NCBI GenBank assembly: GCA_025998675.1
Contig: AP024673.1
Span: 1,019,221 to 1,083,220 of the forward strand
DNA: 64,000 bases
Source of the DNA: Fimbriimonadales bacterium
GTDB taxonomy: Bacteria; Armatimonadota; Fimbriimonadia; Fimbriimonadales; GBS-DC
Direction of reading: 5' to 3'
Shown: one piece after another, positions 1 through 64,000 of the stretch
Numbering within the stretch: position 1 is the stretch's first letter
Layout of the letters: each line of letters starts with the position of its first letter
The notes under the pieces: model-generated
What the model was told of the DNA's origin: nothing
The model's input: the letters and a program-made list of their open reading frames with translations, nothing else
Databases searched by the model: none
Made by a program: the position numbers and the translations under genes

Positions 1-459
1 CGCTTTCAGCTCGGCGTCGTCGGGCGGGTGCAGCGCGAGCAGTTTCGTGTTGCGGAGCCCCAGTCGCTCCAGATGGCGATTCACCTCCACCGTGCCCAGC
101 CGACGCGTCAGCATAATCGTCGCTGTGTTGTCGCTGACGGTAATCATCAGGTGCAGCAGCAGCTTGACCTCCACCGACTGGTTCTCCTTATAAAACTGCA
201 GCAGTCCCGATCCGTCGCGGAGGTCGTCGGGCGTAATCGGCAGTTTCTCAGCGTAGTTCAGGCGTCCCGCGTCGATCTCCTCCATCGCCTTGCTCATCAC
301 GGCGACCTTGATGGTGCTGGCGGTGGGGAAAATCTCGTCCCCGCGATGGTCTATCCGATGGTTGTGGCGGGTGTGGTACAGACTGTAGCCCATCACGCCG
401 CGAAAGCGTTCACAAATCGCGTCCAGTTTCGCTTTCAGTGGTCTTGGGTCACGCGCCAT
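1..459 (-). CDS. Class A beta-lactamase-type serine hydrolase, 3' end cut by window edge
   Basis: The 153 visible codons are the N-terminal part of a penicilloyl-serine transferase fold. STIK (SxxK) lies near residue 49 and SDN near 106, the two class A signatures; the KTG box would be off the window. Class A enzymes hydrolyse beta-lactams through an acyl-serine. No signal peptide is seen: the protein starts MARDPRPLKAKLDAI, so this is more likely a cytoplasmic class-A-like hydrolase than a classical exported resistance enzyme. The ATG sits 6 nt behind a TACAAT box and has no Shine-Dalgarno, which suggests a leaderless mRNA. It is divergent from the zinc-ribbon gene. The family call is firm; the substrate is not known. 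Confidence 0.85.
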   Translation of the reverse strand, partial: MARDPRPLKAKLDAICERFRGVMGYSLYHTRHNHRIDHRGDEIFPTASTIKVAVMSKAMEEIDAGRLNYAEKLPITPDDLRDGSGLLQFYKENQSVEVKLLLHLMITVSDNTATIMLTRRLGTVEVNRHLERLGLRNTKLLALHPPDDAELKA

Positions 460-465
460 GCCCGA

Positions 466-471
466 ATTGTA
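466..471 (-). promoter_or_regulatory. -10 box TACAAT of the beta-lactamase-like gene
   Basis: The minus strand reads AGGTACAAT, then six bases, then the ATG at 459. This spacing puts the transcription start on or next to the A of the start codon. A mirror-image box lies 17 bases away on the other strand. Confidence 0.6.
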
Positions 472-487
472 CCTGAACGCCGTTGGG

Positions 488-493
488 TACAAT
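488..493 (+). promoter_or_regulatory. -10 box TACAAT of the zinc-ribbon gene
   Basis: GGGTACAAT is followed by six bases and the ATG at 500. With the box at 466-471 it forms a divergent, nearly symmetric leaderless promoter pair (TTGTACC ... GGTACAA). Confidence 0.6.
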
Positions 494-499
494 TGATGT

Positions 500-772
500 A
501 TGCCGCGCAAGTGCCCCTATTGCGGCGCGGAGTTGCCCACCGACGCGCCCGAACAGGAGTGCCCCGTGTGCCACAACATCGTGCGCCCGCCGAACCCGCA
601 CGCGCGCCGATTCGCGTGGATGGCGCTGATCACTGCGACTCTGTACCTGATTGCGATGTTCTCGATGCTGGCGCGCGACACGGGATGGTGGATTGCCGTC
701 ATCTTCGGCGCGGCGACCCTCAGCGGCGTCTACCTGATGATTACGATGTACCACTTCTTCAAGGCGGGGTAG
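500..772 (+). CDS. Small zinc-ribbon membrane protein
   Basis: A 90-residue protein. It opens with a zinc ribbon, CPYC near residue 5 and CPVC near residue 21, followed by two hydrophobic segments (about 38-56 and 62-84) that should cross the membrane. Such ribbon-plus-two-helix proteins are common and mostly uncharacterised. The cysteine pairs are expected to bind one zinc on the cytoplasmic side. The start is set by the TACAAT box 6 nt upstream; there is no Shine-Dalgarno. The fadN-like promoter begins right behind its stop codon. No function can be assigned. Confidence 0.75.
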   Translation: MPRKCPYCGAELPTDAPEQECPVCHNIVRPPNPHARRFAWMALITATLYLIAMFSMLARDTGWWIAVIFGAATLSGVYLMITMYHFFKAG

Positions 773-776
773 CAGG

Positions 777-782
777 TATAAT
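777..782 (+). promoter_or_regulatory. -10 box TATAAT of the fadN-like gene
   Basis: GCAGGTATAATCCC, with GCAGG and CCTGC flanking the box as a short inverted repeat. The same 14 bases occur at the meaB promoter (61294-61307). Unlike many promoters here, it has a real leader of about 58 nt and a Shine-Dalgarno before the start codon. Confidence 0.6.
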
Positions 783-846
783 CCCGCCTGCAGGGATTTC
801 GAACACTGAGTCGAAAACCGTAGCGGATACGAAGGAGGCGTTATCG

Positions 847-3189
847 ATGTTGAACGAACACACGACCACAGGCAGAGCCGCCGTGCTGGGCGCAGGCACG
901 ATGGGCGCGCAAATCGCCGCGCACTTAGCCAATGTCGGCTGGCAGGTGCTGCTGTTAGACCTCACTCACGAACACGCGAAGCAGGGACTGGAGCGCGTGA
1001 GCAAACTCAAGCCCGCGCCGTTCTACCTGCCCGAGCTGGCAAGCCGTATCGAGTTAGGAAGTTTCGAGACCGATTTCCCCCGCCTGAAAGAGGCGGACTG
1101 GGTGATTGAAGCGGTCGTCGAGAAGCCCGACATCAAGCGCGAGCTGTGGACGCGCGTACAGGAGTATGTCGCCCCGCACGCCGTGCTGTCGACCAACACG
1201 AGCGGGCTGTCCATCCACGAGATGAGCGACGCCTGCCGCGACGACATCAAGCGACGCTTTCTGGGCACGCACTTTTTCAACCCCCCGCGCTACCTGAAAC
1301 TGCTGGAGATTATCCCCCGCCGCGAGACCGACCCCGACATCGTGGAGGGCGTCGCGCGGTTCGCCGAGCGCGTGCTGGGCAAGCGCGTCGTGATTGCCCG
1401 CGACACGCCGGGCTTCATCGCCAACCGACTCGGCGTCCACTCGATGATGGTTGTGTTCCCGCTGATGCAGGAGTTCGGGATGACCATCGAAGAGGTGGAC
1501 GCGCTCACGGGTCCGCTGATTGGCAACCCGCGCAGCGCGACCTTCCGACTGGCGGATATTGTGGGGCTCGATGTGATGGCGAGCGTGGCGGGCAACCTGC
1601 ACGAGCGGCTGGAGACCGACGCGGAGAAGCAGGTATTCGCCCTGCCTGAAGTGGTGCAGCGGCTGATTGCCGACGGGCGGCTGGGCGAGAAGACAGGCGC
1701 AGGCTTCTACCGCCGCCAGAAAGACGGTACCATCGAGGCGCTCGACCTGAACGCCTACGAGTACCGTCCGCGCCAGAAGGCGAAGTTCCCGCACCTGGAC
1801 GCGCTGGAGAAGCTGCCGCTGGAAGAGCGACTGCCCGCGCTGGTGAACCACGACAGCCGCGAGGGGCGATTCCTGTGGCGGCTGCACGCGGAGACGCTCA
1901 GCTACGCTGCACAGCACGCGCCCAACCTCGCCGACGACCCCATCGCCATCGACCATGCCATCAAGTGGGGCTTCAACCGCGAGCTGGGACCGTTCCAGAC
2001 ATGGGACGCGCTGGGCGTACGCGCGACCGTCGAGCGCATGGAGCGCGAGGGGATGGCGGTTCCCGAACTGGCGCAGAACCTGCTGCGCTTCGGCAGGACG
2101 CGCTTCTACGAGACTGCCGACACGGGCGACACGACTGTCTATGTGTGGCTGGGCGCCGGGCAGGTTGCGCCCTATCGCCCCGACCCTGAGTTCCTCACGC
2201 CCAACAACATGGCGCGCCATTGCCCCGAAGTGGAGCGCAACGCCGACGCCTCTATCTACGACCTGGGCGACGGCGTGTTCTGCGTCGGCATTCACAGCAA
2301 GATGAATGTGCTGGGTCCCGGCGTGATGGAGATGCTCTACAAGGGCGCCGACCGCGCCGAGCGCGAGGGCGTCGGGCTCGTCGTCACAGGCATCGGCGAG
2401 CATTTCTCCGTCGGGTTCAACCTGCAGCTCTTTCTGATGATGATTGGCACGGGCGACTTCGACGAGCTGCTGATGGGCGGCAAGGCGTTTCAGGACTCGT
2501 TGCTGCGCCTGCGCCATGCGAAGGCGCCCGTTGTGGCGGCGACTTTCGGCTACACACTGGGCGGCGCGTGCGAGCTGGCGATGCACTGCGACCGCGTGGT
2601 CGCCAGCGCGGAGACCTATATCGGGCTGCCCGAAGTGGGCGTCGGGATTATCCCTGCAGGCGGCGGCACCAGCACGATGCTCTACCGCGCGCTCAGCAGC
2701 CTGCCCCCGAACGCCGACCCGTACCCTGCCATCCGCCGCGTGATGGAGACGCTCGGCTTCGGCAAGGTCGCGACCAGCGCGCTGGAGGGCGTGCAGTACG
2801 GCTTCCTGCGGCAGGGCGTGGACACCATCTCCGTGAACCCCGACCGCATCCTGTGGCTGGCGAAGCAGGAGGTGCAGCACCTCGCGGCGCAGGGCTACAC
2901 CCCGCCTGAAGAGCCGAAGGTGATGGCGTATGGCAATCAGGTGCTGACCCGCCTGCTGATCGAGCTGCACAACCTGAAGCGGGGCAACTTCATCACCGAG
3001 CATGACTTCACCGTCGCCTCACAGATCGCCTATGTGCTGGCGGGCGGCGACCTGAGCCAGCCAGCGGAGATGCCGCTGAGCTACTTCTACCAGCTCGAGA
3101 TTCAGGTTGTCGGCTACCTGGCGCAGCAGCCGAAGACCTGGGATCGGATGCGCCATATGCTCGAAACAGGCAAGCCGCTGCGGAACTGA
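847..3189 (+). CDS. fadN: Bifunctional 3-hydroxyacyl-CoA dehydrogenase / enoyl-CoA hydratase (FadN type)
   Basis: A 780-residue beta-oxidation enzyme that hydrates trans-2-enoyl-CoA and oxidises the 3-hydroxyacyl-CoA with NAD. The order is dehydrogenase first: a Rossmann motif VLGAGTMGA at about 13-21 and DTPGFIANRLG near 195. A crotonase domain follows (from about 475), with GGACELAM near 576 and GLPEVGVGIIP near 596 carrying the two acid residues expected in hydratases. This order and length match Bacillus FadN, not FadB/FadJ, where the hydratase comes first. The ATG at 847 follows AGGAGG; the open frame runs upstream to 28 but that part is antisense to the beta-lactamase-like gene. It has its own promoter; no thiolase is adjacent. 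Confidence 0.93.
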   Translation: MLNEHTTTGRAAVLGAGTMGAQIAAHLANVGWQVLLLDLTHEHAKQGLERVSKLKPAPFYLPELASRIELGSFETDFPRLKEADWVIEAVVEKPDIKRELWTRVQEYVAPHAVLSTNTSGLSIHEMSDACRDDIKRRFLGTHFFNPPRYLKLLEIIPRRETDPDIVEGVARFAERVLGKRVVIARDTPGFIANRLGVHSMMVVFPLMQEFGMTIEEVDALTGPLIGNPRSATFRLADIVGLDVMASVAGNLHERLETDAEKQVFALPEVVQRLIADGRLGEKTGAGFYRRQKDGTIEALDLNAYEYRPRQKAKFPHLDALEKLPLEERLPALVNHDSREGRFLWRLHAETLSYAAQHAPNLADDPIAIDHAIKWGFNRELGPFQTWDALGVRATVERMEREGMAVPELAQNLLRFGRTRFYETADTGDTTVYVWLGAGQVAPYRPDPEFLTPNNMARHCPEVERNADASIYDLGDGVFCVGIHSKMNVLGPGVMEMLYKGADRAEREGVGLVVTGIGEHFSVGFNLQLFLMMIGTGDFDELLMGGKAFQDSLLRLRHAKAPVVAATFGYTLGGACELAMHCDRVVASAETYIGLPEVGVGIIPAGGGTSTMLYRALSSLPPNADPYPAIRRVMETLGFGKVATSALEGVQYGFLRQGVDTISVNPDRILWLAKQEVQHLAAQGYTPPEEPKVMAYGNQVLTRLLIELHNLKRGNFITEHDFTVASQIAYVLAGGDLSQPAEMPLSYFYQLEIQVVGYLAQQPKTWDRMRHMLETGKPLRN

Positions 3190-3203
3190 GGTGGATACGC
3201 CCG

Positions 3204-3221
3204 ACGGCTGACGCCGTTTTT
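3204..3221 (+). terminator. Intrinsic terminator after the fadN-like gene
   Basis: A five-pair hairpin ACGGC-TGAC-GCCGT is followed directly by a run of T (3217-3221), 15 bases after the stop codon. Confidence 0.7.
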
Positions 3222-3222
3222 G

Positions 3223-3297
3223 CAGAGCTGACCTGCGCTGGATTAGCCCCCCCCGTTTAGGGGGAGTTCGGAGCTGAGACGACGCAGGTCGGCTCTG
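3223..3297. other. Long hairpin between convergent genes
   Basis: CAGAGC (3223-3228) pairs with GCTCTG (3292-3297), and ACCTGCG (3231-3237) pairs with CGCAGGT (3283-3289). A C-run and G-run pair inside. The + strand continues TTTTAT. It lies between the convergent fadN-like and hydrolase genes and could stop transcription from both sides, or be part of a dispersed repeat. Confidence 0.5.
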
Positions 3298-3301
3298 TTT
3301 T

Positions 3302-3352
3302 ATAGGAACGGCTTTAACCGTCTCCCCAGCAGGTAAGGTGCGAAGACCCGCC
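3302..3352. repeat. Copy of a dispersed intergenic repeat (TAGGAACGG family)
   Basis: TAGGAACGGCTTTAACCGTC and the bases after it align with 26691-26737 (TAGGAACGGACTCAGCTGTC), sharing the blocks AGGAACGG, CAGG, GGTGC and a closing run of C. Neither copy codes for protein. Confidence 0.5.
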
Positions 3353-3399
3353 CCTTCCTTAAGCTTCTCCCCATGCTTCGCATGAGGAATCCAGACCGG

Positions 3400-4923
3400 C
3401 TAACACCCAGCACCGAAACTGAACAACACCGTCAGCAAATCGGCGTCGTCCACCACGCCGTCGCTATTCACATCGGCGGGATTACTCCCCGACGCACCGA
3501 ACGCGAACAGCGCCTGCAGCAGGTCGGCGTCATCCACGCAGCCGTTGCCGTCCACATCGCCCTCCAGACGCGGCGGGTTGGGCATCGGGCGGATGCGCGG
3601 GCGGAAGCCCGACGGCAACGACGGGACGCTCGTCATCCAGAAATTCGGCGCCATCAGACCATTCCGCAGGCGGAACTCGCTGAAAAACGCCGTACTGGAG
3701 GGGTTGAAGCTCCCCCACGGCAGGTTGGTCAGCAGGCGATACCAGAGGTTGCCCGAGCGATCCTGCAATCGCTGCCCGCCGTAGAGCCACGAGCCATCAT
3801 TCGAGTAATACAGATGCACCTCCACCACCTGATAGCTCGTCGCCAGCTCCGCCGCCATCGCCGTCTGCCCGAAATACTCATACAGGGACGCCGTCGGAAT
3901 GTTGGGCACATTCGGAAAGTTGCTGCTACTGGTCAGGAACCGACCGACCCAGAACTGCACGGCGGCGTCGATGCGCGCGTTCGCGAATTCGCTATTGTCG
4001 AAGGTCTCGTAAGGGGCGGGCAGGTTGAGCGTGAACAGCCCGTGATCCCAGTTGGGGATAATCAGCAGGCGGTGCGGCTGATTAGTTGGGAACGCGCGGA
4101 AGGTGTTCAGCGTGCTGTCGAGGGGGAAGAATTCGTCCTGTGCGCCGTTGATGAGCAGCGTTGCGCCGTGCTGGGTAGCCGCCTGGTGGATGGGGTCGAT
4201 CGTGTCGCATAGGCGTTGAAACTGGGGCGAGGAGGGACCGAGCCCGCTGGCGCGCAGCAGATGTACGATCCAGCTGCCATTGTCGGCGGATTGGCGCAGC
4301 CCGCCCGTGCCGCTGACGGCGATTGCCATCCGCAGGCGGTTGTCGAAGCCGTTCACATTCAGCGTCGCCATCGCGCCCGCGCTGTAGCCTATCATGCCAA
4401 TCCGCGCCGTGTCCGTGTTGGGAAGCGTGAATAGCACGGTAATCGCGCGGCTGCCCGCCACCGCATGCGCCCAGAACCACGAGCCGCGCGGGTCGGGGAT
4501 GGTATCGAACAGCAGGCGAGTCGTGAACGGTCGCCCGCCCGATTGTCCGCATCCGGGACCGCTGTAGTAGAGTGCGGCGACGCCGTGCTGAAGCGCGAAT
4601 CGCGCCGCCGTACTGCCGTCCGCTGCGCCGCCAAGCCCGTGCGCTATCACTACCGCGCCCACGCGTCCCGAAACCGAAGCCGGAATCGCATAGTACGCCT
4701 CAATCGGGATGACCACCAGATTCCCGTTGACGACCTCCCACGAGTTGTAGCGAATCTCCGTCACGCGCGCCTGCTGCAGACCGATGGTCTCCGTCCACTG
4801 GCGCACCACCTGCAGGTTAAGCGTACTGACATCATTGAGCATACTTTGCGGGAGCCACACCCCCTGCGCCCACAGCAATCCTGACAACGCCGTCCATCCA
4901 GCCGCAATCATGAAGACTCGCAT
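3400..4923 (-). CDS. Secreted alpha/beta hydrolase with C-terminal dockerin-like repeats
   Basis: A 507-residue exported protein. A signal peptide (MRVFMIAAGWTALSGLLWAQ) is followed by an alpha/beta-hydrolase domain with the nucleophile elbow GYSAG near residue 180 and a late WDHG that may supply the histidine. The tail has two EF-hand-like calcium loops, DVDGNGCVDDADLL and DVNSDGVVDDADLL, the dockerin type I pattern. The substrate is unknown; a carboxylesterase or dipeptidyl-peptidase-like role is possible. The ATG at 4923 has GAGGG upstream and a TATACT box at 4942-4947. No cohesin is visible in the window, so the tail may anchor or stabilise rather than build a cellulosome. A second protein with the same tail lies at 44.6-45.9 kb. 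Confidence 0.8.
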   Translation of the reverse strand: MRVFMIAAGWTALSGLLWAQGVWLPQSMLNDVSTLNLQVVRQWTETIGLQQARVTEIRYNSWEVVNGNLVVIPIEAYYAIPASVSGRVGAVVIAHGLGGAADGSTAARFALQHGVAALYYSGPGCGQSGGRPFTTRLLFDTIPDPRGSWFWAHAVAGSRAITVLFTLPNTDTARIGMIGYSAGAMATLNVNGFDNRLRMAIAVSGTGGLRQSADNGSWIVHLLRASGLGPSSPQFQRLCDTIDPIHQAATQHGATLLINGAQDEFFPLDSTLNTFRAFPTNQPHRLLIIPNWDHGLFTLNLPAPYETFDNSEFANARIDAAVQFWVGRFLTSSSNFPNVPNIPTASLYEYFGQTAMAAELATSYQVVEVHLYYSNDGSWLYGGQRLQDRSGNLWYRLLTNLPWGSFNPSSTAFFSEFRLRNGLMAPNFWMTSVPSLPSGFRPRIRPMPNPPRLEGDVDGNGCVDDADLLQALFAFGASGSNPADVNSDGVVDDADLLTVLFSFGAGC

Positions 4924-4985
4924 GGCTTTCCCTCGCTGATAAGTATAGCCCAATTTGTGTTAAGGGGCCGTTGTAGGCGTCCATC

Positions 4986-6806
4986 TCAGTAGCCCAGCTC
5001 GAAGAAATAGCGCAGCCACGCGCCCGCGATGGGCGCGGCAATCGCGCCGCCGCCGCCCGCTTCCTCCGCCATCACGCAAATCACGACGCGCGGGTTCTCG
5101 GCAGGGGCGAAGGCGATGAACCATGCGTGCGTCTTGCCGCCCTTGCGGAACTCGGCGGAGCCTGTTTTGCCTGCGACGCGCATCCCGGGCACACGCGCCG
5201 CGCCCGCCGTACCTCGCTCCACCACGCGCACCATCCCCTCGATCACCGCGTCCCAGTGCTGCGGCGACGCCTCGTAGCGATGGATAATCTCAGGTTCCAC
5301 AGTCTGCATCAGCGCGCCGTCGGGGCTGCGAATCTCCTTCAGCAGGTGCGGGCGGTACATCACGCCCCGATTCGCCAGTCCCATCGTCATGACCGCGCCT
5401 TGCAGCGGGGTAATCGTCAGGTAGCCCTGCCCGATGCCGTAGTTGAGCGTCTCGCCGCCGAACCAGGGCTGTTTTAATCGCTCGCGCTTCCACTGCGTGT
5501 CGGGAACCAGTCCGCTGCGCTCATGCGGCAGGTCAATCCCCGTGCGCTGCCCCAGCCCGAACGCGCGCGAGAGCTGCGCCAGCGTGTCGGGACCCAGACG
5601 CTGCGCCAGCTGGTAATAGAAAATGTCGCACGATTGGGCAATCGAATCATAGAAGTCCACATAGCCGTGCCGCTTCCAGCAGCGGAAGGTGCGCGTCCCC
5701 AGTCGGTAGCCGCCGGGGCAGGCAACGCCGGTGCGCGTGCTGATTAGCCCGCGCTTGAGTCCCTCCAGTGCAACGATAGGCTTGAAGATGGAGCCGGGCG
5801 CGTAGGCGGACTGAATGGCGCGGTTATTGAGCGGGGCGCGCGGATCGTTCATCAGCGGGCGCCATACCGATTCGGGAATGCGCGGCACGAACAGGTTCGG
5901 GTCAAACGATGGCTGGCTTGCCATCGCCAGGATCTCGCCCGTGCGCGGGTCTAACGCGACCAGCGCGCCCGTGTGCCCCTGCAGCAGCTCAAACGCTTTC
6001 TGCTGCAGGCGCAGGTCGACGCTCAGCACGACGCGGTTGCCAGGCGTCGGTTCGAACTCCTGCAGAGTGCGCACGCGCCTGCCCAGCGGGGTGACCTCCA
6101 CCTGCTCGCCGCCAGGCTTGCCGTGCAGGTGCGCCTCATAGGCACGCTCCACGCCGTTTTTACCCACGAAGTCCGTGCCATCATAAAGGCGCATCTGCAG
6201 CCAGTCGGTCGCCTCCTCTGACGCGCGGGCGCTGTATTCCTTGAGTTCCTCTTCCGAAATCTGCCCGACATAGCCCAGCAGGTGCGCGAAGAGTTTGCCG
6301 TGCGGGTAGCGGCGCATCGCCTGCAGCGAGACCTCCACCTCAGGCAGGTTATACTGGCTCTCCAGCAGGTCGACGGCTTGATTGAACGCCACGCCGCGCT
6401 GCACCACCAGCGGCGTGAAGGGGTTGATGCGCGGGTTCTCGATGAGCTGGCGCAGCTCGTCGGGCGCAAGCCCCAGCCGCTGGGCGACCAGCGGGATGCG
6501 TTCGGGATTGCGGCGCAGCATGTCGGGAATCACGCCAATCACCATCTGCGCGCGATTGGTCGCCAGCACACGCTGATTGCGATCGACAATCAAGCCGCGC
6601 GGGGGCGGCGTGCGCAGCAGGCGGGTACGCACCAGCTCGGCGCGCGCGCTCAGCTCCTCGCCGTGCAGAATCTGCAGATACCAGAGCCGCGCGGTTAGGA
6701 TGCTGATTACGACCACGACGAGGAGCAGCATCCCGTACTCCCGCGCCGTGATGACGCGCCTTTCCTCGCGACGAATGCCCAGATACCGTTTTGGACGCTC
6801 GATCAT
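4986..6806 (-). CDS. mrdA: Penicillin-binding protein 2 (peptidoglycan transpeptidase)
   Basis: A 606-residue class B PBP that cross-links peptidoglycan during elongation with the Rod complex. One membrane helix (about 25-45) is followed by the PBP dimer domain starting PPPRGLIVDRN. The transpeptidase domain has SIFK (SxxK) near 340, SCD (SxN position) near 395 and KTGS near 545. The length is normal for MrdA/PBP2. Its ATG overlaps the stop of the PBP1A gene (ATGA), so the two are translationally coupled and form a polymerase plus transpeptidase module. No rodA or mreBCD is in the window. Confidence 0.93.
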   Translation of the reverse strand: MIERPKRYLGIRREERRVITAREYGMLLLVVVVISILTARLWYLQILHGEELSARAELVRTRLLRTPPPRGLIVDRNQRVLATNRAQMVIGVIPDMLRRNPERIPLVAQRLGLAPDELRQLIENPRINPFTPLVVQRGVAFNQAVDLLESQYNLPEVEVSLQAMRRYPHGKLFAHLLGYVGQISEEELKEYSARASEEATDWLQMRLYDGTDFVGKNGVERAYEAHLHGKPGGEQVEVTPLGRRVRTLQEFEPTPGNRVVLSVDLRLQQKAFELLQGHTGALVALDPRTGEILAMASQPSFDPNLFVPRIPESVWRPLMNDPRAPLNNRAIQSAYAPGSIFKPIVALEGLKRGLISTRTGVACPGGYRLGTRTFRCWKRHGYVDFYDSIAQSCDIFYYQLAQRLGPDTLAQLSRAFGLGQRTGIDLPHERSGLVPDTQWKRERLKQPWFGGETLNYGIGQGYLTITPLQGAVMTMGLANRGVMYRPHLLKEIRSPDGALMQTVEPEIIHRYEASPQHWDAVIEGMVRVVERGTAGAARVPGMRVAGKTGSAEFRKGGKTHAWFIAFAPAENPRVVICVMAEEAGGGGAIAAPIAGAWLRYFFELGY

Positions 6807-9139
6807 CGCTCGCGAATCCCGTGCTTGTTGCAGCGGCGTTTGGGTTCCCTGCCCGTCTCGAAGCGTTTGCGCACGACTTCAGGGCAGTAGTCGGTGGCGA
6901 CCAGTCCCGTGTCGGCGCAGACTGCGACGGTGGTGTATTCGGTGGGCGGGGGCGGCGCAGGCGGTTTCGACTCGCGGGGCGCGCTGCTGGGCGCGGCGGG
7001 CGTTGTGTCCGAGGGGCGCGGCGCCGCAGGGGCATTCACTACGGGTGTGGTGGGCGCAGCGGACGCGCTGGGCGGTTCGGGCGTGGGGCGTGGCGTGGTC
7101 TCCTGCGTCTCCAGCGCGTCGGGCGCAGGCGCGATGGGCGGCGGCGTCTCCTCGGCGTCCTCTTCAGCGGGCGCGGGCACAGGCTCGCTCACCTCAGCAG
7201 GCGGCGGCTCAGGCGCAGGCGCGGCGGGCTGCTGGCGCGCCTGAATCTGCGCGTCAATCCTGTTGACCTGTTCCATCAAGTCCGCCCAGATTCGGGCGCA
7301 CACCGTGCCGCCAAACACGCGCCGCATGGGGCGATACTCCCAGCGCTGCGTCTGCGGATTGTAATACTCGCTGGCAACCCACACGACCGCCAGATAGTGG
7401 TCGGTGTAGCCCACGAACCATGCGTCGCGGTGGTCGCTGGTGGTGCCCGTTTTGCCCCGCGCGTCGGGGATTCGCGCCGCCGCTTTGCCCGTGCCGCTGA
7501 CCACCGCCTGGCGCAGGATTTCGTCCATCCACTGCGCGCTCTGCTTCGACAGCACATTCGGCGTGATGAGCCCCTGTTGCTCCAACAGCGTGACGCCGTT
7601 CCGATCCACCACGCGACGCAGCATGTACGGCTCGCTTCGATTGCCGCCCAGCGCGAACACGCTGTAGGCGCGCGCCAGCTCGAGCGGTCTGACGGCAGAG
7701 GCGCCCAGCGCCAGCGGCAACACGGGGTCCAGCGGCGATTCGATGCCAAAGCGCGTGCGGGCAAACTCGGCGACCGTATCTGCGCCGACCAGCTGCGCCG
7801 CGCGCACCGCAGGGATGTTAATCGAAGCCGCCAGTGCGCGCATAACGCTCACACTCCCCCGAAACTTGCCGTCGGCGTTCTGGGGACGCCAGTATTTGCC
7901 CGGCACCCCGCTGGGGAGGCTGATGGGCGTGTCCGACAGCGTGGAATTGGGCGTCAGTTTGCCCAGCTCGAAGGCAGTCGCGTACACGATGGGCTTGAAC
8001 GCCGAGCCGGGCTGGCGGCGCCCCTGGGTGATGTTGTTGTATTGCGACCTGCGGAAGTTGACCCCGCCCACCAGCGCACGGATTTCGCTGGTGCGCAGGT
8101 CGATCAACACAAGCGCGCCCTGTGTGACTCCCTGCGCCGCGAACGCCTGCACACCGCGCTGCAGCGCCTCCTCCGCCGCGCGCTGCATCCCCCAGTGCAG
8201 GGTGGTGTTGACCCGCAGATTGCCCTGCAGCAACAGCTCGCGCCCGTACAGCCGTTCGAGTTCGCGCAGCACATCCATCACGAAATAAGGCGCGAGGAAG
8301 CGCGACTGGGGGCGGCTCCGCGTCAGGCGCAGCGGCTCGGCTTTGGCGGCGTCGCGCTGGTCGGGCGTGATGAAGCCCTCGCGCGCCATCAGGTTCAGCG
8401 TCAAATTGCGCTGGAAAATCGCCTCATCAGGGTTGCTGAACGGGTCATAAGCGGAGGGACGCTGCGGCAGCGACGCCAGCAGCGCGCACTCGGCTAAGGT
8501 CAGCCGCTCCAGCGGCTTGTTGAAGTAGACGCGCGCCGCCGCCTTGACCCCATACGCGCCGTTGCCATAGTAGACCTGATTCAGGTACAGCTCCAGAATG
8601 CGCTCTTTGGTCAGGCGGCGTTCCATCTCCTGCGCCAGGATAATCTCCTGCAGCTTGCGGGCGAAGGTGCGCTGCTGCGTCAGGTAGACATTGCGCGCCA
8701 GCTGCTGGGTGAGCGTGCTGCCGCCCTGCTTGATATCGCCTTCGGTCAGATTCACCCACAGCGCGCGCGCCGTGCCGCGCCAGTCCACCCCGCTGTGCTG
8801 CCAGAAGCGGCGGTCTTCCTTCGCGATGGTGGCGTTAATCAGGTGTTTGGGGATCTCCTCCAGAGTAGCGGGTTCGCGGTACTCTTCGGCGATGCGCGCC
8901 AGCTGCACGCCGTCCGCCGAGTAGATAAAACTCGCCTCGCGCGGCTGGTAGTTCTCAATCGCGCTGACGGCAGGCATCATCTGCGCCACCTGATAATACA
9001 GCACGCCTGCGAAGGTCATCCCACCCAGCAGGAGAATCAGAAAGAGAAGCGTCAGGTACGCCAGCAGCCGTTTCCACCAGCGGCGACGCTTGCGCTTGCG
9101 CGGCTGCAATTGCCCACCCGCCGACACCGACTTGCGCAT
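6803..9139 (-). CDS. Bifunctional penicillin-binding protein 1A
   Basis: A class A PBP of about 778 residues that polymerises lipid II and cross-links strands. After a basic N-terminus and one membrane helix comes the GT51 domain (EDRRFWQHSGVDWRG, QGGSTLTQQLARN, ERILELYLNQVYYGNGAYG). The transpeptidase domain has SAFK near 380 and KTGTT near 560. A long Pro/Ala/Glu-rich linker precedes a cysteine-containing tail (VCADTGLVATDYC) seen in many PBP1A proteins of other phyla. The start is unsure: the ATG at 9139 or the GTG at 9145, both just behind the TATACT box, so the leader is 0-5 nt. Confidence 0.92.
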   Translation of the reverse strand: MRKSVSAGGQLQPRKRKRRRWWKRLLAYLTLLFLILLLGGMTFAGVLYYQVAQMMPAVSAIENYQPREASFIYSADGVQLARIAEEYREPATLEEIPKHLINATIAKEDRRFWQHSGVDWRGTARALWVNLTEGDIKQGGSTLTQQLARNVYLTQQRTFARKLQEIILAQEMERRLTKERILELYLNQVYYGNGAYGVKAAARVYFNKPLERLTLAECALLASLPQRPSAYDPFSNPDEAIFQRNLTLNLMAREGFITPDQRDAAKAEPLRLTRSRPQSRFLAPYFVMDVLRELERLYGRELLLQGNLRVNTTLHWGMQRAAEEALQRGVQAFAAQGVTQGALVLIDLRTSEIRALVGGVNFRRSQYNNITQGRRQPGSAFKPIVYATAFELGKLTPNSTLSDTPISLPSGVPGKYWRPQNADGKFRGSVSVMRALAASINIPAVRAAQLVGADTVAEFARTRFGIESPLDPVLPLALGASAVRPLELARAYSVFALGGNRSEPYMLRRVVDRNGVTLLEQQGLITPNVLSKQSAQWMDEILRQAVVSGTGKAAARIPDARGKTGTTSDHRDAWFVGYTDHYLAVVWVASEYYNPQTQRWEYRPMRRVFGGTVCARIWADLMEQVNRIDAQIQARQQPAAPAPEPPPAEVSEPVPAPAEEDAEETPPPIAPAPDALETQETTPRPTPEPPSASAAPTTPVVNAPAAPRPSDTTPAAPSSAPRESKPPAPPPPTEYTTVAVCADTGLVATDYCPEVVRKRFETGREPKRRCNKHGIRER

Positions 9140-9150
9140 CGACACGCTCA

Positions 9151-9156
9151 AGTATA
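9151..9156 (-). promoter_or_regulatory. -10 box TATACT of the PBP1A-PBP2 operon
   Basis: CAGGTATACT on the minus strand ends 5 nt before the GTG at 9145 and 11 nt before the ATG at 9139. The transcript is leaderless or nearly so. Confidence 0.55.
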
Positions 9157-9216
9157 CCTGACGCTCTCAATTTGCCCTTTTGCGCCGACAATTTAGCAGG
9201 AATCGCCTCAAAAGTG

Positions 9217-9225
9217 TGGTATAAT
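9217..9225 (+). promoter_or_regulatory. Extended -10 promoter (TGGTATAAT) of the pilin gene
   Basis: TG-G-TATAAT fits an extended -10 element; no good -35 hexamer is seen. The start is expected near 9232, on the edge of a perfect palindrome. Confidence 0.6.
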
Positions 9226-9232
9226 AAAGGTA

Positions 9233-9246
9233 TTGAAGCGCTTCAA
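9233..9246. promoter_or_regulatory. LacI-family-type operator palindrome TTGAAGCGCTTCAA
   Basis: A perfect 14-bp palindrome with the central CG typical of LacI/GalR-family operators. It begins 8 bases after the -10 box, so a bound repressor would cover the transcription start of the pilin gene. No LacI-type regulator is encoded in the window. Confidence 0.55.
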
Positions 9247-9283
9247 CCTGCGAAGTCGCTCGAAGCGCGAAGGAGGCATAGCG

Positions 9284-10114
9284 ATGAGGCGTGGATTTAC
9301 GCTGATTGAGCTGCTGGTGGTTATCGCGATTATCGCCATTCTGGCGGCGATTCTGTTCCCTGTGTTTGCGCAGGCGCGCGAGCAAGCGCGCAAAACGACC
9401 TGTCTGTCGAATGTGCGCCAGCTGGGACTGGGGATTACGCAGTATGTGCAGGACTACGATGAGTTTTTCCCGATGTCGCAATATGGCGGGGGCAATACAC
9501 CCATTCCTCAGGTTCTCTGGACAGGCGCCATCTATCCGTATGTGAAGAGCGGTCGCGTGGAAGTCCACTGGATGGATCCCAGCCAGAAATGGTACCCCGG
9601 TGTTGAAGGCATCTTCAGCTGTCCCAGTTATCCTGCGCCCCAGCAGAACGGGCAATATGGGGTGCATTACGACCTGTTCCCTGACTTCTGGAACTGCTGC
9701 ACTTCGGGGTCGCAGTTAGACGCGCGCCATCGCGCGGCGTCGCTGGCGGTTCTCGAAAACCCCGCCGACAAGATTATCCTTGCCGAGACGGGCGTGAACG
9801 ACGCCACATGGGGCTGGCCCTACTTCGGCACATGGCAATGGGACTGGGCAGACTCGGTGGGCAACCCACGCGGTTCGGCGGATAACGCGCGGATTGCGCT
9901 GGAGCGCGACTGCGATTATGCGCCGCGCGGCAACGGCACATGGGCGGGCTGCGGCATGCTCCCCCGCTATCGGCACAATCGCGTGGCGAACTTCGTGTTT
10001 GGCGATGGACACGCCAAGGGCATGGCGCGCGGCAAAGTGCTCTGGTTCCGCAATATCTATGTGCCGCACGGCTTGCCCGCGCAGTGGACGGCGGAAGGCT
10101 GGTATCCGTACTGA
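9284..10114 (+). CDS. Type II/IV pseudopilin-like protein of the DUF1559 kind
   Basis: A 276-residue protein with a prepilin leader: MRRG then FTLIELLVVIAIIAILAAIL. It should be cut after the glycine by prepilin peptidase and methylated on Phe. The sequence then reads LFPVFAQAREQARKTTCL, followed by a soluble domain ending in FVFGDGHAKG, the H-x9-DG region typical of this family. These proteins are abundant in Planctomycetes and Armatimonadota and are thought to form pseudopilus or surface fibres; individual roles are unknown. AGGAGG lies 8 nt before the ATG. Control by a LacI-type operator is suggested by the palindrome upstream. Confidence 0.88.
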   Translation: MRRGFTLIELLVVIAIIAILAAILFPVFAQAREQARKTTCLSNVRQLGLGITQYVQDYDEFFPMSQYGGGNTPIPQVLWTGAIYPYVKSGRVEVHWMDPSQKWYPGVEGIFSCPSYPAPQQNGQYGVHYDLFPDFWNCCTSGSQLDARHRAASLAVLENPADKIILAETGVNDATWGWPYFGTWQWDWADSVGNPRGSADNARIALERDCDYAPRGNGTWAGCGMLPRYRHNRVANFVFGDGHAKGMARGKVLWFRNIYVPHGLPAQWTAEGWYPY

Positions 10115-10171
10115 TGCATCGCTGGGGGCGGGCAGCGCCTGCCCCTACTTCTCTATCGGGAGGGAATGCGG

Positions 10172-10411
10172 ATGACGCGCGAGAACAAACTGGCGTTTGT
10201 CGCGATTGCGCTGATCCTGGCGGCGGCGGTGATTTTCTTCTTCACCTACCGCAGCACGCAGCCCCAGTTCGTGGAGCCTGACCCCAACGAACTGCAAAAG
10301 CGTATCGAGCAGATTCAGAACGACCCGAACATGCCGCCGCAGGCGAAGGAGGCGGCGATTAGCGAGATTCGACGGCGCATGACGAACCCGCCGCCGCAGC
10401 AGTCGCCGTAG
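10172..10411 (+). CDS. Small single-pass membrane protein
   Basis: A 79-residue protein with one N-terminal membrane helix (about 8-27) and a charged, proline-rich tail (NDPNMPPQAKEAAISEIRRR) that should be extracytoplasmic. GGAGGG lies 7 nt before the second ATG, which decides the start at 10172 rather than 10166. It follows the pilin gene by 57 nt in the same direction and is probably co-transcribed, so a pilus-related accessory role is possible. The family is not recognised. Confidence 0.65.
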   Translation: MTRENKLAFVAIALILAAAVIFFFTYRSTQPQFVEPDPNELQKRIEQIQNDPNMPPQAKEAAISEIRRRMTNPPPQQSP

Positions 10412-10413
10412 CC

Positions 10414-11649
10414 CTACCCCTTGCGAAACGGCTCCACCAGATGGAGCGCCAGCTCCTTCATAAAGAAGTGGCAGTCGGTGACGATGGGGAAGGTCTGGTG
10501 CGTGCCGCGGTCGGTGAGCTTGATGACCGTGTCGGCGTCGCTATCCACGCAGAACACGCGCACGGACGCAGGCAGCATATTGCCCGTAGCGACGGAGTGG
10601 AGCGTGGTGGCGACCATAATCGCGACGCCGACGCCGGGCACATGCGCGCGCATCGCGTCCTGCGCATCCAGCACATCGGTAATCACTTCGGGCAGCGGTC
10701 CGTCGTCGCGGATGCTGCCCGCCAGCACGAACGGCGCGCCGTGCTTGACACAGGTATACATCACGCCGCGCGTCAGCACGCCCTGCTCGACCGCCTGACG
10801 GATGCCGCCCAGCAGGCGAATGCGGTTAATCGCGCGGATGTGGTGCTGGTGTCCGTGCGTGACGGGCGAACCCAGGTCGAGCGACACGCCGAGCGAAGTG
10901 CCGTACAGCGCCGATTCGATATCGTGTGCGGCGAGTGCGTTGCCCGCGAACAGCACATCGATCCAACCGTTGCGAATGAGTTGCTCCAGATAGGGTCCCG
11001 CGCCCGTGTGGATAATCGCGGGACCGCCCACGAACAGCACCTTTTCGCCGCGCGCTTTGGCTTTGCGCACCTCTTCAGCGACGCCGCGCACAGCGCGCTC
11101 TTTGGGCTTTTCGGAGGAGACATCGCTGCCCATAAAGGCGAACACGGAGGTCGGGTCGCGCCGCTCCGGGGGCGTGACGCGGATGCCCTCGTGCCCGACG
11201 ACAATCAGGTCGCCCTGTTTGACCCGCGCCATCGGGATGGTCGCCGCCCGCCAGCGTCCGCCCTCCTGCCATACGCGCACCCCGCAGTCCATCTCGATGT
11301 TCTCCACAGGCACCCAGCGGTGATGCACGCGCACGGAGGTCTCCAGATTCGTGGTGGAGTAGAAATCTTCGGGGAACACGCCGTCTTTGGGGGCAGGCTC
11401 CAGCTGCGCATCCGCGTGCGAGAAAAACGCGCCGTGCTGCTGCACCTCTTCCAGCGCGCGCTCCAGCAGCTCCTCTGTGTCCGCCTCGACCAGAATATCG
11501 AACTTGCTGGTCTCCTCGCGGGTGTGTCCGATTTTCGCGTGGCGCACCTCGTAGCGCACGCCCTCATACGACGAGAGGATGTCCAGCACTTTGGAGAGGG
11601 TCAGCGAATCGATGACATGCCCCTCCAGGTGAATCATTTCCGACGGCAT
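10414..11649 (-). CDS. TIGR00300-family protein (archaeal-type ornithine cyclodeaminase / LOR-SDH region)
   Basis: A 411-residue protein that matches the TIGR00300 family along its length: an N-terminal part EVRHAKIGHTREETSKFDIL, a middle AIIHTGAGPYLEQLI, and GSPVTHGHQHHIRAINRIR. Known relatives are an archaeal ornithine cyclodeaminase and the C-terminal half of cyanobacterial AgrE/ArgZ, which convert ornithine to proline and ammonia using NAD. By homology it may link arginine or ornithine breakdown to proline here; this is not shown by context. It follows the aspartase gene by 16 nt and is probably in one operon with it, which would pair two ammonia-releasing amino-acid enzymes. Confidence 0.8.
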   Translation of the reverse strand: MPSEMIHLEGHVIDSLTLSKVLDILSSYEGVRYEVRHAKIGHTREETSKFDILVEADTEELLERALEEVQQHGAFFSHADAQLEPAPKDGVFPEDFYSTTNLETSVRVHHRWVPVENIEMDCGVRVWQEGGRWRAATIPMARVKQGDLIVVGHEGIRVTPPERRDPTSVFAFMGSDVSSEKPKERAVRGVAEEVRKAKARGEKVLFVGGPAIIHTGAGPYLEQLIRNGWIDVLFAGNALAAHDIESALYGTSLGVSLDLGSPVTHGHQHHIRAINRIRLLGGIRQAVEQGVLTRGVMYTCVKHGAPFVLAGSIRDDGPLPEVITDVLDAQDAMRAHVPGVGVAIMVATTLHSVATGNMLPASVRVFCVDSDADTVIKLTDRGTHQTFPIVTDCHFFMKELALHLVEPFRKG

Positions 11650-11665
11650 CGTCTGTCGCCTCCGT

Positions 11666-13069
11666 TTAGAGTTGCTTGCCCGGGATGCCCGGCTCGGTCA
11701 TTTTGAACGGGTCGAACACCTCGCGGATTTGCTCTTCGGTGAGCAGGTTGCGCTCGCGCACGATATCGAGGATGGAGCGTTCCTCGCGCAGGGCTTGTTT
11801 GACCACTTCGGCGGCGGTCGCATAGCCGACATAGGCGTTCAGCGCGGTCGCGAGGCTGGGGCTGGTCTCGGCGTACCAGCGGCACTTCTGCTCGTTGGCG
11901 ACGATGCCCCGCACGCACCGCTCGTCCAGCTGGCGCATCATGTTGGTCATAATCTGGATGGAGTAGACCGCGTTGTACGCCATGAGCGGCATCATCACAT
12001 TCAGCTCCAGCTGTCCCGCCTGCACGGCGTAATCGATGGCGGTCGCGTTGCCGATGGTCTGGAAGCAGACCATGTTCGCCATTTCGGGGATGCTGGGGTT
12101 CACCTTGCCTGGCATGATGCTGCTGCCCGGTTGCACGGCGGGCAGGGTGATTTCGGCGAATCCCGTGAGCGGTCCCGACGAGAGCAGGCGCAGGTCGTTC
12201 ACGATGCGGGTCAGCTCCAGCGCGAGTGTGCGCAGGGCGGAGCCGACCAGTTGCATGGGCATCTGGCTCTGCATCGCCTCGCGCAGGTCGTCGGCGGGGC
12301 GGAAGGGCAGTCCTGTCCATTCGCGCAGGAGTTCCACCACGCGGAATCGGTACTGCGGGTGCGTGTTCAGCCCGGTACCGACCGCGCTGCCGCCGATGCC
12401 CAGCTCCTCGACAGCTTCGGCGGCGAACTCCAGCACGCGGCGGCACTTGCGCAGCGTCGCCGCATACGCCGCAAACTCCTGCCCCAGCCGAATCGGCACG
12501 GCGTCCTGCAGGTGCGTGCGTCCCGACTTCAGCACATGGTCAAACTCCCTGCCTTTCTGCGCAAAGGCGTCGGTGAGCGCGTCCAGCGCGGGGAACAGCG
12601 CGCGCAGGGCGAGGCGCGTCGCGATACGCATCGCCGTCGGGAAGGTGTCGTTGGTCGATTGCCCAAAGTTGGGATGGTCGTTCGGGTTCACGAGAGAGTA
12701 GTCGCCTTTCACGCCGCCCAGAATCTCTATCGCGCGATTCGCCAGCACCTCGTTGACATTCATATGGAACGAGGTACCCGCGCCCTGATGGAAGATATCG
12801 GTGGGGAACTGGTCGCGCAGGTTGCCCTGCAGGATTTCGTCAGCGGCTTGCACCAGCGCGCGCCCGATATGTTCGGGCAGCAGCCCCAGCTCGGTGTTTG
12901 CCTGCGCCGCCGCCTTTTTGAGCAGCACATACGCCTCAACCATCACAGGGGGTTCGGGGATGCCGCTAATCGGGAAATTCTCCTGCGCCCGCAGGGTCTG
13001 CAGCCCCCAGTAGACATCGGCGGGCAGCTCGCGTTCGCCCAATGCGTCTCGTTCGATTCGTGTCGCCAT
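11666..13069 (-). CDS. aspA: Aspartate ammonia-lyase (fumarase/aspartase superfamily)
   Basis: A 467-residue class II lyase. The superfamily signature GSSIMPGKVNP lies near 320, with THLQDAVP near 190. The start YWGLQTLRAQENFPISG and SGRTHLQDAVPIRLGQEF resemble aspartases (LQDAVP) rather than fumarase C (LMDATP), so deamination of aspartate to fumarate is the better call; a fumarase is the alternative. AGGAGG-like GGAGGT lies before the ATG and a TACACT box 17 nt upstream, giving a leader of about 10 nt. It is the first gene of a probable two-gene unit with the TIGR00300 gene. Confidence 0.85.
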   Translation of the reverse strand: MATRIERDALGERELPADVYWGLQTLRAQENFPISGIPEPPVMVEAYVLLKKAAAQANTELGLLPEHIGRALVQAADEILQGNLRDQFPTDIFHQGAGTSFHMNVNEVLANRAIEILGGVKGDYSLVNPNDHPNFGQSTNDTFPTAMRIATRLALRALFPALDALTDAFAQKGREFDHVLKSGRTHLQDAVPIRLGQEFAAYAATLRKCRRVLEFAAEAVEELGIGGSAVGTGLNTHPQYRFRVVELLREWTGLPFRPADDLREAMQSQMPMQLVGSALRTLALELTRIVNDLRLLSSGPLTGFAEITLPAVQPGSSIMPGKVNPSIPEMANMVCFQTIGNATAIDYAVQAGQLELNVMMPLMAYNAVYSIQIMTNMMRQLDERCVRGIVANEQKCRWYAETSPSLATALNAYVGYATAAEVVKQALREERSILDIVRERNLLTEEQIREVFDPFKMTEPGIPGKQL

Positions 13070-13086
13070 CGCACAACCTCCGCAAG

Positions 13087-13092
13087 AGTGTA
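13087..13092 (-). promoter_or_regulatory. -10 box TACACT of aspA
   Basis: CAGGTACACT on the minus strand, the same word used before the S41 and acyl-CoA dehydrogenase genes, but here followed by a short leader with GGAGGT. Confidence 0.5.
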
Positions 13093-13113
13093 CCTGATGG
13101 CGGCTCTATGCGT

Positions 13114-13131
13114 TTGGCACGAAAGTTGCTA
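13114..13131 (+). promoter_or_regulatory. Sigma-54-type promoter (TTGGCACGAAAGTTGCTA)
   Basis: It fits the RpoN consensus YTGGCACGRNNNTTGCW at every fixed base, with the -24 GG and -12 GC correctly spaced. The start would be near 13141, giving a leader of about 190 nt before the PQQ-like gene. No RpoN or enhancer-binding activator is in the window. Confidence 0.5.
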
Positions 13132-13161
13132 CAGATGCCAATAGAGTGAATGTATGCCTTC

Positions 13162-13252
13162 GGGGGCGTCGTGCTGCGAGGCGAAGCGTTCATCGCGCAG
13201 GCAGTTTCGGCAGGCACTACGAGACTGTTTCGCGTCGCCTATCGACGCCCCC
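13162..13252 (+). other. Structured leader or repeat (nested inverted repeats)
   Basis: GGGGGCGTCG (13162-13171) pairs perfectly with CGACGCCCCC (13243-13252). Inside, AGGCGA (13179-13184) pairs with TCGCCT (13235-13240), and CAGTTTC (about 13200-13206) pairs with GAGACTG (about 13221-13227). It would fold as one long multi-stem arm. It starts about 20 nt after the predicted sigma-54 start. It fits no riboswitch, 6S, tmRNA or SRP consensus that I could recognise. Confidence 0.4.
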
Positions 13253-13333
13253 TTGCCTCTTTGGACTCCGTGAACCTTACCTGCTTCGGACTCCACGCGC
13301 TGTGGAAAGGTTCCCATCGGGAGGATGCGACCG

Positions 13334-15088
13334 ATGGGACGACTGTGGGGCGTTTTGTGGGGAGTTGTTGTGATTCTGGGGAGCGCACGCGCGGATTTAT
13401 CGAGCGGCGCGCCCCGCACGCCGAACGGCATGCTGTGGGCGGGCACTACTTTCCAACTGCGCGCCTCTGCGACTGTGAATAACCTGCTCATGGCGCAATC
13501 GGGCGCGGCACAAGTGCGTGTGGGACAGGTGATTCGCTGGCAGTGGCAGCAGGAGTCGGACTCGGCGGCTTCCGTTCCCCAGGGCGGTGAAGCGGTCTTC
13601 CGTGTGCGCGTCCTCAACGACGGCAACGGCTGGGACAACCTGAACTTCGGGCTGACGCGCTACGAGGTGGAACAGCAACAGAACTGGACGATTGAGCTGC
13701 GTGAGAACAGCGCGGGCGACGGGAATGTATCGGGCAGTCCCACTGTGAACGGCGCAGGTAGTCTCTTGCCTCCTGGCGGCGACATGCTCTATCTGGTGCG
13801 CACGCGTCCACCCAGCATCTCTCTTCAGACGGACGGTGCGTGGGCGCAACTGTTTGCCACACCGAACGGCGCGGCGCAGGCGCAAGTGCTGGGCGAATTC
13901 GTAACAGGTGTGGTGCGAAGCGCCAGCGTCCCCACACGCGCGTGGAGTTATGGAGAGCATACCAACCTTACTACACCCATCCTCTATCAGGGACGGCTGT
14001 TCTGGATGGGTACCAACCCCAGCAGCAACGACACACGCATCTTTTTCACGCAGGACGCTGTGGAGGCGACTCAGGGTAGTACGCTGGGCAACGCACGCGT
14101 GGTCTATAGCCGTGTGCTGCGGAATTTTCTCCCGACTGGCTGTAGCGTATCGCTGGGCGATAGTTGGTTTGTAGGGATGGGCAGCCAGCTCGTGCGGGTG
14201 AACTTACTGCGGGTGATGAACAACGATACCAGCAGCGACCCCTATCAAGTTGTGGTGTTCCCCTCAGGCGTCCAACCGCGTCTGGATCTGGAGCCGCTTA
14301 GTGCGAATGGACGACTCTATGTGGCAGGCAGCGACCGACGCCTGCACTCGATTCGCGAGGATGGCGTGCGCGTGGGTCAGAGCGCGCCGCTGCCAGCACA
14401 GTATGGCGACTTCTCCACAGGACCGGTGCAAATAGGGCGCGCCCTCTACATCGGCACGCAGCAGGGTTGGGTGGTGCAGTTCGATGCCTTCACGGGGGCG
14501 ATTCGGACGGCGCGTCGCATCGCAACGCAACCCATTCACAGCCTCGCGCCTGCGTTCATGGGGCGGGGCTTACTCGCGCGGGCAGGCAACCGAGAAGTGT
14601 ACGCGCTCCATCCGAACAACCTCAGCGTGCAGTGGCGACGCGCCTTCCCTGAAAACCTCGTGTCGCCTGTTGTAGCGTCCGCACAAAGCGATACAGGCGC
14701 AGTGGTCGATCGATTGGGACGCCTTTTTGTGTTCCACACACGCGCAGGGTTCAACCTGCCCCTCTATCCTCAGCGCATTTTTGGCGAGGAACAGACGCTT
14801 GCCAGCGCCTCGGTTGCCATCGTGCGTCGCGGCGGGCGACAGGTGGGGTATGTCTATGTGCTGGGACAGCTGGAGCGCGACGAAACAAACCCGCAGGCGC
14901 TGTTCCGCATCGTGACTCTGGAGAATCCACTCAACCGCCACGAGTTCAGCGAGTCGACCATGCTCACAGGTTCGCGCTACCACTCGAGGATTCTACTTAC
15001 GGGCGTGCAGCAGAATAGCTACTGTTTGATTACCTCGTTCCGTGCGGAGTCAAGTAGCGGCTCTGTCGCGGGTATCCCGCTGCGATAA
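13334..15088 (+). CDS. Secreted protein with PQQ-like beta-propeller repeats
   Basis: A 584-residue protein with an N-terminal signal peptide (MGRLWGVLWGVVVILGSARA). Residues 30-190 look like a beta-sandwich. From about 200 onward come propeller-like blades: NGRLYVAGSDRRLHSI, GRALYIGTQQGWVVQFDAFTG and GNREVYALHPNNLSVQWRRAF, the outer-strand pattern of PQQ/WD-like repeats. No catalytic residues are evident; a scaffold or binding role in the envelope is likely. GGGAGG is 9 nt before the ATG at 13334, which decides that start over 13325. It lies behind a sigma-54-like promoter and a long structured leader. Confidence 0.65.
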   Translation: MGRLWGVLWGVVVILGSARADLSSGAPRTPNGMLWAGTTFQLRASATVNNLLMAQSGAAQVRVGQVIRWQWQQESDSAASVPQGGEAVFRVRVLNDGNGWDNLNFGLTRYEVEQQQNWTIELRENSAGDGNVSGSPTVNGAGSLLPPGGDMLYLVRTRPPSISLQTDGAWAQLFATPNGAAQAQVLGEFVTGVVRSASVPTRAWSYGEHTNLTTPILYQGRLFWMGTNPSSNDTRIFFTQDAVEATQGSTLGNARVVYSRVLRNFLPTGCSVSLGDSWFVGMGSQLVRVNLLRVMNNDTSSDPYQVVVFPSGVQPRLDLEPLSANGRLYVAGSDRRLHSIREDGVRVGQSAPLPAQYGDFSTGPVQIGRALYIGTQQGWVVQFDAFTGAIRTARRIATQPIHSLAPAFMGRGLLARAGNREVYALHPNNLSVQWRRAFPENLVSPVVASAQSDTGAVVDRLGRLFVFHTRAGFNLPLYPQRIFGEEQTLASASVAIVRRGGRQVGYVYVLGQLERDETNPQALFRIVTLENPLNRHEFSESTMLTGSRYHSRILLTGVQQNSYCLITSFRAESSSGSVAGIPLR

Positions 15089-15101
15089 GGTTTTGTCAGA
15101 C

Positions 15102-15142
15102 GCCCTCGCGCACAGGCAGGTATAATACACTGGCGCGAGGGC
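15102..15142. promoter_or_regulatory. Promoter TATAAT enclosed by a 10-bp inverted repeat
   Basis: GCCCTCGCGC (15102-15111) and GCGCGAGGGC (15133-15142) flank AGGTATAAT (-10 at 15121-15126). The centres are 31 bp apart, about three helix turns, and the right arm contains the GAGG ribosome site of the next gene. It could be a repressor operator or an RNA hairpin that ends the upstream transcript. Confidence 0.5.
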
Positions 15143-15146
15143 AACT

Positions 15147-16139
15147 GTGAGAGGGACACGCGAACGGATTTTCGTGTTTGCACGCACAGGGATTGGCGAT
15201 ATTGTGTATACCATCCCTGCCCTGCGCGCGTTGCGTCGCCGATTCCCCGAAGCCCATATCACAATCGAGGCGGGCGAACGGGGGCACTCGCTCCTGCGCT
15301 ACTGTCCGTATGTGGATGAGGTCTGGGTGCGTGTGCGCCCGCGGGGGCTGCGCGGCAAACTGCGCAGCATCTGGAACCTGATGCGGGGCAGATTCGACCG
15401 CGCGGTGATTCTGGATCGCAGCGACGAGAAGACATTACACACCTTTCTGGCGCATATCCCCGAACGCTACGGCGTGCGGAAAAGGCTCTTTGGCAGCTTG
15501 CTGACCGCCAGTATTCCATGGGACCCCAACGCGCATGATATGAACGACCACTTCCGCAAGGTAGTGGAGTTGCTCGGCTGCGACACAAGCGACTGGAAAC
15601 TGGAGTTGTTCCCTGACCCGAAGGCGTACCAGAGTCTGCCGCAAAAGCTGGCGCATGCGGGCTGGCGCGGCGAGCGACCGCTGGTAGGGATTAATCCGGG
15701 CGCCAGCGCGCCCGAACGCCAGTGGCTCCCCGAACGCTACGCGCAGGTCGCCGATGCGCTCCAGGCACAGGGCATCCGTGTGCTCCTGCTTGGAGGCGCA
15801 GGAGACATCCCACTGACGGAAGCCATCCTGCAAACAATGCGCACCGAGCCGCTGACGCTCACGGGCAAACTCACGCTGGACGAGCTGATTGTCGCCATCA
15901 GTGGGCTGGATGCGCTGATTAGCGGCGACACGGGACCCGCGCACCTTGCTGCGGCGGTGGGGACGCCCGTCGTCGGGCTGTACGGCGCGACCTCCGCCCG
16001 ACGCTACGCCCCCATCGGCGACAAACACATCATCATCGACAAATCAGACGCAGACATACCCGCTCAGGCGCGCATGCACGCCATTCAGGTGGACGAGGTA
16101 CTAACAGCCGCGCGCCAGCTGGGATTAGCAGGCAATTAA
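15147..16139 (+). CDS. Glycosyltransferase family 9 (heptosyltransferase-like)
   Basis: A 330-residue cytoplasmic protein with the ADP-heptose:LPS heptosyltransferase fold. The N-terminal ARTGIGDIVYTIPALRALRR is the typical acceptor-side start. The C-terminal LVGINPGASAPERQWLPERYAQ, then LLLGGAGD and SGDTGPAHLAAAVGTPVVGLYG, form the nucleotide-sugar site. It probably adds a sugar to LPS core or another surface glycan. It starts at a GTG with GAGG 6 nt upstream. The upstream promoter sits between long inverted-repeat arms. It converges on guaA with a 19-bp gap. Confidence 0.85.
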   Translation: MRGTRERIFVFARTGIGDIVYTIPALRALRRRFPEAHITIEAGERGHSLLRYCPYVDEVWVRVRPRGLRGKLRSIWNLMRGRFDRAVILDRSDEKTLHTFLAHIPERYGVRKRLFGSLLTASIPWDPNAHDMNDHFRKVVELLGCDTSDWKLELFPDPKAYQSLPQKLAHAGWRGERPLVGINPGASAPERQWLPERYAQVADALQAQGIRVLLLGGAGDIPLTEAILQTMRTEPLTLTGKLTLDELIVAISGLDALISGDTGPAHLAAAVGTPVVGLYGATSARRYAPIGDKHIIIDKSDADIPAQARMHAIQVDEVLTAARQLGLAGN

Positions 16140-16158
16140 CCCGCCTCGGTGATGCGTC

Positions 16159-17706
16159 TTATTCCCACTCAATCGTCGCGGGGGGCTTGGAGCTCAGGTC
16201 GTACAGCACGCGGTTCACCCCAGGCACTTCGTTGCTGATGCGATTGGCGATGCGCAGCAGCAAGTCCCACGGCAGCTCGGCAGGCTCGGCGGTCATCGCA
16301 TCCTCGCTATGCACCACGCGCAGCACAATCGGGTGCTGATAGGTGCGCTGGTCGCCCATCACGCCCACCGAACGCACATCGGGCAGCACGGCGAACGCCT
16401 GCCACACCCGCTGCGACCAGCCCGTGCGCGTCAGCTCCTCCGTGAGGATGGCGTCCGCCGCGCGCACGGTCTCCAGCTTCTCCGCCGTAATCGCGCCCAG
16501 CACGCGCACCGCCAGCCCCGGCCCTGGAAACGGCTGCCGCCATACGATTTCAGGGGGCAGTCCCAGCTCCTGCGCCACGCGCCTCACTTCGTCCTTGAAC
16601 AGGTAGCGCAGCGGCTCTATCAGCTCCATGCGCATCCAGTCGGGCAGCCCGCCGACATTGTGATGGGTCTTGATTTTCGCCGCCAGGCGCGTGCCGCTTT
16701 CAATCACATCGGGATACAGCGTGCCCTGCGCCAGATAGCGACACTGCCCAATCGCATCGGCATGCTCCTCGAACACGCGCACGAACTCCTCGCCGATGAC
16801 GCGGCGCTTCTGTTCAGGGTCGGTTATGCCCTCCAGTCGCTGCAGGAACCGCTCGCGGGCGTCCACGAATATCAGGCGGCTGGGGAAGTGCTGCGTGAAC
16901 AGCGTGCGCACCTGCTCCGCCTCGCCCGCGCGCATCAGCCCGTGATCGACGAAGATGCATGTGAGTTGCTCGCCAATCGCGCGTTGCACCAGCGCGGCGA
17001 CCGTGCAGGAGTCGACGCCCCCGCTCACGGCGCACAGCACGCGCTCGCCGCCGACCTGCGCGCGGGTGCGGGCGATGCTCTCCTGAATGAAGTTGCGCAT
17101 CGTCCAGTCGCCCCTGCAGCCGCACACGGCGTACAGGAACTGGCGCAACAGGTGCATGCCGAACGGCGTGTGCGCGACTTCGGGATGGAACTGCACGCCA
17201 AACAGGTTGCGTTGCAAATCGCCCATCGCCGCGACGGGAGTGTTCTCGGTCTCCGCCAGCACCTGAAAGCCCGGCGGGGGCGTCTGCACCATGTCGCCGT
17301 GGCTCATCCAGCAGGTCAGGTGAAAATCGAGCTGTTCGAACAGCGGCTCGGCGTGTACGACGGTCAGCAGCGTGCGCCCGTACTCGCGCTGCGGAGCAGG
17401 CTGCACGACGCCTCCCAGCAGGTGCGCCATCAGCTGATGCCCGTAGCAGATGCCCAGCACAGGCGCGCCCAGCGTAAACAGCGCGGGGTCAACGCGCGGG
17501 GCGTCCGGCTCGTACACGCTGGCGGGACCGCCTGACAGAATGATGCCCTTTGGCGGGCGCTCGCGCAGGGCGTCCAGCGGCGTGTCGTAGGGCGCGATTT
17601 CGCAGAACACATTGCACTCGCGCACGCGCCGCGCAATCAGCTGCGTGTATTGCCCGCCGAAGTCTAATATCACGATGCGCTCGTGCGCGCCAATCGGGGT
17701 CTCCAT
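16159..17706 (-). CDS. guaA: GMP synthase (glutamine-hydrolysing)
   Basis: A 515-residue enzyme that aminates XMP to GMP using glutamine and ATP. The class I amidotransferase domain has the nucleophile in GICYGHQLM near 87 and the His/Glu pair in [10 protein letters not shown] near 178. The ATP pyrophosphatase domain has the P-loop-like [15 protein letters not shown] near 230. The dimerisation domain ends KPPATIEWE, as in GuaA generally. The start is the ATG at 17706, 7 nt behind a TATCCT box; the frame is open to an upstream TTG, but that lies at the -10 box. It is divergent from the S41 protease. Confidence 0.95.
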
Positions 17707-17713
17707 CGGCAAT

Positions 17714-17719
17714 AGGATA
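17714..17719 (-). promoter_or_regulatory. -10 box TATCCT of guaA
   Basis: GGGTATCCT on the minus strand, 7 nt before the ATG. The same GGGTATCCT word precedes the DUF3054 gene and the 57.4-kb glycosyltransferase gene. Confidence 0.5.
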
Positions 17720-17775
17720 CCCGCAGGCGACTTGAGAGCGGTTCAACCGCCTCCTGTAAGCAACCTGTGGACAGG

Positions 17776-17781
17776 TACACT
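17776..17781 (+). promoter_or_regulatory. -10 box TACACT of the S41 protease gene
   Basis: CAGGTACACT is followed by six bases and the ATG at 17788, so the transcript should be leaderless. Confidence 0.6.
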
Positions 17782-17787
17782 ACAGCC

Positions 17788-19086
17788 ATGCGAATCCACT
17801 GCTTGCGCCTGCGGGTGTTCTGTGTCGGGCTGCTGCTGGCGGCGGCGTTGCTTGCCTGCTCCCAGAGCCAGCGGCTCACTGAACAGCAGCGCGCGGAGGT
17901 GTTCCAGTTCGTATGGGAGGAGGTGCGCCGCTCGCACTACGACCCGAAACTGGGCGGGGTGGATTGGGACGCCATGCGCGCGAAGTACGAACCTCAGGCG
18001 CGCGCCGCCGCAGACGACAACGCCTTCTACGCCGTGCTGAACGCGATGCTCGGCGAGCTGAAGCAGTCGCATTTCGGCGTGATTCCGCCCGGCGCATTTG
18101 TGGCGCAGGAGGAGGCGCGCACGCGCATTGGCGACGGCGAGCTGGGGCTGACCGTGCAGCTGGTTGAGGGCGCGCCGCTGATCGTGCGCGTGCGCGACGG
18201 CTCGCCCGCCGCACGCGCGGGCGTTCCCCCAGGCGCGGAGTTGCTCGCTATCGACGACCTGCCCGCTGCGCGGATTCTCGAACGCATCCGCGCGCGCAAA
18301 CTGCCCGAAGTTGAGGAGCGGTTCGAAGTGTACCTGGCGTTCCGCGCGTATCTCAGCGGGCGTGTGGGCAGCGAGGTCGCCCTGCGCTATCGCGACCTCG
18401 ACGGCATGGAGCGCACCGCTACGCTCACACGTGCGGCGGCGTCGGGCGAGCGCGTGCAGTTCGGATTGCTGCCCGAACTGCGTGTGCGCATCGAGAGCCG
18501 AATCCTGCCGGGCAATATCGGCTACCTCGCGTTCAACGCCTTCATGCCGCCCGTGATGCGCGAGCTGCCCGCCCGCCTGCGCGAGCTGAAAGACACCCGC
18601 GGGCTGATTATCGACCTGCGCGAGAACATCGGCGGCATCGGGCTGATGGCGGGCGGCGTCGCGGGCTATCTGCTGCCGCGCGAGACCCCGCTGGGCATCA
18701 TGCGCCTGCGCGACGGCACTTTCGGCATCGTCGCCTATCCTCAACAGCCTCAATACCGCCAGCCTGTGGTCGTGCTGGTGGACGAGTTCTCGGTCAGCAC
18801 CGCCGAGATACTCGCCGCAGGCTTGCAGGAAACCAGACGCGCGGTCATTATTGGACGCCCCACGCCTGGCAAGGCGCTCCCATCCAAGATTGTCGCCCTG
18901 CCGCATGGCGGCTACCTGCAGTGCGTGCTGGCGGACTACGAGACGGCGCGCAAGCGGCGAATCGAGGGCGCAGGCGTGCAACCCGACCTTCCGATCGACC
19001 TCACTCGCGAGGCGTTCCGCAACACGCGCGACCCCGTGCTGCAGCAGGCAGCGGCGTATCTTTTGAAGCAGTTGAGTGCGCGGTGA
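17788..19086 (+). CDS. S41-family C-terminal processing protease, lipoprotein
   Basis: A 432-residue exported serine protease. The N-terminus MRIHCLRLRVFCVGLLLAAALLAC has a lipobox (LLAC), so it should be lipid-anchored. A PDZ-like region (IVRVRDGSPAARAGVPPGA, about 132-150) precedes the tail-specific protease core. The catalytic Ser is in FSVSTAEI near 336 and the general-base Lys in TPGKAL near 360. It may process envelope proteins at their C-termini; the substrate is unknown. The promoter fixes the start at 17788 (6-nt gap, no Shine-Dalgarno); the upstream GTG at 17767 overlaps the promoter. It converges with mltG. Confidence 0.9.
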   Translation: MRIHCLRLRVFCVGLLLAAALLACSQSQRLTEQQRAEVFQFVWEEVRRSHYDPKLGGVDWDAMRAKYEPQARAAADDNAFYAVLNAMLGELKQSHFGVIPPGAFVAQEEARTRIGDGELGLTVQLVEGAPLIVRVRDGSPAARAGVPPGAELLAIDDLPAARILERIRARKLPEVEERFEVYLAFRAYLSGRVGSEVALRYRDLDGMERTATLTRAAASGERVQFGLLPELRVRIESRILPGNIGYLAFNAFMPPVMRELPARLRELKDTRGLIIDLRENIGGIGLMAGGVAGYLLPRETPLGIMRLRDGTFGIVAYPQQPQYRQPVVVLVDEFSVSTAEILAAGLQETRRAVIIGRPTPGKALPSKIVALPHGGYLQCVLADYETARKRRIEGAGVQPDLPIDLTREAFRNTRDPVLQQAAAYLLKQLSAR

Positions 19087-19093
19087 GTTGTCC

Positions 19094-20095
19094 TCAGCGC
19101 CCCCGAATCTCGCGAATCGCTTGCAGATGCTCCGTGTAGGTGCGCGAGAAGCGGTGGTAGCCGTTCGCCTGCGCCACATAGAACAGGTAGTCGGTCTGCT
19201 CTGGCGCGAGCGCGGCGCGAATGCTTGCCAGCCCCGGATTGGCGATGGGTCCGGGCGGCAATCCGCGATTGCGATAGGTGTTGTACGCCGACTCGTGGCG
19301 CAGGTCTTTATAGAGGACGCGCTCCTTCCAGTAGCCCATCCCATACAGCACCGTCGCGTCAATCTGCAACGGCATGTTAATCCGCAGCCGATTGTAGATG
19401 ACTGACGCCACACGCGGGCGTTCGTCGTCGTGCAACACCTCTTTCTCAATCATCGAGGCGATGGTGAGCAGTTCGTGCAGGCTCAAGCCGCGCTGCTCCA
19501 TCGCCTGTCGGTACGGCAGGTAGACCTGCTGGCGCGTCGCGCGCAACATTGTGCGGATGGCTTGCTCCGCGCCTGTGCCCGGCGGCAGGCGGTAGGTGCT
19601 GGGGAACAGATACCCTTCCAGATGCAGGGTTTCGGGCAGCGGCATGTCGATGTCCTGAAATCGCTGGGGCGTGCGGCACAGCGTTAGGAACTCCTCTCGG
19701 TCCGCAATCCCGCGCTCGTGCAGGCGTTCGGCGACTCGCGCCAGTGTCCAGCCTTCGGGGATAGTGACCCAGTTGCGCGTGAAGCGTTCATGCACGAGGA
19801 TATCGGCGATTTCGAACAGACTCTGGTTCGGGCTGAACTCGTAGTCGCCCGCGGCGGCGGTCGGCTTGCCCCGCCAGCGCAGCAGCAGGGTGAGCAGGCG
19901 CGGGTTGCGGATGAGCTGGCGCTGGTGGAGGCGTTGCGCGAGGGCGTCGGCGTCCATCGGCGCACGCAGGCGCACCAGCTGGGGCTGAAACGCGCGGCTC
20001 ACAGGGCACGTCTGTGAATAAAACCATCCGCCTGCGCCAGCCGCCAGAAGCAGCAGCGTACCGAGCAGCCCAAGCCACACCCAACGCCTGCGCAT
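19094..20095 (-). CDS. mltG: Endolytic murein transglycosylase MltG
   Basis: A 333-residue YceG-family protein. One membrane helix (about 8-25) is followed by a LysM-like region (ANG-type FYSQTCPVSRAFQPQLVRL) and the catalytic domain. The catalytic Glu is in LLTIASMIEKEV near 216, with RPRVASVIYNRL following, both diagnostic. It cleaves nascent glycan strands and sets glycan length near the PBPs. The ATG lies 4 nt after the DUF3054 stop, so it is coupled to that gene. Its presence complements PBP1A, PBP2 and DapF in the same window, but it is not in one operon with them. Confidence 0.92.
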   Translation of the reverse strand: MRRRWVWLGLLGTLLLLAAGAGGWFYSQTCPVSRAFQPQLVRLRAPMDADALAQRLHQRQLIRNPRLLTLLLRWRGKPTAAAGDYEFSPNQSLFEIADILVHERFTRNWVTIPEGWTLARVAERLHERGIADREEFLTLCRTPQRFQDIDMPLPETLHLEGYLFPSTYRLPPGTGAEQAIRTMLRATRQQVYLPYRQAMEQRGLSLHELLTIASMIEKEVLHDDERPRVASVIYNRLRINMPLQIDATVLYGMGYWKERVLYKDLRHESAYNTYRNRGLPPGPIANPGLASIRAALAPEQTDYLFYVAQANGYHRFSRTYTEHLQAIREIRGR

Positions 20096-20099
20096 GCCG

Positions 20100-20483
20100 T
20101 TAGACCTGTGTCGGACGCGCCCCACCGCGTGTGCGGCGCAGCCCGTAGGCAATCAGGCGCGGAAGCCCCGTATACAGCGCGACGCCCGCCAGCGAGATGA
20201 CCCAGAACACGGGGCTAATCGTCCCAAATAGCCCGCGCCCAATCCACCAGTTGCGCAGCATTATCCCCAGCGTCACGCCCAGCGCCCACGCCGCAGGCAG
20301 CGCCCACTTCGCGGGACGCGCACGATACACCCCCGTCAGCAGCGCCGCCGCGAACCAACCCAGCACAAACGGCAACAGGTTGCGCTGCAGCCCAAACTCG
20401 TCCAGTGTGCCATGACTGCGCAGCCCCGTCAGCACAAACAGGCTCAGCGCCAGCGCGTCAATCGCCATCCAGCCCCAACGCAT
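20100..20483 (-). CDS. DUF3054 membrane protein
   Basis: A 127-residue protein with four hydrophobic helices. The start AIDALALSLFVLTGLRSHG and LPFVLGWFAAALLTG match the DUF3054 pattern (GRRSH motif, then a PF.(V/A)G.. helix). The function is unknown. The ATG is 6 nt behind a TATCCT box that lies just 5 nt before the histidine-kinase stop codon, giving a leaderless start. It forms a two-gene unit with mltG. Confidence 0.8.
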   Translation of the reverse strand: MRWGWMAIDALALSLFVLTGLRSHGTLDEFGLQRNLLPFVLGWFAAALLTGVYRARPAKWALPAAWALGVTLGIMLRNWWIGRGLFGTISPVFWVISLAGVALYTGLPRLIAYGLRRTRGGARPTQV

Positions 20484-20489
20484 GGCATG

Positions 20490-20495
20490 AGGATA
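20490..20495 (-). promoter_or_regulatory. -10 box TATCCT of the DUF3054-mltG unit
   Basis: GGGTATCCT, six bases, ATG at 20483 on the minus strand. Leaderless spacing. Confidence 0.5.
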
Positions 20496-20499
20496 CCCG

Positions 20500-22539
20500 C
20501 TACGGCGTCCTGCGGGGCGGGCGCGGCGGCTCCAGACGCGGGAAATAGACGCTGAAGCATGTGCCCTTGCCGACCTCCGTGCGCACTTCGATATGCCCCC
20601 CCAATTGTTGCACCGCACCCTGCACCGCCGCCAGCCCCATGCCCGTCCCCTGTCCCATCGGCTTGGTCGTGTAGAACGGCTCGAAGATGTGCGGCAGCAC
20701 CTCAGGCGGGATGCCTGTGCCTGTATCTTCCACCTCCAGCAGCACATAGCGCCCGTTCGGGATACTATGGGCGCGTGTACGACGCAGGGTTTTGTTGCTC
20801 AGGCGCAGGGTGATGGTTCCGCCGCCGGGCATCGCATCGCGTGCATTCACCACTAGATTCAGCACAATCTGCAACAGCAGGTTTGGGTCGGCAGAGACCT
20901 GCCACAGATCAGTCGTCGGGTGCGTCCGAAGACGAATGTTCTCAGGCAGCACGCGGCTCAGAATGTCTTTTGTGCCCTCCAGCCACTGCCCTAAGTTCAT
21001 CGGGGCAGGCTGAATCACCTGTCGCCGCGCGTATGCCAGCAGTTGTTTGTTCAGGTCAGCCGCGCGCGCCGACGCCGTCTGAATGCCCTCCAGATAGCGC
21101 TGCACCGTCTCGTCCTGCACGCGCCCGCGCGCCAGCTCCGCATAGCCCATCACCGCGGTCAGCACATTGTTGAAATCGTGCGCAATCCCGCCCGCCAGCC
21201 TGCCGATGCTTTCCAGACGATAGGCGCGGTCTAACTCTTGTTGCAGGCGGCGCATCTCCGTGATGTCGGTCTGCACGCCCCAGAGGCGGATAAGCTTCCC
21301 ATTCTCGATTACCCCGGTGATGCTGTTCAAAAATACGCGCTCTGCGCTGCCCGGCAGCTTCTCGACGGAGACCAGCCCTTCGATTCGATAGTTGTGTTCC
21401 GCAAGCGTTCTGACCAGTGCAAGAATCTTTTCGTCTGTGGCGTCCAGCAGCGCCGATAGCGACGCGCCCACAAGCAACTCTGGGGTCTCATGACCGAACT
21501 TGCGCGCATAGGCGCGATTACACTCTGCCAGGTACGCCCGCGCGAAGATTTGTTCAATCTGTTGTTCAACGGGCAAGCGTATGTCGATAGGCTCGCGCAT
21601 ATCCAGCCGCCAGATTGCCTCGTTCGCATGTTCTACAAAGTGGCGGTAGCGCGCTTCGCTTGCCTCCAGCGCGCGCTGGGTGCGGATGAGCTCGGTTATA
21701 TCGCGGAAAACGCCCCACATCCCATACAGATAGCCGTTGTCGACAATCCCCTGATAACTGCAAAGATGGCAGATGTCTTTCCCATGCAGGTTTTCGGTAC
21801 GAATCCAGTTGCTCAAACGATAGCCGTTGAGAATGAACTGGCAAATCATCTCGCGATTGAGCGGATTTTCTGGGGATACACGCTCGCGCATGAAAGTCCC
21901 GGTGAGTTCATCCGGGCGATGGACGCCCCATTCACGGCAATACGCCAGATTGCACTCCGCCAGATAGCTGCGCTCAAAGATCAGGTCAATCTGCTCTTCC
22001 ACAGGCAACTGCACAGGAATCGGGCCGGTCATCATATTGCGCCAGATGGCTTCGCTGGAGAGCTGAATAAACGCCTGATAACGGCTGTGGCTGAGTTCCA
22101 GTTCCTGTTGCGCACGCACACGGTCAGTAATGTCAAAACAGATGAGATGCACAACAGGGCGCCGGCGTAACCGAACCAGTGTGTAGTGCGCCTCGACGAT
22201 GCGCACCTCGTTTGCGTAGACATTCTGTCTGGAGACGCGTACCCCGTACTGATTTTTCTCCACAAGCGCACGAAGATCGCGCTGCCAGCGCATCCCCTCG
22301 GCGCAGATACAATCGATGTGCCCCTGCTGGATAATCTGTTCCCCGTAGAATCGGCGGGCAGCGGCGTTGGCAGCAAACACCGCACCCGTCTCCAGGTCCA
22401 GAAGTAGCTGCGGGATTTCGCTCTCATGGAAGAGCTGAGCGCCCCACTCCTGCACCTCGAGCGTGTGTTCCAGCTCCGCGATGCGCCGCTTGAGCAGCTC
22501 ATTCTCCGATTGCAGCCACTCCAGCCGGTGTTTCTCCAT
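20500..22539 (-). CDS. Orphan multi-PAS sensor histidine kinase
   Basis: A 679-residue soluble kinase with no membrane segment. A short coiled coil (1-35) is followed by a PAS domain (about 38-150). Two more PAS blocks follow that are duplicates of each other: EAIWRNMMTGPIPVQLPVEEQ and EAIWRLDMREPIDIRLPVEQQ, each continuing IF(E/A)R(S/A)YLAECN. The HisKA phospho-acceptor is in GGIAHDFNNVLTAVMGYAEL near 453. The HATPase has N-box NLVVNARDAM, DTGTGIPPE and GTGMGLAAV. The sequence type resembles NtrB-like kinases. No response regulator is adjacent, so its partner is elsewhere. AGGGGG precedes the ATG. Confidence 0.9.
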   Translation of the reverse strand: MEKHRLEWLQSENELLKRRIAELEHTLEVQEWGAQLFHESEIPQLLLDLETGAVFAANAAARRFYGEQIIQQGHIDCICAEGMRWQRDLRALVEKNQYGVRVSRQNVYANEVRIVEAHYTLVRLRRRPVVHLICFDITDRVRAQQELELSHSRYQAFIQLSSEAIWRNMMTGPIPVQLPVEEQIDLIFERSYLAECNLAYCREWGVHRPDELTGTFMRERVSPENPLNREMICQFILNGYRLSNWIRTENLHGKDICHLCSYQGIVDNGYLYGMWGVFRDITELIRTQRALEASEARYRHFVEHANEAIWRLDMREPIDIRLPVEQQIEQIFARAYLAECNRAYARKFGHETPELLVGASLSALLDATDEKILALVRTLAEHNYRIEGLVSVEKLPGSAERVFLNSITGVIENGKLIRLWGVQTDITEMRRLQQELDRAYRLESIGRLAGGIAHDFNNVLTAVMGYAELARGRVQDETVQRYLEGIQTASARAADLNKQLLAYARRQVIQPAPMNLGQWLEGTKDILSRVLPENIRLRTHPTTDLWQVSADPNLLLQIVLNLVVNARDAMPGGGTITLRLSNKTLRRTRAHSIPNGRYVLLEVEDTGTGIPPEVLPHIFEPFYTTKPMGQGTGMGLAAVQGAVQQLGGHIEVRTEVGKGTCFSVYFPRLEPPRPPRRTP

Positions 22540-22702
22540 AAGACCCCCTTGGTAAATATTTTGGCAACGGCAGACCATTTCCTGCTGATTATTGGCTTGG
22601 GAAACCGTTTTTGACAGGCGATTCTATAGAGAGCGCTCCTCGTCAGGCAGGAATCGCGTGGGCACGGGGCGAATCTTTCTCCACCCACAGGAGGGCGTTC
22701 TT

Positions 22703-23806
22703 ATGCTGAAATTTGCGTCGGCTGATCAGTTGCTGGATATTTGCTACGAGCGCGATGCCTCGGACATTCACATCGTGCCGAACGAGCCTGCGACGCTGCG
22801 GCTCCATGGGCGACTGGTGCGACTGGAGGAGTACGGTGAACTCAGTCCGTCCGACACGGAGCGGTTATTCCGTGAGGTGGCGCCCCCGCGCGCGATTCAC
22901 GAGCTGGAGCGCGTGCGCACCGCCGACTTCGGCTACACCCACTCCAAAGCGCGATTCCGCGTCGCCGCCTACTACGAAAAAGGCTCCATCGCGATTAACT
23001 TCCGCTTAATCCCCTACCGCCTGCGCAGCTTCGAGGAGATTGGGCTGCCCGAAACGGTCAAGCGGCTGCTGCATCTGCCGCGCGGGCTGGTGCTGGTCAC
23101 GGGCCCCACAGGTTCTGGCAAGACCACCACGCTGGCGACGATGATTGACTATATCAACGCCAACCGTGAGACGCACATCGTGACCGTTGAAGACCCCATC
23201 GAGTATTTCCACAACGCGAAGAAATCGGTCATCAGCCAGCGCGAGGTGGGCGTCGATGTGCCCAGCTTTGACGAGGGCGTCGTGCGCGCGATGCGTATGG
23301 ACCCCGATGTAATCCTGGTGGGCGAGATGCGTGACCTCAAGACGATTCAAGCGGCGATTACCGCCGCCGAGACGGGACACCTGGTGTTTGCCACCGTCCA
23401 CACTACCGGCGCGGCGCGCACGGTGGAGCGAATCGTCGATGTGTTCCCCCACGAACAACAGGAGCAGATTCGCGTGCAGCTCAGCACGAACCTCGTCGCC
23501 ATCATCTCGCAGTTGCTGTTGCCTCGCGCCGACCGACCGGGGCGCGTCGCCGCGTTCGAGATTATGTATGTCACGCCCGCCATCGGGCATATGATTCGCG
23601 AGCGCAAGATTCACAGCATCGAGTCGGCGATTCAGACAGGGCAACAACTCGGCATGATTTCGCTGGACAACCACCTGATGTTCCTGTACCAGCACAAGCT
23701 GATTACGCGCGAGGAGATGTACCGCGTGGCGCAGAACCCTGAAGACATCGCGGCGCGGTTGGGCGAGCAGCTGCCCGAAACGGCGATGGCGCGACAGGCA
23801 GTGTAG
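22703..23806 (+). CDS. pilT: Type IV pilus retraction ATPase PilT
   Basis: A 367-residue hexameric ATPase that drives pilus retraction and twitching motility. The N-terminal PAS-like domain is followed by the RecA core: Walker A GPTGSGKTTTLATM near 135, the Asp box EDPIEYFH, Walker B ILVGEMRDLKTIQAAITAAE and the His box LVFATVHTTGAART. The C-terminal AIGHMIRERK corresponds to the AIRNLIRE motif that marks PilT over PilB. AGGAGG is 8 nt before the ATG. The SDR gene follows 3 nt later. It would act on pilins such as the one at 9.3 kb, though no pilus assembly genes are near. Confidence 0.93.
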   Translation: MLKFASADQLLDICYERDASDIHIVPNEPATLRLHGRLVRLEEYGELSPSDTERLFREVAPPRAIHELERVRTADFGYTHSKARFRVAAYYEKGSIAINFRLIPYRLRSFEEIGLPETVKRLLHLPRGLVLVTGPTGSGKTTTLATMIDYINANRETHIVTVEDPIEYFHNAKKSVISQREVGVDVPSFDEGVVRAMRMDPDVILVGEMRDLKTIQAAITAAETGHLVFATVHTTGAARTVERIVDVFPHEQQEQIRVQLSTNLVAIISQLLLPRADRPGRVAAFEIMYVTPAIGHMIRERKIHSIESAIQTGQQLGMISLDNHLMFLYQHKLITREEMYRVAQNPEDIAARLGEQLPETAMARQAV

Positions 23807-23809
23807 ACC

Positions 23810-24601
23810 ATGCGCTTCCGCAATCGGGTCGTCTGGATTACAGGCGCGTCGTCGGGCATCGGCGAGGCGCTGACATATGCGTTCCACCGCGAAGGGGCGC
23901 ATCTGATTCTCACCGCTCGCCGCCGCGACCGACTCGAAGCCGTGCGCGACGCCTGCGCCGGGCAGGGCAAAATCCTGCTGCTGCCCTTCGACCTGACCGA
24001 CATCGATTGCCATCCGACGATGGTCGGTGCGGCGATTGAACACTTCGGGCAGGTAGACATCCTCGTGAACAACGCAGGCGTCTCGCAACGCTCGCTCGTG
24101 CTGGAGACCGACTTCAGCGTCGATCGGCGCATTATGGAGATTAACTACTTCAGCGTCGTCTCGCTCACGAAGACGGTTTTGCCCTACATGATCGAGCGCG
24201 GCGGGGGGCAGATTGCGGTGGTGAGCAGTCTGCTGGGTAAGTTCAGCACACCTCTGCGCTCGGCGTACTGCGCCTCCAAACACGCGCTGCACGGCTACTT
24301 CGACGCGCTGCGGGCGGAAGTGTACGACAAAAACATCCGCATCACGCTCATCTGCCCCGGGTTTGTGCGCACGGAGGTCTCGATGCACGCGCTGCGCGGC
24401 GACGGACAGGAACACGGGCGCATGGACGACACGATTCAGAAGGGCATGCCCGCCGAAGTGTGCGCCCGCCACATCCTGAACGCCCTGCACCGGCGCAAAG
24501 AGGAGGTCTCTATCGCCCGCTACGAGAAGATTGCCCTGTACCTGAAGCGGTTCGCGCCGGGACTGTTGTCGAAGCTCATTCGTCGCGCGAAGGTGGCATA
24601 A
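23810..24601 (+). CDS. Short-chain dehydrogenase/reductase
   Basis: A 263-residue classical SDR. The cofactor motif is TGASSGIGEA (about 10-19), followed by NNAGVSQRS near 88 and the catalytic set Ser (VVSSLLGKF), Tyr and Lys in YCASKHALHGY near 155. The basic residues TARRRDRL after the second strand suggest NADP. The C-terminus is basic with a hydrophobic stretch, like DHRS7-type enzymes that sit on membranes. The substrate is unknown. It starts 3 nt after the pilT stop and is likely co-transcribed, though no functional link is evident. A strong hairpin follows its stop. Confidence 0.85.
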   Translation: MRFRNRVVWITGASSGIGEALTYAFHREGAHLILTARRRDRLEAVRDACAGQGKILLLPFDLTDIDCHPTMVGAAIEHFGQVDILVNNAGVSQRSLVLETDFSVDRRIMEINYFSVVSLTKTVLPYMIERGGGQIAVVSSLLGKFSTPLRSAYCASKHALHGYFDALRAEVYDKNIRITLICPGFVRTEVSMHALRGDGQEHGRMDDTIQKGMPAEVCARHILNALHRRKEEVSIARYEKIALYLKRFAPGLLSKLIRRAKVA

Positions 24602-24607
24602 ATGAGG

Positions 24608-24638
24608 CAGCGCCGGGAAGTGGGCGTTCCCGGCGCTG
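24608..24638. terminator. 12-bp hairpin between convergent genes
   Basis: CAGCGCCGGGAA pairs perfectly with TTCCCGGCGCTG across a 7-base loop, 6 nt after the SDR stop codon. No T-run follows on either strand, so it is probably a Rho-assisted or bidirectional stop rather than a textbook intrinsic terminator. Confidence 0.55.
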
Positions 24639-24673
24639 TGGGTGTAGGGCGCGTGCGTGGGAGGGATGAAAAG

Positions 24674-24868
24674 CTATTCGTGCGCCTGCTGGAGACACTG
24701 GGCGAATCGACGCCCCGCTTCGTCGATTCGCGCCAGCGTCTCACTGAGCGCGACCTGCGCCCCGCTTCGCAAGTCGCGCCCGGCAGGAGGAGGTACAGGC
24801 ATGCGAAGTCGAACCACTCCCAATCCCCCATGCGCGGCTTCCTGTAGCCTCTGTTCACGCGGCGTCAT
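24674..24868 (-). CDS. Small hypothetical protein (64 residues)
   Basis: It starts at an ATG overlapping the end of the upstream small gene by 14 nt in another frame and reads MTPREQRLQEAAHGG..., ending in an amphipathic helix (SETLARIDEAGRRFAQCLQQ). Codon choice is like that of neighbouring genes. Overlapping longer open frames on both strands look like shadows. The family is not recognised; the call rests on context and composition only. Confidence 0.45.
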   Translation of the reverse strand: MTPREQRLQEAAHGGLGVVRLRMPVPPPAGRDLRSGAQVALSETLARIDEAGRRFAQCLQQAHE

Positions 24869-25079
24869 CCCAATCCTCACTGCCTTTAGACAGCTCCACG
24901 CGCTTGGCAGGTTCCGCAGACCCATAATCCCAGTTGTCGCAATCGAGCCTGCGGCAATATAGCATTCGTTGAATCCGCCCATCCGCCATCTCCACATCCG
25001 CTATATCTGCGAAGCGGCAGCGGGTACATAACTCAGGTTCCAGAAGGCGCACGACCTTCAATTCGCGCTTGGACATCAT
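24855..25079 (-). CDS. Small cysteine-rich, probably metal-binding protein
   Basis: A 74-residue protein. CTRC near 18 and C-x4-DC near 42-47 (LYCRRLDCDNWD) could form a zinc or iron site. The rest is acidic. The ATG is preceded by GAGG. GCCGATAAT occurs 51-58 nt upstream on the same strand, a word also found before flagellin. A second small gene overlaps its end. The function is unknown. Confidence 0.6.
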   Translation of the reverse strand: MMSKRELKVVRLLEPELCTRCRFADIADVEMADGRIQRMLYCRRLDCDNWDYGSAEPAKRVELSKGSEDWDDAA

Positions 25080-25215
25080 CCCGACCTCATCGTGTGATTT
25101 TTTCGGAAGGCGTTGCCCACCGAAGGCTATTATCGGCTATTGGACTGCAGGAATGCAGGGGGCGGTTCCGAATATTATTGCGGGTTTTTACTTCCCAGGA
25201 GGTACGATTCGGACG

Positions 25216-26646
25216 ATGAGCGCTCCAGAGATTCGGTTTGGTACAGAGGGCTGGCGCGGTGTGATTGCGGACGATTTCACGGTGGCGAATGTGCGGTTGG
25301 TGGCGCACGCGCTGGCGCGTCATTTGAAAGAGGCGCAGCCGCCGGGCGAGGGTGTGCTGGTCGCGTATGATTGCCGCGCGCTGTCGGAGGTGTTTGCGCA
25401 GGCGGCGGCGCAGGCGCTGGGCAGCTACGGGTTCCCTGTGTTCCTTGCGCCGCGCCCCGTGTCGTCGCCCGCCGCGGCGCACGCGGTCATCAAGCGCGGC
25501 ATGCAGGGCGCGGTGATGTTCACCGCCAGCCATAACCCACCCATCTTTCACGGCATCAAGTTCAAGCCCCATTACGGCGGCGCGGCGCTGACCGACATCA
25601 CGCAGAGCATCGAACGCCAGCTGGCCGCGCTGCTGCCCGACTACGAACGCTACACACAGCCCGTCAGCGACGCGCCCGAACCGCATACGCTGGACCCCGT
25701 GCCCGACTACCTCGAACATGTGCATCAGTTCATCCGTGTGGACGAACTGTACGAAGCGCCCTATCGCGTGGTCACGGACGCCATGCACGGCTCAGGCGCA
25801 GGCTACCTCAAAGCGTTGATTGCCCGCCTGGGCATGGAGGTCCACGCCCTGCGCGAGGAGCGCAATCCCTACTTCGGCGGCGTGAATCCTGAACCGATTC
25901 CGCAGAACCTGCAGCCGCTACTGCAGGCGGTCAAGCACCTCAAAGCGCACATTGGCATCGCCGTCGACGGCGACGGCGACCGAATCGGCGCGGTGGACGA
26001 ACACGGCAACTTTGTCGACAGCCACCGAATCTTCGCGATTACCCTGCGCCACCTGATTGAACGGCGCGGCAAAACAGGCGCGGTGGTCAAAACCTTCTCC
26101 GTGAGCCAGATGATCGACGCCCTCTGCACACACTACAACCTGCCGTTGAGCATCACCCCCATCGGCTTCAAGTTCATCGTGGAAAAGATGCTCGCGGGCG
26201 GGGTGCTGATGGGCGGCGAGGAGAGCGGCGGCATCGGCATCACGGACTACATGGTCGAACGCGACGGCGTGATGATGGGCATGCTGCTGCTGGAGGCGAT
26301 GGCGACCTCTGGCAAGACCCTCTCCGAACTGGTGGACGAGGTGTTCGCGATTACGGGACCGTATCACTACCATCGAATCGACGCGCATTTCGAGCGCGAG
26401 CAGATGCCTGCCCTGCGCGAGCAGCTCAAAACGCTGGAGCTGACGCAGGTTCTAAACACGCCCGTAGCGCGACGCGACACGCTGGATGGCATCAAGCACA
26501 TTCTGGAGGACGGGAGCTGGGTGCTGATGCGCGCGTCGGGCACGGAGCCGGTGGTGCGTATCTACGCGGAGGCGCGCACGCCCGATGGGGCGCGCCACCT
26601 CGCGGAAGAGGGGCACTTCACCCTGAAGCGGTTAATCGGGGCGTAA
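25216..26646 (+). CDS. Phosphoglucomutase/phosphomannomutase family protein
   Basis: A 476-residue alpha-D-phosphohexomutase. The phosphoserine loop TASHNPP is near 106, the metal loop DGDGDRIG near 251, the sugar loop GGEESGG near 334 and the phosphate loop RASGTEPVVRIYAEA near 435; all are intact. It interconverts hexose-1- and hexose-6-phosphates (glucose or mannose; the sequence does not decide which). AGGAGG lies 12 nt before the ATG, a longer gap than usual here; the frame is open upstream. Its stop codon TAA is the first three bases of the mobile-like repeat that follows. Confidence 0.9.
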   Translation: MSAPEIRFGTEGWRGVIADDFTVANVRLVAHALARHLKEAQPPGEGVLVAYDCRALSEVFAQAAAQALGSYGFPVFLAPRPVSSPAAAHAVIKRGMQGAVMFTASHNPPIFHGIKFKPHYGGAALTDITQSIERQLAALLPDYERYTQPVSDAPEPHTLDPVPDYLEHVHQFIRVDELYEAPYRVVTDAMHGSGAGYLKALIARLGMEVHALREERNPYFGGVNPEPIPQNLQPLLQAVKHLKAHIGIAVDGDGDRIGAVDEHGNFVDSHRIFAITLRHLIERRGKTGAVVKTFSVSQMIDALCTHYNLPLSITPIGFKFIVEKMLAGGVLMGGEESGGIGITDYMVERDGVMMGMLLLEAMATSGKTLSELVDEVFAITGPYHYHRIDAHFEREQMPALREQLKTLELTQVLNTPVARRDTLDGIKHILEDGSWVLMRASGTEPVVRIYAEARTPDGARHLAEEGHFTLKRLIGA

Positions 26647-26836
26647 TACCAACCGCGCGGTTATCATTTGTAAAATGTCCCCCTGCCTGTAGGAACGGAC
26701 TCAGCTGTCCCTCCTACAGGCAGGGTGCAGAAAACCTACCTTTTTCAGGAGGGGGCTGGGGGTAAGGGCAATAACGCGCGTGCCTTTCGCCCCCTGCAAA
26801 GGATAATCACGCAGTCTGACGCGCCAATTGGGATTA
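26644..26836. mobile_element. MITE-like palindromic element, copy 1 (193 bp)
   Basis: The left end TAATACCAACCGCGCGGT and the right end GACGCGCCAATTGGGATTA are imperfect inverted repeats of each other. Both resemble the ends of the element at 62309-62485 (TAATACCAACTGCGCAGT). Inside is a 14-bp perfect stem (26681-26694 with 26712-26725) and a copy of the TAGGAACGG repeat. No protein is encoded. The first three bases serve as the stop codon of the phosphohexomutase gene. Confidence 0.5.
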
Positions 26837-26931
26837 GCCATGTATCCCCTCTAAAGAATTTTATCATCTCTGCCGACAATTTTCACAGGTTCGCGCGCAG
26901 AACCAACACCAACTGAAGGAGGACTGAACCG

Positions 26932-27330
26932 ATGAGCCAAGTGTTCTTTGCGACAGGCGGTACGGAGCTGACACGCTCCTTTGATGCCACGACGCCCACG
27001 AACTGGTATGTCTCCACCGTACCCGACACCAATCGCACGGTGAACGAGTTCCAGACAGGCAACTGGAGCGCAGTGTTCGTGTTTTGGGCGACCCCGACAG
27101 GACAGATCGATAACTTTAACGCGCAGACCTTCGTACATCAGATTACCTCGACGAACCCGCGTACCCCGTTCTTCCTGATTATCCCGAACCAGTATGCGAC
27201 CTATGCGACCCAGTGGCAGCGCGAGACGGGCGCGTCGGGCTATGTCATCTGGAACCCGAACGCAACCCCGTCCGAGTTCACTACCCAGGTGCGCACCATT
27301 CTGAACCAGTTCAACATCGAAGCGGCGTAG
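26932..27330 (+). CDS. Hypothetical protein resembling a degenerate receiver domain
   Basis: A 132-residue soluble protein rich in Thr, Asn and Phe. The second half follows the receiver (CheY) pattern: TNPRTPFFLIIPNQ in place of the strand-4 region, then GASGYVIWNPN where receivers have GAxGYLxKP, then SEFTTQVRTILNQF as the last helix. The phospho-acceptor Asp and the Lys are not found at their expected places, so phosphorylation is unlikely. This is a pattern-based inference; the family is otherwise unrecognised. AAGGAGG is 9 nt before the ATG. It sits between the MITE-like element and the ileS terminator region. Confidence 0.6.
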   Translation: MSQVFFATGGTELTRSFDATTPTNWYVSTVPDTNRTVNEFQTGNWSAVFVFWATPTGQIDNFNAQTFVHQITSTNPRTPFFLIIPNQYATYATQWQRETGASGYVIWNPNATPSEFTTQVRTILNQFNIEAA

Positions 27331-27351
27331 TTTCCAGTCGCATGTATCCCG

Positions 27352-27387
27352 ACGCCCTCCCCTGCTGTGTGGTGGGGGAGGGCGTTT
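27352..27387 (+). terminator. Terminator after the pseudo-receiver gene
   Basis: An 11-bp perfect stem, ACGCCCTCCCC with GGGGAGGGCGT, a 12-base loop and a short T-run (TTT). It lies 21 nt after the stop codon and just before the convergent end of ileS. Confidence 0.65.
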
Positions 27388-27390
27388 GCG

Positions 27391-30159
27391 TTATGCGCCG
27401 ATGACCGCCCGACAGCGAGCGCACAGCTCGGTCTCGGCGTCCACTGTGGGCAGCACCAGCCAGCAGCGGGCGCACTTTTGACCCGGCGCAGGGCGCACCT
27501 CCACTTGCAGTGCGCCGTCGGCAGGGGCAACTTCCGCCTGCGAGACGCCAAACACGCGCGCCAGCAGGTTGTCGGGCGCGGTCGGCGTCGGGTACGCCCC
27601 CAACACGCCATACAGCGGCTCAGGCGCATGCACCAGCACATGCGCGCTCAGCGGGTTCGGGATGCGCTTCTCGTTTTTCGCCGCCTCCACCGCGCGATTG
27701 ACCGCCTCGCGCACCTCCAGAATCCGCTCCCACCGTTCCAGCAGCGCGGCGTTGCGATACTCCTCGCGCACCGCCGGAAAATCCGCCAGATGCACGCTGA
27801 CGGGCTTGTCGGGCGCGGGCAGCCGCTGCCACACCTCCTCCGCCGTGTGCGGAATGATGGGCGCGAGCAGGCGCGTGAGCGCGCTGGCAAGCTCGTACAG
27901 CACCGTCTGCGCCCCGCGCCGCGCCGCCGACTCGCGCGCCTCCGCGTACAGGCGGTCTTTAATCACATCCAGATAGAACGCGCTCAGCTCCACATTGCAG
28001 AACCGCCGCGTCTCGTGATAGAAACGGTGGTATTCGAACGACTCGTAGGCGTGCAGGGCGTAGCGCAGGTACTCCTGCAGGCGCGCGAGCATCCAGCGGT
28101 CTAACTCGTTCAGCTGCGCATAGGGCACGGCGTCGCGCGCGAGGTCGAAATCGGCGAGGTTGCCAATCATAAAGCGCAGCGTGTTGCGAATCTGGCGGTA
28201 GGCGTCGGCGACATACTTGAGAATCTCGTCCGAGAGGCGCACATCCTCGAAGTATTCGCATGAGGCGACCCACAGGCGCAGCACATCCGCGCCCATTTTC
28301 TGGATGACCTCCAGCGGGCTGACCACATTGCCCTCGCTCTTGCTCATCTTGCGCCCCTCGCCGTCCAGCACGAAGCCGTGCGTCAGCACGGTGCGGTAGG
28401 GCGCGGCGTCGCGCGTGCCAATCGCAATCATCAAGCTGGAGTTGAACCACCCGCGATGCTGGTCGGAGCCTTCCAGATACAGATCGGCGGGCCAGCGCAG
28501 GTGCGGGCGCGTCTCCAGCACCAGCCGATGCGTGCTGCCCGAATCGAACCACACATCCAGCACATCGGTCTCCTTGCGGAAGCGCGTCGCGCCGCAGTGT
28601 GGGCAGGCGAACCCATCGGGCAGGAAGTAGTCGGCGGGGTGCGTGAACCACACATCGGAGCCTTCGCGCTCGATAATCCCCGCGACGCGCTCGATCAAAT
28701 CGGACTGCAGGATCGCCTCGCCGCACGCCTCGCAGTAAAACGCGGGGATGCCCACGCCCCACGCCCGCTGGCGGCTCAGCGTCCAGTCGGGGCGGTTCTG
28801 CACCATCGCCGTGATGCGCGCCTCGCCCTCTGCAGGGATCCAGCGCACGCCCCGAATCGCTTCCAGCGCACGCGCGCGATGCCCCGCATGGTCGATGCTC
28901 ATGAACCACTGCACGGTCGCGCGGAAAATCAGCGGCGTGTCGCACCGCCAGCAGTGCGGGTAGTTGTGGTGGTACGGTTCGTAGTGCAGCAGCGCGCCGA
29001 CCGAGCGCAGGCGTTCAATCACGGCGCGATTGCCGTCGGGGGTTATCGGCAGCCCGCGGAACTCGCCCGCCTCGTCGGTGAACACGCCCGCCGCGTCCAC
29101 CGGGCACAGCACGGGCAGCCCGTACTTTTTGCCCGTTGCGAAGTCCTCCGCGCCGTGTCCGGGCGCAGTATGCACCACGCCAGTGCCGTCCTCCGCCGAC
29201 ACATAGTCCGCCAGCACCACGGGCGACTCGCGTTCGAAAATCGGATGGCGGGCGATGGCGCCTTCCAGTTGCGCGCCCGTCGTCGTTCCCAACACTGTGT
29301 AGTCGCGGACGCCGACCGCCTCCATCGTCGGCGCAACAAGCGGCTGCGCCAGCAGATACACCGCGCCGTTTGCCCGCACATAGGCGTACTCCAGATCGGG
29401 ATGCACCGCCAGCGCAAGGTTCGCAGGAATCGTCCACGGGGTGGTCGTCCAGATGAGGATCTGCAGATTGTCCGTGGCGGGCGCGTCGGAGGGGGGCTTG
29501 ACGACGGGGAACGCCACATAGATTGAATCGGAGACCTTCGGCTCGTACTCCACCTCCGCGTCGGCGAGCGCGGTCTGGCAGGTGGGGCACCAGAGCGTCG
29601 GGCGCAGCCCGCGATAGATGTAGCCGCGCGCGACCAGCTCGCCAAACACGCGCACGATGCCCGCCTCGAAGGCGTAGTCCATCGTGAGGTAGGGGCGCTC
29701 CCATTCGCCGACCAGCCCCAGCCGCTCGAACTGCTCGCGCTGGATGTCTACGAATCGCTGCGCGTATTCGCGGCAGGCGCGGCGCAGGGTCGCCTTGTCG
29801 GGCTTCTCGCCCCGCGCCAGAAACTCCTTGCTCACGGCGTTCTCGATGGGCATGCCGTGATTGTCCCAGCCGGGCACATACGGCGTGCGGTAGCCGCGCA
29901 TGCAATACGAGCGCACCACGATGTCTTTGAGCGTCTTGTTCAGCGCGTGCCCGATGTGAATATCGCCGTTGGAGTAGGGCGGTCCGTCGTGCAGGATAAA
30001 ATCGCCGTTGGGGGCGGGTTTGGCGAGCATCTTGCCGTACAGGTCGATCTCGCGCCAGAAGGCTTGCCAGCGCGGCTCCTGCTCAGGCAGGTTTGCCCGC
30101 ATCGGAATGGTCTGCTCGTCCTTCGGTAGATGGAGTGTGTCCCGATAGTTGCGCGACAT
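27391..30159 (-). CDS. ileS: Isoleucine--tRNA ligase
   Basis: A 922-residue class I synthetase that charges tRNA-Ile. HIGH lies near 66 (DIHIGHALNK), the CP1 editing domain occupies about 190-400, and KMSKS lies near 603 (GRKMSKSEGN). The C-terminus has the four-cysteine zinc finger CARCW...CARC found in bacterial-type IleRS. The length is typical. The ATG at 30159 lies 10 nt behind a TATAAT box with no Shine-Dalgarno, so the leader is only a few bases; the frame is open further upstream through the promoter. Confidence 0.96.
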   Translation of the reverse strand: MSRNYRDTLHLPKDEQTIPMRANLPEQEPRWQAFWREIDLYGKMLAKPAPNGDFILHDGPPYSNGDIHIGHALNKTLKDIVVRSYCMRGYRTPYVPGWDNHGMPIENAVSKEFLARGEKPDKATLRRACREYAQRFVDIQREQFERLGLVGEWERPYLTMDYAFEAGIVRVFGELVARGYIYRGLRPTLWCPTCQTALADAEVEYEPKVSDSIYVAFPVVKPPSDAPATDNLQILIWTTTPWTIPANLALAVHPDLEYAYVRANGAVYLLAQPLVAPTMEAVGVRDYTVLGTTTGAQLEGAIARHPIFERESPVVLADYVSAEDGTGVVHTAPGHGAEDFATGKKYGLPVLCPVDAAGVFTDEAGEFRGLPITPDGNRAVIERLRSVGALLHYEPYHHNYPHCWRCDTPLIFRATVQWFMSIDHAGHRARALEAIRGVRWIPAEGEARITAMVQNRPDWTLSRQRAWGVGIPAFYCEACGEAILQSDLIERVAGIIEREGSDVWFTHPADYFLPDGFACPHCGATRFRKETDVLDVWFDSGSTHRLVLETRPHLRWPADLYLEGSDQHRGWFNSSLMIAIGTRDAAPYRTVLTHGFVLDGEGRKMSKSEGNVVSPLEVIQKMGADVLRLWVASCEYFEDVRLSDEILKYVADAYRQIRNTLRFMIGNLADFDLARDAVPYAQLNELDRWMLARLQEYLRYALHAYESFEYHRFYHETRRFCNVELSAFYLDVIKDRLYAEARESAARRGAQTVLYELASALTRLLAPIIPHTAEEVWQRLPAPDKPVSVHLADFPAVREEYRNAALLERWERILEVREAVNRAVEAAKNEKRIPNPLSAHVLVHAPEPLYGVLGAYPTPTAPDNLLARVFGVSQAEVAPADGALQVEVRPAPGQKCARCWLVLPTVDAETELCARCRAVIGA

Positions 30160-30169
30160 AGGCGGGCTG

Positions 30170-30175
30170 ATTATA
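30170..30175 (-). promoter_or_regulatory. -10 box TATAAT of ileS
   Basis: CAGGTATAAT on the minus strand, 10 nt before the ATG. It overlaps the stop codon of the acyl-CoA dehydrogenase gene. No T-box leader is possible because the transcript starts almost at the gene. Confidence 0.6.
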
Positions 30176-31613
30176 CCTGACGCGCCCCGCGTTGGCTCAG
30201 CGTGCGGGCGACCCACGCCGCCAGCGGCGGGATGAGCGTCTCCAGCTCCGCCTCCTGTGCCTCAGCGGGCTGTTGCAGATAGGCGTCAATTCGCGTGCGC
30301 CACTCGTGAACTTCGCCGGGGTCGGCATGCGGCGCGAGATGTTCCAGCAGCAGGGTGTGCGCGCCGCGCCGTTGCATCGCCTCCAGCGCGTCGAGCATCT
30401 GGCGATGGCTGCCGCCCTCCCAGATGGGCAGCACCATCGCCTCGCGCAGCAGGCGTTCGACGCCGTACTCCGCCAGCACGCCCGCGCCGCCATGCACTTC
30501 CATGCACCATTTCGCCGCCTGCGCCGCCTGCTCCGCCGTCCAGTATTTGGCAAGGTGCGTGAGCAGGCGGAACAGGTGATAGCGCGGGCTGTAGGGCGGG
30601 GTCTGCGCCCAAACCTCTGCGAGCAGGCGCGCCGACTCCCACGCGAGGGCGAACGCGCCGTCCAGCGTGTCGCGCCAGCGGTGGAGCTGCGTGCGCATCA
30701 GGGGCTGCTCGCTCAGCGGCTTGCCGAACACGATGCGCCGCTGCGCGAACGCGGTCGCCTCGTCCAACGCGCGCTGAATCAGGGCGGCGCTGCCGACGCT
30801 GTTGGCGACGCGCGAAATGTTCAGCGTCTCCAGAATCAGGTACACGCCCACCTCCGCGCTGCCCAGCAGGTAGGCGACGCTCTCGTGAAAGTCCACCTCG
30901 CCTGTGACGACGGCGCGCGTGCCGATTTTATCCTTGATGCGGCGGATGGTGTAGTTCAGGCTGCCATCCTCGAGAAAGCGCGGTACAAGGAACAGCGCCA
31001 GCCCACGCACGCCGCCCGGCGCGCCCTGCGGACGCGCGGCGACCACCGCCAGCTCCGCGTTCACATTGCTGCAGAAATATTTCGCGCCCCTGAGCCGATA
31101 GGCGTCGCCATCAGGCACGGCAACCGTCTGCACATGCGCGCCCAGGTCCGACCCGCCGCCCACTTCGGTCATCCATGTCGCGCCTTGCCACGCCGCGCCG
31201 TCCCGACGCGCCATCTGCGGCAGATAGCGCTCCCTCAAAACGGGCGAACCGTACTTCGCAAGCGGCACAGCCGTCGAGAGGCTCACCGTGTGCGGACAAT
31301 AGAGCCCCGCGTCATAGTACGCCGTCAGGTACCCCAGCGTGAAGCTGCCCGCCCAGTCCTCTTCCTCAATCACGCGCCACACAACGCCGTGCCTGTAGCC
31401 CTCCTGCACCAGCGTGATGTAGCCCGCGGGCAGGATAATCTCGTCCACGCGCGCCCCGTGTCTATCGTGCTGGCGCAGGGTCGGCGTACCCCAGCGGTCG
31501 ATGGTCTCGGAAAGCGCGCGCCCCGTTGTCTCCCACCACTGCTGATACTCCGCCAGCGCGTCTTCGCACGGCGGCGTGCCCAAGCGTTGCTGCAAATAGG
31601 CAAGCGGCGTCAT
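30171..31613 (-). CDS. Acyl-CoA dehydrogenase
   Basis: A 480-residue flavoenzyme that forms trans-2-enoyl-CoA. The FAD/substrate motif WMTEVGGGSDLG lies near 155, the C-terminal helix domain starts near 250, and the FAD-binding MEVHGGAGVLAEYGVERLLR is followed by VLPIWEGGSHRQMLD, where the catalytic Glu is expected (IWEG). The pattern is closer to AidB/ACAD-like long forms than to short-chain enzymes. The substrate is unknown. The ATG is 6 nt behind a TACACT box: leaderless. It could feed the FadN-type enzyme encoded at 0.8-3.2 kb. Confidence 0.87.
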   Translation of the reverse strand: MTPLAYLQQRLGTPPCEDALAEYQQWWETTGRALSETIDRWGTPTLRQHDRHGARVDEIILPAGYITLVQEGYRHGVVWRVIEEEDWAGSFTLGYLTAYYDAGLYCPHTVSLSTAVPLAKYGSPVLRERYLPQMARRDGAAWQGATWMTEVGGGSDLGAHVQTVAVPDGDAYRLRGAKYFCSNVNAELAVVAARPQGAPGGVRGLALFLVPRFLEDGSLNYTIRRIKDKIGTRAVVTGEVDFHESVAYLLGSAEVGVYLILETLNISRVANSVGSAALIQRALDEATAFAQRRIVFGKPLSEQPLMRTQLHRWRDTLDGAFALAWESARLLAEVWAQTPPYSPRYHLFRLLTHLAKYWTAEQAAQAAKWCMEVHGGAGVLAEYGVERLLREAMVLPIWEGGSHRQMLDALEAMQRRGAHTLLLEHLAPHADPGEVHEWRTRIDAYLQQPAEAQEAELETLIPPLAAWVARTLSQRGARQV

Positions 31614-31619
31614 AACAGG

Positions 31620-31625
31620 AGTGTA
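31620..31625 (-). promoter_or_regulatory. -10 box TACACT of the acyl-CoA dehydrogenase gene
   Basis: CAGGTACACT, six bases, ATG at 31613 on the minus strand; identical in word and spacing to the S41 protease promoter. Confidence 0.6.
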
Positions 31626-31709
31626 CCTGCTTCAGGGAATGCGGCGGCGCGCTCAACCGAGGCTGTCCTCCAATGCCCATACACATGAAGGTATGGACAA
31701 ACTCGCCGC

Positions 31710-34700
31710 TTACACGCCCGCCTCCGCCAGCTCCCGCTGCAAATAGCGTTCGCGCTGTTCCTGCGGCAGGGTGCGCCAGATCAAAAACTGCTTGCGCATA
31801 ATGTTCAGGAACCGCCGATTGACCCGCTTCCAGTTGGCGATGTCGCCGCTCAGGCGCGTGAGGGTCAGCTGGATGTCGTACACGCCCGCATAGTCGGTCG
31901 GGAGTATCTCGATGCACACATGCTGGCTCACGCCCAGATCGAACGGCGCAATCCACGCATCACACTCCACGCGGTAGCCCACGCCATGCGCGGCGGCGAA
32001 GGTCTCGGTCTTGACCCCCTGCGTGATGAACTCGCCGACGGAATGCTCTTCGTAGGCGTGGAACCACTCGGCGATGAAGCCCGACAGCCCCTGCGCCTGC
32101 ACGCTGGTCACGGAGAACGGCAGCGGGATGCGCCACAGGTCGCCTTCGGGTTCGGGCAGCCGCCATGTGCGCTCTTCGGCGGGGGTTGCCACCTCCGACG
32201 CCTTGCGCGCAGGGTAAATCGTCGACAGCAGCACCACCGCCACGACCACCACCGTCGAGAAGACCGCCGACATCGACGAGAAGTTCAGATACAGCTGCGG
32301 GAACCAGCCCGTCAGCACGATAATCTTGGCGACCAGCTGCGCCACGAAATAGCCCGCGACCGACCCCAGCACGGCGTACACCAGCGACTCGGCGAAAAAG
32401 AGCATCGCCACATGGTTGGGCGCGAGCCCAATCGCGCTGAAGATGCCTATCTCGCGCACGCGCTCGTAGACCGAGCCCAGCATGGTGTTCAGCACAATCA
32501 GCGCGGCGATGATGATGGGCAGAATCACATACTCCAGCCCCTGCCCGCTGGCTGCCTGAATGGTGCTGTAGCGCACGGTACGATCGCCCAGCCCTGCGTA
32601 GAGGTTCAGCCCCAGCCTTGGCATCAGCTCGCTGCGCAGGATTTGGAGCGCCTCTTCCTGCGTCGCGAACTCCAGCGCGAGCGAGTAGATGTTCCCGCCG
32701 AGATTGATGACCGTCTCGTAGGGCATAATCACCACGCTGTCAGGCTCCAGATGCACATACTCGCGGAAGCCGCCCTGCCCGCCCTGTCGCCCCTGCGACT
32801 GCAGGCGCTGCATCAGGATGAAGTCCACAGGGGTCAGCGGTTCAGTGTCGAGGTCGGTGATTTGCTTGAAGGCGAGGTTGTCCCACACGCCGACGACGGT
32901 GTAGTCGACGCCTGCGAATTGCACGCGGGCGCGTCCGACCTCTTCGGGGCGGATGCCGAGCGCGTCGGCGGCGTTCTGGGGCAGGATGAGGGCGTTGCGC
33001 TCGCCGGGCAGCAGCCACCTGCCGGCGACCAGCGCCTCCTGCGGGCGCGCGACTTTCGCCTCTGCGGGGGTCATGCCGATGATGGCGCGCGCGCTGAAGC
33101 GTCTATCGGCGCGTTGCAGGGTGATGAACGCCTGCTCGCCAATCTGTGTGCCAAAAAACCATGCGCGCGGGGCGACGGCGCGCTCCCTGCCGAACTCGTC
33201 GTTCATCAGCCGATACGCCGACTCGCGCAGGGGCTGCCAGTCCACTGTGCGCATCATAATCCCGTTGTAGCGCGGCGCGCCGGGCGCGGGCGCCTCGTTG
33301 AAGCGCAACACATTCACGATAGAGGTGAACGACAGCACGATGAAGGTCACCAGCACCAGCGAGAGGCTGGTGAGGAAAGTGCGCAGGGGGCGTCGGCGCA
33401 TGTTGGACACGCCGAGATTGAACGCCGCTGCCGCGACGCTCATGCGCCCCACATCCGCTGAATGCGCCCCGACTACCTGCTTTTGCAGACGCTTGAGCTG
33501 CTCCTCGAATTTGCCCGCGATGAACACGCCCACAATCACCGACAGCGCGCCCATCGTGAAGGCGATGAACACAATCACGGGGTTGCCCGTGATGTCGAAC
33601 GCGGGGTGAATGTAGCGGAACAGCAGGAACACCGCGACGAAAATCAGCGAGGCGTACATCAGCTGGCTCTTGAGGTTGGGCGCGCCGAACAGCAGCCGCT
33701 CCAGAAAGTAGGCGAAGGGCATCAGCAGCGCGAGGTAGAAAATCACGCCGTTGACCACATCGTTAGCGGTCGCTTTCACATCGGGATAGGCGCGCGCCGA
33801 GTAGCCCCACGACATGCGGGCGTACACATCGAGCGCGGCGTAGTCTTTGTTTTGCAGCGCCTGCCGCGCTTTCTCCAGCGCGTCTTTTGCCAGCGCGTGC
33901 AGGTCGTTCACGCCAGGGTTCACGATGCGGTGTTTGGCAAGCGTCTGGATGCGGGCGTCGTTGAGGGTGAACATATCTTCGGCGACGCGCAGCGCAGTGT
34001 AGGCAATCGCGCCGCCGCGGGCGATCAAATCGCGCTCGGTGAGCGTTCTGGGGTCAAAGGTCGGCACGGTGAAGCCCTGCGCCTCACGCGGGTCGCCCCC
34101 CACCAGGTAGCCCGCGCCTTCGGGATTGTCGGGCGTGGCGTTCAGCAGCAGCATGCGGTCGGCGCCCGGTCCCGCGCCCATCTTGATTTTGAGGCGCGCG
34201 CCCGGCTGCGAGAAGATAACCGCCACATCCTCCACATAGCTCACCATCGGCACATCTTTTGGCGTGGTAATCATCCCGTACATGCGGGGCGTGGCGTTCG
34301 TATCGCCGTCGTACAGCTCCAGCGTGGTCAGCGGCGCGAGCGTCTGCGGGTCAATCAAATCGTACAGCGCGGTCGCCACGCAGCGGAACACGATAATCGG
34401 CGTCTCCTTCTCGCCGACGGTCATCAGGATGTTGATGGGGTAGTTCTGCGCGCCCTGAATGCCCTGGTCCGGCGCGAACTCGATGGCGCCCGTGTCGGGG
34501 TTGAGCTTGTAGGCGTTGATTTCGAACTCGCGGCGGAAGTTGTAGGCGGTAATCGGTGGGATACCCACGAAGTTGAAGCGCGCCTGTTCGCGCGGCACGG
34601 GGCTGCTGTCGTCCACGACCTGGAACATGTTGCCCCGCACGCCCATCAGGTTCTTCATCCAGTGGCGCACCACCACGATGGAGCCGTTCACGGGCGTGTT

Positions 34701-36287
34701 GGGATAGAAGCTACGATTCGGGTCGAACAGGTACACATTCCCGTAGAGGCGTCCGAAGCCGCCCTGCAGGCGGATGCGCTGCCACTCGGAGGGCTTCTCG
34801 ATGGGGAAGCGCAGCGCGAAGTCGCCCCGCTGATTGGGGTCGTTGAACACATGGTCGAGCTGGCAGGCAATCACGCGCGTTTGCAGGGCGAGGTTCGCAA
34901 TGTTGCAGTTTTCGAAGGCGTCAAACGGCGTGTCCACCAGCGGGCGGGAGTCCTCGATGGTGGCGAAAGTGACGCCCCATGCGCCCGCGAGCGTCGCCGC
35001 TTCCGCGTCGAAGGCGGGCTTGCCCGGAATGTAGGTGCGCCAGTAGCGTCCCTGCACGGCGTTGATGCCGTCGGCGAAGAGTTTGTTGGGCGTGGTGCCC
35101 AGCACGGGCGCAATCCGCTCGGCGTGTTCGCGCATCACGCGCCCGATGTCGGTGAAAAAGCGCTGGATGTCCTCGCGCATGTCGTAGAACCAGCCCTTGT
35201 AGAACACGCCGACGCCTGTGGAGCGCGTCGCCAGGTCCAGCCCCACGAACAGGTAGATGTCCTGCTTAGCGGGTGGGCGTCCGCCGAGCGATTCGAACAC
35301 ATTCGGGCGGCTCCAGTCGGGCAGGCGCGCCTCGATGAACTGGCGCACACCCTCCAGCGCCTGAAAGTGTCCACTGAGCGCGACGAACATCACACTGCGC
35401 TTCGGCGGGTACTGCGTGAACAGGCGCGCCAGCTCCAGCAGGCTGGCAATCCCCGCCGCGCTGTCTGCGCCGGGCGCCAGCGAGGGCACGATGGATATCG
35501 AATCGTAGTACGCCGTGACGACGATCCACTGGTCTTTGAGCGTGGGGTCGCTGCCCGGAATCACGCCGACGATGTTGTAGCCCTCGCGCACCTGCCAGGG
35601 CATGCGGCAGGTGAGTTTCGCCTGCAGGTCGGGCTGAGTCTCGGCAAGCGCAATCAACTTCGCGGCATGCTGGCGGGGCAGCCAGAAGCGCGGCACATCG
35701 AGCGGAATGCCGATGAATTTCGCCTCCGCCTCGCCCCGATCGGTCGATTCGGGTTCGAGGAACACAATTGCGCGTGCGCCCAGCCGCGCGGCGTTGAGCC
35801 AGTTGTTGCCGCTGTTGAAGTCCATCAGCACGATGCTGCCTTCCACAGGCTTGCCGCGAAACTGCTGGAGCTGCCCATCGCGCACATAAATCAGGTTGCC
35901 CGCCACGCCCTCTGGCGGCAGCTGCGAGGTACGCGCCTGGTTGGGCCAGAGCGGATAGACGCGAATCCGTTGCCCGTTCAGGTGCAGGTGCGCCTCCTCG
36001 TCGACGGGCACGGTGATGGGGAACGACTCACGGCGCACATTCTGCAGTCCGAGGGCGCGGAACTGCTGCTCGATGTAATCTGCGGCGCGGGTTGCGCCCG
36101 GATAGCCCGCCACACGCGACCTCTGCGCCGCCATCCAGCGCACCGTCTGCGCCAGACGCGCCTCCGAGACGGCGCCCGTTAACTGGCGGTAGCGCGCCTG
36201 CACCTTCTCCACATCCAGTTTCTGCTGCCCAAACGCGAAGGCGCACACGCTCAGCAGCACACCAAACCAAACCCAGCCGCGCATCAT
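31710..36287 (-). CDS. Giant fusion: M28-peptidase-like ectodomain plus FtsX/MacB-type permease
   Basis: About 1,525 residues. A signal peptide (1-22) leads to a PA-domain/M28-like region (about 30-450). The metal site is altered: the usual HxD reads YYDS near 257, the bridging-Asp loop reads PGADSAAG near 273, and the catalytic Glu pair is replaced in LSGHFQALEG near 305. After a long beta-rich region come membrane helices from about 850. An ABC3/FtsX permease follows, with ATLRTF-like RRPLRTFLTSLSLVLVTFIV and VYERVREIGIFSAIGLAPNHV, and an extra C-terminal domain of about 130 residues. FtsX permeases need an ATPase partner; none is adjacent. Start codons GTG/ATG/ATG (36290, 36287, 36284) cannot be told apart; no Shine-Dalgarno is present. 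Confidence 0.82.
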   Translation of the reverse strand: MMRGWVWFGVLLSVCAFAFGQQKLDVEKVQARYRQLTGAVSEARLAQTVRWMAAQRSRVAGYPGATRAADYIEQQFRALGLQNVRRESFPITVPVDEEAHLHLNGQRIRVYPLWPNQARTSQLPPEGVAGNLIYVRDGQLQQFRGKPVEGSIVLMDFNSGNNWLNAARLGARAIVFLEPESTDRGEAEAKFIGIPLDVPRFWLPRQHAAKLIALAETQPDLQAKLTCRMPWQVREGYNIVGVIPGSDPTLKDQWIVVTAYYDSISIVPSLAPGADSAAGIASLLELARLFTQYPPKRSVMFVALSGHFQALEGVRQFIEARLPDWSRPNVFESLGGRPPAKQDIYLFVGLDLATRSTGVGVFYKGWFYDMREDIQRFFTDIGRVMREHAERIAPVLGTTPNKLFADGINAVQGRYWRTYIPGKPAFDAEAATLAGAWGVTFATIEDSRPLVDTPFDAFENCNIANLALQTRVIACQLDHVFNDPNQRGDFALRFPIEKPSEWQRIRLQGGFGRLYGNVYLFDPNRSFYPNTPVNGSIVVVRHWMKNLMGVRGNMFQVVDDSSPVPREQARFNFVGIPPITAYNFRREFEINAYKLNPDTGAIEFAPDQGIQGAQNYPINILMTVGEKETPIIVFRCVATALYDLIDPQTLAPLTTLELYDGDTNATPRMYGMITTPKDVPMVSYVEDVAVIFSQPGARLKIKMGAGPGADRMLLLNATPDNPEGAGYLVGGDPREAQGFTVPTFDPRTLTERDLIARGGAIAYTALRVAEDMFTLNDARIQTLAKHRIVNPGVNDLHALAKDALEKARQALQNKDYAALDVYARMSWGYSARAYPDVKATANDVVNGVIFYLALLMPFAYFLERLLFGAPNLKSQLMYASLIFVAVFLLFRYIHPAFDITGNPVIVFIAFTMGALSVIVGVFIAGKFEEQLKRLQKQVVGAHSADVGRMSVAAAAFNLGVSNMRRRPLRTFLTSLSLVLVTFIVLSFTSIVNVLRFNEAPAPGAPRYNGIMMRTVDWQPLRESAYRLMNDEFGRERAVAPRAWFFGTQIGEQAFITLQRADRRFSARAIIGMTPAEAKVARPQEALVAGRWLLPGERNALILPQNAADALGIRPEEVGRARVQFAGVDYTVVGVWDNLAFKQITDLDTEPLTPVDFILMQRLQSQGRQGGQGGFREYVHLEPDSVVIMPYETVINLGGNIYSLALEFATQEEALQILRSELMPRLGLNLYAGLGDRTVRYSTIQAASGQGLEYVILPIIIAALIVLNTMLGSVYERVREIGIFSAIGLAPNHVAMLFFAESLVYAVLGSVAGYFVAQLVAKIIVLTGWFPQLYLNFSSMSAVFSTVVVVAVVLLSTIYPARKASEVATPAEERTWRLPEPEGDLWRIPLPFSVTSVQAQGLSGFIAEWFHAYEEHSVGEFITQGVKTETFAAAHGVGYRVECDAWIAPFDLGVSQHVCIEILPTDYAGVYDIQLTLTRLSGDIANWKRVNRRFLNIMRKQFLIWRTLPQEQRERYLQRELAEAGV

Positions 36288-36364
36288 CACAACTACAGGT
36301 TCGCGCCCGTGCGGGAAACTCCTGCTGTGGGGCGGGTTGGGTGCGCGAGTCGTGAGAGTCCGCA

Positions 36365-36395
36365 GGTGGGCGTAGAGGTTTCCTATACGCCCACC
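36365..36395. terminator. Hairpin after the beta-repeat protein gene
   Basis: GGTGGGCGTA pairs with TACGCCCACC, and the stem continues inward (AGG with CCT) to a TTT loop. It lies 10 nt beyond the stop of the gene read from the minus strand and has no clear T-run on that strand. Confidence 0.5.
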
Positions 36396-36404
36396 CTGAT
36401 TGTT

Positions 36405-37556
36405 TTACTGCGGGCTGACGCGCTCGCTGGGGGTTGAAATAGGCGTTTCGAGGTGGATGGCGCGTTCCTTCGGTTGTCCGTAGAGTTCGGGGTGCAGGTA
36501 TTTACCCTGATGCTCGCGTGGTTTCTCGCGCTCGGTCTGGAATCCGCGCCGCTGCACATACGGATCGTTGCGGATGGCTTCCACACGCCACGAGACGCGC
36601 CTGCCCGGCGCGCCGCCGGCAATCTTGAAGCGGTTGCCCTGAATCTCGACAGCGACATGCAGGTTCGGCATCGGCGCACCGAGCGGAGTCAGCGTGTAGC
36701 GCGGGTCGCGATTGATGGCTTCGAAGTAGTTGGGCAGCTGCACCCACGCCTCGCCGCGCGTGTCCAGAGTCGCAACCCCACTGTAGGCGTTCAGCGGCTC
36801 CGGCGCTTCGGTGCAGTAGTGATAGAGGTAGTGCGTTTCAGGGCGGAGCGGGTGATCGATTCGGAATGACTTCAGCCCGCTGGCGCCCATGTCGCCCTGC
36901 GCGTAGACTCCGAATCCCTCAGGGCTATTGACTGCGCCGTAGACGCCGTAGGTGGTTCCTGCAGTGGCAGCGGCAAACCCACTGACGCCGATTCCTGAGA
37001 CGCTCTCTGTGCGTCCCAGCACGCCGTAGTTGAGTCCTGTGGTCGCCAGTGCATGCCCGAAGACGCCGCGTCCGTTGACGCTGGACGCCTGCCCGTAGAC
37101 GCCTTGATTGACCCCCGTTTGTGCGGTAATGACCCCGAAAACTCCGGCGCCCTGCGAACTGCGCGCCTCGCCATAAACGCCATAGCAGAATCCCGTTGAA
37201 CTCACGCTCAGCCCACCGACGCCGCGCCCGGAACTGCTGTTGTTTTGCCCAAATACGCCATAAGTCAGTCCTGTGCCTGAAGGCGCGAACCCCAACACAC
37301 CAAACCCTGAGTTGCTCCACACTTCGCCCCAGACGCCGACAGCGAACCCACTCACAGCACTGTGCAGACTGTAGATGGAACGGTCGCCTGTAGCGTTCTG
37401 AACCACGAACCGATACGCAGGCGTGGTTGTCCCAATCCCTACATTTCCAGTGTTGTAGAAGATATTATTGCCGCTGACGCTCCACTGGGCAAAAGCCAGT
37501 GGCGCGACGCCGAGCGCCAGTGCGGCGCCAATCCCAGGTCTCACCTGTCGTCTCAT
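36405..37556 (-). CDS. Secreted beta-repeat protein with fibre-like N-terminus
   Basis: A 383-residue exported protein. After a signal peptide (ALALGVAPLAFA), NVGIGTTTPAYRFVVQN resembles the tail-spike/S74-type N-terminal cap. Then about eight repeats of roughly 21 residues follow the scheme G-V-(Y/F)-G-x(4)-S-x-x-G-x-G-V-x-G (for example YGVYGEARSSQGAGVFGV), which should build a beta-helix or trimeric stalk. The C-terminal domain (KSFRIDHPLRPETHYLYHYC ... NRFKIAGGAPGRRVSWRV) is conserved in many environmental bacteria without known function. A chaperone-type S74 peptidase is absent. GGAGGC precedes the ATG, and GCCGATAAT lies 26-34 nt upstream. Confidence 0.75.
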   Translation of the reverse strand: MRRQVRPGIGAALALGVAPLAFAQWSVSGNNIFYNTGNVGIGTTTPAYRFVVQNATGDRSIYSLHSAVSGFAVGVWGEVWSNSGFGVLGFAPSGTGLTYGVFGQNNSSSGRGVGGLSVSSTGFCYGVYGEARSSQGAGVFGVITAQTGVNQGVYGQASSVNGRGVFGHALATTGLNYGVLGRTESVSGIGVSGFAAATAGTTYGVYGAVNSPEGFGVYAQGDMGASGLKSFRIDHPLRPETHYLYHYCTEAPEPLNAYSGVATLDTRGEAWVQLPNYFEAINRDPRYTLTPLGAPMPNLHVAVEIQGNRFKIAGGAPGRRVSWRVEAIRNDPYVQRRGFQTEREKPREHQGKYLHPELYGQPKERAIHLETPISTPSERVSPQ

Positions 37557-37635
37557 AGTTGCCTCCGAAAGCCTGCTGAAATTATCGGCGGCTGAGCAAA
37601 TTTTCGCCAGCCTGCTGCTGCAGGGATAGGCGTTG

Positions 37636-37651
37636 TGTCGTCGAAACGACA
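37636..37651. promoter_or_regulatory. Short palindrome TGTCGT-CGAA-ACGACA before the amine oxidase gene
   Basis: A perfect 6-bp inverted repeat with a 4-base loop, ending 9 nt before the ATG at 37661. It could be an operator or an RNA hairpin that limits translation. Confidence 0.35.
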
Positions 37652-37660
37652 AGGTTAGCG

Positions 37661-39013
37661 ATGGCGCGTGATGCGGATGTGATTGTTGTTGGCGCGGGCG
37701 TGGCGGGGCTGGTCGCCGCGCGACGCCTGCAAGCTGTGGGGCTTGCGCCGCTGGTGCTGGAGGCGCGCGAACGGGTCGGTGGTCGCCTGCTGCGCCACGC
37801 GCTGGGCGACGCGGTGGTGATTGATCTCGGGGGACAGTGGCTGGGACCGACACAAACACGCGCCTACGCGCTTGTGGAAGAGCTGGGACTGGCGCTGTTT
37901 CCCACTTATACTGAGGGCGAGAGCCTCGCGTTGCTGGGAGGACGCCTGCAACGCTATTCGGGACCCGTGCCCCGCCTGGGGCTGCTGCCTCTGTTCGATT
38001 TCGGCAACGCCGTCGCGACGCTGGATCGCATGGCGAAAACCGTGCCGTTAGAATCGCCCTGGTGCGCGCCGAACGCCGCCGCGTGGGACTCTGAGACGCT
38101 TGCCAGCTGGGCGCAGCGCGCCCTGCGCACACGGCTCGGACGCTGGGGGATACGGTTGTTTTCGGAGGCGGTCTTCGCCGCCGAGCCGAGCGAGTTCTCG
38201 CTGTTGCACGCGCTGTTTTACATCCACTCAGGGGGCGGGTTCGAATCGTTGACCAATACGCGCGGTGGGGCGCAGCAGGATCGGTTCGTGGCAGGCGCGC
38301 AGAGCCTCGCGCTCCAGTTAGCGGCGCAACTGGGCGAGCGGGTCAAGTTGGGTGAGCCTGTGGTTCGAATCGAGCAATCATCGGAGGGCGTGCGCGTAAT
38401 CGGGCGGTCGGGCGCGGTCTATGCCGCACGCGCCGTGATTGTCGCCATCCCGCCGACGCTGGCAGGGCGAATCGAGTACGACCCACCGCTGCCCGCCGTG
38501 CGCGACCAGCTCACCCAGCGACTGCCCCACGGCGCGGTTATCAAATGCTTCGCCGTGTACGACCGCCCCTTCTGGCGTGAGCAGGGGCTGAGCGGGTTTG
38601 CTGTGGGTGACTGTGAGCCGGTGCATCTGGTGTTCGACAACTCGCCCCCCGACGCCTCGTGTGGGATCCTGCTGGGGTTTATCGAGGGCGCGTCGGCGCG
38701 GCAGATGAGCACAGTGGACGCGCAGACGCGCCGCGCCGCCGTTCTGGAGTGCTTCGCACAGCTCTTTGGGACGCGCGCACGCCAGCCCGATGTTTACATC
38801 GACCACGACTGGAGTGCAGAGGTCTGGTCGCGGGGGTGCTATGGGGCGCATTTCCCGCCAGGCGTGTGGACGCAGTTTGGGCGCGCCCTGCGGGAACCCA
38901 TCGGACGCATCTTCTGGGCAGGCACAGAGACCGCCACGCGCTGGATGGGGTATATTGACGGCGCGATTGAATCGGGTGAACGCGCGGCGGAGGAGGTTCT
39001 TTCACGGCTATGA
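37661..39013 (+). CDS. FAD-dependent amine oxidase-family protein
   Basis: A 450-residue flavoprotein. The dinucleotide motif VIVVGAGVAGLVAARRL (about 7-23) is followed by LVLEARERVGGRLL, and the C-terminal FAD motif is FWAGTETATRWMGYIDGAIESG near 425, the layout of monoamine oxidases. SWLTSGGGxE-like GGGFESLTNTRGGAQQDRF near 190-208 is the substrate-side region. The substrate is unknown. No clear Shine-Dalgarno is seen; a small palindrome precedes the start. Its stop overlaps the larC start (ATGA), so the two are coupled, but no link between their functions is known. Confidence 0.87.
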   Translation: MARDADVIVVGAGVAGLVAARRLQAVGLAPLVLEARERVGGRLLRHALGDAVVIDLGGQWLGPTQTRAYALVEELGLALFPTYTEGESLALLGGRLQRYSGPVPRLGLLPLFDFGNAVATLDRMAKTVPLESPWCAPNAAAWDSETLASWAQRALRTRLGRWGIRLFSEAVFAAEPSEFSLLHALFYIHSGGGFESLTNTRGGAQQDRFVAGAQSLALQLAAQLGERVKLGEPVVRIEQSSEGVRVIGRSGAVYAARAVIVAIPPTLAGRIEYDPPLPAVRDQLTQRLPHGAVIKCFAVYDRPFWREQGLSGFAVGDCEPVHLVFDNSPPDASCGILLGFIEGASARQMSTVDAQTRRAAVLECFAQLFGTRARQPDVYIDHDWSAEVWSRGCYGAHFPPGVWTQFGRALREPIGRIFWAGTETATRWMGYIDGAIESGERAAEEVLSRL

Positions 39014-40194
39014 GACTGCTCTATCTGGACTGTATCGGTGGGATTGCGGGCGATATGACGCTCGCCGCGCTGATTGAAGCGGGTGTGCCTGAAACGGAAC
39101 TACTGGACGCCCTGCGCACACTCCCCCTGCAGGGCTGGCAGTGGCGTAGTGAGCGTGTGGAGATAGAAGCCATCTTCGCACGGCGGGTGTTCCTCACGCA
39201 CGACGAAGACCAGCCCCACCGCCACCTGAGCGATGTGCTGGAGATTATTGAGCGGGGCGATCTGTCGGCGCGTGTGAAGCAAGACGCGCATGCGGTGTTC
39301 ACGCGCCTTGCAGAAGCGGAAGCAGCGGTACACGACACGACGCCTGACCGCGTGCATTTCCACGAGGTGGGCGCGGTGGACGCGATTCTGGACATTGTGG
39401 GCGCGTGCTGGGGGCTGGAGCGGCTGGGGATAGAGCGCGTGGTCTGCTCGCCGTTGCCGATGGGGCGCGGGTTCGTGCAGGCGGCGCACGGCATGCTGCC
39501 TCTGCCCGCGCCCGCGGTGGTCGAACTGCTGCGCGGCGTTCCAACCTATGGCGTCCCGATTCAGGGCGAGACCGTCACGCCCACGGGCGCGGCGCTGGCA
39601 GTCGCGCTCAGCCATCGATTCGGCGACCAGCCGCCGATGCGCTGGGACAGCATCGGCTACGGCGCGGGGCACGCCGACCGCCCGCTGCCCAATCTGCTGC
39701 GCGTGTTCGTGGGGGAATCTGCCGACATGATGCAAACGCCTGCAGGCGACTGGGAAAGCATCGTGCAGATTGAGACGCACCTCGACAACGCCACGCCGCA
39801 ACAGCTGGGGTTCGTGATGGAACGCGCGCTGGCGATGGGCGCACTCGATGTGTTTTTCACGCCAATCCAGATGAAAAAGAACCGCCCCGGCGTGCTGATG
39901 ACGCTGCTGGCGTCGCCTGAGCAGGCGGACGCACTGATGCGCCTGCTGCTGGAGGAGACCCCCACGCTGGGTGTGCGCTACAGCCCGATGAATCGCCGAT
40001 GCCTGCAGCGCGAGGTGCGCACAGTGCAGACCGAGTACGGCGCGGTGCGCGTGAAATGGGCGCTGGACGGTAAACGCGTGCTACACCTGGCGCCTGAGTA
40101 TGAGGACTGCGCCCAGTTAGCCCAACGCATGAACGCGCCGCTGCATGCCATCATGCAAGCGGCGCTTCAAAAAGCCAGAGAGTCGGGCGATTAG
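39010..40194 (+). CDS. larC: Nickel-pincer cofactor cyclometallase LarC
   Basis: A 394-residue DUF111/LarC protein. DCIGGIAGDM at about 7-16, the histidine-rich HRHLSDVLEII region, HFHEVGAVDAILDIVG near 120 and GYGAGHADRPLPNLLR near 220 are family marks. LarC inserts nickel into pyridinium-bisthiocarboxylate mononucleotide in a CTP-dependent step. Here it is one uninterrupted frame, unlike the split form of Lactobacillus. LarB, LarE and a LarA-type enzyme are not in the window. Its stop codon overlaps that of the convergent flagellin gene by 4 nt. Confidence 0.92.
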   Translation: MRLLYLDCIGGIAGDMTLAALIEAGVPETELLDALRTLPLQGWQWRSERVEIEAIFARRVFLTHDEDQPHRHLSDVLEIIERGDLSARVKQDAHAVFTRLAEAEAAVHDTTPDRVHFHEVGAVDAILDIVGACWGLERLGIERVVCSPLPMGRGFVQAAHGMLPLPAPAVVELLRGVPTYGVPIQGETVTPTGAALAVALSHRFGDQPPMRWDSIGYGAGHADRPLPNLLRVFVGESADMMQTPAGDWESIVQIETHLDNATPQQLGFVMERALAMGALDVFFTPIQMKKNRPGVLMTLLASPEQADALMRLLLEETPTLGVRYSPMNRRCLQREVRTVQTEYGAVRVKWALDGKRVLHLAPEYEDCAQLAQRMNAPLHAIMQAALQKARESGD

Positions 40195-41657
40195 AGCCGC
40201 TGGAGGAGCTGTAGCACCGTCTGCGGCATCGAGTTCGCCTGCGCCAGCACCGACATCCCCGACTGCATCAGAATCTGCTGCTTGGTGAAGTTCGAGATTT
40301 CCAGCGCGAAGTCGGCGTCGCGAATGGTCGACTCGCTGGCAGACACATTCTCTTTGGCGACATTGAGCGAGCGGATATTGCTCTCCAGAACATAGCGCTG
40401 GAACGCACCCATATCGCCGCGCATCTTGGAGATTTCGTTAATCGCCGCGTCGATAATACGCAGGGCGTTGTCGGTGGAATTCGGCTGCGTGACATCTATA
40501 GTCGCAAGGCTCTGGCCGGGTATCACCGTCGTGCCCAGCTTGGATGCGTTCACATCCAGCAGCGAGAAGCGGACAAACTGCCCGGCGTTTGCGCCTACCT
40601 GGAATTGCAACAACCCTGCCGTGACGATAGCGACCTGCGCGGCAGCGAGCGTGTCGTCGTTCCCGGTCTCGGTAAGCATAATCACATTCCCGTAGCTATC
40701 GCGCAGGCGCAGCCCCGAATCGCCCGTTGCCTGCCCCCCTGTGAAGGTGACGGTCTGAATACCGTTGACCGTGTTGGCAACAACTGTCGCCACAGCGTCC
40801 ACGCCTGACGCAGATTGTGCGCCCGGTGTGTTGAGGATAATCCCCGCCGTGTCATGCAGGTTGACCTCAAACTGGGAGCCGTACTCTCTATGTCGCAGCT
40901 CAATCCGCCGTGTGCTGTCGTTAAATTGGGCGACCACGCCTGTGATGTGGCTCACTGCGTTGATTTTGTCGATGAAGCTACCGACGGTCTCGTTCTCGTC
41001 TGCCGTGATGGTATAGCCATTAATGACCACATTGCCTGCAGGGGTTCCCATCAGGCTGGCGAGTGTGGTGCCTGCGGCGAAGGTGCGCGAGCCTGTAATG
41101 GTGGCGCGCGTGGCGGCTGTGGTGACCTCCACAGTGACTGCGCCGCTGTCAGTGGCAAAGTTGTTGAAAGTGCCCCCGATAAAGATGCCCGAGATTCGCG
41201 TGGGGTTCGTGACCGCGGCGCTAATTCCCGAAGTACCATCGAGCAGCCGCTTCGTGCCGAAAGAGGTCTGCTCGGCGATGCGATTGATGCTGTCGATCAG
41301 GGCGCGGATTTGAGTCTGGTCTGCCTGGAGCGCGGAGTAGTCGTTGACGCCCGTGTTGGCGGCGTGCAGGGTGAGCTGGCGCATGGTGCGCAGGGCGTTA
41401 TGCACCTCGTCCAGCGCGGCTTCGGCGGTCTTAATCATGTTGACCGCGTCCTGGGCGTTGTTGACCGCCTGCTGCAACCCGGTGATTTGCGAGCGCAGGT
41501 TTTCCGAGATAATCAGCCCTGCGGGATCGTCGGCGGCGCGATTCACCCGCAGCCCCGACGCCAGACGCTCAATCGTGCGTCCCATCAAGTCCGATGTGAG
41601 CCCCACATTCCGCAGCGCATTCTGCGACTGGATGTTCGTGTTAATCCTCAGACTCAT
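40191..41657 (-). CDS. fliC: Flagellin
   Basis: A 488-residue filament subunit. The N-terminal D0/D1 region is conserved (MSLRINTNIQSQNALRN, RLASGLRVNRAADDPAGLII, VNMIKTAEAALDEV). The C-terminal D1/D0 (NVSASESTIRDADFALEISN, QILMQSGMSVLAQAN, ends QLLQRL) is also conserved. Between them lies a variable surface region of about 220 residues rich in Thr, Ala and Val. It is assembled through the flagellar export channel and has no signal peptide. GGGGG precedes the ATG, and a sigma-28 promoter lies upstream. No other flagellar gene is in the window, so the gene stands alone. Confidence 0.95.
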   Translation of the reverse strand: MSLRINTNIQSQNALRNVGLTSDLMGRTIERLASGLRVNRAADDPAGLIISENLRSQITGLQQAVNNAQDAVNMIKTAEAALDEVHNALRTMRQLTLHAANTGVNDYSALQADQTQIRALIDSINRIAEQTSFGTKRLLDGTSGISAAVTNPTRISGIFIGGTFNNFATDSGAVTVEVTTAATRATITGSRTFAAGTTLASLMGTPAGNVVINGYTITADENETVGSFIDKINAVSHITGVVAQFNDSTRRIELRHREYGSQFEVNLHDTAGIILNTPGAQSASGVDAVATVVANTVNGIQTVTFTGGQATGDSGLRLRDSYGNVIMLTETGNDDTLAAAQVAIVTAGLLQFQVGANAGQFVRFSLLDVNASKLGTTVIPGQSLATIDVTQPNSTDNALRIIDAAINEISKMRGDMGAFQRYVLESNIRSLNVAKENVSASESTIRDADFALEISNFTKQQILMQSGMSVLAQANSMPQTVLQLLQRL

Positions 41658-41705
41658 TCCGTTGACCCCCTTGCGGGTGATTCCTCCGCAAATTTGCTGT
41701 GGCTA

Positions 41706-41733
41706 TTATCGGCAGGGCATTTGGGCTTCTTTA
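41706..41733 (-). promoter_or_regulatory. Sigma-28 (FliA-type) promoter of flagellin
   Basis: On the minus strand CTAAA is followed by 16 bases and a perfect GCCGATAA, the consensus for flagellar sigma-28. It starts transcription about 45 nt before the flagellin ATG. Confidence 0.8.
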
Positions 41734-41746
41734 GAGGGGGATGTGC

Positions 41747-41752
41747 TATAAT
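41747..41752 (+). promoter_or_regulatory. -10 box TATAAT of the BON-comF unit
   Basis: GTGCTATAAT lies 19 nt before the ATG at 41772, with AGGAGG between. It is divergent from the sigma-28 promoter, about 14 bp away. Confidence 0.6.
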
Positions 41753-41771
41753 ACGGCAGGAGGCATAAATT

Positions 41772-42005
41772 ATGGCAGCCGATGTGGAAGTGCGCCGTAT
41801 GGTGCTACGCGAGATTGGGAAGCGTCATATCGACACCTCGCGGCTCGATGTGCAGGTGTTTCATGGTGTGGTGTATCTGCGCGGCACAGTGAGCGGGATG
41901 CGCGGACATGATGTGGATCTCAAAGCCGAGATGGAGATTATCCGTCGGGTCTTGCGCCAGCGTCCGGGCGTGCGCGATGTGGTGATTGACCTGATTTTCC
42001 GCTAA
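41772..42005 (+). CDS. Small BON-domain-like protein
   Basis: A 77-residue protein with the pattern VQVFHGVVYLRGTVSG ... RRVLRQRPGVRDVVIDLIF, a single alpha-beta BON-type domain without signal peptide. BON domains usually bind phospholipids or other macromolecules; a cytoplasmic stand-alone copy has no fixed role. AGGAGG precedes the ATG. ComF starts 2 nt after the stop, so they share a transcript. Confidence 0.7.
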   Translation: MAADVEVRRMVLREIGKRHIDTSRLDVQVFHGVVYLRGTVSGMRGHDVDLKAEMEIIRRVLRQRPGVRDVVIDLIFR

Positions 42006-42007
42006 GG

Positions 42008-42724
42008 GTGTGGCGGACGGTTCATGCGTGGTTGTATCCATCGCGGTGCGTGGCGTGTGGGCGGTTCCATCAGCAGCCGCTGTGCGTGCAGTGCGCCGCG
42101 CTTGCTGCACCGATACGCCCGCCGGCATGCCCGCGCTGTGGCGCGCCGCGGCGCACTCTGGGGGACTGTCGGCGATGCGTAGGGCGCGTTTTTGCGTTTG
42201 ATGCGGCGGTGTGCGCCGCCGTGTACGACTCTGCCGTTCGCCGCGCGATTGTGAACCTGAAGTTTCGTCGCTGGCGGCGCGCGGCGCCGCCGTTAGCCGA
42301 GCTGCTCTGGCAGGCGATTCGCGCGCCTGAGCACGCGGCGTGGCAGCCCGCTGACGCGCTTGTGCCCGTGCCCATCCACCCGGTGCGGCGGGCGATGCGG
42401 GGGTTCAATCAGGCGGAGCAGATTGCCCACCATCTCAGCGCCCTGTCAGGCGTCCCCGTGCAGGCGGGCTGGCTCCGAAGGCGACTCTATCGTCGCCCGC
42501 AGGTGGGGCTGGGTCAAGCCGAACGCATGCACAATGTGCGCGAGGCGTTCGAGGTCGCGCGTCCCGAAGGCGTGTGTGGGCGTGTGCTGTGGCTCATAGA
42601 CGATGTGTTCACCACGGGCAGCACGCTCGATGCCTGTGCGCGCGCCCTCAAGGATGCAGGCGCGTCGTGCATCGTTGCGCTCGCCGTCGCCCGCGACCTG
42701 CGCGAGGAAGACGCGGCTCTGTAA
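42008..42724 (+). CDS. comF: ComF family phosphoribosyltransferase-like protein
   Basis: A 238-residue protein. The N-terminal zinc finger has CVAC, CVQC, CPRC and CRRC pairs (about 14-57). The PRTase-like part has PVPIHPVRRAMRGFNQAE near 123 and the PRPP loop VLWLIDDVFTTGSTLDACARAL near 195. ComF proteins take part in DNA uptake in competent bacteria and may act with PriA. It starts at GTG, coupled to the BON gene. Its last 279 nt are overlapped on the other strand by the CAP-protein frame. Confidence 0.9.
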   Translation: MWRTVHAWLYPSRCVACGRFHQQPLCVQCAALAAPIRPPACPRCGAPRRTLGDCRRCVGRVFAFDAAVCAAVYDSAVRRAIVNLKFRRWRRAAPPLAELLWQAIRAPEHAAWQPADALVPVPIHPVRRAMRGFNQAEQIAHHLSALSGVPVQAGWLRRRLYRRPQVGLGQAERMHNVREAFEVARPEGVCGRVLWLIDDVFTTGSTLDACARALKDAGASCIVALAVARDLREEDAAL

Positions 42725-43435
42725 ATAAATCTCATCGGACGCTTCGTAGACGCGCTCGCCTATCTGCAATTGCACCGTGACCGTATGGAACCCTTCGTAG
42801 TTCGGCAGTTCACAGGCAAGCCACTCGGCAGGCGCGCCCCACGCGCTCCATTCGCCGCTGTTGATACGGTAGCGCATCGAGTGCGCCGTGCGCGCCCCAT
42901 GCACATAGACCTCAACCGCGGGGATGTCGGTCGCGAAAGCATCGAGATTGATGACGATGGGGTACACCGCGCGCCGTGCGCCCAGCAGTTGCGCCCACAC
43001 CGTGCGGTAGCGCACTGCGCCCGCCGTGAAACCAACGCCCAGCTCGCGGTAGTCGGGCGTCAACAGGTTCGCGCGATGGGCAGGGCTATCGAGCCAAGCC
43101 TGCAGCGCGCGCTCCCAGCTGGGCTGACCTGCCGCCAGGTTCTCGCCGAGCCGATGATAGAAGTAGCCCGCTTCGCTGGCGCGGTAGTCGGCGCGGCGTC
43201 CGTATTCGTCCGCGTGGGTAATCACCCCTGTCTGCGCCAAAGTCTCTGCGTGCGCTTGCGCCGCTGCACACAGCTGCGTGTTGAGCTTGAGGGGCGGGAG
43301 GTTGTGCCGAAGCCTGAGCAGGTTGACCTGCACGGCGTAGTCGTGCGCCGTTGCGAGCCATTCGCGCGTTTCGGCGTGCGCCGTCCCCAGCGCCACAAGT
43401 AGCCCTATCATCCCTAACAGGCGTCGCGCTTCCAT
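42446..43435 (-). CDS. Secreted CAP (SCP/PR1) domain protein with antisense-extended C-terminus
   Basis: A 329-residue protein. The signal peptide (MEARRLLGMIGLLVALGTAHA) is followed by a CAP domain (about 30-150: AQAHAETLAQTGVITHADEY, GENLAAG, AWLDSPAHRANLL, ELGVGFTAG) and a beta-rich domain to about 235. The last 90 residues are read from the strand opposite comF and look unlike a natural domain (many Arg/Ala/His). The original stop may have been lost by a frameshift near 42720; otherwise this is a 279-bp convergent overlap. CAP proteins are extracellular with unclear roles. GCCGATAAT lies 19-27 nt upstream. The start could also be the GTG at 43444. Confidence 0.78.
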   Translation of the reverse strand: MEARRLLGMIGLLVALGTAHAETREWLATAHDYAVQVNLLRLRHNLPPLKLNTQLCAAAQAHAETLAQTGVITHADEYGRRADYRASEAGYFYHRLGENLAAGQPSWERALQAWLDSPAHRANLLTPDYRELGVGFTAGAVRYRTVWAQLLGARRAVYPIVINLDAFATDIPAVEVYVHGARTAHSMRYRINSGEWSAWGAPAEWLACELPNYEGFHTVTVQLQIGERVYEASDEIYLQSRVFLAQVAGDGERNDARRACILEGARTGIERAARGEHIVYEPQHTPTHAFGTRDLERLAHIVHAFGLTQPHLRATIESPSEPARLHGDA

Positions 43436-43498
43436 GCCGTCCACCGAAGGGGATTATCGGCAGTCGGCAGCCTTTTCTCACCTCGTAGAGTTGGGGGG

Positions 43499-44587
43499 CT
43501 ACAATCGTTCCAGCTGGCACCACTCGCGCAGCACATAGTCTGCGCCGTGCGCTTCTATCATCTGGCGTAACGCCGCCGATTCGGGGTCGCTGGGGTCGTA
43601 GTACGCCAGCGCCGCCAGAATCGCTTTGCGGAACGGGGTCGGGTCCTCGCCCTGCTCTGCCAGCAGCCGATACGCGCCCACGAGCCGGTCGTCGGGGCGA
43701 AGCTTGCGCAACGGCTCCCGCGCCACGCGAGCAATCGGGTCATCCAGATGGGGGTCTTGAATCCGCGCGAGGATGTCCTGCACTGTCTCGTAATGCTCTG
43801 CTGGGTCGAAAGGATGCGCTTTGAGAAACGCCTGCGCAAGCGATTTGGCGCCCTGAACGAAGAGAGCGTGGATTTCAGGGTCCTGAAGCGCGTGCTGAAT
43901 TGTGTGGTAGCCGCGTTGTGCGCCCAGGTAAGCAATCAGCGCATGCAAGCCGTTGTGCAGGTAGAGTTTGCGCTGCATGTAAATTTCGAAGGGGCGGACG
44001 GGTTGTAATCCGACGATGGGCGGCGGCTCGCCAATCAGGGCGTCCGCGTCTATCGGGAGCTTGCTGTAGCGATCCACGCGCACGCCAGGGGGATCGCCGG
44101 GAAGTTCCGCGACTGCCTGACGCCCGATGATGCATCGTACCAGCCCCAGCGGCTCCAGCAAGCGATGTTCTTCAGGTGCGAGCGTCTGCAGGAGCGCATC
44201 GCACAGGAGGGTGTGCGCGTGCAGAGCATTCTCGCCCAGCAGGAGGTTGAGGGGAGCGGGATTCTCGGCGGCGCGGCGGCGCAGTCCTGCGGCGATGAGG
44301 GGCGCCAGTTGGGGCAGCGCATGGACGCCGACGGCGGTGGACGCGACATCGGCGCGAGCGAATGCTGCAGCAACGGCTTCTGTATCGCGGGCGTCTATTG
44401 CGGACACGGGAGCGATCGGCTCGCGTTCGCCGTCCGTCCACTCAATCCAGCAGCTATGATGACGATTGAGGCTCTCGACCAACTCGCGGCGCGCCTCGAC
44501 GAAGATGGTCTCGAAGCCGGAGCGGGCATAGAGGTGCGCCAGGAATCCGCGCCCAATCTTGCCCGCTCCGAGTTGTAGCGCCAGCAA
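43499..44587 (-). CDS. Mannitol-1-phosphate 5-dehydrogenase-like protein
   Basis: A 362-residue polyol-specific long-chain dehydrogenase. LQLGAGKIGRGFLAHLYARSG (4-24) is the MtlD-type Rossmann start, and QRKLYLHNGLHALIAYLG near 205 carries the Lys and Asn/His catalytic positions of the family. It should interconvert mannitol-1-phosphate and fructose-6-phosphate, although the exact sugar alcohol is not sure. No PTS gene is near. It starts at a TTG with AGGGG 8 nt upstream, 11 nt after the PPC/dockerin gene stop, and is probably translated from the same transcript. Confidence 0.82.
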   Translation of the reverse strand: MLALQLGAGKIGRGFLAHLYARSGFETIFVEARRELVESLNRHHSCWIEWTDGEREPIAPVSAIDARDTEAVAAAFARADVASTAVGVHALPQLAPLIAAGLRRRAAENPAPLNLLLGENALHAHTLLCDALLQTLAPEEHRLLEPLGLVRCIIGRQAVAELPGDPPGVRVDRYSKLPIDADALIGEPPPIVGLQPVRPFEIYMQRKLYLHNGLHALIAYLGAQRGYHTIQHALQDPEIHALFVQGAKSLAQAFLKAHPFDPAEHYETVQDILARIQDPHLDDPIARVAREPLRKLRPDDRLVGAYRLLAEQGEDPTPFRKAILAALAYYDPSDPESAALRQMIEAHGADYVLREWCQLERL

Positions 44588-44598
44588 CGCAACACCCC

Positions 44599-45936
44599 TT
44601 AGTTGTCGCCCACAGCGCCGAAGTTGAACAATACCACCAGCAGGTCGGCGTCATCCACCACGCCGTCGCCGTTGAGGTCTGCCTCTGGCGCATTCGCGCC
44701 GAAGTTGAACAGCACAATCAGCAGGTCCGCGTCATCGATCACATTATCGCCGTTCAGGTCGCCGTTGATGAGGTTGAACACCAGCCCCGACACATCGCTG
44801 TTGAGCGAGACGCCGCGCACGATGCGCGTGAGGCTGGTGGGCGCACGCACAGCAATATCCACCGTGCCGCTCATCACGGCTGTATAGGTATTGAAGTTGC
44901 CCGTATTGTTCGTGTAGAAGGTGCGCTGATACTGCAGGTTGCCTGTACCTGCCTGATAAATCTCCATTTCGAATGGCACGAGGCTCAGGTTCGCGCGGTC
45001 AAAAATCACCCGCCCCGAAATCAGGCGTCGCACAGGCGTATAGTCCGTAATCAGCACATCGTACCAGCCTCCTGCGCGCCCACCCGAGTAGTTATATCCC
45101 TCGATGCGGATGTAGTAGATGCCCGCAGGCAGGTTGCCCAGCGCCACGCGCGAGGTGTAGGGATTGAACGGGTCGTGAGGGTCGTCGTCGTTGGTTATCA
45201 GCGGGTTGAACGCCGAGTCGTAGATGGTGATGATCGTATCGGTCGCGCCGATGGTACGCACAGTCAAGTTGCCTGCCCCAATTTCAATTCGGTAGTGATC
45301 CAGGTCGTTCTGGCGATAGCGCAGGAAGGCTTTCTCGATGAGCGTAAAGTCGTCCGCCAGATTGCCCACATCGGTCGCTGTGCCGAAGGTCTCGTTGGTC
45401 CCGTCCACTTCGTAGGGGTCAAAGTCGCGGGCAGTGCTGCCGTCGAACACGCGCAGCGTGTAGCGGAAGCGCGCCAGTACGCCAGCGGTTGTGATCGAGC
45501 GCACGCGCACATAGTACACGCCCGCGTTCAGCGAGGTGGTGATTCCCGAGTCGGCGTTCGTAAAGGAGGTATCTCGATTGCCGCGGTTGTTGTTGCCAAT
45601 CTCGTCGTCGTCGTTTTCGGCAATCAGCGTGCCGCTGGCGTTGTAGAGCGTGATGACCGAATCGAAGGTGCAGTCCACTCGGAACGAGTAGGTTCCCGTT
45701 TGCGCCAGCTCGACGCGGAAGTAATCGTTGTCGCCGTCGGGGTTAATCAGCCCACGCGCGACCTTCATCCGCCGCGTGTTGGTCGAGTCAACCCCCACGA
45801 TTCCGAGATCATTCGCCGTTGCGATGGTGTCGTTGCCTTCCGTATCGGCAAAAAAATCGATAACCAGCGGCTGCGCGATTCCCAGCGCGAGCGTTGCCAT
45901 CAGGCACCCGAACAGGCTTGCTATTTTCCTCATCAT
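44599..45936 (-). CDS. Secreted protein with two PPC domains and dockerin-like tail
   Basis: A 445-residue exported protein. After a signal peptide (about 1-22) come two pre-peptidase C-terminal-type beta-sandwiches (NDTIATANDLGI...YYVRVRSI and NETFGTATDVGNL...YYIRIEGYNY). A beta domain and a tail with two calcium loops follow, GDLNGDNVIDDADLL and ADLNGDGVVDDADLL, each followed by (I/V)VLFNFGA. There is no enzyme domain, so it is probably a surface or matrix protein. AAAGGAG lies 6 nt before the ATG and a TATAAT box about 24 nt upstream. The tail matches that of the 3.4-kb hydrolase. Confidence 0.82.
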   Translation of the reverse strand: MMRKIASLFGCLMATLALGIAQPLVIDFFADTEGNDTIATANDLGIVGVDSTNTRRMKVARGLINPDGDNDYFRVELAQTGTYSFRVDCTFDSVITLYNASGTLIAENDDDEIGNNNRGNRDTSFTNADSGITTSLNAGVYYVRVRSITTAGVLARFRYTLRVFDGSTARDFDPYEVDGTNETFGTATDVGNLADDFTLIEKAFLRYRQNDLDHYRIEIGAGNLTVRTIGATDTIITIYDSAFNPLITNDDDPHDPFNPYTSRVALGNLPAGIYYIRIEGYNYSGGRAGGWYDVLITDYTPVRRLISGRVIFDRANLSLVPFEMEIYQAGTGNLQYQRTFYTNNTGNFNTYTAVMSGTVDIAVRAPTSLTRIVRGVSLNSDVSGLVFNLINGDLNGDNVIDDADLLIVLFNFGANAPEADLNGDGVVDDADLLVVLFNFGAVGDN

Positions 45937-45960
45937 CACAGGCTCCTTTCCCGCGCCTCT

Positions 45961-45966
45961 ATTATA
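45961..45966 (-). promoter_or_regulatory. -10 box TATAAT of the PPC/dockerin-mtlD unit
   Basis: GTGCTATAATAG on the minus strand, 24 nt before the ATG at 45936, with a short leader holding AAAGGAG. It lies in the gap behind radC. Confidence 0.6.
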
Positions 45967-45979
45967 GCACACTTTTGCC

Positions 45980-46675
45980 CTAAAGGTGTCCCTGTGCGCG
46001 CAAACTGGTATAACTGCCGTCGCCGAGAATGAGGTGATCCAGCAGTTGAACGCCCAGTAGCTCGCCTGCCTCCTTCAGGCGTCGGGTGATGGCGATGTCT
46101 TCGGGGCTGGGGGTCGGGTCGCCGCTGGGGTGATTGTGGACGGCGATCCAGCTCGCCGCGCCTTCACGCACCACCACCCGATACACCTCGCGCGGATGCA
46201 CCAGACTGCTGTCGAGCGTGCCGATGGAGATGGTCTCGGTGCGCAACACGCGGTTTTTGGTGTCCAGCAGCACGGCGAGGAAATGCTCGCGCTTTTCCGC
46301 GAGGAACTGCATGTGCATCAGCTGGTAGACATCTTCAGGCGAGCGGATCTGGGGGCGTTCGTGGAACTGGCTGAGCGCGACGCGCCTGCCCAGCTCCATC
46401 GCGGCGGCAATCTGGGTCGCTTTCGCCAGCCCCATGCCCTTGATGTGCGCGAGTTCCTGCACGCTGGCGTGCATCACGCCGCGCACACCGCCGAACCGCT
46501 CCAGCAAGTGCTGCGCCAGTTGCAACGCCGACATCTGCGCCGTGCCCGTGCGCAGCAGGATGGCTAACAGCTCGTACTCGCGCAGGCTGGACGCTCCCCA
46601 GTGCGCGAGTTTCTCGCGCGGGCGCTCTTCGGGAGGCAGCTCACGGATGGTGGTGTAGCGCGTCGGTTCCATCAT
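45980..46675 (-). CDS. radC: RadC family (UPF0758) JAMM-domain protein
   Basis: A 231-residue protein. The N-terminal helix-hairpin-helix region has ELAHIKGMGLAKATQI near 80. The C-terminal MPN/JAMM domain has the zinc motif HNHPSGDPTPSPED near 183. It was once linked to DNA repair, but the role is unsettled; the JAMM fold suggests a metallohydrolase. The start is the ATG whose first bases overlap the stop of the DUF2227 gene (ATGA), fixing it at 46675. It is the last gene of the dnaG-rpoD-DUF2227-radC run. Confidence 0.92.
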   Translation of the reverse strand: MMEPTRYTTIRELPPEERPREKLAHWGASSLREYELLAILLRTGTAQMSALQLAQHLLERFGGVRGVMHASVQELAHIKGMGLAKATQIAAAMELGRRVALSQFHERPQIRSPEDVYQLMHMQFLAEKREHFLAVLLDTKNRVLRTETISIGTLDSSLVHPREVYRVVVREGAASWIAVHNHPSGDPTPSPEDIAITRRLKEAGELLGVQLLDHLILGDGSYTSLRAQGHL

Positions 46676-47181
46676 AGCCACCGTTTCAATCGTGTATGCG
46701 CGAAATCGAGGAGTGAGTGCGCCGCGCCGCCCGCCACCAGCCCAATCATCAGCGCAATCACCTCACGCTGGTAGGTGAACACCCAGTCGGTCGCATGCAG
46801 CAACCAGCTCTGCGGGTCAACCTGCATCGCCAGTCCCACACGCGCCGCGAGCCAGTTGAACGCGAGCAACGCGAGCATCAGCACCCCAATCAGGTACGCC
46901 ACCCGCAGCAGCGGTCCCACACCCAGCCCATGGGAGACCCAGCTGCGATGGGGCACCAGTTTCTGGTACGGATACCAGAGCACGCGCAGGGGACCCCAGC
47001 GTTTGTAGGCGCTGGAGTTGACATCGAGGTCGCTGGAAAGCCAGATGCCCGAAAAGGCGTAGCTGGCAATCGCGAGCCATGCCAGCGGGCGCGCCTCAGG
47101 CGGCAGGTAGAGCCCCGTCAGCGGGAGTGCGCCCAGCGCTGTGCCCAGAGTCACCCAGTCGTGTACCTTGCCTGATGGCAT
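46672..47181 (-). CDS. DUF2227 putative metal-binding membrane protein
   Basis: A 169-residue protein with the family start MPSGKVHDWVTLGTA and the acidic/His patches SSDLDVNSSAYKRWGPLR and YQKLVPHRSWVSHG (metal-ligand candidates). It has three or four hydrophobic helices, and HSLLDFAHT lies at the end. DUF2227 is related to membrane metal-dependent hydrolases; no reaction is known. The ATG lies one base after the rpoD stop, so it is coupled to it; its stop overlaps the radC start. Confidence 0.85.
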   Translation of the reverse strand: MPSGKVHDWVTLGTALGALPLTGLYLPPEARPLAWLAIASYAFSGIWLSSDLDVNSSAYKRWGPLRVLWYPYQKLVPHRSWVSHGLGVGPLLRVAYLIGVLMLALLAFNWLAARVGLAMQVDPQSWLLHATDWVFTYQREVIALMIGLVAGGAAHSLLDFAHTRLKRWL

Positions 47182-47182
47182 C

Positions 47183-48217
47183 TCAGGCGCGCGCCGCCTC
47201 CTGCATCTTCTGAATGGCGCGCGACTCGAGTTGCCGCACGCGCTCCTTGCTCAGTCCCAGTCGCTTGCCGACCTCTTCGAGGGTCATCGGCGGCTCGTCG
47301 CCCAGCCCGTAGCGCAGGCGAATCACCGCTCTCTCCCGCTCGTTGAGTTTCGACATCAGGCTCTCCCAGTCGATGGATTGCTCCCATTCCGCCTGAGTTT
47401 CGTCGGCGATGAGGTCGCCCAGCACGGAGCCGTCGCCGTCGCTGATGGGCATCTCCAGCGAGATGGGCTTGGCGACTGCGTGCATCAGCTCACGCACTTG
47501 CTCAGGATGTAGTTTGGCGCGCTGGGCAACTTCATGCACGGTGGGTTCGCGTCCCAGCTCCTGCTGGAGCAGCGCGGACGCCTGGCGCACCTGCTGCAGG
47601 GCTTTTGCCATGTGGTGCGGGACGCGAATCAGCGACGCCTGCTCCTGAAGCGCGCGGGAAATCGCCTGACGAATCCACCATGTGGCGTAGGTGCTGAATC
47701 GGCTGCCGCGACTGGGGTCATACTGCCCTACCGCGCGCAGCAGTCCGAGATTGCCTTCCTGAATCAGGTCGATCATCGACAGTCCGCGCCCTGTGTAGTG
47801 CTTCGCAACGGAGATGACCAGCCGCAGGTTCGCCTGCACGAGCTGGTCGCGGGCGTAGTCGTCGCCCTGCGCGGCGCGGAGCGCCAGCTCGCGCTCCTGC
47901 TCGGCGGAGAGCAGCGGCGCGCGCGCCGCCTGATGCGCCCACCACTGCACCGCGTCGTCAATCTCCTCGCGCTCGACCGCCTCGATGAACCGCTCCGCAT
48001 GTTCGGAGACCTGACGCAGCTCGCGCTCGCTGACCTCCAGCGCGTCCAGCACCCGCACCCCCTGCGATTCCATATGCGCCAGCACCACCTCGATGGCTTC
48101 AGGGTCCAGCGCCATTTCGGGCATCGCCATGAGCAGATCGTCGATGGTCACATACCCACGCTGCCGCCCATCCTCAATCAAGCGTCGCAACTCGTTCGAC
48201 TCCAACCAGTGCTCCAT
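47183..48217 (-). CDS. rpoD: Primary sigma factor RpoD (sigma-70), short form
   Basis: A 344-residue housekeeping sigma factor. A region 1.1-like head (LIEDGRQRGYVTIDDLLMAM) is followed by region 1.2, region 2 (LRLVISVAKHYTGRGLSMID, then STYATWWIRQAISRAL, which reads the -10), region 3 and region 4 (LRYGLGDEPPMTLEEVGKRL ... RVRQLESRAIQKM, which reads the -35). It lies directly behind dnaG, the classical arrangement for the primary sigma factor. It is slightly shorter than Bacillus SigA. GGAGGT is 6 nt before the ATG. It is the likely reader of the GG-TATAAT boxes listed here. Confidence 0.94.
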   Translation of the reverse strand: MEHWLESNELRRLIEDGRQRGYVTIDDLLMAMPEMALDPEAIEVVLAHMESQGVRVLDALEVSERELRQVSEHAERFIEAVEREEIDDAVQWWAHQAARAPLLSAEQERELALRAAQGDDYARDQLVQANLRLVISVAKHYTGRGLSMIDLIQEGNLGLLRAVGQYDPSRGSRFSTYATWWIRQAISRALQEQASLIRVPHHMAKALQQVRQASALLQQELGREPTVHEVAQRAKLHPEQVRELMHAVAKPISLEMPISDGDGSVLGDLIADETQAEWEQSIDWESLMSKLNERERAVIRLRYGLGDEPPMTLEEVGKRLGLSKERVRQLESRAIQKMQEAARA

Positions 48218-48230
48218 CGAGCTACCTCCG

Positions 48231-50039
48231 TCACTCCATAGATTCGACGCGCATCCGCCAGTATTCCTGCAACTTCTCGGCGCTGGGGGGGGCAATTTCG
48301 TGGGCGGCGTGTTGGGCGAGTTCGGCGACGAGTCGCGCCCGTTTGCGCCGAAGCGCGTCCTGCGTGAGCCGCTGGAGGCATCCCTCCGCCCACGCGGCGC
48401 TCATCGGCGGCGTCTCCTGCATCACAAGCGCGGTCAGTAAGTCCTGAAGCGAGTCGTCGGCGATTTGCTGGAGCATCTCGGCGGGGTTCGAGTAGTGATA
48501 GGGCGGCTTGGGCAGGGCGAGAATCGCCGCCGCCAGGTGCGCGTGGAGCGGCACCTGCCACTCGAGGCTGGGGAGGTGGGGCAATACCACGGCGGCGGAT
48601 TCAGGGTAAAGCGTCGCGCGCAGCACTTCACTTTCCGCCTGGAAGATGGCTTTTGGGATGGCGGGACGCGCACTGGGCGTGGGCGTCTCAGGCGCAGGCG
48701 TTGCTTGTGTGGAGCGTGCGCGTCGCTGGCTACGCCGCCGCCGCTGTAGTTCGCGCTGCAGCGTTTGAAGCGCCACTTGCGGACTGGTGAGATAGGCGGG
48801 CGTCAGGGGCGCGAGACGCTCCAGACACGCCATCTGATCCAACTCGCTGGGCAGGCGCTGCGCCCACTCCAGCCCGCGCTCGACAATCTGCGCCTTGAGA
48901 GCAGGCTCCAGCTCCAGCGGGTTGCGTTCCCCGGCGAGTTCGTGGATGATCTGCTCCGTGCCAAACGCGGCAAGCGGGGTCGCAGTGTCCAGTGCGCGCT
49001 GGAGGGCAGGCGCGCCATGGGTGCGCAGCAGGCTGTCGGGGTCTTCGCCCTGTGGCAGACGCGCTACCAGCGCAGGAATGCCCGCCTGTACCAGCGCTTC
49101 ACCCGCACGCAACGCGGCGCGCACCCCAGCAGGGTCTGAGTCGAACATCAGGTACACGCGCTCCGTCAGCCGTTTCAGACGCGCAGCATGCTCCTCCGTG
49201 AACGCTGTGCCCAGCGTCGCGAGGCTGTGCGTGAAGCCGTACTGGTGAAGCATAATCAGGTCGAGGTAGCCCTCCACGATAATGGCTGCCTTCTGGCGCA
49301 GAATCGCGCCCCGCGCCAGATGCCACCCATAAAAAGTGTTGCGCTTCTCAAACAGCGGCGTTTCGGGGCTGTTGAGGTATTTGGGTTCCTCGTCGCCCAT
49401 CGTGCGCGCGCCGAACGCGACCACGCGCCCCGACGCGTCGTGAATGGGGAAGGTGATCCGGTTGCGGAATCGATCATAGTAGCCGCTGCCGTCGTCCCGC
49501 GCCTTGAGCAATCCTGCCCGCTCCGCATCGTCAAGGCTGAAGTTGTGGCGTTCCAGGAACCGCAGCAGGTAGTCCCAGCCGTCGGGCGCGTAGCCCAGCT
49601 CGAACGCTTCGATGGTTTCGGGGGTCAACCCCCGCTGGGCGAGGTATTGCTGTGCGTGGGGCGTGCGCTTGAGACACTGGCGGTAGAAAAAGTTCGCCGC
49701 ATAGACCAGTCGGCGCAGACGGTCGCGTTCGTCGGGCGCTTCCTGCGGCAGCGATTCCTCGCGGAGTTCAATCCCGGCGCGCTCTGCGAGGCGGCGCATC
49801 GCCTCGCGGAACGACAGCCCCTCCATGCGCATCAGAAACGCAAAGGCGTCGCCCGACGCGCCGCAACCGAAGCAGTGGAATCGGTTCAGGGCGGGGCTTA
49901 CATGGAACGAGGGCGTTTTCTCGGTATGGAACGGGCAGAGCCCTTTGAAATTCTTGCCTGCCCGTTCCAGTCGCACATAGTTGGAGACCAGCTCAACGAG
50001 GTCGATGCGGTCTCGGATAGCCTCGCGCAGGTCGCGCAA
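48231..50039 (-). CDS. dnaG: DNA primase
   Basis: A 602-residue replicative primase. The N-terminal CHC2 zinc finger reads CPFH ... CFGCG (about 35-60). The catalytic core has EGYLDLIMLHQYGF and the TOPRIM-type acidic motif YLMFDSDPAGVRAA near 300. A C-terminal helicase-binding region follows the linker rich in Arg and Thr. It starts at a TTG with AGGAGG 9 nt upstream; that site overlaps the stop of the glycine-rich gene. The stop is 13 nt before rpoD, giving the usual dnaG-rpoD module. Confidence 0.95.
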   Translation of the reverse strand: MRDLREAIRDRIDLVELVSNYVRLERAGKNFKGLCPFHTEKTPSFHVSPALNRFHCFGCGASGDAFAFLMRMEGLSFREAMRRLAERAGIELREESLPQEAPDERDRLRRLVYAANFFYRQCLKRTPHAQQYLAQRGLTPETIEAFELGYAPDGWDYLLRFLERHNFSLDDAERAGLLKARDDGSGYYDRFRNRITFPIHDASGRVVAFGARTMGDEEPKYLNSPETPLFEKRNTFYGWHLARGAILRQKAAIIVEGYLDLIMLHQYGFTHSLATLGTAFTEEHAARLKRLTERVYLMFDSDPAGVRAALRAGEALVQAGIPALVARLPQGEDPDSLLRTHGAPALQRALDTATPLAAFGTEQIIHELAGERNPLELEPALKAQIVERGLEWAQRLPSELDQMACLERLAPLTPAYLTSPQVALQTLQRELQRRRRSQRRARSTQATPAPETPTPSARPAIPKAIFQAESEVLRATLYPESAAVVLPHLPSLEWQVPLHAHLAAAILALPKPPYHYSNPAEMLQQIADDSLQDLLTALVMQETPPMSAAWAEGCLQRLTQDALRRKRARLVAELAQHAAHEIAPPSAEKLQEYWRMRVESME

Positions 50040-50053
50040 GTGGGTTCGCCTCC

Positions 50054-50869
50054 TCAGAATGAGGGCACATTCGCGCCGCCGACGGCGCCACCGCCGCCAC
50101 CGCCGCGTCCGGGCGGTCCGCCCAATCCGGGTCCGCCAGCAGACGCCTGCGGTCCGCCGCCCATCTGCGGACCACCGCCGCCCAGCCCGGTGAAGCCTGC
50201 GCCCAGCGTCGGGATGCCCGCCGCGACGAAGATGCCCGTCACGCGGTTGGTGCGCGCTTCAAACTGGAACGCGACGCCCAGCTTGTTGTAGCGGATCACA
50301 TAAATGTTGCCGCCAAACGCATGCTCGTCCGGGTGCCCGTAGATGGAGACCACCTTGCTGTAGGGGTCGTTGAGTCCGACGCCGCGACTGGTGCGCACGC
50401 GCGGGTCAGGGCGTCGCCCGTAGACGCTGATCTGCACAACGCGCCCATCCTTGTTGAACTGGAACAGGTAGGTCGAGCCGCCTTTGGCGCGGTACAGGTA
50501 GACGATTTCGTTTTCGATGCGCGTCTGTCCCGTGTTGCCGCCGAAGTCGCCGCCGCGTCCGGGCGGTCCACCAAAGCCCGGGGGTCCACCCTGCGGACCG
50601 CCCATGCCGCCCTGCTCGCCGCCCATACCGAAGCCGCCCGGCTGACCGCCGCCCTGCTGCTGCCCACCGCCCTCAATCTCGGTGATGGACACCTGGGTGT
50701 TGGTAATCATCGTCGGGTTGCCAAAGGCGCGCAGTACCTGCTGCACCGTCGCAAAGACGCGCACCCCAACCAGCGCAACCTCTGGACGGGGACGCGCCTG
50801 CGCCGTCAGCGCCGCCGCCAGCGCCGCAACGCCGACTGTCGCCAAACCGATACGCCACACTGTCTTCAT
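50054..50869 (-). CDS. Secreted glycine-rich protein
   Basis: A 271-residue protein with a signal peptide (MKTVWRIGLATVGVAALAAALTAQA). The folded part (about 27-60 and 105-215) resembles SmpA/BamE-like repeats: VQQVLRAFGNP, then YSKVVSIYGHPDEHAFGG and LGVAFQFEARTNRVTGIFV. It is interrupted at 70-105 and closed by Gly/Gln/Pro-rich stretches. A role as an envelope adaptor is possible, but no family is certain. AGGAGG precedes the ATG. It is the first gene of the dnaG-rpoD transcript, with a leader of about 75 nt. Confidence 0.65.
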   Translation of the reverse strand: MKTVWRIGLATVGVAALAAALTAQARPRPEVALVGVRVFATVQQVLRAFGNPTMITNTQVSITEIEGGGQQQGGGQPGGFGMGGEQGGMGGPQGGPPGFGGPPGRGGDFGGNTGQTRIENEIVYLYRAKGGSTYLFQFNKDGRVVQISVYGRRPDPRVRTSRGVGLNDPYSKVVSIYGHPDEHAFGGNIYVIRYNKLGVAFQFEARTNRVTGIFVAAGIPTLGAGFTGLGGGGPQMGGGPQASAGGPGLGGPPGRGGGGGGAVGGANVPSF

Positions 50870-50946
50870 CGTCGCCTCCTCAATTCGGTATACTTCCCTT
50901 CGACGCCTGCATGCGGACTCCTGCACCCATGCGGGCGCCTCTCCCC

Positions 50947-50956
50947 TATATTATAG
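50947..50956. promoter_or_regulatory. Bidirectional -10 region (CTATATTATAG)
   Basis: The minus strand gives TATAAT (50950-50955) for the dnaG-rpoD operon. The plus strand gives TATATT/TATTAT ending 5-7 nt before the ATG at 50960. One symmetric AT block appears to serve both directions. Confidence 0.5.
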
Positions 50957-50959
50957 ACG

Positions 50960-51100
50960 ATGACGGCGCAAAAAAATGTCTGGGCGAAGGGATTGCGGAT
51001 GCTGGCGTTAGTGCTTGCGCTGGCGCTGATTCTCTACTGGTTCTGGTACCTGCCGTCGCAGTCGCCGCCGCCCAGCCTGCAGATTAAGTTCACGCCATGA
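50960..51100 (+). CDS. 46-residue single-pass membrane protein
   Basis: MTAQKNVWAKGLRMLALVLA continues as a hydrophobic helix to about residue 32, and a short proline-rich tail ends IKFTP. Its stop overlaps the ATG of the YchF-like gene (ATGA), and its ATG sits directly behind a -10-like block, which together support a real gene despite the small size. The family is unknown; it may be a membrane partner of the downstream protein. Confidence 0.6.
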   Translation: MTAQKNVWAKGLRMLALVLALALILYWFWYLPSQSPPPSLQIKFTP

Positions 51101-52155
51101 AAATCGCCTTGATCGGTTTCCCGCTGAGTGGACGCACGACGCTGTTTGACGCGCTTTCGGGCGGGCACGCGCGCGACGGGGTCGCCAGTATCCCGATACC
51201 CGACCCGCGCTTCGAGCAACTGGCGCATCAGGCAGGCGCGAAAAAAATCACACCTGCCGCGTTCGAGTGGCGCGACGACCTGCCCGACTTCAACCCCGAC
51301 AAGCCCGAAACCGTGCGCCCGATGCTCAGCCTCGCCCGCCAGAGCGACGCGCTGGTGTGCGTGCTGCGCGCCTTCGACAGTCCCTACGCGCCCTATCACG
51401 CGCCGATTGACCCCGCACGCGACCTGCGCTTCTGGCTCGACGAGTTCATCCTGTCCGACCTGCAGGTCATCGAGAACCGCCTGGAACGGCTGGCAAAGCT
51501 GTTCCAATCGCACAAAGAGTCCGCCGCCGATCGGGCAGAACACGCGCTGCTCCAGCAGATGCACGGGACGCTGAGCGCGGGCGAGTCGCTCAAGGCGTTC
51601 GAGATACCAGTCGATATGGAATCGCGTCTGCGCGGGTTCGGCTTTCTCACGCGCAAGCCGATGGTGGTTGTGGCGAACATCGGCGAGAGCCTGCTGGGCG
51701 CGGAGGCGCGTTCAGACATGCTGGCGTCGCTGCAGGCAGTCTGTGAGGCGCACGCACTGCCCCTGATCAGTCTGTGCGCGACCTTCGAACGCGACCTGCG
51801 CCAGCTGCCCGAATCGGAGCAGGCGGAGTTTTTGCAGATGATGGGCGTTGCTGCGCCAGCCCTGCCCCGACTGGCGCGGCTGGTGTATGAGCAGTTGAAC
51901 CTGCAGGCGTTTTACACGATTGGCGACGACTCGCGCGCGTGGCTGCTGCGCAAAGGCGGTACGGCGCTGGATGCGGCGGGGGTTATCCACTCGGACCTCG
52001 CGCGGGGATTCATTCGCGCGGAGGTCTGCCACGCCGACGAGGTGCTGGCGGCGGGCGGCTGGAAAGCGGCGCACAAAGCGGGCAAGGTACAGCTGGTGGG
52101 CAAAGACTATGGGATGCGCGACGGCGAAGTGATTTATGTGCGGTTCAATGTGTAG
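51097..52155 (+). CDS. YchF/Obg-like nucleotide-binding protein with altered P-loop
   Basis: A 352-residue protein with the YchF layout: an N-terminal G-domain, a helical hairpin (about 120-170) and a C-terminal TGS-like DUF933 domain (AFYTIGDDSRAWLLRKGGTA ... HSDLARGFIRAEV ... GKDYGMRDGEVIYVRFNV). The P-loop at 7-15 reads GFPLSGRTT, with Arg where GTPases and YchF have Lys. The G4 region reads VVANIGES, like the ATP-preferring NxxE of YchF. Nucleotide turnover may be weak or lost. It could be a divergent YchF or a paralogue; the normal ychF is not in the window. Confidence 0.8.
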   Translation: MKIALIGFPLSGRTTLFDALSGGHARDGVASIPIPDPRFEQLAHQAGAKKITPAAFEWRDDLPDFNPDKPETVRPMLSLARQSDALVCVLRAFDSPYAPYHAPIDPARDLRFWLDEFILSDLQVIENRLERLAKLFQSHKESAADRAEHALLQQMHGTLSAGESLKAFEIPVDMESRLRGFGFLTRKPMVVVANIGESLLGAEARSDMLASLQAVCEAHALPLISLCATFERDLRQLPESEQAEFLQMMGVAAPALPRLARLVYEQLNLQAFYTIGDDSRAWLLRKGGTALDAAGVIHSDLARGFIRAEVCHADEVLAAGGWKAAHKAGKVQLVGKDYGMRDGEVIYVRFNV

Positions 52156-52161
52156 CCGTTG

Positions 52162-53052
52162 CTATTCCCGCCGCGCGGACGAATCGTCGGCGCAACCGCC
52201 GAGCCTGCCGTTGTCCAGACCTGCGATGTGGCGCGCGCGCGCCAGCTCCGCACGGTCGTATCCGTCCAGTTCACCTGCCTGCTGGTAGGCGCGCTGCGCG
52301 TCCTGCGCCCGCGCGAGCAGCGTGTAGACATCGCCCAACAGGGTCAGGTACAGGGCGCGCTGCGGTTTAATCGCCAGTGCGCGCTGGAAACACTCCACCG
52401 CCCGTGAAAGCATCTCGTTCTCGATGCACAGTAGCCCGTAGCGAAAGTGGTAGTAGTCGTCTTCGGGGTTCAGCAGCGTCGCGATTTCCATCTCCTGCAG
52501 CGCCTCGTCCAGCTCGCCGATATGTTCCAGCAGGTCGGCGAGCCAGAAGCGGTAGAAGCCGTTGCTGGGTTCGTGGTTCACGGCGGCGCGCCCCGCCTCG
52601 ACCGCTTTGGCATATTGCTGGCTGAGTGCGAGTACCTCAGCGTACTTGAACTGCACGAAGGCGTTGTCCGCGCCGTACTCGATGGCGCGGCGGAAATGCG
52701 CCACGGCGGCGTCGTAGCGCCCGTAGCGGCGGTAGATTTCGCCCAGCGCGAAGTAGGGTTCGGGGTCGCGCGGGTTCATCTTGCGCGCACGCTGATAGTA
52801 CGCCAGCGCACGGGCAGGCTGATCGGCAAAGGCGTAGGCGTCGCCCAGCTGCACATAGCGCTCGCTGTTGTCGCCGTCCATCTGGATGGCAAGCTTATAA
52901 TAGCGGAACGCCTCCTCGTATTCGCCCTGCCGCAGCGCCGCGTCCCCCCGACGACGCGCCTCTTCCGCCGTTTGCGGCTGGTAGCCCGTCTCCGCGCGCG
53001 GCTCCTGCGGCTGCGAATCCCGAATGAACGAGAACGAATCGCCCATCGCCAT
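52162..53052 (-). CDS. Tetratricopeptide-repeat protein
   Basis: A 296-residue protein. From about residue 28 it is built of seven or so TPR units (A-x-x-G-x-(Y/F)-x-x-A ... P pattern, e.g. YFALGEIYRRYGRYDAAVAHF). The N-terminus MAMGDSFSFIRDSQ is disordered, with no signal peptide. TPR arrays mediate protein contacts; the partner is unknown. The ATG at 53052 is 7 nt behind a TATAAT box, a leaderless start; a GTG 3 nt upstream and an ATG 6 nt downstream are alternatives. Confidence 0.8.
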   Translation of the reverse strand: MAMGDSFSFIRDSQPQEPRAETGYQPQTAEEARRRGDAALRQGEYEEAFRYYKLAIQMDGDNSERYVQLGDAYAFADQPARALAYYQRARKMNPRDPEPYFALGEIYRRYGRYDAAVAHFRRAIEYGADNAFVQFKYAEVLALSQQYAKAVEAGRAAVNHEPSNGFYRFWLADLLEHIGELDEALQEMEIATLLNPEDDYYHFRYGLLCIENEMLSRAVECFQRALAIKPQRALYLTLLGDVYTLLARAQDAQRAYQQAGELDGYDRAELARARHIAGLDNGRLGGCADDSSARRE

Positions 53053-53059
53053 CACGGGT

Positions 53060-53065
53060 ATTATA
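53060..53065 (-). promoter_or_regulatory. -10 box TATAAT of the TPR gene
   Basis: TGTGGTATAAT on the minus strand, 7 nt before the ATG at 53052. Confidence 0.6.
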
Positions 53066-53119
53066 CCACAGGGGGTTGACCCGCGCCCCTTCCAAAAGTG
53101 TAAGGGTCAGGAGGCGACT

Positions 53120-53797
53120 ATGGCGCGCGCCATCGAGCGAATTGTCTGGCACACCGCCGCGCACGGGCGCGACGGGCAGGCGTTTGACACCACCGCCGCC
53201 CAGATTGACCAGTGGCATCGCGAGCGCGGCTGGAGCGAAATCGGCTACAATGTGGTCATCCGCTTCGACGGCTCGCTTGAAAAAGGACGCGACCCGCGCA
53301 AAATCCCCGCAGGCGTCGCAGGCATCAATCGAACCACCTACCATATCTGCTTCTCCGGGCACGGCGACATTGCGCCGCTCACCCCGCAACAGTTAGAAAG
53401 CGGCGTCCAGCACACCATCGAAATGCTCCGCAAGTACGGATTGACCGAACGGTTCCTGAGCAAACCCGACGCGCTGATTGTGATGGGGCATCGGGAGGTG
53501 AACGAGCTGGTGCGTCGCGGGCTGGCGCCCACCCCGACCAGCAAGACTTGTCCGGGACGGCTGGTGGACATGGATGCGGCGCGCTTGCTCATCCGCCAGC
53601 GGCTCACGCAACCGTCTGCGCCCGCGTACACCTACGATGCGCAGGCGGCGGGCGAACTGTTTGAGGGACTCCAGCAGGTCTACGCCGCCGCTCAGAAACT
53701 GAACCTGCCCGAGGAAGCCGTGCGCTTCCTCAATCAGTTCCGCAAGCAGCCCGAAGTGGACGACGCCATCCGCCGCTGGAAAACAGAGCCGCGCTGA
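53120..53797 (+). CDS. N-acetylmuramoyl-L-alanine amidase, T7-lysozyme/PGRP type
   Basis: A 225-residue amidase_2-like protein that should cut the bond between MurNAc and L-Ala. The zinc ligands are in WHTAAHGRDG (His near 11), MGHREVN (His near 122) and KTCPGRLVDMD (Cys near 140). IDQWHRERGWSEIGYNVVI followed by DGSLEKGRD is the T7-lysozyme-like signature. There is no signal peptide, as in phage endolysins. A helical tail of about 60 residues follows. AGGAGG lies 5 nt before the ATG. It lies just upstream of the four-gene operon at 53.9-57.4 kb, and a common phage-like origin is possible. Confidence 0.82.
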   Translation: MARAIERIVWHTAAHGRDGQAFDTTAAQIDQWHRERGWSEIGYNVVIRFDGSLEKGRDPRKIPAGVAGINRTTYHICFSGHGDIAPLTPQQLESGVQHTIEMLRKYGLTERFLSKPDALIVMGHREVNELVRRGLAPTPTSKTCPGRLVDMDAARLLIRQRLTQPSAPAYTYDAQAAGELFEGLQQVYAAAQKLNLPEEAVRFLNQFRKQPEVDDAIRRWKTEPR

Positions 53798-53896
53798 CAG
53801 CCCCGGTAAATCGAATGAGGGCGGCGCTCGGCTCCCCCGTCTTCGGCTGAAAGTGATTCCTCGCCCCTGAGTGACACCCCAAAACTCCACTGCCTA

Positions 53897-53929
53897 TTGA
53901 CATAATAGTCCAATTAATGCTATAATTGG
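53897..53929 (+). promoter_or_regulatory. Consensus promoter with operator-like palindrome
   Basis: TTGACA (53897-53902), 18 bases, TATAAT (53921-53926): the only promoter in the window with a perfect -35 and -10. CCAATTA (53910-53916) and TAATTGG (53923-53929) form a perfect inverted repeat over the -10 box, a natural repressor site. The ATG at 53933 is 6 nt after the -10, so the transcript is leaderless. Confidence 0.75.
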
Positions 53930-53932
53930 GCT

Positions 53933-54289
53933 ATGCGTACACAATCGCTGACAGTGTATGTCGGAGTGGTTCAGGTGGACGCTTCGGCAAAGGATGTGCT
54001 GAACCAGACAGAGCCGCTGGCGCCGACCTTCGTGAATATGGAGGCGTACCGCGCCTTCTACTGGACGGGCGTCAAGCGGGGCGACGCGCCCATCGCCTAC
54101 ACCGTGCGTGGGGGCAACGGCAACGGCTGGCAGTGGAGCGCGTCGGGACAGATTACGGGGACGGCAGGCAGCTGGTTCCGGGTGGTTCTCAAGCCACCTG
54201 CGCCCTACAGCAGGTATCGCCTTGAAGTGTCCGGCGCGCCCCAACTGCTGCACAGCAAACTCACAGGACTTCAGGAGGTCGAAGCATGA
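53933..54289 (+). CDS. Small beta-sandwich protein A of the unknown operon
   Basis: A 118-residue protein without signal peptide. The C-terminal two-thirds contain EAYRAFYWTG, NGNGWQW, SWFRVVLKP and YSRYRLEV, a pattern shared with the next two proteins. An all-beta fold is predicted by eye. The family is not recognised. Translation should start on a leaderless mRNA from the strong promoter at 53897-53926. Its stop overlaps the next start (ATGA). Confidence 0.7.
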   Translation: MRTQSLTVYVGVVQVDASAKDVLNQTEPLAPTFVNMEAYRAFYWTGVKRGDAPIAYTVRGGNGNGWQWSASGQITGTAGSWFRVVLKPPAPYSRYRLEVSGAPQLLHSKLTGLQEVEA

Positions 54290-54801
54290 GCGCCGAGCGA
54301 ATCACACGACGGGAAATGCTAAAAAGACTGGTAATCGCGCCGATTGGCGTAGCAGCGCTTGCCGCGCTGGAGATGCAACACGCGCACGCGGCGACCATGC
54401 AGCTGTATTACGAGCCGTACTTCGTTGCCGTGTTGTGTGAGGGGCGCACACGCTGCGACACCCTGTGGCGTAGCATGGTAGGCGACACGCTGCCCCTTGT
54501 GCCCACCGTACAGCACACCACGCCGTATGACCGCCTCTGGTGGATGGGCTACGCGCTGGGCAGCGCGCCTGTGGATATGAATGTGCGCATTCTGGCGCGC
54601 GCCGTCGACCGCAACGGCGTCCCGCTGGGACCCGGGTGGCGCACACTGGGACAGGCGACCCTCCAGACTCCGCCCCTGCGCTGGTTCCGTGTGGAAATCC
54701 CCGAGGGGCACTGGGACGAGTATCGCATCGAGGTGCGCAGCGCAACCCCACGACTGGTTTACTCGCGCCTGATCGCAAGTCAAGGCTATTGGAAGGAGTG
54801 A
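54286..54801 (+). CDS. Exported beta-sandwich protein B (Tat-type signal)
   Basis: A 171-residue protein. The N-terminus ITRREMLKRLVIAPIGVAAL has the twin-arginine pattern (RREMLK) and a hydrophobic core, then AHAA as cleavage site, so export of a folded protein through Tat is likely. The mature part has the same scheme as its neighbours: YDRLWWMGYALG, GPGWRTLG, RWFRVEIP, WDEYRIEV. The family is unknown. It overlaps gene A by 4 nt. Confidence 0.7.
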   Translation: MSAERITRREMLKRLVIAPIGVAALAALEMQHAHAATMQLYYEPYFVAVLCEGRTRCDTLWRSMVGDTLPLVPTVQHTTPYDRLWWMGYALGSAPVDMNVRILARAVDRNGVPLGPGWRTLGQATLQTPPLRWFRVEIPEGHWDEYRIEVRSATPRLVYSRLIASQGYWKE

Positions 54802-54806
54802 ATACG

Positions 54807-55292
54807 ATGCCTGTACGCTTTCTCAAAAATACTTCGGAGATTGCTGATGTGAGCGTCGAGTCGCCGCTGCCAGTGGCGCTGACCAACGCGTCGCTGGTTC
54901 CTGCCGACACCCTCCTCGTCGCAACGCTCGGCGTCAACAACACCGCCAACCGCGACCTGCTCGGCAGCACCACCACCGAACAGCCCACGCTCACAGGCTG
55001 CGGACAGTACCGAAAACTTATCTGGACTTACTTCCGACAAGGCGCGGACGCGACCACCTACTGGGTCTACGCGCGCACCACCGACCCGCTCAGCGGCGAA
55101 CCACTCAGCACAGGCTGGCAGCTGCTGACCGCCAGCGCAGGCGAAACCCTGCCCGGCGGCGCGAACGAATGGGGACGCATCGACATCCCCGCCACAGGCG
55201 ACGCCTACTACGACCAGTACCGTATCGTCGTCCAGCGCACAGGCGGCTCAGCTAACTACGACATGACCTTCAAAATCGTGGGGGTGCGCTGA
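54807..55292 (+). CDS. Small beta-sandwich protein C of the unknown operon
   Basis: A 161-residue protein without signal peptide. It starts MPVRFLKNTSEIADVSVESP, a sequence style seen in phage structural proteins. GQYRKLIWTYFRQG, STGWQLL, EWGRIDIP and YDQYRIVV repeat the scheme of proteins A and B. GGAAGGAG precedes the ATG. Its stop and the next start share one base (TGATG). The family is unknown. Confidence 0.7.
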   Translation: MPVRFLKNTSEIADVSVESPLPVALTNASLVPADTLLVATLGVNNTANRDLLGSTTTEQPTLTGCGQYRKLIWTYFRQGADATTYWVYARTTDPLSGEPLSTGWQLLTASAGETLPGGANEWGRIDIPATGDAYYDQYRIVVQRTGGSANYDMTFKIVGVR

Positions 55293-57433
55293 TGCCGAAC
55301 CTGCTAATTGTGTGGCGGTTTCCGAACGCCACCATGCCCTCGCCAGTGCCCGTGAGTCGAATGCTCCACCATTGGGGCTATACGACTGAAGTCGCCTATT
55401 ACCAATCCGAAACGCAGCTGATCACGCGCGGCGCAGGAACCATCGCGCCCGACGGTACAGCGGCGCGCAACTACATCCGCCAGTTCGACGCCGTGCTGGT
55501 GTTCAATGTCGAACGGTTTGGGTCGGCGTCTGCATCGCCTGGCGACGCCGCCGCCGCATGGCTCGGCTGGAACACCGACGACGATCCGCCCGTGCTGTTT
55601 TTCGGGATGAACCTGCACGCCAGCCGAACCGCGCTTAATACGCGCCTGCCCAGCGATTTCCCCATCATTCGCTGGAACCCCAGCGACGCGAATACCTTCT
55701 ATGAGGCGGAAACCGCCGCGAGTACCAGCCCACATGTGCTCAGCTCGTTTTGGGGCGTACCCTGTCGCGGTGGAACCACAGTGCGTCTCACACGCGAGAA
55801 CCTGCGCCTGCACACGTCGAGTTTTGTGGGGTACGAAATATCTGGCACGAACCAGCTCTACTTCGCACGACTCAATCCATCCGCGCACGCGAGCTTGCAA
55901 AGCACGAACATCACTTATCGCGGACGCACGATGCCCAAAGGCGAACTGCTCGCGTATCCCGATTACTCCGAATCGGCGCATAGCGGCGGGCGCGCGTTCG
56001 GCACAGACGCCGTCGCCGCCTACCGCTACGCACAGCATTACCTGCTGCCCAACAGTCTCGCGAATACGCGCTCGTGGGTAGATATTCAGAGCCTTTACAG
56101 TTTCTGGCTCCCATACGGGCTGAAGCTTGCAGGCGTCCTGCCGTCGCGCCCGTTCCCTGTCTACTTCGAAACCGACCATTTCATGACGATACGCCCTGTC
56201 GGTTATGACGCGACAACGCTGCTCACGAGCTACCGCGCGTTCTGGGAGTGGCTGGCGGATTTCACCTATTCGCGCGGCACGCACATCATCTGCGGGACTT
56301 ACGGCTCGAATACGACGCTGGGTGTGCGCTCGCATCCTATCGACAGTGAGGTAGACGCAACACTGAACCCCGCGCAACGCGCGATTGGCGAACAGGTGCT
56401 GCAAATCCTGCGTGCGAACCACCATCGCGGGCTGCCCGTCGGGATCCACGACCATGCGGTCTTTGCAGGGGCTGGATGGGGCGATAACGCCATCGGTACA
56501 GGCACAATCTACCGCCACACCGCGACTGAACGGTGGACACGCGGGAAACCCAACGATGTGCGCCGCCGCGCGGGGCGCCTTGTCCGTAAAGACGCCTACA
56601 CAGGGACGCCGCCTGCAGGAACGCTGGAAGTCGACATCGACGGGCAGACCTATTACGATATTCCGACCGGCGCGCCTGAAGAGATGACAGGCGCAGGCGA
56701 TCTCGCCAGCCCGCACCGACACCGCGATTACCATCTGGCGAAGATTGTAATCGAGCGCGGCGAGGAGTATGTGGTGAACCAGCTCGGATTCCCCGACGCA
56801 TGGTGTGGGCAGCACCGCTACACGAACACGGCAGGCAATAGCTCAGGTGGCATGGGTTATTGTCTTGCGTTGAAAGAGAAAGGCGTGCGCGGGATACGCC
56901 ACGAGGACTCACCGACAGTGGGCGCGTTTCAGCAACGCGTGCCTATCTCGCGCATGTGGAACGGCGTCATACTTCCGCTGGCGCGGGCGATCGAATCGTC
57001 AGGCGCACCTACGGGCGGTTTATACCACCCCAGCAAAAGCAACTGGGTCGCCTTTGGTGGTACGAACAATTTCAACATCAACAGCGACATCTCCACGAAC
57101 TGGGACACGCAGTACGCGGCGATGGCGTGGCGGGCGTACCAGCGGATTATGACGACTGCGCTCACAGGCTGGCTCGGCGCGAGCATTCGGCTCGAAGCGC
57201 CGTACTGCCATCCTCCAAACATCGTGGCGATGCTCAGCCCCACGAACCCGAACGCCGATTTCGACCCTGCGATTCAGAGCTATATCGGGATCGCGGACGG
57301 CGTACCGTCGCCGCACTTCAACTACCTGCGCGAGCTAATGCTGCAGATGGACGCTGTGATAGGGATTCTACCGGAGTTCTACCGCTGGGGCACGGTGACG
57401 GATGTGATGGATCGGATAGAGGCGGGGGTGTAA
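55292..57433 (+). CDS. Large protein D of the unknown operon (713 residues)
   Basis: There is no signal peptide. The first 120 residues look like a Rossmann/GATase-type fold (NLLIVWRFPNATMPSPVPVS ... QFDAVLVFNVERF). The middle part has VYFETDHFM and, later, GLPVGIHDHAVFAGAG, histidine/aspartate clusters that recall the polysaccharide deacetylase (NodB-like) metal site; this is a tentative reading. The C-terminal part is rich in Asn, Gly and Trp (TNNFNINSDISTNWD). It may act on a glycan together with proteins A-C, or be a particle protein. It overlaps gene C by one base. The family is not recognised. Confidence 0.65.
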   Translation: MPNLLIVWRFPNATMPSPVPVSRMLHHWGYTTEVAYYQSETQLITRGAGTIAPDGTAARNYIRQFDAVLVFNVERFGSASASPGDAAAAWLGWNTDDDPPVLFFGMNLHASRTALNTRLPSDFPIIRWNPSDANTFYEAETAASTSPHVLSSFWGVPCRGGTTVRLTRENLRLHTSSFVGYEISGTNQLYFARLNPSAHASLQSTNITYRGRTMPKGELLAYPDYSESAHSGGRAFGTDAVAAYRYAQHYLLPNSLANTRSWVDIQSLYSFWLPYGLKLAGVLPSRPFPVYFETDHFMTIRPVGYDATTLLTSYRAFWEWLADFTYSRGTHIICGTYGSNTTLGVRSHPIDSEVDATLNPAQRAIGEQVLQILRANHHRGLPVGIHDHAVFAGAGWGDNAIGTGTIYRHTATERWTRGKPNDVRRRAGRLVRKDAYTGTPPAGTLEVDIDGQTYYDIPTGAPEEMTGAGDLASPHRHRDYHLAKIVIERGEEYVVNQLGFPDAWCGQHRYTNTAGNSSGGMGYCLALKEKGVRGIRHEDSPTVGAFQQRVPISRMWNGVILPLARAIESSGAPTGGLYHPSKSNWVAFGGTNNFNINSDISTNWDTQYAAMAWRAYQRIMTTALTGWLGASIRLEAPYCHPPNIVAMLSPTNPNADFDPAIQSYIGIADGVPSPHFNYLRELMLQMDAVIGILPEFYRWGTVTDVMDRIEAGV

Positions 57434-57440
57434 GGGGCGA

Positions 57441-58523
57441 TTATCGCGCGTATGCCGCCTGCTGAAGAATCGCCTCAATTTTGGCGACCTGCGGTTGCAC
57501 GGTGAACGACTCGTTCACGCGCTGGTGGGCGTTCTGGGCGCGGCGGGTACGCTCGTCGGGGTTTTCGATAATCTCGATAAGCGCGTGCGCCAGCGCGTCG
57601 GGGTCTTTCGGGGGCACGAGCCAGCCCTCCACGCCGTTGGTAATCGCTTCGGGGATGCCGCCCGCAGTGGTCGCCAGAATCGGCAGCTGTGCCCACATCG
57701 CCTCCAGCATCGCCATCGGCAGCATATCGCTGAGCGTCGGCAGCGCGTACACATCAATCGCCTGCAGCAGGCGGGGCACATCCTTACGCTCACCCAGCCA
57801 CAACACATTCGAAGCGACGCCCAGCCGCTCCGCCTCGCGACGCACCTGTTCGCCGTAGCGGGGCGGATGCACCACGCCGACCAGCAACACGCGCACATTC
57901 GGGTGGCGGGCAATCACCTGCGGCAGCGCACGCACGAGATAAATCTGCCCCTTGCGCGGGATGATGTTGCCAATCACGCCCACCACGAAATCTGCCGGCG
58001 ACAGTCCCAGCTCCGCACGCACCGCCTGGCGCACGCCTTTGTCGGGCACAATCAGCCGCGCAGGGTCCACAAACCCATGTACCGTGCTGATGCGCGACGG
58101 GGGCACAAAGTTGCGTCGGATGTGGTACAGGCGCGTCTGCTCCGACACGGCGATGATGTGGTCTGCCATCCGCCAGTGGAAATGAACCGTGTGGGCGTGC
58201 GCGCGCAGCACCGCAGGCGCCTTCGCCAGGCGGCTGAGCCACACGGCAAAGTTATTCGCGCTCGACATATGCGCCAGCAACACCTCGATGCGGTTCTCGC
58301 GCACGAACTGGGCGGCGGCTTTCAAATCGCGCAGCGGGAGTCGCTTCATGCGCGATTCGAGCGTGGGCACGCCCGCCTGCTGCGCCTGCTGAATCACCCA
58401 CGCGCCCGGCTTGCCCATCAGCGTGAGAGCGTTCCCCCGACGGTGCAGCTCGCGGGCAATCTGCAGCGTGTGTACCGTCGCCCCGCACGCCGTTACGCCC
58501 GACACAATCTCCAGAATCCGCAT
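57441..58523 (-). CDS. Glycosyltransferase family 4 (GT-B)
   Basis: A 360-residue glycosyltransferase. The N-terminal domain starts MRILEIVSGVTACGATVHTL, with the glycine loop for the acceptor side. The C-terminal domain has GVIGNIIPRKGQIYLVRALP and ALPTLSDMLPMAMLEAMWAQ, where the usual E-x7-E sugar-nucleotide motif reads D-x6-E. It probably works on surface polysaccharide; donor and acceptor are unknown. The ATG is 9 nt behind a TATCCT box. Convergent with the unknown operon (7-nt gap) and divergent from the NYN gene. Confidence 0.85.
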   Translation of the reverse strand: MRILEIVSGVTACGATVHTLQIARELHRRGNALTLMGKPGAWVIQQAQQAGVPTLESRMKRLPLRDLKAAAQFVRENRIEVLLAHMSSANNFAVWLSRLAKAPAVLRAHAHTVHFHWRMADHIIAVSEQTRLYHIRRNFVPPSRISTVHGFVDPARLIVPDKGVRQAVRAELGLSPADFVVGVIGNIIPRKGQIYLVRALPQVIARHPNVRVLLVGVVHPPRYGEQVRREAERLGVASNVLWLGERKDVPRLLQAIDVYALPTLSDMLPMAMLEAMWAQLPILATTAGGIPEAITNGVEGWLVPPKDPDALAHALIEIIENPDERTRRAQNAHQRVNESFTVQPQVAKIEAILQQAAYAR

Positions 58524-58532
58524 CCGCCTATC

Positions 58533-58538
58533 AGGATA
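58533..58538 (-). promoter_or_regulatory. -10 box TATCCT of the GT4 gene
   Basis: GGGTATCCT on the minus strand, 9 nt before the ATG at 58523; the third use of this word in the window. Confidence 0.45.
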
Positions 58539-58559
58539 CCCACTGTGCGAAAGATGGGG

Positions 58560-58565
58560 TATACT
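58560..58565 (+). promoter_or_regulatory. -10 box TATACT of the NYN-era unit
   Basis: GGGGTATACT, about 30 nt before the TTG start at 58596, with AGGAGG between. It is back-to-back with the GT4 promoter. Confidence 0.5.
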
Positions 58566-58595
58566 TTCAATTCAGTTCATCAGGAGGTGCTGCTC

Positions 58596-59168
58596 TTGGA
58601 GCGGGTTTCTATCTTTGTTGACGGCGCGAATATGTATTATGCCCAGAAGCGGCTGGGATGGTTTATCGACTATCGCAAGCTGCTATGCTATTTTCGGACG
58701 ACTCTTGGCATGAAGGTGGCAGACGCCTACTATTACACGGCGGTGGACCCGAACGCGAAGGGGCGCGACGCAACCTTTCACGACTACCTGCTGCACTCGG
58801 GCTATGTGCTGCGCACGCGCCCCATCAAGGGCTGCTGCGGCGAAGGGCGCGAAGAGGTGCCCTGGGAGCGCATCGAGCTGGCGGTGGACATCGTGATCGA
58901 CGCGCTGCTCACGCTCGACCACTACGATGTGTGCGCGATTCTGAGCGGCGACGGCAACTATGAGCGGCTGGTGGAAACGCTCCGCGCGAAGGGCAAGAAG
59001 GTAATGGTGTTCGCGCATCCCGAAATGACCGCCCGCGAACTGCGGATTGCCACCGGTCCCAACTTCCACGACCTGCGCGATGTGGAGCGGTTCATCGCCC
59101 GCACCGACCGTGCGCCTGAACCGTGCCCCGATAAGAGCGTCTACGGCAACGGCGAGTCGCATGGCTGA
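58596..59168 (+). CDS. NYN-domain (LabA/DUF88-like) putative ribonuclease
   Basis: A 190-residue PIN-like protein. VSIFVDGANMYYAQ near 4-17 (first acidic residue), ELAVDIVIDALLTLDHYD near 95 and AILSGDGNYERLVETLRAKG near 115 are the NYN marks; these nucleases cut RNA with a metal. The start is the TTG at 58596, 8 nt after AGGAGG; the open frame runs 1.1 kb upstream but that part is antisense to the GT4 gene. It overlaps era by 8 nt, so RNA processing and 30S maturation may be linked. Confidence 0.85.
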   Translation: MERVSIFVDGANMYYAQKRLGWFIDYRKLLCYFRTTLGMKVADAYYYTAVDPNAKGRDATFHDYLLHSGYVLRTRPIKGCCGEGREEVPWERIELAVDIVIDALLTLDHYDVCAILSGDGNYERLVETLRAKGKKVMVFAHPEMTARELRIATGPNFHDLRDVERFIARTDRAPEPCPDKSVYGNGESHG

Positions 59169-60063
59169 GCAGGTTTCGACCTTCCGTGCGGGTTTTGTGG
59201 CGGTGGTCGGCAAGCCGAATGTCGGCAAAAGCACGCTGGTCAACCACTTCGTGGGGCGCAAGGTGAGCATCGTCTCGCCGCGCCCGCAGACCACGCGCCG
59301 ACGCATTCTCGGCATTCTGAACCTGCCCGACGCACAGGTAGTGTTTGTAGATACGCCGGGCATCCACAAGCCCAAATACAAGCTGGGCGAGCGGATGGTG
59401 GAGGCAGCCGTCGGCGCGCTGCCCGACGCAGACCTCATCCTGTTTGTGGTGGACGCCTCGAAGCCCCCCAGCGCCGAAGACCGACACATCGCCGAGCTGC
59501 TGACGAAAGAGGCGCGCGCGCCCATCATCCTTGTCCTCAATAAGATGGACAAGCTACCGCCAGAAAAAGTCAAGCCCAACACCGAAGCCTACTGGCAACT
59601 GGCACCCACCCACGCCGACTGGATGATGACCAACGCCGTCAAGGGGCACAACTGCGACAAGCTGCTGGCAATGATTCTCAGTCGCCTGCCCGAATCGCCC
59701 CCCTACTTCCCGCAGGAGCAGATTACCGACCAGCCCGAACGCCTCTTCGCCGCCGAAATCATTCGCGAGAAGGCGCTGCTGCATACCTACGAGGAAGTGC
59801 CGCACGGAATCGGCGTCGCGATTGAACGCTGGGAAGAGCGCCCCAACGGCGTGCTGTATATCGCCGCAACTCTCTATGTGGAGCGCGACACCCACAAAGG
59901 CATCGTGATTGGCGAGCGCGGTCAGATGCTCAAAAAAATCGGGCAAAAAGCACGCGAGGAACTCGAACTCTGGCTCGGACGCAAAATTTTTCTGGAGCTG
60001 TGGGTCAAGGTGCGCGACGACTGGCGCAACAACCCCAGCTTCTTCCAGCAGCTGGAGAGCTAA
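59161..60063 (+). CDS. era: GTPase Era
   Basis: A 300-residue ribosome-assembly GTPase that binds 16S rRNA near its 3' end. G1 GKPNVGKST (13-21), G3 DTPGIHKPKYKLGERM, G4 NKMD near 125, then the KH domain (YVERDTHKGIVIGERGQMLK near 250). All motifs are intact and the length is typical. The ATG lies within the end of the NYN gene. It is followed by an AT-rich gap of 110 nt. Confidence 0.95.
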   Translation: MAEQVSTFRAGFVAVVGKPNVGKSTLVNHFVGRKVSIVSPRPQTTRRRILGILNLPDAQVVFVDTPGIHKPKYKLGERMVEAAVGALPDADLILFVVDASKPPSAEDRHIAELLTKEARAPIILVLNKMDKLPPEKVKPNTEAYWQLAPTHADWMMTNAVKGHNCDKLLAMILSRLPESPPYFPQEQITDQPERLFAAEIIREKALLHTYEEVPHGIGVAIERWEERPNGVLYIAATLYVERDTHKGIVIGERGQMLKKIGQKAREELELWLGRKIFLELWVKVRDDWRNNPSFFQQLES

Positions 60064-60173
60064 ACTGAAACAACCACCCCGCCAATTCACACATAGACCA
60101 ATAGAAACGAAATTCACAGCAAAATCGTAATTAAGTCAGGACGGTTGTGACGCCGTTCAGGAGGGATTCAAAG

Positions 60174-61073
60174 ATGACGCACAAGAACAAGAATTGGGAC
60201 AAGGTACTCAGTGTACTCATCCTGTTTTCGCCGCTTGTTGTCATGATTGGCGCTGCCGTGTTTTTCCCTGTATTTTCTACGCGATGCAGATACTCGAATG
60301 ACCCTAATAGACTGTTTCCATTCCAAGCGCGGTTGATTGCAAACGCTCATCTCATGTATGTGGTGGACTACGACGAACGATTTTGCCCAGCTGTAGTTGA
60401 TAATCCCGAATCGGAGCCGCCTGAGGGTACCGACTACGCCGCCTCGTGGATGCGGATTCTCTATCCATATGTCAGAAACACTGATATCTACGCACTCCCA
60501 GCGAGGTTTCTTTCCAGCAACTCCAGGGTGAAGGACAGGCGCACCCGCTCGTGGGGGATGCCGATGCGCTGGCGCTTCTACTCTGGGAGCGATCCAGACG
60601 GAAATAATCTGTGGGCGACTCGCTTTGGCGCGGCAATGATGGACGGCGTCGGCGGTTATCATCGGGTCGGCGCAAGCAATTACTTTGGCGCGGGACCCGC
60701 AAAGTTCTGTGGACAACGCGGCGGCGACATGCGCCCCAGGATTGTACCGTCGTATACCCTTGCGGACATCGAGAGACCATCCGAGACCGCTCTGATTCTG
60801 AACGCACTTTCGTTTGAGTATGGGATGACCTGTCGATTGCCCGTTCCTGCGCCCAGAGACGCGATAGACGAATCGTCGCACTACTACGGCATCAACTTCG
60901 TCCCCCGTCTGCGCTTCCGCGGCATGAAACCCGAGAGTCACGGCTACCGCACTGGAGAGGGGGTCGTTGCGTTTGTCGGCGGTCACGCACGGCGAATGAC
61001 CACCGAGCAGCTTTTCACGATTGAACATGACTCCCGCGGCGTCCCCTACTTCAAGCATCAGTACACGAGGTGA
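60174..61073 (+). CDS. Degenerate pilin-like protein (DUF1559-like, no prepilin leader)
   Basis: A 299-residue protein. One membrane helix (VLSVLILFSPLVVMIGAAVF) runs into FPVFSTRCRYSNDPNRLFPFQARLIANAHLMYVVDYDERF, which aligns with the mature start of the 9.3-kb pilin (LFPVFAQAR ... YVQDYDEFF). The GFTLIE cleavage motif is missing, and the end reads VAFVGGHARRM instead of the FGDGHAKGM type. It is therefore a membrane-anchored relative rather than a processed pilin. Base use is more AT-rich than in neighbours. AGGAGG is 9 nt before the ATG. The small membrane gene that follows is co-transcribed. Confidence 0.75.
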   Translation: MTHKNKNWDKVLSVLILFSPLVVMIGAAVFFPVFSTRCRYSNDPNRLFPFQARLIANAHLMYVVDYDERFCPAVVDNPESEPPEGTDYAASWMRILYPYVRNTDIYALPARFLSSNSRVKDRRTRSWGMPMRWRFYSGSDPDGNNLWATRFGAAMMDGVGGYHRVGASNYFGAGPAKFCGQRGGDMRPRIVPSYTLADIERPSETALILNALSFEYGMTCRLPVPAPRDAIDESSHYYGINFVPRLRFRGMKPESHGYRTGEGVVAFVGGHARRMTTEQLFTIEHDSRGVPYFKHQYTR

Positions 61074-61079
61074 TTCCGA

Positions 61080-61262
61080 ATGACAGAGCGTCCTCCGATC
61101 GGGTGCTTGCTACTGGCGGCATGGGTGTTTTGGATAATCGTCTGCCTGTGCGGGGCTCCGTTTCTGCAATCGCTCACCGAGTCGCTGAATAGAGGGCGAG
61201 CTGTTCCCGACCCGGTTTACGAAAACGCGCCGCCGGAGCAGGCGCGCGGTCCGTGGCGGTGA
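61080..61262 (+). CDS. Small single-pass membrane protein (60 residues)
   Basis: MTERPPIGCLLLAAWVFWII opens a membrane helix (about 7-30); the tail is hydrophilic and proline-rich. GAGGTGA lies 7 nt before the ATG. It starts 6 nt after the degenerate pilin gene and is likely its partner. The family is unknown. Confidence 0.6.
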   Translation: MTERPPIGCLLLAAWVFWIIVCLCGAPFLQSLTESLNRGRAVPDPVYENAPPEQARGPWR

Positions 61263-61297
61263 AATCGCGCCGCCGAGAGCATGCTGTGGGCAGCAGG

Positions 61298-61303
61298 TAT
61301 AAT
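61298..61303 (+). promoter_or_regulatory. -10 box TATAAT of meaB
   Basis: GCAGGTATAATCCC, identical over 14 bases to the fadN-like promoter, 7 nt before the ATG at 61311: leaderless spacing. Confidence 0.6.
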
Positions 61304-61310
61304 CCCACCG

Positions 61311-62267
61311 ATGCCCACGGTGCACACGCCTTCCGTAGAGTCGCTGGCGCAGGGGGTGCTGTCGGGCGAGACGCGCTCGATTGCCCGCGCCATCACACTG
61401 GTCGAATCGCGCGCCCCTGAGCGGCTGGCGCTGCTCGAACGCCTCTTTCCGCACACGGGACGCGCCTTCAAGCTGGGGATTACGGGCGCGCCCGGCGCGG
61501 GCAAAAGCACGCTGACCTATCAGCTCATCCCGCGTCTGAAGGCGCGGGGCTATCGCGTGGGCGTGCTGGCGGTGGACCCGACCAGTCCGTTCAGCGGCGG
61601 CGCGATTCTGGGCGACCGCATCCGCTTCGACGACGCGCTGGAGGGCGTCTACATCCGCAGCCTCGCCAGTCGGGGCAGCATCGGCGGGCTGTCGCGCGGC
61701 GTGCCCCCCGCTATCCGCGTGCTGGAAGCGGCGGGCTACGATCTCATCCTGATTGAGACCGTCGGCGCGGGGCAACTGCAGGTCGATGTGCGCTTCGTGG
61801 CGGATACCGTCGTGCTGGCGCTCGTGCCTGAAGCAGGCGATGTGGTGCAGGCGATGAAGGCGGGCATCATCGAGATTGCCGACATCTACATCATCAACAA
61901 AGCCGACCGCGAGGGAGCCACGCGGATGCGACTCGATTTGCGCAACGCGCTCGAACTCGGCGGCAAACCGAAGGGCTGGAACCCGCCGATTGCCCTCACC
62001 GAAGCGCTGCACGGCAAGGGCATCGACGAACTGATTGCGTTTATCGAGGAACACAAGCAGTACCAGCAGCAATCGGGCGGCTGGGAGGCGCGCCGCCTGC
62101 AACAGATCGAGTGGGAGCTGCAGTCGCTGATTCACGACGCGCTGGAGCAGCAGGCGCAGGCGACCACGCGGCAATTGTTCAACGCGGAGACGCTGCAGGC
62201 AGTATTGCAGGGCGCCGAAAACCCCTTCCCGAAGATTCGCGCATGGCGGGTGCGTGAAAATCCATAG
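61311..62267 (+). CDS. meaB: MeaB/ArgK-type G-protein chaperone of cobalamin mutases
   Basis: A 318-residue SIMIBI GTPase that gates cobalamin delivery to methylmalonyl-CoA mutase. G1 GITGAPGAGKSTLTYQL near 57, VDPTSPFSGGAILGDRIR near 92, ETVGAGQLQVDVRF near 150 (usually ETVGVGQSE), and G4 INKADREGA near 200. The C-terminal dimerisation helices are present. The upstream ATG at 61281 overlaps the promoter, so the ATG at 61311 is taken. The mutase is not in the window. The shared promoter word hints at joint control with the FadN-type enzyme of acyl-CoA breakdown. Confidence 0.92.
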   Translation: MPTVHTPSVESLAQGVLSGETRSIARAITLVESRAPERLALLERLFPHTGRAFKLGITGAPGAGKSTLTYQLIPRLKARGYRVGVLAVDPTSPFSGGAILGDRIRFDDALEGVYIRSLASRGSIGGLSRGVPPAIRVLEAAGYDLILIETVGAGQLQVDVRFVADTVVLALVPEAGDVVQAMKAGIIEIADIYIINKADREGATRMRLDLRNALELGGKPKGWNPPIALTEALHGKGIDELIAFIEEHKQYQQQSGGWEARRLQQIEWELQSLIHDALEQQAQATTRQLFNAETLQAVLQGAENPFPKIRAWRVRENP

Positions 62268-62308
62268 GAGTAGGCATTTGCTTCTGAAGTTTCACTTGAT
62301 GCATCCGT

Positions 62309-62485
62309 TTATACCAATCTGCTGGTCATAGTTCGTAAAACGGCGGTTTATGGAGTGCGGAAGCGGAGCTTCCGCATGCTGAAGCTACCGCTTCAGCACT
62401 CCATAGCAGCGGGGCGCAGGCAACAGCACACCTCTGCGGGCGCGTGCGAGGCAATTAACGAACTTTGACTGCGCAGTTGGTATTA
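62309..62485. mobile_element. MITE-like palindromic element, copy 2 (177 bp)
   Basis: The left end TTATACCAATCTGCTGGTCA and the right end, read inward, TAATACCAACTGCGCAGTCA both continue into AGTTCGT. These are near-identical terminal inverted repeats. The centre folds as a cruciform: TATGGAGTGC (62349-62358) pairs with GCACTCCATA (62396-62405) around two hairpins, GCGGAAGC/GCTTCCGC and TGCTGAAGC/GCTTCAGCA. No coding capacity. It ends directly behind the hicA stop codon. Confidence 0.6.
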
Positions 62486-62701
62486 CTACTTGAGCAATTC
62501 TTTGAACTGCTCAATAGTGAGCCCAGCATCACGAATTATCCCGCCCATCGTGTAGGCATTAACAGGATTCGCCCGTGGAATCGTTAGGATACGAGTTCCG
62601 TCCGTCATGACGATGTGCTTCCCTTCACGAGCAACCCAAAAACCTGCCTTCTTCAGTGCGCGTACCGCCTGTTGGTGGTTAATCCCAGCCAGTTTAGGCA
62701 T
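62486..62701 (-). CDS. hicA: HicA family toxin (mRNA interferase)
   Basis: A 71-residue double-stranded-RNA-binding-like toxin. The KKAGFWVAREGKHIVMTDG segment holds the active-site His (GKHI) and TIPRANPVNAYTMGGIIRDAGL closes the fold. It cuts mRNA independently of ribosomes in known cases. It lies second in the unit and overlaps hicB by 8 nt. A MITE-like element abuts its stop. Confidence 0.9.
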   Translation of the reverse strand: MPKLAGINHQQAVRALKKAGFWVAREGKHIVMTDGTRILTIPRANPVNAYTMGGIIRDAGLTIEQFKELLK

Positions 62702-62915
62702 ACTCTATGGAGACCTCAACCTCACGCGCTTCGTCCCCCTCGCGATGCAGCCGACTCGCAACTTCGAGATACTGCTGAATGGCGTCGCGAATATTCTCCA
62801 GCGCTTCCTCCTCCGTTGCCCCCTGCGACCAGCAGCCAGGCAATCCAGGGCACCATACGGCATACCCCTCATCGGTTTTGCTAAGCATCACCATGTAACG
62901 AGTAGATCGTTTCAT
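62694..62915 (-). CDS. hicB: HicB family antitoxin, short form
   Basis: A 73-residue protein with the partial RNase-H fold: VMLSKTDEGYAVWCPGLPGC and ATEEEALENIRDAIQQYLE. It neutralises HicA by covering its active site. The C-terminal DNA-binding domain of longer HicB proteins is missing, so autoregulation by this protein alone is doubtful. The antitoxin-first order applies. A TATAAT box lies 10 nt before the ATG. Confidence 0.88.
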   Translation of the reverse strand: MKRSTRYMVMLSKTDEGYAVWCPGLPGCWSQGATEEEALENIRDAIQQYLEVASRLHREGDEAREVEVSIEYA

Positions 62916-62925
62916 CCCGCGCAGA

Positions 62926-62931
62926 ATTATA
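62926..62931 (-). promoter_or_regulatory. -10 box TATAAT of hicBA
   Basis: GTGTATAAT on the minus strand, 10 nt before the hicB ATG. Confidence 0.5.
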
Positions 62932-62987
62932 CACTGCTGAATAGATTCCAGAGCAAGCGGAAGCGCAAACTTCAGTCTCGGAGCGAC

Positions 62988-63809
62988 TCAGTCCTGGTAG
63001 CTATACCAAATACCCGCGAACACCAGTTCCGCATCTCCCGTTAGCCAGAGCGTGTCGTCGGGGCGCCATTCCACTTCCAGCGCGCCGCCAAGCATCTGCA
63101 CGCGCACCGCTCGACCAAGCCTGCCCATGTGCGCGCCCGCAACCACAATCGCGCACGCGCCTGTGCCGCACGCCAGGGTCGCGCCCGCGCCCCGTTCCCA
63201 CACCCGCGCCCGCACGCAGTCGGGCGACTCCACCTGCGCGACCGACACATTCACACGGTCGGGAAACTGCGGATGACGCTCCAGTTGGGGACCCACCGTC
63301 TCCAGCGGGAAGGCGTCCACCGAGTCGACGAACAGCACGAGGTGCGGCGCGCCCGTATGGACGAAAAGCCAATCCTGCGCGGAAGCGTGCTGCAGCGAAG
63401 CTTCAACAGATTCCCCCTCAGGCAGACGCGCCGCTTGCGGCGTTCCCATCTCCACCTGAAACTGCCCGTCGCCGAGCCGATGCACGCGCCGTATGCCTGC
63501 GCCCGTCTCTATCGTGAAGCTGGTCGCGTCGGGATTGTGAAACTCCCACACATAGCGTGCGAAACAGCGGACGCCGTTGCCGCACATGGTCGCCTCAGAG
63601 CCGTCGGCGTTGTAGATGTGCATGCGGTAGTCCGCATGCGGCGACGACGCCACAACCAGCAACCCATCCGCCCCAACGCCGAACCTGCGGTCGCAGAGCC
63701 GTCGCGCCAGTGATGACCACTCACTCACCGCAAGCGGCTGCGTCAGCGTGTCCAGCAGTACGAAGTCGTTGCCTGCGCCTTGCAGTTTGAAGAAGCGAAG
63801 CGCGCTCAC
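62988..63809 (-). CDS. dapF: Diaminopimelate epimerase
   Basis: A 273-residue epimerase that turns LL- into meso-diaminopimelate for lysine and peptidoglycan. The two catalytic cysteines are in [14 protein letters not shown] near 76 and [15 protein letters not shown] near 217. [13 protein letters not shown] at the start is typical. It starts at a GTG that overlaps the hfq stop (GTGA), so translation is coupled to hfq. Confidence 0.95.
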
Positions 63810-64000
63810 TCCTCGAAATCCGACTCTCCCTGCTGCGCTTGCGGACGCCCGGTCGGACCGTAGCCCGGCACGGGACGCGCAGGCACGATGGAGGTAATAG
63901 CGTGCTTGTAGACCAGCTGCACGGGCTTACCGGGGCTTTCCAGCAGCACCGTGAAGGCGTCGAACCCGCGCACCGTCCCGCGCAGTTGCAGCCCGCCGCT
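63806..64000 (-). CDS. hfq: RNA chaperone Hfq, 5' end cut by window edge
   Basis: The visible 64 codons before the stop read [20 protein letters not shown], then [15 protein letters not shown], the Sm1 and Sm2 motifs of Hfq (FDAFTVLL and YKHAI). A Gln/Gly/Pro-rich tail of about 25 residues follows. Hfq hexamers pair small RNAs with mRNAs. The first dozen or so residues lie outside the window. It is coupled to dapF downstream. Confidence 0.92.

Follow-up and report, generated by a model that had tools for sequence, protein, structure and literature searches.

A candidate exchangeable module of jelly-roll proteins and a putative polysaccharide N-deacetylase, and dispersed phage head genes in Armatimonadota

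Four tightly coupled genes, termed A, B, C and D, were analyzed in a 64 kb stretch of DNA (the window), and it was judged slightly better than an even chance that together they serve a phage-derived particle as an exchangeable module for attachment and exopolysaccharide modification. The earlier note on this DNA had suggested a phage-derived particle or a glycan-acting surface system. The first suggestion was supported by the capsid genes and the lysis genes of prophages to which C-D is linked, the second by the polysaccharide-deacetylase fold of D, and the two suggestions appear to describe one system from different sides. The larger finding, beyond A-D itself, is a widely inherited set of head-and-packaging genes that is dispersed over the chromosome.

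The window covered positions 1,019,221-1,083,220 of a 2.99 Mb single-contig genome, labelled G000 in the comparisons. The amidase gene and genes A, B, C and D were all found intact where they had been described (Table 1). The junctions were confirmed as a 4-nt overlap (A/B), a 5-nt gap (B/C) and a 1-nt overlap (C/D), in agreement with the earlier account of four tightly coupled genes with an amidase upstream. The genes of the relatives were called by a simple codon-usage ORF scorer, and their exact starts are approximate.

Table 1. Positions of the amidase gene, genes A-D and their promoter in the window.
Feature	Position	Strand	Description	Evidence
Amidase	53120..53797	+	225 aa	PF01510 Amidase_2, E 1e-11; PHROG amidase, 1.4e-25
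Promoter, sigma-70	53897..53926	+	TTGACA-18-TATAAT	Sole exact match in the window
Gene A	53933..54289	+	118 aa, bare jelly-roll paralogue	phmmer matches to B and C; joint alignment
Gene B	54286..54801	+	171 aa, jelly-roll paralogue with a Tat signal (ITRREMLK...AHA)	Paralogy; Tat-type N terminus kept in relatives
Gene C	54807..55292	+	161 aa, jelly-roll with N-terminal tag MPVRFLKNTSEIADVSVESPLPV; partner of D	Model; tag conservation; C-D loci
Gene D	55292..57433	+	713 aa, putative polysaccharide N-deacetylase-like protein, exchangeable	Fold matches; ExDH and HDH motifs; allele swap relative to G008

It had been claimed that A-D stand behind the only perfect consensus promoter of the window, and this was borne out: TTGACA/TATAAT occurred once in 64 kb, with 0 occurrences expected in shuffles. 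The -10 box lay 6 nt before the ATG of A, so a leaderless A-D mRNA is expected. This layout recurred before A in G008 (TTGACG-18-TATAAT-6-ATG) and, at a different genomic place, in G004 (TTGCAA-17-TATAAT-7-ATG), which supported the promoter. The palindrome CCAATTA..TAATTGG, formerly read as an operator over the -10 box, was present in the window and absent from G008 and G004, and the operator was dropped as unconserved. The promoter was of the sigma-70 type, lacking the GGTTGCC element that precedes many protease and TerL genes.

One jelly-roll domain is shared by proteins A, B and C, which are paralogues. A was matched to B at 1.8e-10, A to C at 2.7e-5 and B to C at 3.7e-8 by phmmer, and a single alignment took in all three. 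Hence, the view of A-B-C-D as four unrelated families was dropped. This paralogy was absent from the earlier note, which had stated that A-D match no known family. That statement held in so far as A, B and C reached no Pfam or PHROG family above the cut-off, and A-D may be called undescribed at the level of sequence families, but A, B and C belong together in a single family. Their N termini differed: A had no extension, B began with a Tat signal and C with a tag of ~24 residues. The Tat signal, already reported for B, was also found in B of G004, G008 and G010. No export signal was seen in C or D. The AlphaFold model of C was a jelly-roll-like beta sandwich with a pLDDT of 85.7. The structures that matched it were a generic set of jelly-rolls (Ena appendages, PirA, capsids, XepA with Z 8.3 and YomS with 7.9), and this list was used solely for calling C a jelly-roll. 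A search of phage records with C gave one marginal match of 37% coverage. The dN/dS values of A (0.33) and B (0.18) indicated that both genes are under purifying selection.

Protein D was modeled with a pLDDT of only 70.8 and a pTM of 0.79. The model matched the human heparan-sulfate N-deacetylase NDST1 with Z 16.4 (378 residues aligned over model residues 2-713), Agd3 with Z 13.8 and PelA with Z 12.2, all of which outranked the matches confined to the N-terminal glutamine-amidotransferase-like domain; an E of 2.7e-5 was obtained by Foldseek. NDST1 is composed of a Rossmann-like N-terminal domain followed by the deacetylase domain, with D319 acting as the base, D320, H389 and H393 binding the metal and H529 acting as the acid (PMC10864358). 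The predicted model of D, within the limits of its pLDDT, showed the same two-domain fold of NDST/Agd3/PelA-type N-deacetylases and Asp/His motifs in equal order, namely ExDH (D295-H296) and HDH (H386, H388). The pair was kept in distant D homologues, D of G005 having DD instead of DH. However, the spacing of the metal ligands was HxH and not HxxxH as in NDST1, and because of this difference D was called a putative deacetylase. D was also unlike NDST1, Agd3 and PelA in having no detectable sequence relationship to them and in being linked to phage genes. With D, a heparan-sulfate-deacetylase-type fold is placed in a phage module. By sequence, solved structures gave matches at the chance level only. 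No Pfam family was reached at E <= 1 by any of 10 D homologues, D was without a PHROG family, and as a single-protein query it returned nothing from GTDB contigs, IMG/VR or phage records. The alignments of D and of A/B/C showed too much divergence to yield patterns for scanning IMG/VR. The structure prediction and remote-homology search called for earlier provided folds for C and D and no Pfam or PHROG family.

A shorter chromosomal homologue of D was present in most genomes of the family f1. It adjoined UDP-glucose dehydrogenase in G000, G005 and G016 and sat among glycosyltransferases in G004 and G016. These neighbours suggest the uronate-containing exopolysaccharide of the host itself as a likely substrate class of D, and it is fairly likely that D modifies an N-acetylated exopolysaccharide. 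The same neighbourhood would be expected of ordinary cell-surface polysaccharide machinery, where D would be a host exopolysaccharide deacetylase, A-C would be binding modules and no particle would be involved. The export of B by its Tat signal and the glycosyltransferase gene next after D in the window are consistent with such machinery. It was nevertheless considered very improbable, since C and D carry no export signal, C-D is found in prophages and behind capsid genes, and the A-D unit contains no glycan synthesis genes.

The gene order was searched for in other genomes, as had been proposed, and the block recurred. G008 carried amidase-A-B-C-D at the same site as the window, D being cut by the contig end, and in G004 protease-cement-major capsid-A-B-C-D lay on one strand. 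Protease-cement-major capsid-C-D was found in G005 and G016, A-B-C without D in G010, and more C-D pairs, some of them degenerate, in G013, G014 and G017; degenerate module copies occurred in G010 and G014. In G000, C-D also stood behind the endolysin at the end of a Mu-like prophage at ~658-688 kb, which contained transposase, TerL, portal, capsid, cement, tape measure, tail tube and endolysin genes. In the G017 prophage, an 831-aa D homologue directly followed the holin, surrounded by portal, scaffold, capsid, tail terminator and tape measure genes. C preceded D at full-length C-D loci. The A-D module was limited to some members of family f1, and D homologues were found in family f19 as well. 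The recurrence of C-D at capsid or lysis genes across loci indicated that C-D is the core of the module. The system would have been refuted by genes not found together elsewhere or by D being an ordinary enzyme of a known kind among unrelated genes, and neither was the case.

An endolysin or holin gene is linked to these genes in the window and in the prophages of G000 and G017, and C and D (and A and B) could instead be accessories of a lysis cassette: soluble proteins, set free when the cell lyses, that would loosen exopolysaccharide or damage membranes without ever being part of a particle. This linkage also fits a released enzyme. Further, XepA and YomS, which are proteins of prophage lytic cassettes (PMC6834076), were among the fold matches of C and resemble it as beta-sandwich proteins near prophage lysis genes. 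However, their Z scores were weak for so common a fold and did not exceed the level of unrelated jelly-rolls, and C, unlike XepA and YomS, was tied to D and capsid genes. The direct linkage of C-D to protease-cement-MCP in three genomes and the tag-and-swap architecture of C also argue against a lysis accessory, which was judged unlikely.

Exchange of the module was seen in the sequence comparisons. Between the window and G008, the amino-acid identity was 90% for the amidase, 67% for A, 78% for B, 59% for C and 29% for D, the flanking genes being ~83-91% identical. The nucleotide similarity ended near the end of C and returned just after D. By this comparison, D alone was swapped at the window locus relative to G008, and the nearest relative of the window D was that of G016 (62%). 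The G000 prophage and the G004 capsid locus shared one 2,520-bp block of 97.5% nucleotide identity, which started ~35 codons into C, just past the tag, and extended through D, with no likeness between the two loci upstream of it. The tag of the window C was 79% identical to that of C in G008, G004 and G005, with 44-53% identity for the C bodies, whereas C of the G000 prophage carried a different tag. The swap edge past the tag, the shared tag and the replacement of D are the genetics of receptor-binding modules, and in C-D a putatively particle-specific N-terminal anchor with an exchangeable distal part is present as a genetic signature only. A common tag of C may mean a common particle.

It was also considered that A-D are a tail or spike module of a decayed or recombining prophage, useless to the dispersed head genes. 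The presence of C-D in the Mu-like prophage of G000, the recent exchange with that prophage in another species and the degenerate copies mentioned above would all be explained by such a remnant. It was regarded as quite unlikely, because A-D were intact with a conserved promoter in three genomes (apart from the truncated D of G008), A and B showed purifying selection and the window locus contained no further prophage genes.

The head genes adjoining the module belonged to defined families: the capsid to PF10124 Mu gpT (2.9e-63), the cement to PHROG_1731 (1.1e-27) and the protease to PHROG_976 (1.9e-9). The capsid gene of the type adjoining C-D was present once per genome in 42/61 genomes and 26/33 genera of the sampled order, and phylum-wide in 124/291 genomes from 67 genera. 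TerL was found in 49/61 genomes and portal in 47/61, each in 27/33 genera of the sampled order. The loci in G000 lay hundreds of kb from each other, with portal at 1.23 Mb, protease-cement-MCP at 1.41 Mb and TerL at 2.27 Mb. In other families of the order, the genes next after protease-cement-MCP encoded small membrane proteins and two short proteins; TerL was mostly paired with portal at a separate site. The MCP and TerL trees agreed with the host families, needing only the smallest possible number of family changes, and shared the within-genus pairs G000+G008 and G009+G011. The named relatives of the capsid gene were mostly from Fimbriimonadales and other Armatimonadota, and no close free phage was found, the best identity being ~36% in phage records and 32-33% in IMG/VR. 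TerL retained the Walker A/B motifs and the coupling and nuclease aspartates, and dN/dS between G000 and G008 was 0.06 for MCP and 0.16 for TerL. An encapsulin-like compartment was dropped, because TerL and portal, each present in a single copy, point to the packaging of DNA.

When compared with the sequence-based criteria that have been listed for gene transfer agents (PMC9662315), the dispersed set appears to conform, tail genes excepted: it comprised TerL, portal, protease, cement and MCP genes, endogenised across several loci and vertically inherited with the hosts. No tail genes for this set were found among the genomes examined; the tail tube family and tape measure of the G000 prophage occurred only sporadically elsewhere, and a 741-aa protein behind the G018 capsid had weak partial matches only. 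The TerL-portal-protease-cement-capsid set is, as judged from its genes, a probable undescribed gene transfer agent of Armatimonadota, a phylum for which no published one was found in open-access full texts. It resembles Rhodogtaviriformidae, Bartogtaviriformidae and Brachygtaviriformidae in its dispersed, vertically inherited head and packaging genes, but differs in the Mu gpT-type capsid, the phylum and the lack of recognised tail genes. Unlike that of the named gene transfer agents, its particle is a predicted one. If the set does make particles, domesticated gene-transfer particles reach another bacterial phylum, with deep vertical inheritance.

We propose that C would be fixed to the particle by its short N-terminal tag, its jelly-roll end working with D. 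D, as a metal-dependent polysaccharide N-deacetylase-like protein, would trim or grip the N-acetylated exopolysaccharide of a target cell or biofilm, a role likened to that of the spike enzymes of phages and of RcGTA, the gene transfer agent of Rhodobacter capsulatus. It is quite probable that C-D act at the target-cell surface, and just above an even chance that C holds D on a phage-derived particle through the tag. Lacking a signal peptide, D would come into contact with its substrate only on lysis of the producer, plausibly by an endolysin such as the neighbouring amidase. The Tat-exported B would probably show the same binding domain outside the producing cell, where its action as a decoy or mask is doubtful. 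The particle served would most likely be the one encoded by the head-and-packaging genes, which are dispersed and vertically inherited and make up a candidate gene transfer agent; prophages use the module as well. That the window copy serves this agent and not just a prophage was placed slightly below an even chance.

RcGTA is a precedent in that genes for its spike, fibre and lysis proteins occupy ectopic loci and one of its spikes degrades sugars (PMC13420450). A-D would resemble the genes of the RcGTA head spikes and of its detachable tailspike TspA, which encode spikes that bind or degrade sugars, lie apart from the head-tail cluster and are accompanied by a lysis module of its own (PMC13420450). 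However, D has an N-deacetylase fold, whereas TspA is a different, trimeric enzyme, and the likeness is one of gene location and predicted role; in contrast to RcGTA, the particle here is a putative one. Against the particle-module reading stand the position of A-D away from capsid genes in the window, the missing tail genes, the sigma-70 promoter in place of a GGTTGCC one, the patchy distribution of the module and the ligand spacing of D.

If the head-and-packaging set makes particles, A-D would show how these can go on recognising cell surfaces that change, namely through the exchange of a sugar-modifying module with prophages. A broader scheme was put forward tentatively, and it is rather unlikely to hold in full: Armatimonadota would possess an anciently domesticated, single-copy, scattered head-and-packaging system with a tail perhaps very reduced or unrecognised, in one family its target specificity would come from a prophage-traded plug-in of jelly-roll and N-deacetylase, and the Tat-exported B would mask or mark the producer surface.

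The amidase upstream of A had been described as a cytoplasmic-type T7-lysozyme-like enzyme, and the description was upheld: the match to PF01510 scored 45.7 bits against a cut-off of 26, and no signal peptide was seen. It was an endolysin-like N-acetylmuramoyl-L-alanine amidase that showed both the family profile and intact catalytic motifs (WHTAAH, MGHRE and K[TS]CPG), which were kept in 15 orthologues. The amidase gene was found across family f1, usually adjoining a TPR gene and mostly without A-D; within the genus, most genomes had it next to the TPR gene in the absence of A-D. Because of this synteny in other species, it was placed outside the A-D unit, and its earlier grouping with A-D as one system and its role as a founder member were rejected. 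By these comparisons, the amidase is the older resident beside the TPR gene. It could, as a guess, be the lysis enzyme of the dispersed head set. The gene was under strong constraint, with a dN/dS of 0.07.

The protease, cement and capsid genes, the portal gene and the TerL gene were located at three separate sites in G000, the genome holding the window, and were kept in most genera of the order. This single-copy set was considered a candidate gene transfer agent. In the relative G001, the capsid gene (L189:7101-8028) was found as two reading frames, resulting from either an assembly error or decay.

Features of G000 contig C1
Feature	Position	Locus	Remarks
Head protease-cement-capsid genes	1411055-1413195	L065/L066	outside window; single-copy
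Portal gene	1233456-1234523	L200	outside window; single-copy
TerL gene	2272815-2274032	L097	outside window; single-copy
Mu-like transposable prophage	about 658-688 kb	L067-L069	
Shorter chromosomal D homologue, 544 aa	about 965.8-967.5 kb	L245:8818-10452	

In L018, L019, L020, L084, L097 and other loci of f1, the host family of G000, the inspection covered the 100 bp in front of protease genes and TerL genes. GGTTGCC preceded 7 of 14 protease and 6 of 15 TerL genes and 1 of 561 other upstream regions, a contrast that was suggestive at most, since the orthologues counted were non-independent. It is possibly a promoter element common to both genes.

The Mu-like prophage carried its own C-D pair, which adjoined the endolysin. 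Orthologues of the chromosomal D homologue were present in most f1 genomes, neighboring UDP-glucose dehydrogenase or glycosyltransferases.

Short intergenic repeats of the CACGGACAGGACTGTCCGTG type were observed 5' of the amidase in L047, L048, L051 and L055, from several species of the genus.
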